From the NCBI GenBank assembly GCA_012839115.1, contig DUNX01000029.1, forward strand, positions 1-34,200: a stretch of 34,200 nt of DNA, in the 5' to 3' direction. Under the pieces are notes generated by a model. It did not search any database and was not told the origin of the DNA. It saw nothing but the letters and a program-made list of their open reading frames with translations. The number at the start of each line of letters is the position of its first letter. Positions within the stretch are counted from its first letter, which is position 1. The translations under genes were made by a program, and so were the position numbers. This stretch comes from Bacillota bacterium. GTDB taxonomy: Bacteria; Bacillota; UBA4882; UBA10575. Of the stretch, positions 1-34,200 are shown piece by piece.

Positions 1-2
1 GC

Positions 3-1955
3 CTATTCCCCGCCTAAGTAACGGAGGATCCCGAGGAAAAGACCGGCAGCCAGTTTCTCCCGGAACTCGCTTTTCCTGAAGAGTTCTTCTTCTTGGCGAT
101 TGGAGAGGAACCCCATCTCCACCAGGACCGACGGCATCTGTGTTTCCCTGGGGAAGACCATTTCCTTGTCGGTTTTGATGGAGCGGCCCGTAAGCCCTGT
201 GGCCTTCGTTATGCTGGTAAAGATATACTCCGCCAGCTTCCGGCTGCTCTCCCGGCCCGGATGGTAAAAAACCTCCACCCCGCGGACTTTGGGATTGGGG
301 TGAAAATTCGCATGCAAACTGATGGCCAAGACACCGTCGAAGCGGTTGACCACTGCCGGCCGCTCATAAAGGCCGAGATAAGAATCGTCCTCCCTGGTCA
401 TTACGACCCGCGCCCCGGCTTCTTCCAACCTCTTCTTCAACCGTAAAGCGACATCCAGGTTGATCTCTTTCTCCCGCGTTCCCCGGGTGCCAATGGCGCC
501 GGCATCGATCCCCCCGTGCCCGGGATCGAGAATAATCACTTTCCCGCTAAGCGGCAACTGGGTTATGGTCAAAACCATCTCCCTTTTATCTTTCGCAAAT
601 TCCACCCGGTAATCGTAAGCCCGGCCTTCCGGGATCGCCACCTCCACTCTTACCCCGGACGGATCTTCAGTCGCCACCTTAATCCCTTCTCTATTGCCGC
701 CGTTTTGCACCGTATCTGTTAAGACGGCATCCCGCAACTCCACCACCAGGCCGCCGGGGATCTTCCGGATCTCTTCCTGCAGCGGTCCGGTGCTCTTGAT
801 CTGCAGCCTTTTTTCCCGGTCATTCCAGTCGATCCCGGTGATTTCCTGCGTGGGCCTGATTTCCAGGCGGTTGGGCCGGTCGCGGACGGCGGCTGCCACA
901 TGGTCGTGGGCGCCGTTTATATAAAGAACAAGCCGGATCGTATGCGGGTCAAACTGGCTGATCCTTACCTGCTCAACCCAGTCGCCGTCGCCGGGGATGG
1001 TCATCGCCTCCCCTGCCAGCGTGGCATCGGAGATATCCACCACCAGCCGGTCCGGGTCCGGCAAAAAACTGGACCGGCTGGAAACCGGATGGGAAGTTTC
1101 CACATAGACCAGGGGACCCCCTTCTTCCCCTGCCGGCAGATAACCGGCATCCGTCAGCAGACTGTTAAAAACCACCTGGAGTTTGGCGGGGTCCTCCGCC
1201 GCTTCAACAATCCTGTACCCGGCCAGCCGCGAAAGGTCGAAGACCACCCGTAGCTTGTCCTCGCTAAACCTGCTACTGCGGATTCCTGTTACCGGCGGCG
1301 ATGTTGCCAATTCTACCCCGGTCATTAGCGGATAGGAGTCGACCCCTTGAAAGTCAATGACCAGGCGGGCCGGGTCTTCCAATAAAAACGCTTCATAGGT
1401 AAAGGGCCGTGCCGTCTGGAACAAAAAAGCCGGCCGCCCCTGATAATCCGTATTCCTGATGGAAAGGAGATAATTCTTTTCCCAGGAGAGAGAGAGCCGT
1501 TCCCCGGTGGTCTTCTCCTCCCTCACACCCAAAAATTTAGCAACCTCTACCGGCAGCCAAAGGCCTCCTTCCGCCTGCCGGGGGGTTGCAGCCAAGCGGC
1601 GTTTTTCTCCGCCCCAGGAGATCTCGGCAGCATCCTCCTGCATGGTCAGGAGATGAGCTCCGGCCTGCAGTTGGATCTTTCCGGTCTCTTTATCCCAGAC
1701 CGCCGCGGTATGCAAATATTCGGAAAAAAAGGAGAGCGGCAGGTAAAAGCAGCCCTGATAAATCCTGGCCTCCCCGTTGACGGCTCTTCCTTCAAAAAAC
1801 AGGGGCCGGGTATTTTCCGCGGGGAGGAGGGAAGGGGAAAAAAACGCAACCATAAGAGAGACGAGTACGTATACATAAACCCATTTGTTACCGGCTAATT
1901 TAAACAAGAGCCTCCCTCCCAGTTTCCTGAGATAGGTTCTTCGCCCCTCCCCCAT
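3..1955 (-). CDS. N-acetylmuramoyl-L-alanine amidase with AMIN-type repeats
   Basis: Predicted zinc amidase that cleaves the lactyl-alanine bond between glycan and stem peptide in peptidoglycan. The 650-residue product has a membrane or signal segment at about 25-46, a copper-amine-oxidase-N-like segment at 60-145, and about three AMIN-like beta domains between 163 and 465 that probably bind the wall. The Amidase_3 domain covers about 471-648. The catalytic set is visible: His480 in DPGHGG, Glu495 in TREKEINL, His548 in SLHAN and Glu613 in VEMGFLSN. The start is ATG with GGAAGGGA just upstream, 26 nt after the pcrA stop, so it is the last gene of the hisD-hisB-pcrA run. The family assignment is secure; the exact number of AMIN repeats is read by eye. 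Confidence 0.93.
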   Translation of the reverse strand: MGEGRRTYLRKLGGRLLFKLAGNKWVYVYVLVSLMVAFFSPSLLPAENTRPLFFEGRAVNGEARIYQGCFYLPLSFFSEYLHTAAVWDKETGKIQLQAGAHLLTMQEDAAEISWGGEKRRLAATPRQAEGGLWLPVEVAKFLGVREEKTTGERLSLSWEKNYLLSIRNTDYQGRPAFLFQTARPFTYEAFLLEDPARLVIDFQGVDSYPLMTGVELATSPPVTGIRSSRFSEDKLRVVFDLSRLAGYRIVEAAEDPAKLQVVFNSLLTDAGYLPAGEEGGPLVYVETSHPVSSRSSFLPDPDRLVVDISDATLAGEAMTIPGDGDWVEQVRISQFDPHTIRLVLYINGAHDHVAAAVRDRPNRLEIRPTQEITGIDWNDREKRLQIKSTGPLQEEIRKIPGGLVVELRDAVLTDTVQNGGNREGIKVATEDPSGVRVEVAIPEGRAYDYRVEFAKDKREMVLTITQLPLSGKVIILDPGHGGIDAGAIGTRGTREKEINLDVALRLKKRLEEAGARVVMTREDDSYLGLYERPAVVNRFDGVLAISLHANFHPNPKVRGVEVFYHPGRESSRKLAEYIFTSITKATGLTGRSIKTDKEMVFPRETQMPSVLVEMGFLSNRQEEELFRKSEFREKLAAGLFLGILRYLGGE

Positions 1956-1981
1956 TCATTCCCTTCCACTAAAACCCGGAT

Positions 1982-4168
1982 TTAGCTGGAAAAATCAACC
2001 CCTTGCCCCACCTTTTCCAAGGGCGCCAGTGAAAGCAGCATCTCCCGCAGATCATTACCGGGGAAGGCCACAGTAACAGCAGTGTCTCCATCAATCTCCC
2101 GGAGGGCGACAACAACGCCCCGCCCCCATTTGGCATGGATCACCTCATCCCCTAAAGAAAGTACTGGCTTATCTACCACAGGCCCGGACCCGGTCCCGGG
2201 GCCGGCCGGCGCCCCCCGGAAAACCTCCGGGCTGGAGGGTCCCTGCAAAGAGGAGATTTCCTGCAAGGAGGAGACCTCCCTGAGAAAACGGGAGGGGGTA
2301 GAAAGCTGTCTTCCACCGTACATGGTTCTGATCAGCGCATAGGTCAAATACAACCTTTCTTTAGCCCTGGTCATCCCCACGTAACACAATCTTCTTTCTT
2401 CCTCTATTTCCGCGGGTTCCATCAGGCTCCGGCTATGGGGAAAGAGCCCTTCTTCCATACCCACCAGAAAAACCACGGGAAATTCCAGTCCCTTTGCGGA
2501 ATGGATTGTCATCAGGGTTATCCCGTTCTGGTCCCGGTCGTAATGATCCACATCCGCCACTAAGGCCACTTGTTCCAAAAAACGGGCGAGGGACTTGTCA
2601 TCACTGTTCATTTCAAACCCGGAGGTCAAGGCTAAAAATTCATCAAGGTTCTCCAGGCGGCTCCGGGCCTCCACCGTATCTTCCTCCCGGAGTTCCCGGA
2701 GGTAACCGGATTCTTCCAGAATTTCCTTGGTTAGCCGGGAAACGGAGAACTGCTCCCGTTGTTCATAAATCCCCTGGAAAAAGCGGTGAAACCCGCTTAA
2801 GGCATTGACCGCGCGGCTGGTAAGTCCCGGCGCCTCCCCCACCCGTGCCAACCCCTCCAGGAGCGAAAACCCGTTTTCATCAAGGAAAGTAAGAAAACGC
2901 TCCAACGTACCGGCGCCGATCCCCCGCCGGGGGACGTTAATCACCCGCCGCAGGCCCACCCGGTCTTGGGGGTTATGAACCAGCCGCAGGTAGGCGAGGA
3001 TATCCCGGATTTCTTTCCGTTCGTAGAAGCGGAGGGCGCCCACAACTTGGTAAGGGAGTCCCTTCTGCCCCAGCACCTCTTCGAAAGAACGGGACTGCGC
3101 ATTGGTCCGGTATAAAAGGGCACAATCGGACAGGGAATACCCTTCAGCGGTCACCAGCCGTTCAATCTCGGAGATTACTCCCCAGGCCTCTTCTTTTTCA
3201 TCCGCCGCCCGCAAGGCGGTGACCGGCGGGCCGGGCTCGTTCTGTGTCCAAAGGGTCTTCTGCTTCCGGTAAAAATTATGGCGGACCACCTCATTGGCGG
3301 CCTGCAGGATATGCTGGGTGGAACGGTAGTTCTGTTCCAGTTTGATGATTTTTACTTCCGGGTAATCCTTTTCAAATTCGAGAATATTCCGTATATCGGC
3401 ACTGCGGAAACTATAGATCGACTGGTCGTCATCGCCGACCACACAAAGGTTACGGTATTTCGCCGCCAGTAGCCGGGTTAAGACGTACTGGGCATGGTTG
3501 GTATCCTGGTATTCATCGATCATGATGTACCTGAACCTTTCCTGGTACCGGTCAAGGACCGCCGGATGCTCTTGGAAAAGGCGGACCGTGGACATGATCA
3601 GGTCGTCAAAATCCAACGCCGCATTGGCCCGGAGTTTCTTCTGGTATAACGGGTAAACCTTGGCCACGGTGGTTGCCCAAAAATCTGCAGCGCTCTTTTC
3701 ATAGTCCTCCGGGCCGATCAACTTGTTCTTCGCCGCCGAAATGGCTGCCAATAACGCCCGGGGGTGAAAATTCTTCTCACTCAGGTTCAACTCGCGCAAA
3801 ACCTCTTTGACCACGACCAACTGGTCCTGGGTATCAAAGATCGTAAAATCCTTCGGGATCCCGATGGCCGGTCCTTCCCGCCGCAAAACCCGGAGGCAGG
3901 CCGCGTGGAAGGTACTAATCCAGATGGCTTCGCCCCACTCCCCGACCAGGCGGCCAACCCTTTCGCGCATCTCTTCAGCTGCCTTGTTGGTAAAGGTCAC
4001 GGCCAGCAGGTGCTCCCTGGGGACCCCCTTGGTCAGGAGATAGGCAATACGGTAGACCAGGACCCTGGTCTTGCCGCTGCCGGCTCCGGCCAAAATCAAA
4101 AGCGGTCCCTCTGTATGACAGACCGCCTCCTGTTGTGCGGGGTTAAGTTCCGCCAGTAGATTCTCCAA
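1982..4168 (-). CDS. pcrA: UvrD/Rep-family DNA helicase PcrA
   Basis: Superfamily 1A 3'-5' helicase used in repair, plasmid replication and removal of obstacles on DNA. All helicase motifs are visible: GAGSGKTR (Walker A), DEYQDTN (Walker B), GDDDQSIYSFR, QNYRST, and near the C-terminus HSAKGLEFPVVFLVG and CYVGMTRAKERL. The C-terminal tail carries a Tudor-like segment (GDEVIHAKWGRGVVV) typical of PcrA. At about 728 residues it has the usual family length. A GTG at 4177 is possible, but it uses the last base of the AAGGAG site; the in-frame TTG at 4168 lies 8 nt after AAGGAG and gives MENLLAELNPAQQ, so I prefer it. It lies 95 nt downstream of hisB and just upstream of the amidase gene. Confidence 0.97.
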   Translation of the reverse strand: MENLLAELNPAQQEAVCHTEGPLLILAGAGSGKTRVLVYRIAYLLTKGVPREHLLAVTFTNKAAEEMRERVGRLVGEWGEAIWISTFHAACLRVLRREGPAIGIPKDFTIFDTQDQLVVVKEVLRELNLSEKNFHPRALLAAISAAKNKLIGPEDYEKSAADFWATTVAKVYPLYQKKLRANAALDFDDLIMSTVRLFQEHPAVLDRYQERFRYIMIDEYQDTNHAQYVLTRLLAAKYRNLCVVGDDDQSIYSFRSADIRNILEFEKDYPEVKIIKLEQNYRSTQHILQAANEVVRHNFYRKQKTLWTQNEPGPPVTALRAADEKEEAWGVISEIERLVTAEGYSLSDCALLYRTNAQSRSFEEVLGQKGLPYQVVGALRFYERKEIRDILAYLRLVHNPQDRVGLRRVINVPRRGIGAGTLERFLTFLDENGFSLLEGLARVGEAPGLTSRAVNALSGFHRFFQGIYEQREQFSVSRLTKEILEESGYLRELREEDTVEARSRLENLDEFLALTSGFEMNSDDKSLARFLEQVALVADVDHYDRDQNGITLMTIHSAKGLEFPVVFLVGMEEGLFPHSRSLMEPAEIEEERRLCYVGMTRAKERLYLTYALIRTMYGGRQLSTPSRFLREVSSLQEISSLQGPSSPEVFRGAPAGPGTGSGPVVDKPVLSLGDEVIHAKWGRGVVVALREIDGDTAVTVAFPGNDLREMLLSLAPLEKVGQGVDFSS

Positions 4169-4263
4169 AAGTACCACTCCTTAAAGGCCTTTCCTCAGTC
4201 TCCCGTCATGACTCTTCCCATGGCGCGAACCGGGGCAGCCCATCTCCCCGCCCGCAAAAAATC

Positions 4264-4854
4264 TCAAAAAGTGCCTTTTGTCGAAGGAAGGCCTTTCTGC
4301 CGCGGATCAAGGGCAACCGCAGCCCGCAGGGCCCGGCCGGCGGCTTTGAAAGCGGCTTCCAGCAGATGATGCCGGTTATCTCCAGCCAGCCGCTGCAGGT
4401 GGATGGTAATCCCGGCCCTGCTGACCGCCGCGAAAAACTCCTGCGCCAATTCCGGTTCAAACTGCGGACCAATCTTCCCACCGCCCAAGGGTAGATCAAA
4501 ATTAAGGTACGGGCGGCCGCTCAGGTCCACAGCAGCCAGAATCAGGGCGTCATCCATGGGGAGAACCGCACTCCCGTACCGCGAAATCCCTTTTCTCTCC
4601 CCAAGCGCCGCTGTTAAGGCCTGTCCAAAGACCACCCCGACATCTTCCACTGTGTGGTGGGCATCGACCTCCAGATCGCCCTCGGCTTTAATCTCCAGAT
4701 CAAAGCAGCCTTGAAAAGCCAGGTGCGTAAGGAGATGGTCGAAAAAACCAATCCCTGTCTGGATCGTGTAGCGCCCCTCCCCGTCCAGATCCAGGGAGAG
4801 GGAGATTGCTGTTTCCTTGGTCTTTCTCTCAATCGCCGCGCGCCTATTCGTCAA
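4264..4854 (-). CDS. hisB: Imidazoleglycerol-phosphate dehydratase HisB
   Basis: Dehydrates imidazole glycerol phosphate to imidazole acetol phosphate in histidine synthesis. The 196-residue protein is the monofunctional form without the phosphatase domain found in enterobacteria. It shows the two pseudo-repeats with metal-binding histidines, GFFDHLLTH and DAHHTVED in the first half and NRHHLLEAAFKA in the second, and the family ending PSTKGTF. The ATG overlaps the end of hisD by 4 nt (ATGA), which implies translational coupling. Only these two his genes are in the window, so the rest of the pathway must be elsewhere. Confidence 0.98.
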   Translation of the reverse strand: MTNRRAAIERKTKETAISLSLDLDGEGRYTIQTGIGFFDHLLTHLAFQGCFDLEIKAEGDLEVDAHHTVEDVGVVFGQALTAALGERKGISRYGSAVLPMDDALILAAVDLSGRPYLNFDLPLGGGKIGPQFEPELAQEFFAAVSRAGITIHLQRLAGDNRHHLLEAAFKAAGRALRAAVALDPRQKGLPSTKGTF

Positions 4855-6182
4855 TTTTTACCCCGCCCTTCTATATCTTCCAGGCGGATCTCGACCGCCC
4901 TGGCATGGGCCTCCAGACCTTCCACGCGTGCCAGGGCTACTGCCGCCGGTCCAAACTTCTCCAGTCCTTCGCTGCTGTAAGCCACAAAGCTGCTCTTTTT
5001 AACAAAATCATCAACACTCAAGGCAGAAGCAAACCGTGCCGTGCCGCCGGTAGGCAGAACATGGTTGGTCCCGGCCACATAGTCGCCGACGGACTCCGGG
5101 GTAAAGCTCCCCAAAAAGATGGCGCCGGCATGCCGGATCTTGGTCAGCCAGTAATAAGGCTCTGCCACCATCAGTTCCAAATGTTCCGGAGCGGCAAAAT
5201 TAGCGAGGTCCACCGCTTCTGCCAGATCCCTGGTTAGAATCAAACCGCCGTTCTTTTCCAGACTGGCCCGGGCGATCTCTTTTCTTGACAGCGCCTGCAG
5301 CTGCCGTTCCACCTCCCGGGCTGTCTCCGCCAACAAAGACGCACTGGGCGTCAGAAGGGTAGCCGCGGCCTCATCTACCGGTCCGTGCTCGGCCTGGGAG
5401 AGGAGATCCGCCGCCACCAACCGGGGGGAAGCGGTTTCATCCGCGACAATAATGATCTCACTGGGACCGGCCAAAAAATCCAGGCCAACTTCTCCGTAGA
5501 CCAAACGTTTTGCCATGGTCACATAATTATTGCCGGGCCCGACAATTTTGTCCACCCGCGGTACCGTCCCGGTACCAAAAGCCATGGCGGCGACGGCCTG
5601 CGCCCCGCCTAATTTATAGACCTCGGTCACCCCGGCTTCCAGGGCGGCGGCGAGAATGTGCGGTTCCACCGTCCCGTTCTGCGTGGGCGGGGTACACATG
5701 ATAATCCGGGAGACCCCGGCAACCACCGCCGGTAATGCATTCATCAAGACCGAGGAAACCAGCGGCGTCTTGCCGCCGGTCCCGCCAGGGACATATAACC
5801 CGACCGTATCCAAGGGAAGATATCTTTGGCCGAGGACAATGCCTTCCTCCTCGTAGATCGTCCAGGACCGGGAAACCTGCTGCCGGTGATAACGAAGGAT
5901 ATTTTCTTTCGCCGTATGTAAAGCGGCTAGAAACTCCGGCGCCACCTTCCCCCGGGCTGCCTGTAATTCCTCTTCTTTCACCCTAATCCCGGCGGTTGTC
6001 AGGTCCACACCGTCAAAAGCCTTGGTATAATCCACCAGGGCCTTGTCGCCTTCCTGGCGCACCCGGGACAAAATATCCTCAACCGTCCGGCGGATTTCCT
6101 CTTCCGTTTCAGCCGGGAACGGACGGCGGGCCAAAAGTAAACGAATCTCTTCACGATCAATAGCGGTTTTTAAAACCCGCAT
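4851..6182 (-). CDS. hisD: Histidinol dehydrogenase HisD
   Basis: NAD-dependent zinc enzyme carrying out the last two oxidation steps from L-histidinol to L-histidine. The 443-residue sequence has the signature IVGPGNNYVTMAKR, the catalytic-region segment SQAEHGPVD, HLELM, and GAIFLGSFTPESVGDY followed by a GTNHVLPTGG loop. The start ATG follows GGAGGGGG with good spacing. The gene is first in the run hisD-hisB-pcrA-amidase and has its own promoter at 6206-6234. Pairing histidine genes with a housekeeping helicase is an unusual operon content, but nothing suggests a broken gene. Confidence 0.98.
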   Translation of the reverse strand: MRVLKTAIDREEIRLLLARRPFPAETEEEIRRTVEDILSRVRQEGDKALVDYTKAFDGVDLTTAGIRVKEEELQAARGKVAPEFLAALHTAKENILRYHRQQVSRSWTIYEEEGIVLGQRYLPLDTVGLYVPGGTGGKTPLVSSVLMNALPAVVAGVSRIIMCTPPTQNGTVEPHILAAALEAGVTEVYKLGGAQAVAAMAFGTGTVPRVDKIVGPGNNYVTMAKRLVYGEVGLDFLAGPSEIIIVADETASPRLVAADLLSQAEHGPVDEAAATLLTPSASLLAETAREVERQLQALSRKEIARASLEKNGGLILTRDLAEAVDLANFAAPEHLELMVAEPYYWLTKIRHAGAIFLGSFTPESVGDYVAGTNHVLPTGGTARFASALSVDDFVKKSSFVAYSSEGLEKFGPAAVALARVEGLEAHARAVEIRLEDIEGRGKN

Positions 6183-6205
6183 GGTTTCCCCCTCCTGTCA
6201 CGAAT

Positions 6206-6234
6206 AATTTAACATACCTGGTCCGGGGTGTCAA
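6206..6234 (-). promoter_or_regulatory. Sigma-A-type promoter for hisD operon
   Basis: TTGACA (6229-6234), 17 bp spacer, TAAATT (6206-6211), read on the minus strand. It lies about 25 nt before the hisD start and directly after the terminator of the SLH gene. The -35 is a perfect consensus and the -10 matches 4 of 6. Confidence 0.75.
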
Positions 6235-6242
6235 GAAACTGC

Positions 6243-6275
6243 CAAAAAAAACTGGGCCGTATGGAATACGGCCCT
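6243..6275 (-). terminator. Intrinsic terminator after the SLH gene
   Basis: A perfect 9-bp stem, GGGCCGTAT paired with ATACGGCCC around a 3-nt loop (6254-6274), is followed on the minus strand by a run of T residues (A run at 6244-6250 on the plus strand). It lies about 55 nt downstream of the SLH gene stop and separates that gene from the hisD promoter. Confidence 0.9.
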
Positions 6276-6330
6276 TCTATCTGTGAATAACTTATTCGCA
6301 TGTAATATTCAAATACAACAACGGATGAGA

Positions 6331-6864
6331 TTAGGAACCAAGACCAAGCGCGATCCCGACCACGCCCAGGATAATCCCGATGATGCTAAAGGTTTTGGCT
6401 TTCTTGGCGTCTTGTGCTGCGGTCTCAACTTTCCCTTCCATCTCGGCTACCTTTGTCTCCAGCAAGGTTACCCTGACGCCCATGGCATCCAGATCCGCGC
6501 GGAATTCTTCCTCTAAAGCTTTTATCGCGTTGTACAATCTTCCTGCGTCAGTATCTTCGCCTAATTCTTCGGCAATAATGGCTTTGACCTGTTCCTCAGT
6601 GAGGCCAACTGCCTCTGCCATTCTGGCTTCGAATAACCGGAGTACTCTGGCGGTCAGTTCGACCATTTCGTAACGGGTGGCATGCCTTTCTCCCTTAAAG
6701 GTTCCATCGGGATATCCTTTAAGTAACCCGGAGTTGTAGACCAACATAAACTGGTCATATACCCAGTGAGAAGGTTTTGGGGAGTCCTCAAATGCTCCCA
6801 TTGCCACCGGCACGGCTGTAAACAGCATTATCGCCGCAACCAGTAGGACCAGTGCTCTTTTCAC
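6331..6864 (-). CDS. Small SLH / coiled-coil / membrane-anchor envelope protein
   Basis: Likely envelope tether. The 177-residue protein has a signal peptide (residues 1-23, ending VPVAMG), one S-layer-homology domain at about 25-72 with HWVYDQF, GLLKGYPDGTF and TRYEMVELTARVL, a predicted coiled coil at about 110-157, and a C-terminal hydrophobic segment at about 158-175 (FSIIGIILGVVGIALGLG). SLH domains bind pyruvylated or otherwise modified wall polymer, and csaB lies nearby at 8746-9840. The domain order matches Thermotoga Omp-alpha, which links peptidoglycan to the outer membrane, but the rod here is much shorter. GTG start, 8-9 nt after AAGGAGGG. It is transcribed alone, with its own terminator. 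The SLH call is firm; the outer-membrane role is inference. Confidence 0.85.
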   Translation of the reverse strand: MKRALVLLVAAIMLFTAVPVAMGAFEDSPKPSHWVYDQFMLVYNSGLLKGYPDGTFKGERHATRYEMVELTARVLRLFEARMAEAVGLTEEQVKAIIAEELGEDTDAGRLYNAIKALEEEFRADLDAMGVRVTLLETKVAEMEGKVETAAQDAKKAKTFSIIGIILGVVGIALGLGS

Positions 6865-6917
6865 TTTTCTTCCCTCCTTTGTGATAATTCAATAGCCCTT
6901 ACATATATATTCTTTTT

Positions 6918-6946
6918 CTAATATACTATTCGCGGTCCCTTAACAA
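6918..6946 (-). promoter_or_regulatory. Possible promoter for the SLH gene
   Basis: TTGTTA (6941-6946) is followed after 17 bp by TATTAG (6918-6923); a better -10, TATATT, is at 6920-6925 with a 15-bp spacer. It lies in the AT-rich stretch before the GTG at 6864. The call is tentative because neither pairing is ideal. Confidence 0.4.
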
Positions 6947-6999
6947 ATTCCTTCCTATTTCTCAAGATATTTTCTTTTTTTAAAGTCCACCCGGTCATC

Positions 7000-7875
7000 T
7001 CAATCATTAGGATCCGTCATTGTGGAAAAACCTTCCCCCAAAACCTCGTGAACATTAGTAATCACCACAAAGGCCCCGGGATCTTCGGATCTAACCAACT
7101 CTTTTAAACGGGCTGTTTCTCCCCGGTCGACCACACAAAATAAAACCTCCTTGCCACGGCCCGAATAAAGACCACGTCCGCTCAAACCGGTAACACCCCG
7201 TCCCAATTCCTTCAATACCCGTTCGGCAATGGCTTCGGCATGGTCGGAGATGATCAGGGCGCCTTTGGAATAATTGAAACCTTCCATAACCAAATCAATG
7301 GTCTTCCCGGTCACCGCCAGGGCAATTATGGCGTAGAGCATGATCTCGGGAGTTTTAAAAACCAATCCGGCCAAAAGAATCACTAAACCGTCAATCAGCA
7401 TCAGCCCATACCCTGTTGAAACCGGCGCCAGATGGGAGAAGATCCGGGCGGCCAAATCCGTTCCCCCGGTATTCCCCCGGTACCGGAAGGCAATGCCCAT
7501 ACCCAACCCGCCAAGAAACCCCCCGTATAAAGAAGCAAGCAACGGATCCATAGTAAGCGCTTGCGCCATCCCATCCCAGTAGGCCACGGCAGCCGGCAAC
7601 AGCAGAGCGCCAAAAAAACTCTTCACCCAGTGACGGGGGCCGAAAAGCCGCAGATAAACCAGGAAAAGCGGGGTGTTTAAAAAGAAAATCACCAACCCCA
7701 CCGGCCACCGCCATAAGTGATAAAAGATGATGGCGAACCCGCTGACCCCCCCGGCGGCGATCCGGTTGGGGATCAAAAACCAGACCAGGGCTAGGGCTGC
7801 CAGGTTCGTCCCTATAAAAATGCCGGCGTAGTCCATGAGTTCCCGCCGGAGCCTTCCTCCATTATGCCTGGTCAA
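7000..7875 (-). CDS. YitT family membrane protein (DUF161/DUF2179)
   Basis: Integral membrane protein of unknown function. At 291 residues it has the typical family length. The N-terminal two thirds holds about five or six hydrophobic helices with the family signatures NRIAAGGVSGFAII and YRGNTGGTDLAARI. The C-terminal soluble part (from about 215) is the DUF2179 domain. The frame is open much further upstream, to 8166, but that part runs through a direct-repeat region and into tagA-like coding sequence. The TTG at 7875 sits 7 nt after AAGGAGGT, so I place the start there (MTRHNGGRLRRELMDYAGIF). It is last in the polysaccharide/S-layer gene group, after a 119-nt gap. Confidence 0.9.
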   Translation of the reverse strand: MTRHNGGRLRRELMDYAGIFIGTNLAALALVWFLIPNRIAAGGVSGFAIIFYHLWRWPVGLVIFFLNTPLFLVYLRLFGPRHWVKSFFGALLLPAAVAYWDGMAQALTMDPLLASLYGGFLGGLGMGIAFRYRGNTGGTDLAARIFSHLAPVSTGYGLMLIDGLVILLAGLVFKTPEIMLYAIIALAVTGKTIDLVMEGFNYSKGALIISDHAEAIAERVLKELGRGVTGLSGRGLYSGRGKEVLFCVVDRGETARLKELVRSEDPGAFVVITNVHEVLGEGFSTMTDPND

Positions 7876-7888
7876 TCTGGGCACCTCC

Positions 7889-7971
7889 TTCTCGTGGCTC
7901 GGTACTCGTCGCTCGTCGCTCGTGTTGTCAGCTTGCGTTCTCGTGGCTCGGTACTCGTCGCTCGTCGCTCG
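7889..7971. repeat. Two perfect 34-bp direct repeats with CTCGTCG sub-repeats
   Basis: The 34-bp unit at 7889-7922 recurs without change at 7938-7971, separated by 15 bp. Inside each unit the heptamer GCTCGTC is itself repeated. The array fills most of the gap between the tagA-like gene and yitT and abuts the yitT Shine-Dalgarno site. No genes or CRISPR-type spacers are present; two copies only. Confidence 0.9.
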
Positions 7972-7994
7972 CCATTCGTCGCCCCCGGTGCTCA

Positions 7995-8744
7995 TCACAC
8001 CTTGAGAGCCCGCCTTGCCAATTTCATCTCCCGCCTTACCAGACGGACAAAACCCGGCAGGACCAACAACCGCCTGAACCGGGCCGGCTCCTGCAATGCC
8101 CGGTACAACCATTCCAGCCTGCTTTTCCGCAATAAATAGGGCGCCCGCTTCACCTTTCCCGCCCAAAGATCCAAGGCGCCCCCCATCCCAATCCCGACTG
8201 TCACTTGGAGTTTATCCCAGTTCTCCGCCAGCCAGAGCTCCTGGCGGGGCAGGCCCATCCCGGCCAGCAACACCTGGGGGTGCGCGTCGTTTATTTTCCG
8301 GATTACTTCATCTTCAGCCGGGGGAGGAAAATAGCCGTGGGCTGTTCCCACCACCCGCACCCCGGACCAACGGGCAGCGATCCGTTCGGCTGCCGCCTCC
8401 GCCACCCCGGCCGCACCGCCCAGGAGATAGATGCGAAGCCCCCCGGGGGTACCGGCGGTAAAAAGGTTTTCCACCAAATCTACGCCGGCGATCCGTTCCT
8501 GCCCCTTATGGCCGGAACGCCGGAGCGCCCAAACAACGCCGTACCCGTCGGGAACAACCAGATCTCCCCGGCACAACGCTGCGGCGAATTCCGGGTCGCG
8601 CCGGGCGGCTATTACCATTTCAGGGTTGAGGGTGACCACCCGCATCCGTAACCCTGCAGCAAGGGCCTGCCGGATCTTGGCCACCGCCTCCGTCATCGTA
8701 ACAGTATGTACCGGCAGGCCTAAAACCATGGCTTCTTTCCCCAT
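7995..8744 (-). CDS. WecG/TagA/CpsF family glycosyltransferase
   Basis: Membrane-associated glycosyltransferase (GT26). Characterised members add N-acetylmannosamine to undecaprenyl-diphospho-GlcNAc early in wall teichoic acid or secondary wall polymer synthesis. The 249-residue sequence has the family core: TLNPEMVIAARRDPEF, VVPDGYGVVWA, IYLLGGAAGV, GYF and LAGMGLPRQELW, ending in the basic C-terminal appendage that contacts the membrane. The start is ATG one nucleotide after the csaB stop, so translation is probably coupled. With csaB and the O-antigen-ligase-like gene it probably builds the polymer to which SLH proteins bind. The exact sugar substrate cannot be read from sequence. Confidence 0.9.
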   Translation of the reverse strand: MGKEAMVLGLPVHTVTMTEAVAKIRQALAAGLRMRVVTLNPEMVIAARRDPEFAAALCRGDLVVPDGYGVVWALRRSGHKGQERIAGVDLVENLFTAGTPGGLRIYLLGGAAGVAEAAAERIAARWSGVRVVGTAHGYFPPPAEDEVIRKINDAHPQVLLAGMGLPRQELWLAENWDKLQVTVGIGMGGALDLWAGKVKRAPYLLRKSRLEWLYRALQEPARFRRLLVLPGFVRLVRREMKLARRALKV

Positions 8745-8745
8745 T

Positions 8746-9840
8746 TCAACACAAGTCCTCCCTGATCCGTTCCAAAAACCACAACCGGTCTTCCCTGGCT
8801 GTTGCCATCATTTTCTCCCGCACTGCCAGGGTTTTCTGGCGGACGTGGGCATAGGACGGCCAAAGATCCGCCAGTTCCTTCCGGATTTTATCGCCAAGGT
8901 CCGGTTCCTGCCAGGAAAAAGAAGCCCATCCCAGTTCGCGGCAGAAAGCGGCGATCTTCGGGTCATCGCCCAAGCCAATACCGGGAATCCCCAGGCGGGC
9001 GGCGAATAACAACCCATGCAGCCGTTCCCCGATCACCAGGGAAAGCCCGGCACAGGCCCTTTCCAATTGCACCTGGTTCTCCAGATAAACAGCAGGACGG
9101 CTCCGGGGACTGCCGAGCGGTCCCTGGAGGCCGGAGGCATCCCCGGGGGCCAGGGCAAACAACCGTACAGCCCCGGGGAACTCTCTTTCCACCGTCTTGA
9201 GCAGCGCAAATTTATATTTCTCCCTGCCCCGGCGGCGGAGAAAAACCCCGATCACCGGCGGCGGCGCCGGCTTCTTTTTCCTGGCCGGTCTCAGCCCTTG
9301 CCTTCTCTCCTCTTGACCCGGCCCGGATGGTTCGATCTCCGGCAGGTCCCACAGGGGGTCCACCCCTACCCGGAACCGGTCGCAAGTAACCCCCATCTTC
9401 TCAAGTAACCCGGCAGAAAGAGGGTCGCGGCAAGAAAGAGCCCTGACCTTCCGTAAAACCCGCCCGGTGGCCAACGCACCCAAAGTTGACAACGGGCCAA
9501 AACCATGCCCAAAAAGCATCACCCGGGCTTTCCGCCGGTTGGCTGCGTTCAAGAGGGCCAGGTAATAAAGGAGGCTCCTCTTGCTGGTAGCATCCTGAAA
9601 AATACTGCCGCCGCCGCCGACCAGGAGATCTCCCGGTTGCAGCAGATTTGTTATCTGGGGTATATTCCACCGGGAGATCCGTTCTTCACCAAATTCCGGG
9701 CGCGACCGGGGATCTCCGGTTAAGAGAACGATCCCGGTATTTGGGAAGGCCTCGCGAATCCGGGAGAGAAAATACCTGGCAAGAAGTTCATCGCCGAGGT
9801 TGCCAAATCCATAATACCCGAATAAATAAACCTTAGCCAT
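8746..9840 (-). CDS. csaB: Polysaccharide pyruvyl transferase CsaB
   Basis: Predicted to transfer pyruvate ketals onto a secondary wall polymer, creating the ligand for SLH domains. The 364-residue protein starts with the family N-terminus FGYYGFGNLGDELL and has GGGGSIFQD, FGHGFGPL and, in the second half, IGERLHGLLFAARLGIPGIG followed by a DDPKIAAF segment. The gene overlaps the upstream O-antigen-ligase-like gene by 8 nt and lies one nt before the tagA-like gene. A segment with many Lys/Arg/Pro residues at about 172-192 looks like a flexible linker between the two Rossmann-like halves. The nearby SLH protein (6331-6864) is a plausible client. Confidence 0.92.
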   Translation of the reverse strand: MAKVYLFGYYGFGNLGDELLARYFLSRIREAFPNTGIVLLTGDPRSRPEFGEERISRWNIPQITNLLQPGDLLVGGGGSIFQDATSKRSLLYYLALLNAANRRKARVMLFGHGFGPLSTLGALATGRVLRKVRALSCRDPLSAGLLEKMGVTCDRFRVGVDPLWDLPEIEPSGPGQEERRQGLRPARKKKPAPPPVIGVFLRRRGREKYKFALLKTVEREFPGAVRLFALAPGDASGLQGPLGSPRSRPAVYLENQVQLERACAGLSLVIGERLHGLLFAARLGIPGIGLGDDPKIAAFCRELGWASFSWQEPDLGDKIRKELADLWPSYAHVRQKTLAVREKMMATAREDRLWFLERIREDLC

Positions 9841-10939
9841 CAGCCGCCTCCCGTAAAAAAGCCCATCCGCACCAAAACAGGAATAAGAGTAAAGGATCCG
9901 CCCATGGACTCTCGGTCAGGCCCGCTGCCAACTGGCTGCAGAGGGCGGCCCGGATCCCTCTCTCCGCCACGGTCCTCGCCGGTCTGGAGAGCCCCAGGTA
10001 TACCACCCAGCTGAAAAGGAGGATGCCGGGGATCCCCTGTTCAACGGCTATATGTAACAACTGGTTATGGGCATGAACAGTCCGGTGCTGTAAAAGATCG
10101 GCGCGCTGGAACCCCCCGCTCCCCGTTCCCAACGGATTTTCCTTAAACAACTCCCAGGAGGCTTCCCAGATTTGCCGCCGGTATGCCACCGTACTGTCCT
10201 GCCACAAACCTCCGGGAGGATATAACCTGGTCCGCAACGGCGGAAAAACCAAAAAAACAAAAAGCAACATAATTGCCAGGCGCAAAAGGAGGGGTTTCCA
10301 CTCCCGCCCCTGGAAAACCAAGAGGGCGGTTCCCGCCGCCAGCCAGGCTGTACGGGAAAAAGTCAGGAGCAAGGCGGCGGCATGCAGAAAACCGGCGAAA
10401 ATATAAAAAAGCCGCCTGCGCCTCATCCCCCCACCTGCTGTCACAATCCCGGCCAGTAGCAACGGGGAAAGGAAGGCCAGTACCATGCCAAAAAGGTTGG
10501 GGTTGTCCAATGTCCCGGTAATACGAAAAGGAACCAGCTGCCGTTGCCTGGGATCAAGCCAGGAAGGCGGGGATGGGGCCAACAGACCCACCGCAGCCTG
10601 GAAAAGCCCTAATACCACCATGGGCAGGAGAATAAGGCTGAAAAAACCCGCCCCCAATGGTCGCCGGCCGGCCTGTACTTGCCGCCGGAGAAAAAACCCG
10701 CAGAAGATAGCGGCGACAATAATCAGGGCTTCAATCAGAAAATAGCCTAAACCCAAACGGCCGGCCGCCCGCAACGTGGTTAGAAAACCCCACCCCAACC
10801 AAAGGACGGCCGGAAGGGGAATTCCCGCACCGGTAAAGACGGCGGTCCCCAGGAGAGGTATATAGGGCCAAAGGCTTTCCGGAAGGTAGAAGATGAGGGC
10901 CAGCGCCGCCCGGGTAACCTGTTCCCATCTTTCCTGCAC
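9833..10939 (-). CDS. O-antigen ligase/polymerase-like membrane protein (Wzy_C)
   Basis: Polytopic membrane protein of 368 residues with about ten hydrophobic segments. It shows the O-antigen ligase/Wzy signatures GTLDNPNLFG, LLTFSRTAWLAA, FKENPLGTGSGGF and HAHNQLLHIAVEQGIPG; the conserved His lies in a loop facing outside. Such proteins join lipid-linked glycans to each other or to an acceptor. It overlaps csaB by 8 nt, so it probably handles the same polymer. The start is GTG; the only upstream site is a poor AGGAAAG, so the start is less certain than elsewhere. Whether it is a ligase or a polymerase cannot be decided from sequence. Confidence 0.85.
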   Translation of the reverse strand: MQERWEQVTRAALALIFYLPESLWPYIPLLGTAVFTGAGIPLPAVLWLGWGFLTTLRAAGRLGLGYFLIEALIIVAAIFCGFFLRRQVQAGRRPLGAGFFSLILLPMVVLGLFQAAVGLLAPSPPSWLDPRQRQLVPFRITGTLDNPNLFGMVLAFLSPLLLAGIVTAGGGMRRRRLFYIFAGFLHAAALLLTFSRTAWLAAGTALLVFQGREWKPLLLRLAIMLLFVFLVFPPLRTRLYPPGGLWQDSTVAYRRQIWEASWELFKENPLGTGSGGFQRADLLQHRTVHAHNQLLHIAVEQGIPGILLFSWVVYLGLSRPARTVAERGIRAALCSQLAAGLTESPWADPLLLFLFWCGWAFLREAADG

Positions 10940-11038
10940 TACCGGGTGGTCAAGGGCTTTCCTAAACCCTGAGAAAAAAATACCAAGACCAACTCCATCC
11001 TTAGTATATCATTACCGCCTGCCCCCGGCAACCGGTCC

Positions 11039-12070
11039 TTACCCCCCCAGCAACTTCTCCTTCTCTCCCGAAGGAATCGCCACTGACCAGGTGCCCAGCT
11101 TCCCCTGGTCGACCTCGCCTGTCTCCCGGCGCGGGTCAACCCGGATCAAAACCCTTTTCCCTTGCGGTTCCCAACGGCGCAAAGCGAGGGTATAGAGGTG
11201 CGACGGGAAATCCTCCGCCAGGTCGAGCGCGACCTCTTCCCGTTCACCACCGGTTTCATAGACGACAATCCCGCGGTTTCCTTCCTGATCTTCGGTCTCT
11301 ATGGCGAGGTATCGCCCGTCGGGGGAATAGATCAACAAATCAGCGGTTCCCCCCGGCAAAACCGTAACCGGGAGAAAAGGATTTTCCGCCGCCGGTCCGG
11401 ACTCCTCCCAGTTCAAAAAGGCAACCAACCCGTTTTCGCCCTGTGTGCCAAAGGCCATCCCCTTCTCCAGCGGCGAAAGGACCAGAGTGGAATAGGCTTC
11501 CCTGCCTACCGCTTGCCCTTCCGTCTCCGGGGGCAGATCCCCAAGGGTAATAAGCCGGGCTTCTCTCTTTTTCCCGTTCTCATCCCTGTTCCACGTCAAT
11601 ACGGCCTCTTCCGCCCGGACCCGGGTTCGCCTGAGCAAACGGGCTGAGGAGATCCGGTATTCTTCCTCATCAAAACTGACAATAAGATCTTCCGTGAGAT
11701 TATCCGTGCGCAGTGGGTCCGCTACCACTTCCTGCACGAGAACGGTAAAACCGAACCGTCCATCCGTAAGTACCGATTCATCCTGAATGCGGCAGGCGAC
11801 AAAACCGGGGCTGCCCGTGGCCTGCAAAGCCAAACCATCTTCCCGGTAATCGTTCAATGCTTCGGAAGTAAGGTAAGCCCTGAGTTCTTCTTCAGGTTCA
11901 CCGGCGATCCTGGCATGTAAAAAAGAATAAACAACCTCCCTGGCTTCGCTCAACTCCCCGCGTGGGCCGCCGGATTCCGGCGCCGGCGGCTCTAAATATT
12001 CCCATAAAGGACAACCTTGAAGAAAAAAAGCCAGAACAAAAAGGGGAATTTTCTTGACACCCGTAAACAA
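11039..12070 (-). CDS. Predicted lipoprotein with beta-propeller-like C-terminus
   Basis: Function unknown. The frame is open far upstream, but the TTG at 12070 lies behind GGGAGG (9 nt) and yields a good lipoprotein signal, M-F-T-G-V-K-K followed by a hydrophobic stretch and the lipobox LQGC at about residue 20. The mature protein (343 residues in all) begins with a Pro/Glu-rich spacer. It then has an alpha/beta segment (about 40-165) resembling NTF2-like or GerM-like lipoprotein domains, and a C-terminal part with TolB-like strands (IYSPDGRYLAIETED, GKRVLIRVDP). It is divergent from the usher-like gene at 12302 and lies 99 nt before the polysaccharide genes. It could serve either neighbourhood; no catalytic motif is visible. 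Confidence 0.75.
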   Translation of the reverse strand: MFTGVKKIPLFVLAFFLQGCPLWEYLEPPAPESGGPRGELSEAREVVYSFLHARIAGEPEEELRAYLTSEALNDYREDGLALQATGSPGFVACRIQDESVLTDGRFGFTVLVQEVVADPLRTDNLTEDLIVSFDEEEYRISSARLLRRTRVRAEEAVLTWNRDENGKKREARLITLGDLPPETEGQAVGREAYSTLVLSPLEKGMAFGTQGENGLVAFLNWEESGPAAENPFLPVTVLPGGTADLLIYSPDGRYLAIETEDQEGNRGIVVYETGGEREEVALDLAEDFPSHLYTLALRRWEPQGKRVLIRVDPRRETGEVDQGKLGTWSVAIPSGEKEKLLGG

Positions 12071-12301
12071 AATACCCTTCCTCCCACTATTCTTTCTTGG
12101 TAATATTCTTCCCCGCACTGCCAAAAAAAGAACAAAAAAAACAGGACTGAAAAGCACCGGCTTCTTCACCCCGGGCAAAAAAGGTAAAAAAAAAAGGGGA
12201 GGGATGATCATTGGTTTGGGCACAAAGTAAATATTTTGCAAAGCCAGCAGGATTCTTTGGTTTTTTTCCGAATTATTTATTTTTGGGAGGAAAACCAAAA
12301 A

Positions 12302-14980
12302 ATGAAACGGAATTTTCTCTGTTTGGCCAGTATAATCTTGATATTTGCCTTTTCTCTTTCTTCCCCGGTTTATTATGCAGCGGCGGAAGATAGTCCATCC
12401 CCCGCTTTGGTTCTTTCTGTTCCTTCCGAACAAGAAGGAGAACCGGGAGAGTTTATCACATATCTGTTTCAAATCCAAAACCAGTCCGCCACCGGAAAGA
12501 CCCTCACCGCCTCGGCCGTCTCTACGCAAGACTGGCCGCTGTTGACAAGTGAGGAACAGATTACTATTCCCCCTGGTGGCCAAGGACTTTTTGCTGTTTC
12601 CATCTGGATTCCCGACTCCGCCTATGGCGGCACCGAAGATTCCCTGACTGTGAATTTTACCGGTCCGGAGTTTTCCTCTTCCTACAACCTCACCACCAAG
12701 GTGCGGATTACTACCAGATTCTCTTGTCTCTACCCGGAGAGGAGCACCGGTCAGCCGGGGGAACTGCTGAAAATCCCGGTAACCTTGGTCAACGAGGGCA
12801 GTATCACCCGGAGCTTCTCCCTGGGGGCGGTCTCGGAAAAGCGGTGGCGGATGAGTTGGGAGACCGCCGGTGTTACCCTGGCGCCGGGTGAGAAAAGGAC
12901 AACCCATCTTCAGGTGAATATTCCGCCAACCGTCGCCGCAGGTACTGTCGATTCCTTGTATTTACTGGTAACAGCGGACGCGGTGGAAGAAGCCGAAGCG
13001 AGCAGTGAAGAACACCGCCTCTCCGTTGTGGTACGAAAAACCCACCATCTGCCCGTGGAAAGAGAAAGTATTATCCCGCTTTACTCCAATTTCAGTTTGA
13101 CCTTGGCCCCGCCCCTGGACCCGGCAGACTTTTTTACCTGGGCGACTACCCTTGGGCTCAACGGTGAAATCCATCCCTTTCACTACAACTTTTATCTGGC
13201 CGGAGAGAGCGAGGAGGGAATCTTCTCCCCTTCCGCACTATTTCTCGGGCTCACAGGGGACCGATGGTATATGCAGGCCGGGCGGTTCTCTTCCGGCTGG
13301 CCCGGGTTGATTGCTCCCCCGTCGACCGCGGCCAATCTCTATCTGCAAACCCGGGGCGCCAAACCCTGGAGTTTTTGGCTGGGCGCAGGCAAAGAATTCA
13401 TCGCCCCCACCTGGCTTGGGGGGATCATCGACCAACCGAAAGAAAACCTCCGCTGGATCCTGATGGTTCCTCTAGAAAAATACCGTCTCCACGGAGTTTT
13501 GGAAACACGCTATTCCCCCGCAGCTCTCAGGGATTGGCGCTGGTCTTACCGGCACGCCCTGGGTTTTGATGAAAACCGCCTCTTGAACCAGGGCGAGTTT
13601 TCCCTGCAAAGATCGGCACTGGATTGGCGGTTCATCGCCACCCTGTCCGGAGGGGAAAATTTCCACTTTGAGTACGGGCCGGAGGAGGAAGATGAGAGCG
13701 CATATACCGGCGGGTACGCTACCCCGTTTGGCGCTGCCGGGTTAAATATGGAATATTACCTTTCTCCCCGTCTGACCCTGGAACCGGGGTTAACCTTCCG
13801 CGTTGCCACCGTGGGTGATAAACCGCGTACCAGTTATACCCTGCAAAACCGTTTTTCTTTTTCCGGTTCCTACCTGCTCCTCCGGCTCAGGCAGGATCTG
13901 TACGGTCAGACAGAGAAAGGCGTTGAACTCGGTTTCTCCAACGAATGGCGGCAACCGGCAGCCAACAATTACCAGGGGACGGCCGCCCTTTCCTGGAGCA
14001 GGAAGGATACCACCGATACCGTAGGTTTATATGGCCGCTTGCGGCGTTGGTTTTTTACCTCTTCTTATCTGGAAGCCGCTTACGAGCAGCGCTGGGAGAA
14101 TACCCCGGCCGGTTTCTCCTCTCCCCTGGCCCTGGGTTTAAAATGGTACCACCTGCTTTTTTCAAACTGGGAGGGTTATGGTAGTATCTATTTCAATGAT
14201 TCCCCTCTTACGTCCGGTTATTATTCGTTGCAGGCCGCCACCGGCTACTGGTTTACCCCCGGTACCTTCCTGCAACTCCGGGCTACCGCCCACTTGGAGG
14301 GGAAGGAAACCACCTTGTCCAAAATCGAACTCTACCTTTTCTACCGCGACCTGTACTTCCTCCCGGCGCCTTGGGGAGGTATCGAAGGCCGGGTTTTCCT
14401 GGACCTGAACCGGAACGGCCGTTTCGACCCGGGTGAACCGGGAATCTCCGGGGTATCCATTTGCCTGGACGGAGAGGTCAAAGCCGCAACTGATAAACGC
14501 GGGTATTTTCTCCTTTCCCGGTTGAAAAAAAGCGAGTACCTCCTCTCCTTTTCCCCGGAAGAAAGCGACCGGTATCTTGCGCCTGCGGCAAAACTGGTCA
14601 GTCTGGAGGAAAACCGGATCTTGACCGTTGAAATCCCCGCCTCGCCGCCGCTGGACCTAAAAGGTCTGGTCTTTATCGATAAAAACAGGAACGGCCGGCC
14701 CGACCCGGATGAGCCGCCGGCCGGCCGGGTGCAACTCCTGCTTTACCCGGTTGACGACGACGAACCGCTTGCCACCTTCGCAACAAACCCGGACGGGTCT
14801 TTCTTCCTGCCCGGCCTTTTCCCTGGAAGTTACCGTTTAGAGGCTGTCGCCGAAACTCTGCCCGGGTTTACCACAGCCGAACCAGTTGTCCTGACCGTCC
14901 AACAAGACTCATCTCCGCTTTTGCTCCCGTTCCCCCTCTACGAAGAAGAACGCGAGATCGATTTCACCTTTTTCGAATAA
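12302..14980 (+). CDS. Usher-like secreted beta-barrel protein with Ig-like flanks
   Basis: Predicted outer-membrane protein of 892 residues. Residues 1-28 form a signal peptide ending YYAAA. Two NEW3/CARDB-like Ig domains follow at about 31-140 and 143-250. Residues about 262-690 consist of alternating aromatic/polar strands with short turns, as in a transmembrane beta-barrel. Two SdrD-B-like Ca-binding-type domains follow: FLDLNRNGRFDPGEPG at about 696 and FIDKNRNGRPDPDEPP at about 789. N-terminal domain, barrel, then two C-terminal beta domains is the order and rough length of chaperone-usher ushers, but I see no definite plug domain or usher signature. It is convergent with the subunit operons. 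ATG with GGGAGG 11 nt upstream. An alternative is a barrel adhesin or porin-like protein; an in-frame TTG at 12236 lacks a ribosome site. Confidence 0.6.
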   Translation: MKRNFLCLASIILIFAFSLSSPVYYAAAEDSPSPALVLSVPSEQEGEPGEFITYLFQIQNQSATGKTLTASAVSTQDWPLLTSEEQITIPPGGQGLFAVSIWIPDSAYGGTEDSLTVNFTGPEFSSSYNLTTKVRITTRFSCLYPERSTGQPGELLKIPVTLVNEGSITRSFSLGAVSEKRWRMSWETAGVTLAPGEKRTTHLQVNIPPTVAAGTVDSLYLLVTADAVEEAEASSEEHRLSVVVRKTHHLPVERESIIPLYSNFSLTLAPPLDPADFFTWATTLGLNGEIHPFHYNFYLAGESEEGIFSPSALFLGLTGDRWYMQAGRFSSGWPGLIAPPSTAANLYLQTRGAKPWSFWLGAGKEFIAPTWLGGIIDQPKENLRWILMVPLEKYRLHGVLETRYSPAALRDWRWSYRHALGFDENRLLNQGEFSLQRSALDWRFIATLSGGENFHFEYGPEEEDESAYTGGYATPFGAAGLNMEYYLSPRLTLEPGLTFRVATVGDKPRTSYTLQNRFSFSGSYLLLRLRQDLYGQTEKGVELGFSNEWRQPAANNYQGTAALSWSRKDTTDTVGLYGRLRRWFFTSSYLEAAYEQRWENTPAGFSSPLALGLKWYHLLFSNWEGYGSIYFNDSPLTSGYYSLQAATGYWFTPGTFLQLRATAHLEGKETTLSKIELYLFYRDLYFLPAPWGGIEGRVFLDLNRNGRFDPGEPGISGVSICLDGEVKAATDKRGYFLLSRLKKSEYLLSFSPEESDRYLAPAAKLVSLEENRILTVEIPASPPLDLKGLVFIDKNRNGRPDPDEPPAGRVQLLLYPVDDDEPLATFATNPDGSFFLPGLFPGSYRLEAVAETLPGFTTAEPVVLTVQQDSSPLLLPFPLYEEEREIDFTFFE

Positions 14981-14997
14981 CCACCTAACCACCGGTT

Positions 14998-15495
14998 CTA
15001 AAGTACGATGAGGTCATAGGCCAGCTGCACATGATATCCAGCCGCGTCCATGGACGCCACGGCGGATTCTTCTTCCGGAAGGGCGAGCCGGAAATGGATC
15101 TCAATCTCTCGCCATCCTCCCGTATGGCCTCCGGACAACAACGGGCTTGGCAGCGGGGAAAGTTCAGCCCAGTCCTCCCCGTTCAGCGACCACTCCACCT
15201 GTGCCAGGGGAAAATCCCCGTTATTCCCGCCTTTGATCCTCAGTTGCCACCGGCTTTTTTGATTGGAGAGGATCCGGATTTTGGCCTGTTCCACCGTGCG
15301 GTCCTGGGCAAAAACCAACTCAAAATCGTTGGTTTCCACCTGGAGTACCGGCGGAACCCGTACGGTCAGACGGTGGGCAGCGGACTCCTGTCCCGCTTGC
15401 ACCGGGAAGGAAAGCGCTATTGCCAAGAGAAGGGAAAAAAATAGGGCGCTTGTACGCGCCCGCCCTGCCGTTACCATAAGGCTTTTGGTGAACAT
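14998..15495 (-). CDS. Secreted beta-sandwich subunit D (pilin/WxL-like)
   Basis: Unknown surface or periplasmic subunit of 165 residues with a signal peptide (cleavage after about residue 35, FPVQA). The mature part is all-beta. It shares with subunit A an N-terminal strand HRLTVRVPPVLQVE and with all three others the motif WQLRIKG, followed by a second Trp in VEWSLNGEDW. The last strand is GYHVQLAYDLIVL; position and hydrophobic alternation match the last strands of A, B and C, but it is more divergent. The gene stands alone behind its own promoter and a class I c-di-GMP riboswitch. Start ATG, 8 nt after AAAGGGG. It ends 17 bp from the end of the usher-like gene, facing it. Confidence 0.75.
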   Translation of the reverse strand: MFTKSLMVTAGRARTSALFFSLLLAIALSFPVQAGQESAAHRLTVRVPPVLQVETNDFELVFAQDRTVEQAKIRILSNQKSRWQLRIKGGNNGDFPLAQVEWSLNGEDWAELSPLPSPLLSGGHTGGWREIEIHFRLALPEEESAVASMDAAGYHVQLAYDLIVL

Positions 15496-15542
15496 CTTCA
15501 ACACCCCTTTGCCCGGCAGGAGCACCGGAGAAACCGGGGAAG

Positions 15543-15576
15543 AAAAAACAGGTTCTTCGGCGGCCCGGCGATCCTG
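15543..15576 (-). terminator. Intrinsic terminator inside class I riboswitch leader
   Basis: CAGGATC (plus-strand positions 15570-15576) can pair with GAACCTG (15549-15555), 6 of 7 positions, and is followed by six T residues and a C on the minus strand (15543-15548). The 3' arm AACCTG is also needed for the basal P1 helix of the aptamer, so the two structures exclude each other. It lies about 50 nt before the subunit D start. Confidence 0.7.
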
Positions 15577-15653
15577 GTGAACTGCGCGTCACTTTAGATC
15601 CGTAGCTTTGCGTCCCCGCCTTTCGACGGGTTTGCCTTTTCGGAAACCTACTG
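15549..15653 (-). promoter_or_regulatory. Class I cyclic di-GMP riboswitch (GEMM-I)
   Basis: Read on the minus strand, the leader contains the hallmark core GGCAAACC, a helix capped by a CGAAAG tetraloop, GGGACGCAAAGC, then GGATCTAA, and the closing motif GCCGGGC-GCCGAAG. These are the conserved blocks of the class I c-di-GMP aptamer, in the right order and spacing. The basal helix pairs CAG-TA-GGTTT (5' side, near 15653) with GAACCTG (15549-15555). Binding of ligand should hold that helix and prevent the overlapping terminator, giving an ON switch for subunit D. The match to family consensus is from memory, not from a covariance search. An AT palindrome GGTAAATATTTACC lies just upstream at 15660-15673. 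Confidence 0.93.
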
Positions 15654-15704
15654 GGTTTAGGTAAATATTTACCCTTTGGTTATCCTTTATTCAATTGTAA
15701 TATA

Positions 15705-15733
15705 AGTATACATCAGAAAAAAGGTTCTGTCAA
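15705..15733 (-). promoter_or_regulatory. Sigma-A-type promoter of the class I riboswitch transcript
   Basis: TTGACA (15728-15733), 17 bp, TATACT (15705-15710) on the minus strand; -35 is perfect and -10 matches 5 of 6. It lies between the end of subunit C (15776) and the aptamer, so subunit D is transcribed separately from the A-chaperone-B-C operon. Transcription would begin near 15698, about 45 nt before the aptamer. Confidence 0.85.
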
Positions 15734-15775
15734 TACCCTCCATGGGAAAACATACTGTCGCGATTAAACCAACAG

Positions 15776-16264
15776 TTACCAGCAGAATAATGTTACCCGC
15801 ATCTCGCTGGCATATTCCCCGGCCGGTTCCCATTGGTCGAGTTGTAACCGGAAATAAAGGAATAATAAATGGAGGATCCATTCGTTCCCCGGGAAATCCC
15901 TCGACCGGGCCAGGATCAACTCCTGGCGTGCCGGTTTCATCGATTGATAACTACCCGTCCAGTTTCTCCATTCCATCCGTTGGCGCTTGATAATATGATT
16001 CCCCGCAGCAAAATCATTGCCGTTAAGGCTTAACTGCCAGTTTCGTCCGGGCTGTGGGCACTGAAAGGTAATAATAAGGGGCGTTCTTGTTTCCCAGTAG
16101 TCACCCCCGGACGAACCCGGCGCCGGTAATCCCAGATCAACTTCACCGGGGAAGAGCGCCAGCCAGGCATCGTATTCAGGGTAGTAGTCGATGAGCCCGC
16201 CAAAGACCAAACCCGGGAAAAAAATGACCACTAATCCCAAGAGAACCGGTACCTTTTTCCGCAA
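15776..16264 (-). CDS. Secreted beta-sandwich subunit C (pilin/WxL-like)
   Basis: Unknown surface or periplasmic subunit, 162 residues. A short signal peptide (MRKKVPVLLGLVVIFFPGLVFG) precedes an all-beta domain. Like subunit B it has VDLGLP near the start, then the shared NWQLSLNGNDF motif, MEWRNWTGSYQSM (compare LRWQMGNSDYRSM in B), and a final strand GEYASEMRVTLFCW. The ending in Cys-Trp is unlike the others. TTG start at 16264, preceded by AAGGTGAAGGGG. It is last in the A-chaperone-B-C operon, 44 nt after B. It is clearly paralogous to B; relation to known pilin or WxL families needs a profile search. Confidence 0.75.
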   Translation of the reverse strand: MRKKVPVLLGLVVIFFPGLVFGGLIDYYPEYDAWLALFPGEVDLGLPAPGSSGGDYWETRTPLIITFQCPQPGRNWQLSLNGNDFAAGNHIIKRQRMEWRNWTGSYQSMKPARQELILARSRDFPGNEWILHLLFLYFRLQLDQWEPAGEYASEMRVTLFCW

Positions 16265-16308
16265 ACCCCTTCACCTTCTTTCCTAAGTCGATTCCGGGAA
16301 GCGACCAA

Positions 16309-16872
16309 TCAGGGCAAAAACAGGGAATATGTAATGGTGCTGATATAATCCCCTTCATATTCATCGCCCGCCAATTCCAGCAAATAAGAGATGGGGAACT
16401 GTTGCCCGGCAAGAATTTCATCGGTAAAATTATGCCAATCCATCACCAACAGGGATTCCCCATCAGAGGGCATAGAGCGGTAATCACTGTTTCCCATTTG
16501 CCACCGCAGGCGGTTGATGGGAATCAAAGTCCCCGCCGTGTTCCGGAAATCCGTACCCGAGATATGGATCTCCCACTGGGAGGCGATATTCGTCCGGAAA
16601 GAAAGGGTCACTACATTATCTCCGCGAAAATAAGTCCTGCCCCCGGCGGTCTGCGGTAGACCAAGGTCAACATAGTCGGTGGACAGATAAAACTCGGCGC
16701 GGGGTGGAACAGTAAATTTAAGGGTAAATTCGGCCGCAAAAACAGAAGAAGAACAAAACAGAACTAGAAAAGCGGCCAGCCACGCCCACGCCCGCCTACG
16801 TGCTTGGGCGCTTGCGTCGGCGCTGATGTATGCATACGCACCCGCCTGCGGGCAGAAACGGCTCTCTTTCAT
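16309..16872 (-). CDS. Secreted beta-sandwich subunit B (pilin/WxL-like)
   Basis: Unknown surface or periplasmic subunit, 187 residues. The signal peptide is odd: a 30-residue polar N-region rich in Ala, Tyr and Arg precedes the hydrophobic core WLAAFLVLFCSSSVFA. The mature protein begins AEFTLKFTVPPRAEFYL, then VDLGLP, the shared QWEIHISGTDF, LRWQMGNSDYRSM, and a final strand GDYISTITYSLFLP. This resembles subunit C most and has the same overall plan as A. ATG start with GAGGTG 8 nt upstream, inside the end of the chaperone-like gene (12-nt gap), so expression is coupled to it. The extended N-region lies in a GC-rich stretch unlike its surroundings. Confidence 0.77.
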   Translation of the reverse strand: MKESRFCPQAGAYAYISADASAQARRRAWAWLAAFLVLFCSSSVFAAEFTLKFTVPPRAEFYLSTDYVDLGLPQTAGGRTYFRGDNVVTLSFRTNIASQWEIHISGTDFRNTAGTLIPINRLRWQMGNSDYRSMPSDGESLLVMDWHNFTDEILAGQQFPISYLLELAGDEYEGDYISTITYSLFLP

Positions 16873-16884
16873 CCCGCTTTCACC

Positions 16885-17706
16885 TCATCTTTCCTCTTCT
16901 TCCGGCACGTCCACTTTTAACAGGGCTTGGGCCCCCAATAACTTCTTGCTACCGCAATCCAGGATGGCCAGGACCACATAGTCCCCGGCCGGTAAGGACA
17001 TGGCTTCGGCAAAAACCATCTCCCGCTCGCCGCCGGGCAAAACCACCGTTTCCGGTAAAGAGAATCTTTTTACCGTTTTTCCCCGGCTATCCCGGATTTC
17101 CACCCGTCCGGACGGATGCAATTGCGTAACCCCGGAATTGACAAAAAGCACCCGGCCGGAAAGGCCGTTTTCCCACTCGACGGTAAAATCCTTTATTCTC
17201 CCAGCCTTCTCTGCTTCTCCCCGGACCGTAAGGAAAACTCCCCCGCCTACCCGGCCGGTCACCACCATTCCGGAGCCCTCTTGTGGGACTTCCGGTACGG
17301 TCTCGACAAAAAAGCCGCTCCAGTAATCGCCGCCTGCCGTTTCCGGCGGAACGGCTCCAAAGATCCTGAAGATCCGCTCTTCACCGGCGGGAATAATCAT
17401 TTCCGCGGGTTCAATCTGCAGCCAGGAAACGACCGAACGGGGCCCGACGGTGGGCAAAAACTCCACTTCGCCCCTGCGGTTGAAGACCCAATCTTGAAAA
17501 TAGATCTTCACCCGGAAGTCCCGGTCTGCCGCACCGGTTACTGCAAAGGACCCCTCAACATGGCCACCCGGTTCCACCTCTATTTCCCAGCGGGGCGGGG
17601 AGATCGAGACGTTCAGGGCCAACGTTGTTTCCGCCGCCAAGGCAAAAAAGCCCACCACTGAGGTGAGCAAAAAAAGACAATACAAGTTTGGCCGTTTTTT
17701 TCGCAA
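16885..17706 (-). CDS. PapD-like tandem Ig-domain periplasmic chaperone candidate
   Basis: Exported protein of 273 residues with signal peptide (about 1-31, ending TTLAL) and two beta-sandwich domains. Domain 1 (about 32-150) runs from NVSISPPRWEIEVEPGG to LQIEPAEMIIPAGEERIFRI and GDYWSGFFVETVPE, resembling the PapD/FimC N-terminal domain with its P-x-R and pre-G1 pattern. Domain 2 (about 170-265) has SGRVLFVNSG, RVEIRDSRGK and LPAGDYVVLAILDCG. DUF916 of the WxL systems has a related fold and is the main alternative, but there is no C-terminal membrane anchor here, which favours a soluble chaperone. TTG start at 17706, 8 nt after AGGAAGG; the longer frame would overlap subunit A. It lies 40 nt after subunit A. 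Confidence 0.7.
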   Translation of the reverse strand: MRKKRPNLYCLFLLTSVVGFFALAAETTLALNVSISPPRWEIEVEPGGHVEGSFAVTGAADRDFRVKIYFQDWVFNRRGEVEFLPTVGPRSVVSWLQIEPAEMIIPAGEERIFRIFGAVPPETAGGDYWSGFFVETVPEVPQEGSGMVVTGRVGGGVFLTVRGEAEKAGRIKDFTVEWENGLSGRVLFVNSGVTQLHPSGRVEIRDSRGKTVKRFSLPETVVLPGGEREMVFAEAMSLPAGDYVVLAILDCGSKKLLGAQALLKVDVPEEEER

Positions 17707-17746
17707 CAGTTTTTCCTTCCTTATCTGCGCTGGTGCGTTGGGTTCA

Positions 17747-18250
17747 TCAGGGCACAAACAGCGTGTAAGTAACTTCATTACTATATTCACCGGCATAGAC
17801 ATCACTAAAGTCACTGTCAATTTTGAGTTCGTAAAGGAACTCAATGGTCTTCTCTTTTGCCCCCGTGTTCAGGGAGGTGTCAAGGACGGCTTCCTGACCC
17901 AAAATGTTATAGGTTTCATTGTTGTCGACGATCCTTATATTCAACGCACTAACCGGTAATTCCTCCTGCCCGTCCTTAAATTTACCGGCCTCAACCTTCA
18001 ATTGCCAATTGACTTTTTTGTTACACCGGTACGTCAAGGTGAATGATTCATCCGTCGTGTATGTACCGGCTTCTTCAATGTCTTCAAATTCAATGGTTTG
18101 ACCAGCCTTGGTCAATTCCAGTTTGGTCACCTCGGGGACGGTGACCTTCAGTCTGTGAAAGGCTTCAGCCTCGACACTCGCCGCCATTGCCGCCCCGGCC
18201 GCTGATAAAACTAACAAGAAGGTCAACAGAAGGATGCTTGTCCGCTTCAA
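17747..18250 (-). CDS. Secreted beta-sandwich subunit A, first gene of the operon
   Basis: Unknown surface or periplasmic subunit; about 167 residues with signal peptide ending SAAGAAMAA. The mature domain starts with an alternating strand HRLKVTVPEVTKLEL (like subunit D), then has NWQLKVEAGKF, LNIRIVDNNETY and the final strand GEYSNEVTYTLFVP. The W-x-L motif and last strand also resemble WxL domains and spore-coat-U/fimbrial subunits. Three in-frame starts crowd the AGGAGG site: ATG 18256 (2 nt away), GTG 18253 (5 nt) and TTG 18250 (8 nt); TTG has the best spacing. Being first after the class II riboswitch, it is probably the most abundant product, as expected for a major subunit. Confidence 0.78.
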   Translation of the reverse strand: MKRTSILLLTFLLVLSAAGAAMAASVEAEAFHRLKVTVPEVTKLELTKAGQTIEFEDIEEAGTYTTDESFTLTYRCNKKVNWQLKVEAGKFKDGQEELPVSALNIRIVDNNETYNILGQEAVLDTSLNTGAKEKTIEFLYELKIDSDFSDVYAGEYSNEVTYTLFVP

Positions 18251-18296
18251 CACCATTACCTCCTTTAAGAATTTTCTCTTTAAACATTCCCAGAAA

Positions 18297-18329
18297 CAAA
18301 AAACCGACGCTCCTATTATTAGCGCCGGT
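18297..18329 (-). terminator. Intrinsic terminator of the class II riboswitch
   Basis: On the minus strand ACCGGCGCT (18321-18329) pairs with AGCGTCGGT (18303-18311), nine pairs with one G-U, followed by TTTTTTG. It lies about 45 nt before the subunit A start, so it acts as an attenuator rather than an operon end. Its 5' arm overlaps the 3' strand of aptamer helix P1 (18318-18324). Confidence 0.9.
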
Positions 18330-18393
18330 TTCACTACTCGCTCCCTCCAGACCAAGTGACCACGTACTACCTGGAGATCATTGCTTCGCTAAT
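18318..18393 (-). promoter_or_regulatory. Class II cyclic di-GMP riboswitch
   Basis: The minus-strand leader matches, by memory, the class II c-di-GMP aptamer solved from Clostridium acetobutylicum. Shared blocks in order are A-GCAATGAT, GGT, GG-TCACTTG, a short hairpin, then GAGTAGTG-AAACCG-C. Helix P1 is perfect: ATTAGCG (18387-18393) with CGCTAAT (18318-18324). An inner helix CTCCAG/CTGGAG is also perfect. P1 and the terminator compete for 18321-18324, so ligand binding should disrupt the terminator: an ON switch. The terminator and P1 are seen directly; the class assignment should be tested with the Rfam c-di-GMP-II model. Confidence 0.85.
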
Positions 18394-18427
18394 GGTATAG
18401 CACTGATGAAATTTTTACCGTAATAAC

Positions 18428-18456
18428 AGATTACAACAAATTGTTCTATTTGTCAA
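18428..18456 (-). promoter_or_regulatory. Sigma-A-type promoter of the subunit A operon
   Basis: TTGACA (18451-18456), 17 bp, TAATCT (18428-18433) on the minus strand. It lies in the gap after alr and gives a transcript starting near 18421, about 28 nt before the class II aptamer. Confidence 0.85.
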
Positions 18457-18484
18457 CATTTTTCATGTTTTTTTATCTTTTTTT

Positions 18485-19654
18485 TCATTTTTCCCGGGCG
18501 TTTACGCCTGCGTGCAACCATACCCTGGGCACCCGGTCACTGAGCATACAGACGACTTCATAGTTGATTGTCCCCAAAAGCCCGGCCACTTCGTCCACGG
18601 AGATCTCTTCCTCTCCCTGTTTCCCGATTAAAACCGCTTCTTCGCCCGGTTCCACAGCCAAGTCCTCGACATCGGCCATGCACTGGTCCATACAGATCCG
18701 GCCCACCAAAGGGAAGGATTTTCCTCTCAGTAAAACCCGGGCCTCCCCGGATAACAACCGGCTCCAGCCGTCGGCATAACCCAGCGGCAGGGTGACAATA
18801 TTTGTTGCCCTTTTGGTATGGTAGATCCGGCCGTAACTGATCCCGGTCCCCGGCGGAACCCGTTTTACCTGAACAACCCGGGCTTTTAACGACAAAGCCG
18901 GTTTGAGCGGCAACCGGTCGCGGGGTGTCTCTGCCGAAGGGTAGAGGCCGTAGATAATAATCCCCGGCCGGACCAGGTCAAAATAGCTCTCCGGCAGGTT
19001 AATAATGGCCCCGCTGTTCGCTATATGCTTCAGGGGGATTCTCATCCCCGCTTCCGCCAGGTTGTTGAGGACTTCTTTAAAAAGGTCCAGTTGCTTGTAG
19101 GCGAAAGTCAGATCCGCCTCGTCGGCAGTGGCAAAATGGGAATAAACCCCTTCCACTTCCAGATTGGGCAGGGCCGCGACCTTCCGGGCCAAACCCGGCG
19201 CCTCCCCAGGCGGGACCCCCACCCGGCCCATGCCGGTATCGACCTTCAAGTGCACCCGGGCCTCCTGTCCGCGCCTGCCGGCTCCGGCCGAGAGCGCCCG
19301 GGCGCTCTCCTCCCCGGCAATGGTCGCGGTCAGGCTGTAGTCCAAAAAGGTCTCTGCCTGGTCCGGGAGGAGCGGCGTAAAGACCAGGACCGGGCGGTCG
19401 ATCCCGGCCTCCCGCAGAAGAATCCCTTCTTCCGGTATGGCTACCCCCAACCGGGTGGCGCCCGCTTCCAGGGCCGCCCTGGCCGTAGCTACAGCGCCGT
19501 GGCCGTAAGCTTCAGCCTTAACCACGGCCATAATCTCCGGCGCCTTTGTCCCCTGCCTGGTAAACCGCCGGATCTGCCGGATATTCTCCCGGATCGCCTC
19601 CAGATCCACCTCCGCCCAAACCGGCCTGATTATCTCCTTCTCATATCTTGCCAC
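18485..19654 (-). CDS. alr: Alanine racemase
   Basis: PLP enzyme interconverting L- and D-alanine for peptidoglycan. The 389-residue protein has the PLP lysine at Lys46 in VVKAEAYGHG (usual VVKADAYGHG) and the second catalytic residue, Tyr274, in GTGISYGRIY. It also has VDTGMGRVG, HIANSGA and CMDQCMADV. GTG start at 19654 with GAGGGGG 7 nt upstream; the start lies 14 nt inside the end of nnr in another frame, so translation is probably coupled. It is the last gene of the CDF-cheR-acpS-nnr-alr run. In Bacillus, alr is linked to the MazEF-type genes; here those are 9 kb away. Confidence 0.97.
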   Translation of the reverse strand: MARYEKEIIRPVWAEVDLEAIRENIRQIRRFTRQGTKAPEIMAVVKAEAYGHGAVATARAALEAGATRLGVAIPEEGILLREAGIDRPVLVFTPLLPDQAETFLDYSLTATIAGEESARALSAGAGRRGQEARVHLKVDTGMGRVGVPPGEAPGLARKVAALPNLEVEGVYSHFATADEADLTFAYKQLDLFKEVLNNLAEAGMRIPLKHIANSGAIINLPESYFDLVRPGIIIYGLYPSAETPRDRLPLKPALSLKARVVQVKRVPPGTGISYGRIYHTKRATNIVTLPLGYADGWSRLLSGEARVLLRGKSFPLVGRICMDQCMADVEDLAVEPGEEAVLIGKQGEEEISVDEVAGLLGTINYEVVCMLSDRVPRVWLHAGVNAREK

Positions 19655-21131
19655 ATTCCGTCCCCCTCTTAATAACCAGCGCAAGTCTTTGCAAGAGGTC
19701 GCCGGCGATCATCCCCGCAGCGCCAAGCTGGGCGACGGCCAGATCGCCGGCGGCGCCATGGAGGTAGACCCCGAGAACAGCGGCTTTTTCCGGGGAAAGC
19801 CCCTGGGCCAGCAAACCCCCGATCACACCGGCCAGAACATCCCCGGTTCCCCCGGTGGCCAAGCCGGAATTCCCGGTGGGATTGATATAGACCGCGCCTT
19901 CCGGCGGGGCCACAAGGGTGACGGCATCTTTCAGGACAAGGACCACACCCCACTGGCGCGCTTTCTCCCGCACCAGGTCCAGGCGTTCCGCCCGTACCGT
20001 ATCCGGGCTGACCCTGCATAAGCGGGCCATCTCTCCCAGGTGCGGCGTGAGCACCGCCGGACCCTGCAGTTGCTGCCACCAGCCCTCTTCCCCGGCCAGC
20101 AAATTCAAGGCATCGGCATCCAAGACCTTTGGTTGTTCCGCCGCAAGGAGCCTCCAGAGGAGTTCCTTCCCGTCCGCCGCCCGGGAAAGCCCCGGTCCCA
20201 TAACCACCGCCTGAAAATCCTCCCAGCGCAAAGCCGGCCAGCGGGTTGTCATCAATTCCGGCGGTTTCTCCGGCAGCGCCAGGCCCTCCCGGAGGCCCAG
20301 GGTCACCAGGCCCGTCCCGCAACGGAGCGCGGCAAGACCGGCCAAAACCGGGGCCCCGGTCAAACCCGGACTACCCCCCACGACCAAAAGACGCCCGTAA
20401 TTGCCTTTATGACTGTCGGAAATCCGGGGCGGTAACAACGCCGCCGCTTCTTCCGGATCAAGGGTATAAAAGGAGGCCGGCCCCGCCAACAAGGGACCGG
20501 GCAGGCCGATGGTATCCACCACCACCTCCCCGGCGGCTTCCCGCCCGGGAAAAAGCATCAGCCCTACTTTAGGCCGGCCGAAAGTAACCGTTAAACGGGC
20601 GCGGACCGCCGGCCCGGAAATTCCGCCGGTATCCGCCTCCACCCCTGAAGGGATATCAACGGCTGTCACCGGTAACCCGGAACCGTTGATTTCCGTAATC
20701 AAGCGGGCATAGTCGCCGGTGACCGTTCCCCGGAACCCCGTTCCCAGCAGGGCGTCGATAATCAGTCCATAATCCTTAATCAGCCCGGGCGCCTGCAGAA
20801 CCTCATCCCACGGCCGGTCCGGAACCCCGAAACCCAAAGCCATCTCCTTGTTGGCTGCGGCGTCCGGCGGCAACTCCGTCCCCGGTCCGGGATGAAAGAC
20901 CGTCACTTCCCAGCCGGCCGCCAGGAGCAGGCGGGCGACGGCCCACCCGTCACCGCCGTTGTTGCCGGTTCCGGCAAAAACAGCAGTCCGCACCGGGGCA
21001 AACCTCTCCCGTACCGCCCCGGCTACCGCCTGCGCCGCATGTTCCATGAGGATAATTCCGGGAATCTTATAGTCTTCAATTGCCCGCCGGTCAATGGCTT
21101 TCATCTCACCGGCGGTGACCACCGGCTGCAT
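19641..21131 (-). CDS. nnr: Bifunctional NAD(P)H-hydrate epimerase / ADP-dependent dehydratase
   Basis: Repairs hydrated NADH and NADPH: the N-terminal YjeF domain epimerises and the C-terminal kinase-like domain dehydrates with ADP. The 496-residue fusion has FAGTGNNGGDGWAVARLL near residue 55 and AVDIPSGVEADTG in the epimerase half. The dehydratase half has GNYGRLLVVGGSPG, VVMGPGLS and NPTGNSGLATGGTGDVLAG. The ATG follows GGAGGGGG and lies 2 nt after the acpS stop. The acpS-nnr-alr order is common in Clostridia. Nothing unusual is seen. Confidence 0.97.
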   Translation of the reverse strand: MQPVVTAGEMKAIDRRAIEDYKIPGIILMEHAAQAVAGAVRERFAPVRTAVFAGTGNNGGDGWAVARLLLAAGWEVTVFHPGPGTELPPDAAANKEMALGFGVPDRPWDEVLQAPGLIKDYGLIIDALLGTGFRGTVTGDYARLITEINGSGLPVTAVDIPSGVEADTGGISGPAVRARLTVTFGRPKVGLMLFPGREAAGEVVVDTIGLPGPLLAGPASFYTLDPEEAAALLPPRISDSHKGNYGRLLVVGGSPGLTGAPVLAGLAALRCGTGLVTLGLREGLALPEKPPELMTTRWPALRWEDFQAVVMGPGLSRAADGKELLWRLLAAEQPKVLDADALNLLAGEEGWWQQLQGPAVLTPHLGEMARLCRVSPDTVRAERLDLVREKARQWGVVLVLKDAVTLVAPPEGAVYINPTGNSGLATGGTGDVLAGVIGGLLAQGLSPEKAAVLGVYLHGAAGDLAVAQLGAAGMIAGDLLQRLALVIKRGTECGKI

Positions 21132-21133
21132 GA

Positions 21134-21505
21134 TTATTCCCCCTCCAGGATTACCTGGGCGATCGCATAGTCCCCGCTATGGGAGAGTGAGAGGTGGGCC
21201 GTTCTTATCCCCTCTGCCGCAAGGTGGGTGGAGAGACGGCTGGAAAAGCAAAGATACGGCGCTCCCAAGTGGTCATTCTTTACCTCCACCTCCCGCCAGT
21301 GGAAAGAGCGCATCCCGGTCCCCAAGGCTTTGTAAAAAGCCTCCTTGGCGGCAAAACGCGCTGCCAAACGATGGGGGGAGGCGCCGCAGGTCACCCGTTC
21401 TTCCGGGGAAAAAACCCTCTTTGCCAAACGTTCCCCTCTACGGGCCAAAGCCAGGGCAAACCTGGAAACCTCAACTATGTCTACGCCCATACCTTTAATC
21501 CTGAT
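21134..21505 (-). CDS. acpS: Holo-[acyl-carrier-protein] synthase
   Basis: Transfers 4'-phosphopantetheine from CoA to a Ser of ACP. Motifs are GVDIVEVSRF (Mg-binding Asp) and ARFAAKEAFYKALGTG (catalytic-region Glu and Lys), then LSLSHSGDYAIAQV near the end. AcpS proteins normally begin M-I-x-G-I-G-x-D; here the only standard start is ATG at 21490, which would remove that first strand. Five codons upstream, in frame, is ATC at 21505, 8 nt after a perfect GGGAGG (21514-21519). It would give (M)RIKGMGVDIVEV, exactly the expected length. I annotate the ATC start; with ATG the gene would be 118 codons and have only AGGA as ribosome site. Confidence 0.93.
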   Translation of the reverse strand: MRIKGMGVDIVEVSRFALALARRGERLAKRVFSPEERVTCGASPHRLAARFAAKEAFYKALGTGMRSFHWREVEVKNDHLGAPYLCFSSRLSTHLAAEGIRTAHLSLSHSGDYAIAQVILEGE

Positions 21506-21523
21506 CGCTAAAACCTCCCTACT

Positions 21524-22312
21524 CTATAGAGCCCCCGCCGTCCTTTTTTTATAAAAGGAATAACGGACGGTTTCAAAGCCCAGTTGCTTATAGCCGAGGA
21601 GCGGTTCGGTCCCGCCGACCAAAAGATAACCGCCGTCGCGCAACGAACCGTAAAACTTTTGGTAGAGATCGCTTTTGGCTTCTTCGGCAAAATAAATGAC
21701 CACATTTCTGCAGAGGATCAGATCAAGACCGGTGGGGAAAGGATCCAGCAACAGGTTATGACGCTGGAAATTAACCCGCTTTTTTATCTCCGGCGACAGG
21801 TGATAGTAACCCTTTTCTTCCCGGAAATAACGTTCCAGCAGCTCTTGGGGCAGGGATTTCACCTCATTCAGGCCGTAAACCCCCTCGCGGGCCCGTTTCA
21901 ACACCTGACCGTCCACATCAGTGGCGAGGATCTCCGCGCTATAAAGAGCCTGCAACTCCTTTAGAATAATCGCCACCGAATAGGGTTCCGCACCTGTGGC
22001 ACACCCGGCGCTCCAGATTTTCGGGTTCGGATTTTTCTGCAATAATTCGGGGATTACCTTTTCCCAAAGATAAAAATAGCATTCCGGGTTCCGGAAAAAC
22101 TCGGAAACATTTATTGTGAGTTTCTTCAAAAAAATTTGGAACCGTTGGGGATCGGTCTTTAAGACCTGGAGATACTCATCATAATCTTTCACTTGCCACA
22201 GGTTCATCAGGGATTTGATTCTCCTGTCCAACTGCTGGCTCTTGTAAAGTGAAAGATCGATACCGCACAACAGGGAGGCCTGCTCCTTAAACTCCTGGTA
22301 GCTCAAGGGCAT
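21524..22312 (-). CDS. CheR-type SAM-dependent protein methyltransferase
   Basis: Predicted glutamate O-methyltransferase of chemoreceptors or a related receptor. The 262-residue protein has the N-terminal helical CheR domain (MPLSYQEFKEQASLLCGIDLS) and the SAM fold with SAGCATGAEPYSVAIIL, EILATDVDGQVLKRA, and DLILCRNVVIYF, plus GGTEPL near the end. Length is typical. No other chemotaxis gene is in the window, so its receptor is unknown; orphan CheR proteins also act in other signalling pathways. The start at 22312 has a weak GGCGGG site; the frame is open further upstream but without family similarity. It is in the CDF-to-alr run. Confidence 0.9.
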   Translation of the reverse strand: MPLSYQEFKEQASLLCGIDLSLYKSQQLDRRIKSLMNLWQVKDYDEYLQVLKTDPQRFQIFLKKLTINVSEFFRNPECYFYLWEKVIPELLQKNPNPKIWSAGCATGAEPYSVAIILKELQALYSAEILATDVDGQVLKRAREGVYGLNEVKSLPQELLERYFREEKGYYHLSPEIKKRVNFQRHNLLLDPFPTGLDLILCRNVVIYFAEEAKSDLYQKFYGSLRDGGYLLVGGTEPLLGYKQLGFETVRYSFYKKRTAGAL

Positions 22313-22406
22313 TTTCTTAATTCCCGCCTTTCCCGGTCCGGACAAATTCTCTTCACAAAAATAAACCCACGCGTACGCGGCTGCCGTATCGACCGGCGCC
22401 GCGGGT

Positions 22407-23423
22407 TCACGGCATATTGTTGTTTCGACAAACAACCGGGTTTTCCTGCTCCTTCTCCGGAAGCCCGGAAACTGCGGGAGACTCCCCCGCCTGCGCATCA
22501 ATGTCAACGTGAACCACGACCCCGGCCCGCAAGACGCCGGCCAGATTCTTCTCCACCTCGTCCGCCACCCGGTGGGCTTCGACCAGGTCGAGTCCGGGCG
22601 GCACTTCTATATGCAAGGAGATCTCCCGGTGAAACCCGTAATCATGAACCTGGATCCCGTGTATCCTGTTGACTCCCTTTACTGTCCCGGCCACTTCCCT
22701 GATCTTGGCCAGCGTCTCCGGGGAAGGCGAGGCCCCCAGCAACCTGTTGCTGGAAGAGAGGGCTAATTTCCATCCGGTGTAGACGACAAACCCGGCGACC
22801 GCCGCCCCCAAAAGGGAATCTGTCTGGTACCAACCCCTGACCGCCAGGATGTTACCGGCGGCAACAAGTAACGAGGAGATGGCGTCGGCCCGGTGGTGCC
22901 AGCCGTCGGCCTTCAAGGCCTCGGAATCAATCTCATCCCCGAGTCGAAAAGCAAACCTGGCCATTGCTTCCTTACACAGGGCGGAGAATAAGAAAACAGC
23001 AGAAACCCACCAGCCCCCGCCCACCACCTGCGGGGCAAAGAACCTTTTCGCCGAGGAAACCACCAATTCCAACCCGGTCACAACCAACAGGACGGCAATG
23101 ACTAAAGTAGCGATGGTCTCCATCCTGCCGTGCCCGTGCGGATGCTCGGGGTCGGGCTCTTTTTCGCCGATCTTGAACCCGACGAAAACCACGATTGAAG
23201 AGGCAATATCAGAAAAAGTATGCACCGCATCGGCAATCGCGGCCATACTCCCGATGGCGATCCCGATAATAAGCTTCACTGTGAAGAGGAAAAGGTTCCC
23301 GGTAATACTCACCACCGCCTCGAGCAACCCACGGTCGGTCCGGGACCCCGTTTTCTCCTTTTTTACCTCCCTGTCCTGCGGCCGGTTACGCGCCCTCCGC
23401 TGCGGGCAAAAAAAGCTTCGCAC
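22407..23423 (-). CDS. Cation diffusion facilitator family transporter
   Basis: Predicted divalent-metal/proton antiporter (Zn, Fe, Mn or Co) of the inner membrane, 338 residues. Six hydrophobic helices are followed by a cytoplasmic domain from about 235 with the ferredoxin-like pattern VKGVNRIHGIQVHDYG and ISLHIEVPPG. Metal-site motifs are DAVHTFSDIASS in helix 2 and ALKADGWHHRADAISSL in helix 5; HPHGHGRME lies between helices 2 and 3. The final 30 residues are Glu- and Pro-rich. The GTG start follows AAGGGG. It is first in the transcript that runs to alr, behind the promoter at 23540-23568. Metal specificity cannot be read. Confidence 0.93.
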   Translation of the reverse strand: MRSFFCPQRRARNRPQDREVKKEKTGSRTDRGLLEAVVSITGNLFLFTVKLIIGIAIGSMAAIADAVHTFSDIASSIVVFVGFKIGEKEPDPEHPHGHGRMETIATLVIAVLLVVTGLELVVSSAKRFFAPQVVGGGWWVSAVFLFSALCKEAMARFAFRLGDEIDSEALKADGWHHRADAISSLLVAAGNILAVRGWYQTDSLLGAAVAGFVVYTGWKLALSSSNRLLGASPSPETLAKIREVAGTVKGVNRIHGIQVHDYGFHREISLHIEVPPGLDLVEAHRVADEVEKNLAGVLRAGVVVHVDIDAQAGESPAVSGLPEKEQENPVVCRNNNMP

Positions 23424-23539
23424 CTTAACCCCTTCCTTCTGGAGAAAAATAAAAGCCCATGGGTTTCGCGCGGCACACGCCCGCGTCCCACAGGGCCCGG
23501 TTCACCTGCCGCCCGCCGGCGGGCCTTAATCATGATATG

Positions 23540-23568
23540 ATTATATCCTATTTTTGTGCCACTGTGAA
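23540..23568 (-). promoter_or_regulatory. Promoter for the CDF-cheR-acpS-nnr-alr transcript
   Basis: TTCACA (23563-23568), 17 bp, TATAAT (23540-23545) on the minus strand. The -10 is perfect and the -35 matches 5 of 6. About 110 nt of GC-rich leader separates it from the CDF start. Confidence 0.75.
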
Positions 23569-23616
23569 GAAAAAAAGAGATTTTGGTCTCACGCAACCCG
23601 GGATTTCTTTCCTTTC

Positions 23617-23645
23617 TTGAGAATTTTCCCCCTTTCGGCTATAAT
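23617..23645 (+). promoter_or_regulatory. Promoter for the 23700 gene
   Basis: TTGAGA (23617-23622), 17 bp, TATAAT (23640-23645) on the plus strand, about 55 nt before the ATG at 23700. It is divergent from the CDF promoter, with about 50 bp between the two -35 boxes. Confidence 0.82.
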
Positions 23646-23699
23646 AAAGGCAACGCGCGCGAATAAGCGTGCCGGCCTTTACCGCAGGGGGTGAGTGGA

Positions 23700-24107
23700 A
23701 TGAAAAAAAAGAGACGCCGCATTTCCGGAACCGGGCGCACGACCCTGTCCCCGGTAGACGGTGGAAAAACCGGTAAGATCCAGCCGGTCCTGCAGTACCA
23801 GAAACCCTTTTCCCGCCCGGGATCCCTAACCGAACTCTTTTTACTTTTAAAAAACAATACCAGCCGACGGGTGGAGGGGTGGCTGACCATCACCCCACCC
23901 CCCCGCTGGGGTATTGAGCCGGGAAAACGCTTAATGATTGCGATCCGCCCGGGAGGGACGATCATGGCAGAGTTCTATCTTGCCACCCCTGACCTGCCCG
24001 GCCCGGGCCCCCACCTTCTGCAGATTACGGTGACGGAAAGAAACGACCTGCTGGCGGAGGCCGCTTTCGACCTCCGCGCCGGTCTCCTCTTCCCGGTTGA
24101 CGGTTGA
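23700..24107 (+). CDS. Small protein with NEW3-like beta-sandwich, function unknown
   Basis: 135 residues; I do not recognise a family. The first ten residues are very basic (MKKKRRRISG) but there is no hydrophobic segment, so no clear export signal. From about residue 35 the pattern LTELFLLLKNNTSRRVEGWL, then PPPRWGIEPGKRLMIAIRPG and HLLQITVTE is that of an Ig-like NEW3/CARDB domain. The Ig domains at the start of the usher-like protein (12302) have a similar look, but that may be convergence. ATG with GGGGGTGAG upstream and a near-consensus promoter support a real, separately transcribed gene. It is the only plus-strand gene between 15 and 30 kb. The following 90 bp hold GC-rich hairpins without a T run. 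Confidence 0.7.
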   Translation: MKKKRRRISGTGRTTLSPVDGGKTGKIQPVLQYQKPFSRPGSLTELFLLLKNNTSRRVEGWLTITPPPRWGIEPGKRLMIAIRPGGTIMAEFYLATPDLPGPGPHLLQITVTERNDLLAEAAFDLRAGLLFPVDG

Positions 24108-24198
24108 GCCCCGCCGGGGCCGGCTGTGTCCGGGCAGTGACCCGGAGGTCCTTGATTAACAGCTTCAATCCGTAACACCCGCCGGCGCGCACCCGCTT

Positions 24199-25020
24199 TT
24201 ATTGACAGCTCTCTACCATTTCCGCCTTTAATTTTTCGACATGACGGTAGTATTCGATATTTTTTAGTTCCGAGGCCGCCTCCCTGTCCAGCACAACCGT
24301 GGCCTTCCCGCTGTACAACTGGATGGCGGAAGCGGTAACCTGGGAAGTTACCGGCCCCTCCAGGGCTTTGGCCACCACTTGGGCTTTTTTCTTCCCGTTG
24401 GCCAGCATGAGAATATTCCGGGCTTCCAGGATCGTACCGATCCCCATAGTAATCGCGAAATGCGGCATCTCCTCCCGCGCGATCCCCGCCTGCCGGTAAA
24501 AGCTCTCATAATTATCATCCAGAGTCTCTTTGGCCAATGCCTGAACCCGTGTTCTGGACGCCAGGGAGGAACCGGGTTCATTAAAGGCCCAGTGCCCGTC
24601 CCTGCCTATCCCCAAGACCTGCAGGTCGATGCCGCCGGCGTTCTTAATCGCCTGTTCATACCTGCGGCAGAACTCCTCCGGGTCCGGGGCCAGGCCGTCC
24701 GGGAGATGAATATTCCCCGGCTTGATATTAATATGGGCAAACAGTTCCTCGTGCATAAACCGGGCATAACTCTGGTCCAAGTGATACGGTTTGCCCGGGT
24801 CCATCCCCACCCCCAGGTATTCATCGAGGTTAAAGGTGACCACCTGGGAAAAATCCAGCCCTTCCCGGTGCATCCGGATGAGTTCCTTGTAGGCGCCCAC
24901 CGGAGTGGCGCCAGTGGCCAAACCCAAAACCAAATGGGGATTCCTTTTTATATGTGCGGCGATGATCTCCGCCGCACACCTGCTCATTTCCTCATAATTC
25001 TCTTTTATAATAATCTCCAT
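24199..25020 (-). CDS. nagB: Glucosamine-6-phosphate deaminase
   Basis: Interconverts glucosamine 6-phosphate with fructose 6-phosphate and ammonia. The 273-residue protein has LGLATGATPVGAYKEL (phosphate loop), FNLDEYLG with Asp66 as the general base, and GIGRDGHWAFNEPG with Asp141, His143 and Glu148; the usual text here is DGHIGFNEP, so Trp-Ala replaces Ile-Gly. Later come SRTRVQA and MGIGTILEARNILMLANG. The ATG at 25020 lies 9 nt after AAGGGGGG; longer frames run into repeat-rich DNA. The gene follows glmM after 429 bp. Next to glmM it could supply or drain the same hexosamine pool. Confidence 0.96.
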   Translation of the reverse strand: MEIIIKENYEEMSRCAAEIIAAHIKRNPHLVLGLATGATPVGAYKELIRMHREGLDFSQVVTFNLDEYLGVGMDPGKPYHLDQSYARFMHEELFAHINIKPGNIHLPDGLAPDPEEFCRRYEQAIKNAGGIDLQVLGIGRDGHWAFNEPGSSLASRTRVQALAKETLDDNYESFYRQAGIAREEMPHFAITMGIGTILEARNILMLANGKKKAQVVAKALEGPVTSQVTASAIQLYSGKATVVLDREAASELKNIEYYRHVEKLKAEMVESCQ

Positions 25021-25449
25021 CGAGTTTCCCCCTTCACTAAATGTGCGCATACCCCTTCTATCATTACGCATACACCTACTGTCATTCGCTTTCTCCCGCT
25101 CTGCGTCACCCATCGCCGGGCACGGGTCGCGTGAAAAGACACGAAAAGCCCCTCCGGATCCTCATCCTTGCGGTGTATACGCACTGCGCCCACCCGGATC
25201 CTTTTGTCCCCGCGTCGCCGCCGGGCTTTGTAGATCCTTTGACGGTTGTAGGCAAACCGGGGGTCACCCGCCGAATAATTCGAGATCCCCCTCCTCGTCA
25301 ACTTGGAGCTTCCTCCAAGTCCAGGCGCTCTTCATTTTTCCGCAACACGTTTTCTACGAAACGTGTTCCTTCGAAACAACAAGTTTTGTCAAAACTTGTT
25401 GTTTAAGATGTGTTTCTTCAAGACAAGTTTTGCAAAGCAAAGGTAAGGG
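25021..25449. other. 429-bp intergenic region rich in palindromes
   Basis: No convincing gene. A minus-strand frame of about 98 codons from TTG 25301 is Arg-rich, has no family features and runs into nagB, so I do not call it. The right half (25301-25441) holds three hairpins and imperfect direct repeats, described separately. The left half has GGATCCGG twice (near 25157 and 25196) and two similar copies of a TATGCG-containing phrase close to the nagB start. No riboswitch or T-box that I know is visible. Confidence 0.6.
25301..25404. repeat. Cluster of three inverted repeats
   Basis: Arms of 7 bp at 25301-25307 and 25314-25320 (ACTTGGA/TCCAAGT); 9 bp at 25344-25352 and 25359-25367 (AACACGTTT/AAACGTGTT); 14 bp at 25374-25387 and 25391-25404 (AAACAACAAGTTTT/AAAACTTGTTGTTT, 3-nt loop). 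All are perfect. None is followed by a long T run on the minus strand, so they are not standard terminators of glmM, though the 14-bp hairpin could protect the 3' end of its mRNA. Confidence 0.9.
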
Positions 25450-26796
25450 TTAGGCCAATTCCCGGGCGATGACGCTGGAGACCTCCGCCAGTAAAGAGGC
25501 GAGGAGATCGTCCTCCGGGCCCTCGACCATCACCCGGATCAACGGTTCGGTGCCGGAGGCACGGACAAAGATCCGTCCGCTTTGGCCCAAGCGTTCTTTT
25601 GCTTTGGCAATGGCTTCCCGGATCGCCGTATTCTCCTCCCAGCCTTCTTTCCGGGCTACGCGCACATTCTGCAAAAGCTGGGGGAATCTCTTCAGACGCC
25701 CGGCCAGTTGCGAAAGGGGTTGCCCGGTCCGAACCAGGACCGACAAGAGCTGCAGGGCGGTAAGGACCCCGTCCCCGGTGGTGTTGTGGTCAAGGAAAAT
25801 GATATGGCCCGATTGTTCCCCGCCCAAGTTCAACCCATTTTCGCGCATGGCCGCCAAAACCCAGCGGTCGCCGTTGCCGGTGATCAAGACATCGCCCCCG
25901 GCTGCTTTGAAGGTCTCGGTGAGCCCCAGGTTACTGTAGACCGTAGCTGCGATGGTCCGGCGGGACAGCCGGCCTTCAGCCAACATCTGCAGGCCGCAAA
26001 CGGTCATGATCGCATCGCCGTCCACTATTTCCCCTGTTTCGTCCACAGCGATCACTCGGTCGCCGTCCCCGTCGTGGGCCAGCCCCACCTGCGCCCCTTT
26101 TTCCAAGACCGCCCGGCGTAATTCCTCCGGGTTGGTGGAACCGCAATCCACATTGATCCGGGAGCCGTCGTCCTCCGCGTGCAAGGTGTAAACCCGGGCG
26201 CCCAAAGCCTCCAGAATACGGGGAGCCACCCGGTAAGTGGCGCCGTAGGCACAGTCCACCACGGCCGTCAGGCCGTCAAACCTCTCCTTAACCGCCCGGC
26301 TGAGAAAATCCAGGTACTCATCTTCCGCCCGGCTTGTGGTAAAGACCCGGCCGACCCCGGTCCCGGTCGGCCTGGCAATTTTCGCCGCGGCTGTTTCCTC
26401 CAGGCAGGCTTCAATTTCCGCCTCGGTTTTATCCGGGAGTTTGTATCCCTCCGGGTTAAAAAATTTGATCCCATTGTCGGCAATGGGATTATGCGAAGCG
26501 GAGATCATGGCCCCGGCGACGTTTCCCTGTTGTGCGGCCCGTGCGGTCAGGTAGGCCACCGCGGGGGTTGGGATGATCCCCAAAAGTTCGACATCAACTC
26601 CGGTAGCTGTTATTCCGGCCACCAAAGCAGCCTCCAGCATCGTACCGGAGAGGCGGGTATCACGCCCCACCAGCATGCGGCCGCTCCCTTTCAGCAGGAC
26701 ATGGGCTGCGGCCCTGCCCAGTTGAAAAACGAGTTCCGGAGTTAGATCCCGGTTGGCCACCCCCCTTACACCATCCGTACCAAACAAACGTCCCAT
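25450..26796 (-). CDS. glmM: Phosphoglucosamine mutase
   Basis: Converts glucosamine 6-phosphate to glucosamine 1-phosphate for UDP-GlcNAc. The 448-residue length is that of the family. It begins MGRLFGTDGVRGVAN, has the phosphoserine Ser101 in MISASHNP, the Mg loop DGDGDR and the phosphate-binding loop RASGTEPLIRVMVEG. I chose ATG 26796 because it gives the normal N-terminus, although its AGGAGG site is 14 nt away; a TTG further up at 26820 would overlap that site. It lies 25 nt after the PfpI-family gene in the run mazEF-gltX-pfpI-glmM. Confidence 0.97.
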   Translation of the reverse strand: MGRLFGTDGVRGVANRDLTPELVFQLGRAAAHVLLKGSGRMLVGRDTRLSGTMLEAALVAGITATGVDVELLGIIPTPAVAYLTARAAQQGNVAGAMISASHNPIADNGIKFFNPEGYKLPDKTEAEIEACLEETAAAKIARPTGTGVGRVFTTSRAEDEYLDFLSRAVKERFDGLTAVVDCAYGATYRVAPRILEALGARVYTLHAEDDGSRINVDCGSTNPEELRRAVLEKGAQVGLAHDGDGDRVIAVDETGEIVDGDAIMTVCGLQMLAEGRLSRRTIAATVYSNLGLTETFKAAGGDVLITGNGDRWVLAAMRENGLNLGGEQSGHIIFLDHNTTGDGVLTALQLLSVLVRTGQPLSQLAGRLKRFPQLLQNVRVARKEGWEENTAIREAIAKAKERLGQSGRIFVRASGTEPLIRVMVEGPEDDLLASLLAEVSSVIARELA

Positions 26797-26821
26797 CTGT
26801 TCTACTGTTCCTCCTCTCAAG

Positions 26822-27337
26822 CTAATCCTGGTGCAAACAGGCGACCAGTTCCCTGCCGAAATCCCCGGCCGCCTCCGGCCCGTTCGCCGTAATTAGCAAG
26901 CCGTCGGTCTCCACGGGTTTTCCCGTATAAACGGCGCCGGCTTCTTTTAGATCCCCGGCCCCGTCAATATAGACGGTCGCCCGCTTCCCTTTGAGCAGCC
27001 CGGCGCGGGCCAGGATCACCGGGGCAATACAAATGGCGGCCACCGGTTTCCCGGCGGAGACCATCGCTTTAGCCAGGCCATGGGCTACCGGATCGTCAAA
27101 GTACTGCTCGGCCCCGCCGCCGCCGACAAAGACCAGGAGGTCAATCTCTTCCGTTTTCACCTCGCCCAGCAAAAGGTCGGGCCGTACCCTGGCGCCCAGC
27201 TTCCCTTCAGCCCATTCCCTGGTGGTCGAGGCGGTCAAGACCTTGATCCCCGCTTCTTCCAGCACCTCTTTGGGAACCAGATACTCCTCATCCCGGAAGA
27301 CCTTCTCCGCAATCACCAGCACAGCCTTTTTCCCCAT
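26822..27337 (-). CDS. DJ-1/PfpI family protein
   Basis: 171-residue member of the class I glutamine-amidotransferase-like superfamily. Characterised relatives are proteases, deglycases, glyoxalases or chaperones, so the activity here is open. The nucleophile-elbow Cys103 is in AAICIAPVILARAGLL, where most relatives have IC-H-G/A-P; the residue after Cys is Ile and the usual His is absent. The acidic partner is probably Glu18 in FRDEEYLVP. LLVFVGGGGAEQYF marks the fold. ATG start with a perfect AAGGAGGTG 6 nt upstream; the longer frame is not needed. It is between gltX and glmM. Confidence 0.92.
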   Translation of the reverse strand: MGKKAVLVIAEKVFRDEEYLVPKEVLEEAGIKVLTASTTREWAEGKLGARVRPDLLLGEVKTEEIDLLVFVGGGGAEQYFDDPVAHGLAKAMVSAGKPVAAICIAPVILARAGLLKGKRATVYIDGAGDLKEAGAVYTGKPVETDGLLITANGPEAAGDFGRELVACLHQD

Positions 27338-27433
27338 CTCTTTCACCTCCTTTCCGGAGCCTTTCTCAGAGTCTTTCCAGAGTAGCGTCTTTGCCGCTCC
27401 TTTCCAACCTTTCCAAAGCGCGCCCGGCTCCAC

Positions 27434-28888
27434 TTAAGCCAACACGCCTAGGGCGGCCCGGATCCGCCGGAGAACCCGCGGTTTTCCTATGGCCTCCATG
27501 GTCTCAAAAAGCCCGGGGGTGGCTGTTTTCCCGGTTATGGCCACCCGGAGCGGCATAAAGAGAAGCCCGGGTTTTTTCCCCAGCTCCGCGGTGAGCGCGC
27601 GCAAAGCCTCTTCCAGGACGGCGGCGGAGAAATCCGCCATCCCTTCCAGGACCTTCAAGGCTGCAGCCAGGAGGTCACGGGTCTCCCCGGCGGAGCTTTT
27701 TTTACCGACCAGAAGCTCCGGGGGCGGGGCGGAAATCTCCTCCTGGAAAAAGTAGGCGGTCTGCTCGCTGATCTCTGTAAGGAGCTTCAACCGCTCCTGG
27801 ACGAGGGGAATAATCCGCACCAGGTAGGCAAAGCGCTCCGGTGGGCAGGGATCGGGCAAAAGCCCGTCTTTCTGCAAGAACGGCAGGACCCGGGCGGCCA
27901 AATCCTCCGGGGCCAGCCGCCGGATATAGACCCCGTTAAGCCAGTTCAGTTTCTCCACGGAAAAAGCCACCGGCGAGGTGTTGATACGCTCCGGGGAAAA
28001 AACCGCCGCCGCCTCCGCCAGGGTTAAGACCTCCCGGTCATCCGGGGGATGCCAACCCAGGAGGAGCAGGAAGTTGTTCACCGCTTCCGGCAGGTAGCCT
28101 TGCTGCCGGTACTCCCGGAGACTGGTGGCCCCGTGCCTTTTACTTAGTTTTCCCTTGCCGTCCGGGGCTAATAAGACCGGCAGGTGGATAAAGACCGGCG
28201 GTTCCCAGCCAAAGGCCGCATATAAGAGAATATGCCGCGGGGTGCTGGCGATCCATTCCTCCCCCCGCAAGGCATGGGTCACTTCCATCAGGTGGTCGTC
28301 AACCACCACCGCCAGGTGGTAAGTGGGAAACCCGTCGGACTTCAAAAGGATAAAATCATCCAAGGTCTGCAGGTCAAAGATCATCTCTCCCCGCAAGTAA
28401 TCCCTGACGGTGATCTTCCCCTCCCGCGGCGTCTTAAAGCGGATGACCGCCTTCTTCCCCTCTTCAAGATATTCCCGGCAACGTTCCGCGCTCAACTCCC
28501 GGCAATGCCCGTCGTACCCGTAACCGGAGCGGCGCAGTTCTTCCAGGCGTTCCGGGGGACAAAAGCAGTAATAGGCCTTACCCTGGGCTACCAGGTCTCC
28601 GGCATGCCGCTGGTAAAGCTCAACCCGTTCCGACTGTTGGTAAGGCCCGGCCGGGCCACTGGTATCCGGCCCCTCATCCCAATTAAGCCCCAGCCATCTC
28701 AGGTTTTCCATGATATCCGCCAAGGCCTCCGGCACATAGCGCGAACGGTCCGTATCTTCAATGCGCAGAAGAAAAAGACCCTTCTCCTTCTTGGCCAGAA
28801 GCCAATTGTAAAGGGCCGTTCGCGCACTGCCGATATGGAGGTATCCCGTGGGACTCGGAGCAAATCTCACTCTGACTTTTGCCGCCAA
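27434..28888 (-). CDS. gltX: Glutamyl-tRNA synthetase
   Basis: Class I synthetase charging tRNA-Glu. The 484-residue protein has FAPSPTGYLHIGSARTALYNW (HIGH variant, His18), a Cys-containing segment YYCFC followed by YDGHCREL, LRGEEW, and KLSKRHGAT (KMSKS variant). The helical anticodon-binding domain fills the C-terminus. I place the start at TTG 28888, 6 nt after GGGGTG, giving MAAKVRVRFAPSP; GTG 28897 is also possible. Whether it also charges tRNA-Gln (non-discriminating form) cannot be judged here; gatCAB genes are not in the window. It lies 109 nt after mazF. Confidence 0.97.
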   Translation of the reverse strand: MAAKVRVRFAPSPTGYLHIGSARTALYNWLLAKKEKGLFLLRIEDTDRSRYVPEALADIMENLRWLGLNWDEGPDTSGPAGPYQQSERVELYQRHAGDLVAQGKAYYCFCPPERLEELRRSGYGYDGHCRELSAERCREYLEEGKKAVIRFKTPREGKITVRDYLRGEMIFDLQTLDDFILLKSDGFPTYHLAVVVDDHLMEVTHALRGEEWIASTPRHILLYAAFGWEPPVFIHLPVLLAPDGKGKLSKRHGATSLREYRQQGYLPEAVNNFLLLLGWHPPDDREVLTLAEAAAVFSPERINTSPVAFSVEKLNWLNGVYIRRLAPEDLAARVLPFLQKDGLLPDPCPPERFAYLVRIIPLVQERLKLLTEISEQTAYFFQEEISAPPPELLVGKKSSAGETRDLLAAALKVLEGMADFSAAVLEEALRALTAELGKKPGLLFMPLRVAITGKTATPGLFETMEAIGKPRVLRRIRAALGVLA

Positions 28889-28997
28889 AAACAACACCCC
28901 ATTCGTAAAAATACCTTTATTCCTTCGGCATCGCCTCCAAAATTCCTTCTTAAATTCCATTGTATACACGGTTCCTATATGGCGCGGCACAAAAAAA

Positions 28998-29351
28998 CTA
29001 GCGCAACGGGACCAGTTCCAAACTAATCTCCAGCGCGGTATTGACCTTTTTCATGGTCTCTTCATCCAGTTCGCCAATCTTCTCGGTCAGCCTCTTTTTG
29101 TCAATCGTCCGCAATTGCTCACAAAGAATCACCGAATCACGCTCCAACGGGCTGTGGTTCTTCTTAATCTCCACATGGGTAGGTAATTTCGCCCGTTTAA
29201 TCCTGGAAGTAACAGCCGCCACGATTGTCGTGGGGCTGTAATTGTTCCCGATGTCATTTTGCACGATCAAAACCGGTCGCAGCCCACCCTGTTCCGAGCC
29301 GATGACCGGATTAAGATTGGCAAAAAAAAGATCTCCCCGTTTAACCTGCAA
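28998..29351 (-). CDS. MazF/NdoA family endoribonuclease toxin
   Basis: Sequence-specific mRNA interferase. The 117-residue protein closely follows Bacillus NdoA (EndoA): [31 protein letters not shown], then [14 protein letters not shown], and [20 protein letters not shown]. The conserved loop with Arg after GSEQGGL and the Ser/Thr of VTS are in place. TTG start immediately after the antitoxin stop, with GGGGG 8 nt upstream inside the antitoxin gene, so toxin synthesis depends on antitoxin translation. The gene appears intact. Confidence 0.94.
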
Positions 29352-29624
29352 CTATTTTCCCCCACTCACCAGGATCTGCAGGTATTCATCCATACAGCCG
29401 GCAGCGTCAGCCAGACCTTCCTCAGCCAGTTCCTGGTTTAGTCTTGCCATTTTCCGGTACCCTTCGGCCATTTTTTCCCGTCTCTCTTCCAAAAGGCGCC
29501 TCTCCAATAAATACTTTAAGGCCTCTCTAATACAAGCGCTTCTACTGCCGTACTCCTGAGAAACCTCATCCACAGCTTTGAGCAAGGTATCTGGCATGAT
29601 CACAACCACCCGCCGGTTAATCAC
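29352..29624 (-). CDS. Ribbon-helix-helix antitoxin partner of MazF
   Basis: About 90 residues. The N-terminus INRRVVVIMPDTLLKAVDEVSQEYGSR forms the DNA-binding ribbon-helix-helix, followed by a long charged helix and a C-terminal tail (GLADAAGCMDEYLQILV) likely to wrap the toxin. This is the NdoAI/EndoAI type rather than the AbrB-type MazE. The in-frame GTG at 29633 overlaps the ribosome site; GTG 29624 lies 8 nt after GGGAGG and is preferred. It directly precedes mazF (stop and start adjacent). The AAGGTA palindrome upstream is a candidate operator. Confidence 0.9.
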   Translation of the reverse strand: MINRRVVVIMPDTLLKAVDEVSQEYGSRSACIREALKYLLERRLLEERREKMAEGYRKMARLNQELAEEGLADAAGCMDEYLQILVSGGK

Positions 29625-30174
29625 AACCGCCACCTCCCGGAAGATCTAAGTATATGTTCCCCGGAAATGCCTTCCTCAAAATAGAGGCTTCGCCAAAATA
29701 ACCAAAATCATACCTTACTACCTCTGTATACTCTGTTAAGGTACAAAATACCTTGTTGAAATTACTGCCAATAAGAGCCAAGATAACCCGCAAAACCCCC
29801 AAACCCCAAACATTGCCGCAGGCAACCGTTGTACCCTCTGGGACACGCAGTCTATAGAGCCAGGTAATTTAAAGTTAGTATCTCTCCGCCGCCCAATTTT
29901 TCTGCAGAAAACCCTGATTGATCTTAAAATACTAGCATTAAAAATTATTATTTCGACACGGTTGAAAAAATTCCTTTCCCAGAAACCCCCAGATATTACC
30001 CGGTCTTTACTGCCAAGGCAAGAACAGGGGAAGGCCGGGAAGGAAAAATTTTTCTTCCGGCAGGATTTTCTTTGCCGGTACGGAAAAAGAAACAGAGAAT
30101 AAGGTCCTTAAAGCAAGATTACCTCGAAGCCGTCAGCCCCAAGTCGAAGATCGCGTCTTATAAGGAGGAATCTT
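29625..30174. other. 550-bp divergent intergenic region
   Basis: No gene is called. The left side holds the candidate mazEF operator at 29738-29754 and nearby TACCT half-sites (29711, 29719). The middle (29881-29970) is AT-rich and probably carries the promoter of the 30175 operon, but I find no convincing -35/-10 pair. The right side (30033-30078) contains two overlapping hairpins that exclude each other. A perfect TAAGGAGG precedes the ATG at 30175. Confidence 0.6.
29738..29754. promoter_or_regulatory. Candidate antitoxin operator, AAGGTA-N5-TACCTT
   Basis: A perfect 6-bp inverted repeat with 5-bp spacer, about 115 bp upstream of the antitoxin start, with two further TACCT half-sites at 29711 and 29719. 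Ribbon-helix-helix antitoxins bind such palindromes to repress their own operon. The assignment to this antitoxin is inference. Confidence 0.4.
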
Positions 30175-31161
30175 ATGCTCCTCGGTATTCCCCGTTCACT
30201 ATTTTTCTTTTACTATAACCCCTTCTGGACCTCATTATGGAGGGAACTGGAGGTTGAATGCCTGGTTTCACCTCCCACCACACCGGCTATCCTTCAACAA
30301 GGGTTGGAATTGGCCCTCGACGAATTTTGCCTGCCGGTGAAGGTCCATTACGGCCATCTGGCTTACCTGGAAAACCGTGTCGACCTGATCTTCTCCCCCG
30401 CCTTTGGCCGCTGGGGCAAGCGCGGGCATTTTTGCCCCAAGCTCAAAGCCATCCATGATTTAGTAAAACACCGTTTCCCCCGGTCCATTGAGTTCTGGCA
30501 CGACCTGGACGAAAAGGAGATACTGCAACCCGGCCCCTGGTGGAAAGCGATTCCCAGCATCGTGCCGGGGGTAAAAAGAAAACGGTTCCGCGCGGCCTGG
30601 GGAGAAGCCTGCCGGCAACAAGCCGCCTTTCAGCAACTGTGGGTTGCCGGGTATAACCCGGCAGAAGCCGCCGCCCGCCTTGGCGGGGAAAACGCAGCCG
30701 AACCGGGAGAGCCGGAACACCCCTCCGGCCTAAAAATCGCCGTTCTCGGCCATCCCTACCTTGTTTATGATGAAGCTTTGAACCAGCAGATCCTTGCACT
30801 GCTCCACACGAAAAACGTGGGGGTCTACACCAAAGAGACGATTCCCCCTTCCGCCCGGAAAAAACTCTGGCCCAGCCAGGGCAAGGAGGTATTCTGGCCC
30901 CTGGGCCAGGAACTGTTGGCAGCCGCGCTCCATTATTCCACCGCCGAACGGGTGGACGGGATCATCTTTCTCACCGCCTGCCTCTGCGGTCCGGATGCGA
31001 TCACCGGTGAACTGCTGGAGAAGTACATGGCCCGGACGGACGCAGCGCCGGCCCTGCTAAATCTGACCCTGGACGAGCATACCGGCCGCGCGGGCCTGGA
31101 AACCCGGGTCGAGGCGTTTATCGACTTGTTGCATTGGAGGAAAAAGAATGCCGCGGTATAA
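30175..31161 (+). CDS. 2-hydroxyacyl-CoA dehydratase-related protein (COG3580/DUF2229 type)
   Basis: 328 residues; function unknown. It begins MLLGIPRSLFFFYYNPFW, as the DUF2229 domain does, with DEFCLPVKVHYGHL and FSPAFGRW in the first third. Cysteines that could ligate an iron-sulfur cluster lie in EFCLPVK, HFCPKL and TACLCGPD; the ending NLTLDEHTGRAGLETRVEAFIDLL is shared with the next gene. In many Clostridia this domain is fused into one protein of about 1400 residues with the next two; here the three are separate. ATG after TAAGGAGG; overlaps the next gene by 14 nt. Confidence 0.85.
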   Translation: MLLGIPRSLFFFYYNPFWTSLWRELEVECLVSPPTTPAILQQGLELALDEFCLPVKVHYGHLAYLENRVDLIFSPAFGRWGKRGHFCPKLKAIHDLVKHRFPRSIEFWHDLDEKEILQPGPWWKAIPSIVPGVKRKRFRAAWGEACRQQAAFQQLWVAGYNPAEAAARLGGENAAEPGEPEHPSGLKIAVLGHPYLVYDEALNQQILALLHTKNVGVYTKETIPPSARKKLWPSQGKEVFWPLGQELLAAALHYSTAERVDGIIFLTACLCGPDAITGELLEKYMARTDAAPALLNLTLDEHTGRAGLETRVEAFIDLLHWRKKNAAV

Positions 31162-32287
31162 AGCATCCGTGGCCCAATTGGGCACGGCGATTATTCCCAT
31201 AAAAAGCATCATGCTGGAGTTGGGCTTTGATGTGATTATGCCCCCGCCGGTTTCCAAGGAAACCTTGATGCTGGGGAGCAGCCACACGCCGGAATTTGCC
31301 TGCCTGCCCCTGAAGGTGAATGTCGGCAGTTACCTGCAGATCCTGCCGCAGGAACCGGAGGTCATCTTCATGGTTGGCGGGGTCGGGCCTTGCCGTTTTG
31401 GGCTCTATGGCGAAGTCCAAAAGGAGATCCTCCACAGCCTCGGTTATGACCTGGAGTTCGTCGTCCTGGAACCGCCCAAAGAACACCTGTCGGAAGTGAT
31501 TGATATTTTTGTCCGCTTTTTAGGGGACGGGACCTGGCGCCGCCTCCCGCGGGCCCTCTATATAGGCTACAAAAAACTGATAGCTCTAGAAAAAATCGAT
31601 AAAAAGGTCCTCGCCCTCGCTCCGCATCTAAACGCCATATGGCGGCAGAAGCTGTGGGAGGAAAAAGAGGCTTTTGTGCGGAAGATCGACAATGCCGCCG
31701 GCGCCGCCCGGGTCGACCGGATCGTCCGGGAAACCATGGCGAAGATTGACAGCTTTCCCCGGGAAGAGCCGGAGGAGATCTTCCGCTTGATGATTACAGG
31801 GGAGTTCTTTATGGTCCTGGAGCCGGGCGTCAACTTCCACCTGGAAAAATACCTGAGCCTGGCCGGGATCGAGGTTGACAGGACCATCTTCTTCTGGGAC
31901 TGGTTTAAAAAAGCGGTCTTCCTCAGTATGCTCCGGGTCAACTGGCAAAAAGAATACCTGGACCTGGCCCGCCCCTATCTTTCCCGTTTTGTCGGCGGGC
32001 ACGCTGTGGAATCCGTCGCCCATACCATGGAAGCATTCAACAAAGGCTATGACGGCCTCATTCACCTGGCCCCCTTCGGGTGTATGCCGGAAGTGACCGC
32101 CATGTCACTGATCCGCCAAATCGGCAGGGAAAAACGGTTCCCCACCCTCTCCCTGCTCCTGGATGAGCATGCCTCCGGCACCGGTGTGATAACCCGGGTC
32201 GAAGCCTTTGTGGATCTGGTTAAAAACCGGAAACTCTACGAACGTCAAGGTCGAGGAGGACAAAAAGTATGCCGAAGCTCTTTTTAG
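31148..32287 (+). CDS. 2-hydroxyacyl-CoA dehydratase-related protein (COG3581 type)
   Basis: 379 residues; function unknown. It is the second member of the three-gene set. The N-terminal part has SSHTPEFACLPLKVNVGSYLQIL, GGVGPCRFGLYG and LGYDLEFVVLEPPK; the C-terminal part has HLAPFGCMPEVTAMSL and LLLDEHASGTGVITRVEAFVDLV. Cys in EFACLP, GPCRFG and FGCMPE are likely iron-sulfur ligands. The ATG overlaps the end of the first gene, and its own end overlaps the activator gene by 19 nt, so all three are translated together. The fold resembles the hydroxyglutaryl-CoA dehydratase subunits, but the substrate is unknown. Confidence 0.87.
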   Translation: MPRYKASVAQLGTAIIPIKSIMLELGFDVIMPPPVSKETLMLGSSHTPEFACLPLKVNVGSYLQILPQEPEVIFMVGGVGPCRFGLYGEVQKEILHSLGYDLEFVVLEPPKEHLSEVIDIFVRFLGDGTWRRLPRALYIGYKKLIALEKIDKKVLALAPHLNAIWRQKLWEEKEAFVRKIDNAAGAARVDRIVRETMAKIDSFPREEPEEIFRLMITGEFFMVLEPGVNFHLEKYLSLAGIEVDRTIFFWDWFKKAVFLSMLRVNWQKEYLDLARPYLSRFVGGHAVESVAHTMEAFNKGYDGLIHLAPFGCMPEVTAMSLIRQIGREKRFPTLSLLLDEHASGTGVITRVEAFVDLVKNRKLYERQGRGGQKVCRSSF

Positions 32288-33285
32288 GCATTGACGTCGG
32301 TTCAGTCAGTACCAACCTGGTTTTACTGGACGAAGACCGGAACGTCATCGATCGAATATACCTGCGGACCAGCGGCCGGCCGCTCCAGACGGTCCAGGAG
32401 GGCCTGGTAAGGATGAAGGAAGCCGCCGGGGGAGAAGAAATCTCTGGAGTGGCGACAACCGGCAGCGCCCGGCGGCTGGCCGGGTTACTGGTCGGCGCCG
32501 ACCTGATCAAGAACGAAATCACCACCCACGCCGTGGCCGCCCTTTATTACCGGCCCGATGTCCGGACTGTTATTGAAATCGGCGGCCAGGATTCGAAGGT
32601 TATTATCATCCGGGACGGGATCGCCCTTGACTTTGCCATGAACACCATCTGCGCGGCTGGTACCGGTTCTTTCCTTGACCAGCAAGCGGCCAGGCTAGGG
32701 ATAAGCATTGAGGAATTCAGCGAATTAGCCTTGACCGCCGATGATCCGGTGGCCATCGCCGGGCGCTGCGCTGTATTTGCCGAATCGGACATGATCCACA
32801 AGCAACAGATCGGCCACCCGCTCAAGAATATCGCCGCCGGCCTTTGCGAGGCATTGGTCAAAAACTACCTGAATAATGTGGGGAAAGGCAAAGAGATCCT
32901 CCCGCCTGTGATCTTCCAGGGCGGAGTCGCCGCCAACCTCGGCATTCGCCGGGCTTTCGAAAAAATCCTGGGCTACGAGGTGATTACCCCTGAATACTAT
33001 GACGTCATGGGCGCCCTAGGCGCCGCCCTGCTGGTCCGGGAGAAATTTGTCAACTCCGGCAGCCCCACCGCCTTCGTCGGCTGGAGCCTCTGCGAAGAGG
33101 AGATCTCCACTACCGGCGAAAGGTGCCATGACTGTGCCAACAACTGCGAACTGGCGGTCTTGCGCCGCGGCGGCAAGATCGTCGCCTACTTCGGCGACCG
33201 CTGTGGCAAATGGTCCCAGCGTGTGCCGGAAGCCGCCGCCACCCAGGAGGTGGGGTCGCGCGCGCCCGCGAATCCGTCTGCGTAA
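32269..33285 (+). CDS. BadF/BcrA/HgdC-type ATPase, dehydratase activator
   Basis: 338-residue ASKHA-fold ATPase that in known systems drives ATP-dependent electron transfer into its dehydratase partner. It has FLGIDVGSVSTNLVLLD (phosphate-1), IEIGGQDSKVI, and the two cysteines that share a bridging [4Fe-4S] cluster in a dimer: NTICAAGTGSF and AGRCAVFAESD. FQGGVAANLGIRRAFE marks the adenosine site. An additional C-terminal segment has CHDCANNC (residues 285-292) and GDRCGKW, possible ligands for a second metal. The last 15 residues are encoded by a GC-rich repeat-like stretch. ATG with GAGGAGG upstream. Its partners are probably the two upstream proteins. Confidence 0.93.
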   Translation: MPKLFLGIDVGSVSTNLVLLDEDRNVIDRIYLRTSGRPLQTVQEGLVRMKEAAGGEEISGVATTGSARRLAGLLVGADLIKNEITTHAVAALYYRPDVRTVIEIGGQDSKVIIIRDGIALDFAMNTICAAGTGSFLDQQAARLGISIEEFSELALTADDPVAIAGRCAVFAESDMIHKQQIGHPLKNIAAGLCEALVKNYLNNVGKGKEILPPVIFQGGVAANLGIRRAFEKILGYEVITPEYYDVMGALGAALLVREKFVNSGSPTAFVGWSLCEEEISTTGERCHDCANNCELAVLRRGGKIVAYFGDRCGKWSQRVPEAAATQEVGSRAPANPSA

Positions 33286-33333
33286 AGCTACGTGAAACGA
33301 TGGAGCCCTAGCTAAGGTCGCGCGTGCGCGAAT
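33254..33333. repeat. Pair of GC-rich imperfect repeats at the end of the activator gene
   Basis: GGTCGCGCGCGCCCGCGAAT at 33254-33273 resembles GGTCGCGCGTGCGCGAAT at 33316-33333, differing by a 2-nt gap and one base. The first copy encodes the C-terminal tail of the activator; the second is intergenic. Confidence 0.65.
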
Positions 33334-33394
33334 GTTTTGCCCTCATCCGGAGAACACCTCCGGCCGCCCGCGCCCGTCACCCGGTAAATCCACC

Positions 33395-33448
33395 GTTCAG
33401 TCGGGACCGGGAGCCCGGCAGAGGCCCACGGTTCAGTCCGGACCGGGA
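33395..33448. repeat. 18-bp direct repeat at 36-bp offset
   Basis: GTTCAGTCGGGACCGGGA at 33395-33412 recurs with one change at 33431-33448. The second copy contains the stop codon of the TtcA-like gene, so the first may be a duplicated gene end. Confidence 0.75.
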
Positions 33449-34200
33449 AACCCGTCAACCTCCGGTTCCGCAGTGAAAACACCCGGCGACCGCTTGGCCG
33501 GCCAAAGCTGGATGGGGTTACCCTCGCGCATTGCCGCGGCCAGATTTGTATAGACCCAGCGCCGTTCCCGGGTGAGCTCTCTCAACAGTTCCTTGACTTT
33601 TTGCCGGTACGAGGCGCCCGCAAAGGAACAAACCGGTTTTGCCGGGGTAAAAGGCACAAAAGATGCGGCCTTCTTTACCTCCCGCTCCCGGAGATACACC
33701 AGGGGCCGGATCACGGTGACACCGGTCCGGTCCAGGTGGGTCTTGGGCAAAAAGGTGCAGATCTGCCCGGAGTAAAGGATGCTCATGAGAAAAGTCTCCA
33801 CCGCATCGTCATGGTGGTGGCCAAGGGCTACTTTATTAAAACCGTGCTCTCTGGCAAACCGGCAGATAATCCCCCGCCGTAGGTACGAACAGCGGGCGCA
33901 GGGGTCGTCAAACCCGGCCACTGCCCGCCCGATCTCTGTTTTCAACAAGTGGTGCTCGACCCCGAGCAAACGGCAGAACTCTACCAGCGGCCCCGGGTCA
34001 AGGGGTTCCATCCCCGGGTCGATGGTAATAGCGGCCAACTCCCCCTCCACCACCCCGTAACGGGCCAAAACCACCAGGGCGTAAAGGAGAAGGGCGCTGT
34101 CTTTCCCCCCGGAAAACCCCACCAGGATCCGGTCCCCCGGGTCAAGCATATCAAATTCCCGGAGCGCCTTTAACACCTTCCGGTTATAAAGGCGGGGTAA
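33433..34200 (-). CDS. TtcA-like PP-loop ATPase, 5'-partial
   Basis: N-type ATP pyrophosphatase of the TtcA/TilS group; TtcA uses ATP and a sulfur donor to make 2-thiocytidine in tRNA. Visible are the PP-loop GFSGGKDSALLL, CARCSYLRRG (two Cys), GHHHDDAVETFLMS and a third Cys in KPVCSFAG. Three such cysteines bind the [4Fe-4S] cluster in TtcA. A GTG at 34176 is possible but has no good ribosome site. The frame stays open to the window edge with the family-like sequence LPRLYNRK just before it, so I treat the gene as entering from the right. Relatives of this short type have not all been shown to modify tRNA. Confidence 0.9.
   Translation of the reverse strand, partial: LPRLYNRKVLKALREFDMLDPGDRILVGFSGGKDSALLLYALVVLARYGVVEGELAAITIDPGMEPLDPGPLVEFCRLLGVEHHLLKTEIGRAVAGFDDPCARCSYLRRGIICRFAREHGFNKVALGHHHDDAVETFLMSILYSGQICTFLPKTHLDRTGVTVIRPLVYLREREVKKAASFVPFTPAKPVCSFAGASYRQKVKELLRELTRERRWVYTNLAAAMREGNPIQLWPAKRSPGVFTAEPEVDGFPGPD

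Follow-up and report, generated by a model that had tools for sequence, protein, structure and literature searches.

A probable chaperone-usher-type locus in a two-membrane Bacillota lineage and its relation to WxL/WxLIP complexes

Chaperone-usher pili are textbook Gram-negative organelles, and their ushers are outer-membrane barrels of 24 strands. The Bacillota are mostly single-membrane bacteria. TasA fibres are built by strand exchange, and we know of no chaperone or usher for TasA. The described systems closest to the locus presented here also include the WxL/WxLIP complexes of monoderm Bacillota and, in E. coli, the alternative EcpB/EcpA/EcpC pathway. In a literature search that took in neither bioRxiv nor most subscription papers, we found no report of chaperone-usher pili in Bacillota, and none in which WxLIP is connected to donor-strand pairing or to chaperones of the PapD type. 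The six-gene locus compared with these systems below lies in the first 34,200 nucleotides of contig DUNX01000029.1, and this whole stretch is called the window. In our judgement, the system it encodes is probably of the chaperone-usher type, divergent and belonging to a Bacillota lineage with two membranes.

Gene order and cell envelope

All six open reading frames of the initial annotation are present and intact between positions 12302 and 18256. USH (12302-14980, plus strand) encodes an exported, usher-like protein of 892 amino acids. On the minus strand follow S4 (14998-15495), S3 (15776-16264), S2 (16309-16872), CHAP (16885-17706) and S1 (17747-18256). S1-S4 are exported, subunit-like proteins, and CHAP is an exported tandem-Ig protein with an uncertain start (the longest ORF extends to 17844). 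An N-terminal signal sequence was recognized by eye on each of the six. The former locus limit of 18456 lies approximately 200 bp upstream of the likely start of S1. A putative lipoprotein, Lipo (11039-12040, minus strand), lies next to USH throughout the family in divergent orientation; it has an FFLQGC box (by eye) and no Pfam match, and it is probably not part of the machine.

The six-gene order was identical in all family loci on contigs that reach all six genes (13/13, including locus L037, whose USH is cut). Outside the genus, identity falls to 26-30% for USH and 38-42% for CHAP, and the conservation of the order despite such low identity indicates more than chance.

The window's genome (G000) contains three matches to Omp85, and LptD was not found in it. 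Judged by Omp85 alone, the source bacterium is therefore probably two-membraned. Omp85 is also present in G001, G002, G005 and G014, which belong to the same family.

The tandem-Ig protein and its topology

Searches of Pfam and NCBIfam left CHAP without a useful name, and Pfam detected no PapD_N match in CHAP or anywhere in the genome. When 34 CHAP rows were searched with Pfam, the matches were mostly weak (E≤0.1: fn3_5 in 12, WxLIP_PGBD in 5 and PapD_N in 4). A profile of the window's family only (A1) likewise found no fimbrial or WxLIP structure, and both links became visible only with the wider alignments A5 and A6. Profile A6 matched EfmWxLIP1 of Enterococcus over nearly its full length with E=2e-10 (2.2e-10; 6.7e-10 in an earlier comparison), making WxLIP the closest solved relative of CHAP by sequence. 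The same profile matched EcpB weakly (E=0.0043), and the next unrelated family followed at 0.085. Compared with ten chaperones of E. coli K-12, the profile of mature CHAP reached Prob 82.8 (E=9.4e-6) and a score of 44.6, whereas 20 column shuffles gave no score above 17 and the reversed profile scored 12.7. Restriction to the mature part had lowered the Prob from 95 to 83, still clear of the controls. EcpB alone, compared with the CHAP profile, gave Prob 86.8 and E=4.2e-6 without a control. By profile comparison, CHAP is thus homologous to WxLIP and, weakly, to fimbrial chaperones; the resemblance to PapD proposed earlier is invisible to Pfam and finds its support here.

The profile alignment places the donor strand of EcpB (ARIGTILVVAP) on GRVGGGVFLTVRG of CHAP, and 26 of the 34 CHAP rows retain the Arg of this strand. 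An N-terminal Arg of CHAP aligns with the TR motif of FimC and is kept in the 13 family rows and only 5 of 21 others. A Tyr in domain 2, kept in 31/34 rows, is a candidate carboxylate-anchoring residue only. PMC4654587 describes a conserved Arg in non-classical chaperones; this typical residue aligns with Ser in CHAP.

A hydropathy scan found no C-terminal membrane helix in CHAP, in line with the earlier remark that the protein lacks a membrane anchor. USH-type genes were defined as those with an HMM match at E<1e-3, no more than 2.5 kb from CHAP and in an ORF of at least 450 aa; the USHx HMM was built partly from large CHAP-adjacent genes that matched the family profile. The CHAP family occurs in 75 genomes, and the locus survey left out 20 of them (G013 and G311 among them) as well as further CHAP matches in surveyed genomes. 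Genomes with Omp85 contributed 53 loci in 41 genomes, a count that leaves out L027 of G015. A C-terminal membrane helix was present in 0/53 of these loci and an adjacent USH-type gene in 42/53; counted by genome, a USH-type gene stood beside CHAP in 34 of 41, in many families. At several loci (e.g. L082, L091, L098, L133), the USH match fell mainly in the C-terminal domains. No USH was recognized at the remaining 11 loci, four of which are at contig ends (L085, L058, L130, L129). In genomes without Omp85, the helix was found in 5 of 7 CHAP loci (L083 and L084 among them) and a USH-type gene in none of the seven. The topology of CHAP goes with the type of envelope.

Omp85 was matched in G166, G240, G263 and G353 but not in their congener G374, whose two loci may therefore belong to a two-membrane cell with a gap in its assembly. 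On a tree of 61 CHAP rows, a single switch suffices to explain the anchored and the usher-linked forms; its support is weak (65/79) and the branches are long. The anchored loci therefore do not represent independent events, and Fisher values calculated on 54 loci (L027 included) and 7 loci make the evidence look stronger than it is.

Subunits and usher-like proteins

Neither Pfam nor NCBIfam gave a useful name for the subunits. Among 26 subunit sequences one column is invariant, a Trp that by eye precedes x-[LIV], and a Tyr located 11 residues before the C-terminus of S2 is nearly invariant. The invariance of the Trp is lost in a wider set of 34 subunits; the common core motif described initially is real within the family. 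By eye, S4 has an N-terminal arm (AHRLTVRVP) and ends near its last strand, and S2 has the arm EFTLKFTVP and the C-terminus TYSLFLP. S3 was seen to have no alternating-hydrophobic N-terminal arm and is possibly a tip or terminator.

Profiles of mature S1, S2 and S4 had no significant match among E. coli pilins. The best, for S1, reached Prob 4.4 and E=0.009 over 114 columns, with a score of 20.7, where 20 shuffles gave none above 16; an S1-pilin match at Prob 75 had fallen to this value with mature parts. The same profiles had no WxL match either (best Prob 6.7 for S1, not significant), and a match of profile A4 to WxL at Prob 95 was due to the signal peptide. The identity of the subunits therefore rests on structure alone. 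Structure models were made for USH and S1. The S1 model (pLDDT 87.8) is a pilin-like sandwich in which residues 1-18 of the assumed mature chain lie outside the sheets and the last strand spans residues 137-142 of 144. As modelled, S1 is an incomplete-Ig subunit, with a free N-terminal arm and its C-terminus at the last strand.

Foldseek placed PapG pilin domains on the first two ranks for S1 and a TasA fibre on the third; only four matches were listed at E≤0.001. In VIA, TLP-1b and TLP-1a (TLP presumably standing for TasA-like protein) came first, with Z 9.8 and 9.6 over 140 residues, above CsuA/B (8.1). S1-S4 could thus be imagined to self-assemble by strand exchange as a chaperone-free, TasA-like fibre, with USH as the exit only. 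We regard this as highly unlikely, since the subunit genes are accompanied by an interspersed chaperone homologue in 13/13 loci, 31 of the 50 Foldseek rows listed for S1 are chaperone-usher pilins or adhesins, and PF12389, which we take to be the TasA/camelysin family, is absent from the 19 families matched by the 34 subunits at E≤1.

Kinship of CHAP with WxLIP raises a different possibility, namely a WxL/WxLIP-type complex adapted to two membranes, in which CHAP would be a permanent structural partner of S1-S4 and USH an outer-membrane anchor or adhesin, with no fibre formed. EfmWxLIP1 as the best solved relative of CHAP speaks for it. So do five stretches around genuine WxL genes from this phylum, four of which encode a tandem-Ig protein that carries a C-terminal membrane helix and matches the CHAP profile (1e-12 to 5e-7). 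A predicted DUF916 hairpin that inserts into WxL, described in PMC10599100, points the same way. The WxL domain (PF13731), however, was found neither in S1-S4 at E≤1 nor in the 34 subunit rows or the genome. The missing anchor of CHAP, the lack of WxL matches for mature S1, S2 and S4, and the USH-type gene at 42 of the 53 Omp85-genome loci, one type of which is an usher by profile, also count against this explanation, which we consider unlikely.

USH itself comprises two Ig domains homologous to CHAP (residues ~34-248), a predicted beta-barrel (~250-690) and two SdrD_B-like domains at the C-terminus (~692-880). Its AlphaFold2 model is of low confidence (pLDDT 63.5, pTM 0.34); the 23 strands of at least five residues that it contains within 253-688 lend some support to the outer-membrane-barrel-like middle proposed for this protein. 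FimD occupied Foldseek ranks 1-3 with whole-chain TM-scores of 0.16-0.18 for the top FimD rows, and unrelated Ig-rich proteins ranked high as well. In VIA, FimD (Z 13.2 over 327 residues) and PapC (Z 12.8 over 328) were matched. No plug was recognized, and the modelled barrel, a weak part of the model, shows no sign of an inserted domain. At the sequence level, profiles of the barrel alone gave no match to E. coli ushers or to the second usher type described below; a profile of mixed USH types matched E. coli ushers weakly (Prob 32), near the C-terminal end.

The first VIA row for USH was a polysaccharide outer-membrane secretin (Z 13.5 over 217 residues), and genes of the WecG/TagA, pyruvyl transferase and O-antigen-ligase families adjoin the locus and are kept beside USH in the family. 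USH might accordingly be an export or porin barrel of these surface-polymer genes, its proximity to CHAP and S1-S4 being incidental. Against this stand the USH-type genes found with CHAP across many families (34/41 Omp85 genomes) and the family's other CHAP loci (L038-L041), near which none of these polymer genes was found. We regard this explanation as highly unlikely as well.

A second usher type adjoins CHAP homologues in the same phylum (e.g. L143, L039, L040). Its profile matched E. coli ushers with Prob 97.9 and E=3.6e-13 over 673 columns (reversed, Prob 0.3), and its barrel is by profile homologous to FimD, with the plug region aligned. The SdrD_B-like C-terminus is common to both types (E=8.5e-29). 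The N-terminus is copper-amine-oxidase-N-like in L040 and L098, whereas USH carries the Ig pair. Usher (PF00577) exceeded the Pfam cut-off in 0/398 genomes of the phylum, including that of the window.

Assembly, origin and comparison with known systems

In the chaperone-usher-type reading, S1-S4 would enter the periplasm as secreted proteins whose Ig-like fold is incomplete. As a free chaperone of two Ig domains, CHAP would lend them its G1 strand, with the subunit C-terminus held in its interdomain cleft. This complex would dock on the outer-membrane barrel USH and be received there by the protein's own CHAP-related Ig pair at the N-terminus. The N-terminal arms would then join the subunits by strand exchange, and a thin fibre would reach the surface. 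Gene order, CHAP homology, the co-occurrence of CHAP with usher-like genes and Omp85 are the observed basis. The S1 fold with its free arm comes from a good model, the USH barrel from a poor one, and strand donation, docking, polymerization and export are inferred. The proposal of the initial annotation, a chaperone-usher system that is divergent and belongs to a lineage with two membranes, fits best: the three Omp85 matches, CHAP homology, the S1 fold and the FimD/PapC fold matches favour it; a USH barrel with no usher sequence homology, no recognized plug and an N-terminal Ig pair limits this support. Of the WxL/DUF916 complex named as its alternative, the kinship stands, WxLIP being closest to CHAP, and the anchor and WxL domain are missing. 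The two readings seem less to compete than to describe opposite ends of a single family, and the system is probably linked by descent to WxL/WxLIP.

Since CHAP is related both to chaperones and to Gram-positive WxLIP, a shared origin is suggested for two surface systems that have been regarded as unrelated. We give about even chances to the idea that chaperone-usher pili and the monoderm WxL/WxLIP complexes derive from one ancestral chaperone-subunit system, in which the chaperone is anchored in cells with one membrane and free, paired with an outer-membrane barrel, in those with two. Both states would still exist side by side in this phylum, where one chaperone family would serve two unlike barrels, the plugless-looking USH and a plugged FimD homologue. 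If these readings are right, two-membrane Bacillota possess a surface-fibre system, the topology of the chaperone in this family goes with whether an outer membrane is present, the pathway's origin becomes testable, and WxLIP is predicted to act on WxL proteins as PapD does on pilins.

Among known systems, TasA and TasA-like fibres resemble S1 in fold (VIA Z 9.8) and differ in family, no PF12389 match being listed for the subunits. WxLIP (DUF916-DUF3324) of Enterococcus and other monoderm Bacillota shares with CHAP two tandem Ig domains, homology and clustering with small beta-sandwich partners. It has a C-terminal membrane helix (PMC10599100), which CHAP lacks; its partners carry a WxL domain and the available part of that source describes no barrel partner, whereas here a barrel-type protein occurs and the WxL domain does not. 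In contrast to the Ecp and archaic Csu systems, the window's genome has no PF00345 or PF00577 match, and the conserved Arg of non-classical chaperones (PMC4654587) is not aligned in CHAP. Compared with their ushers, USH has an Ig pair in place of the N-terminal domain, an SdrD_B-like C-terminus and no recognized plug. Like the Ecp pathway, the locus encodes a two-domain candidate chaperone, homologous to EcpB by profile; the modelled S1 shares the pilin-like subunit fold of Csu pili (CsuA/B), and USH is an usher-like protein with a predicted barrel.

Gene order and conservation of the locus

The window is one contig of a draft genome of 2.35 Mb. S1, CHAP, S2, S3 and S4 are encoded in that order on the minus strand (CHAP, the exported tandem-Ig protein, at 16885-17706; S1-S4, exported subunit-like beta-sandwich proteins) and face the gene of the 892-aa usher-like protein USH on the plus strand (12302-14980). 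The six-gene set is flanked by an alanine-racemase-like gene, recognized by eye, and by a surface-polymer gene group; the remaining neighbours scanned belong to ordinary families. The same order was kept in 13 of 13 family loci, a count that includes the window and covers contigs reaching all six genes (L037 counts among them with a cut USH; L032, L034 and L036 stand outside it, as their contigs end too early). Of the order's 17 genomes, 15 have USH, whole or partial, and in a sixteenth (G009) only its C-terminal domains matched. Outside the genus USH is only 26-30% identical, and thus the gene arrangement outlasts most of the sequence.

Divergent from USH lies a putative lipoprotein gene (11039-12040; no match in the Pfam scan), which adjoins USH in 12 of the 13 family loci, including the window; the remaining locus is cut. 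Elsewhere in the window, a PemK/MazF-type toxin gene (28998-29633) is preceded on the same strand by a short ORF, perhaps its partner.

CHAP relatives and the cell envelope

CHAP had no Pfam match. When its profile was compared with that of ten E. coli K-12 chaperones, we obtained Prob 95 and E=3.8e-8 with signal peptides kept, and Prob 82.8 and E=9.4e-6 over 179 columns with signal peptides removed; reversed and 20 column-shuffled templates scored at most 17 versus 44.6 for the real one. A single comparison with the fimbrial chaperone EcpB, run without control templates, gave Prob 86.8 and E=4.2e-6 and aligned the EcpB donor strand ARIGTILVVAP onto GRVGGGVFLTVRG of CHAP. In archaic and alternative chaperones, according to an excerpt of PMC4654587, the subunit C-terminus is held by an Arg and a Tyr. 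The position of that Arg is a Ser in CHAP in the EcpB alignment, and a Tyr late in the second domain, kept in 31 of 34 rows, possibly corresponds to the anchoring Tyr.

The initial annotation had named a relative of the WxL/DUF916 surface complexes as the alternative. A wider profile, built from 32 CHAPs whose loci do not belong to the anchored group, indeed found EfmWxLIP1 as its best solved family (E=2.2e-10, profile positions 39-269 of 270), followed by E. coli EcpB (E=0.0043) and a ciliary protein (E=0.085), but the WxL domain had no match in the window's genome. Within the phylum it matched in 3 of 383 genomes, two of them above cut-off. Four of the five stretches around WxL genes (G253, G075) encode a tandem-Ig protein that the CHAP profile recognises (1e-12 to 5e-7), and all four proteins carry a helix at the C-terminus. 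According to excerpts of Hassan et al. (PMC10599100), WxLIP, the Enterococcus-type DUF916-DUF3324 surface protein, has two Ig domains set perpendicular to each other and a membrane helix, and its DUF916 is predicted to insert a hairpin into WxL; none of the terms PapD, chaperone and donor appears in the main text of that paper. In the literature excerpts available, we found no account tying WxL or DUF916 to PapD, chaperone-usher or donor strand.

A two-membrane lineage had also been proposed. Three above-cut-off Omp85 matches in the window's genome speak for it, although LptD was looked for there and not found; we regard an outer membrane as probable. Omp85 matched in 102 of 398 genomes of the phylum sample, and a wider CHAP profile (E<=1e-6) in 75 of 398. 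Comparison of the two listings placed Omp85 in 68 of the 75 CHAP-positive genomes versus 34 of the 323 others.

We surveyed 61 single-CHAP loci in 48 genomes. The survey covered 54 of the 75 CHAP-positive genomes and five more that came from the order search; among them, 12 gave 14 'double' ORFs, instead of or besides single CHAPs. In the Omp85-positive group (53 loci, 41 genomes), a C-terminal membrane helix was found in 0/53, an adjoining USH-type gene in 42 (34 genomes), and a subunit-like neighbour, by loose criteria, in 48. The group with no Omp85 match (7 loci, six genomes) showed the helix in five (G036, G039, G176, G223, G287), USH in none and a subunit-like neighbour in six. With the stricter first helix cut-off of 1.85, four helix loci remain, as G039 scores 1.8. 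Both helix-free loci of this group belong to G374, whose congeners have Omp85. L027 (G015), counted outside both groups, has USH and no helix. Eleven Omp85-group loci lack a recognised USH: four lie at contig ends (L085, L058, L130, L129), three have close by an ORF of 692-1114 aa with no match (L112, L106, L138), and near CHAP in L096, L102, L097 and L141 no candidate was recognised. In this survey, CHAP topology tracks cell envelope type. The CHAP tree (61 rows) calls for a single change between anchored and usher-linked forms, with weak support.

The window's genome holds a second CHAP locus (L093:325-6812, contig C58) with a subunit-like ORF, CHAP, a 1052-aa USH relative ending in LysM domains, and an unassigned 563-aa ORF. 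The 14 long ORFs of the 12 Omp85 genomes were taken as two CHAP-type units each (L100:3441-7487; similarly L089, L090, L099, L103, L104, L107-L111 and L113). At L100 the following gene encodes a secretin (PF00263, E=1e-44), which suggests that proteins of the CHAP kind use another export partner there. Two CHAP homologues from genomes with no Omp85 match (L084:10273-11820, L086:9456-10841) carry a DivIVA-like coiled coil after the membrane helix (sub-threshold in Pfam, E=1e-4 and 5e-5), which would fit a surface complex tethered to a protein of the cell pole or of division.

Subunits, USH and a second usher type

The Pfam scan gave no match of note for S1-S4, and SCPU touched 2 of 34 subunit rows (best E=0.16). 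Profile comparison of mature S1, S2 and S4 with E. coli pilins or WxL domains detected no sequence homology; earlier apparent matches rested on signal peptides and were rejected. In the predicted S1 model, which was good (pLDDT 87.8, pTM 0.75), residues 1-18 of the presumed mature chain form no part of the sheets, and the final strand stops two residues before the C-terminus. Foldseek placed two PapG pilin domains first (E=1.6e-4), then a TasA fibre and PapE, the only four with E<=0.001 among the matches listed; chaperone-usher pilins or adhesins made up 31 of the 50 listed by our count, and the others include integrins, adaptins and glycosidases. VIA ranked TLP-1b (Z 9.8), TLP-1a (9.6) and a glycosidase (8.9) before CsuA/B (8.1) and a type 1 pilus subunit (8.0). 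By eye, S3 has no alternating-hydrophobic arm, which would suit a tip or end subunit.

For USH, Pfam matches include Ig-type domains and SdrD_B, the latter in two stretches (E=5e-16). The barrel expected in this protein is predicted, in its AlphaFold2 model, as 23 strands of at least five residues within 253-688, in a model that is weak overall (pLDDT 63.5, pTM 0.34) and in which several ten-residue blocks of this region score 66 to 82. Foldseek ranks 1-3 were FimD (E=2.6e-12 to 4.7e-12), closely followed by Ig-rich ciliary proteins. VIA gave a polysaccharide outer-membrane secretin first (Z 13.5, 217 residues), then the FimD translocation domain (13.4, 247), FimD (13.2, 327) and PapC (12.8, 328). 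By sequence, the barrel alone reached at most Prob 0.83 in comparisons with the ushers (E. coli and second type) and with CHAP and the E. coli chaperones, although part of it is shared by three relatives from another family of the class (Prob 68). CHAP is homologous to the N-terminal Ig pair of USH (E=2.7e-6); the platform may therefore have acquired a chaperone copy that serves it for docking.

Pfam Usher was above cut-off in 0/398 phylum genomes. Its sole match, below cut-off (G207, E=1.6e-4), lies one short ORF from a CHAP gene broken by N runs (L143). Together with 14 proteins beside CHAP homologues, three of them in the window's own family (L038, L039, L040), this ORF forms a second usher type. 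Jointly, the 15 proteins matched eight E. coli ushers (Prob 97.9, E=3.6e-13, 673 columns); the reversed control gave Prob 0.3 and the best of 20 shuffles scored 28 versus 122. The aligned part includes the region that we take to be the plug. Singly, L143 alone was significant against the E. coli usher HMM (8.5e-9), the other 14 being at 0.037 or worse. The second type shares its C-terminus with USH (E=8.5e-29). It supports a chaperone-usher pathway within the phylum.

Comparison with known systems

In the literature searched on Limnochordia, diderm Firmicutes and Negativicutes, passages of PMC7549365 included, we found no account of a chaperone-usher system in Bacillota, and the survey PMC4793230, in the part available, leaves out the chaperone-usher pathway. 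We read the locus as working like a chaperone-usher system, a reading that draws on the CHAP-EcpB homology and the pilin-like S1 model, among others; formal membership is incomplete because the Pfam tests were negative and homology of the USH barrel is unproven. We consider it likely that the locus encodes a chaperone-usher-type machine, in which CHAP would act as periplasmic chaperone, S1-S4 as fibre subunits and USH as outer-membrane platform. Common descent with WxL/WxLIP, for which there is a credible case, we put at even chances.
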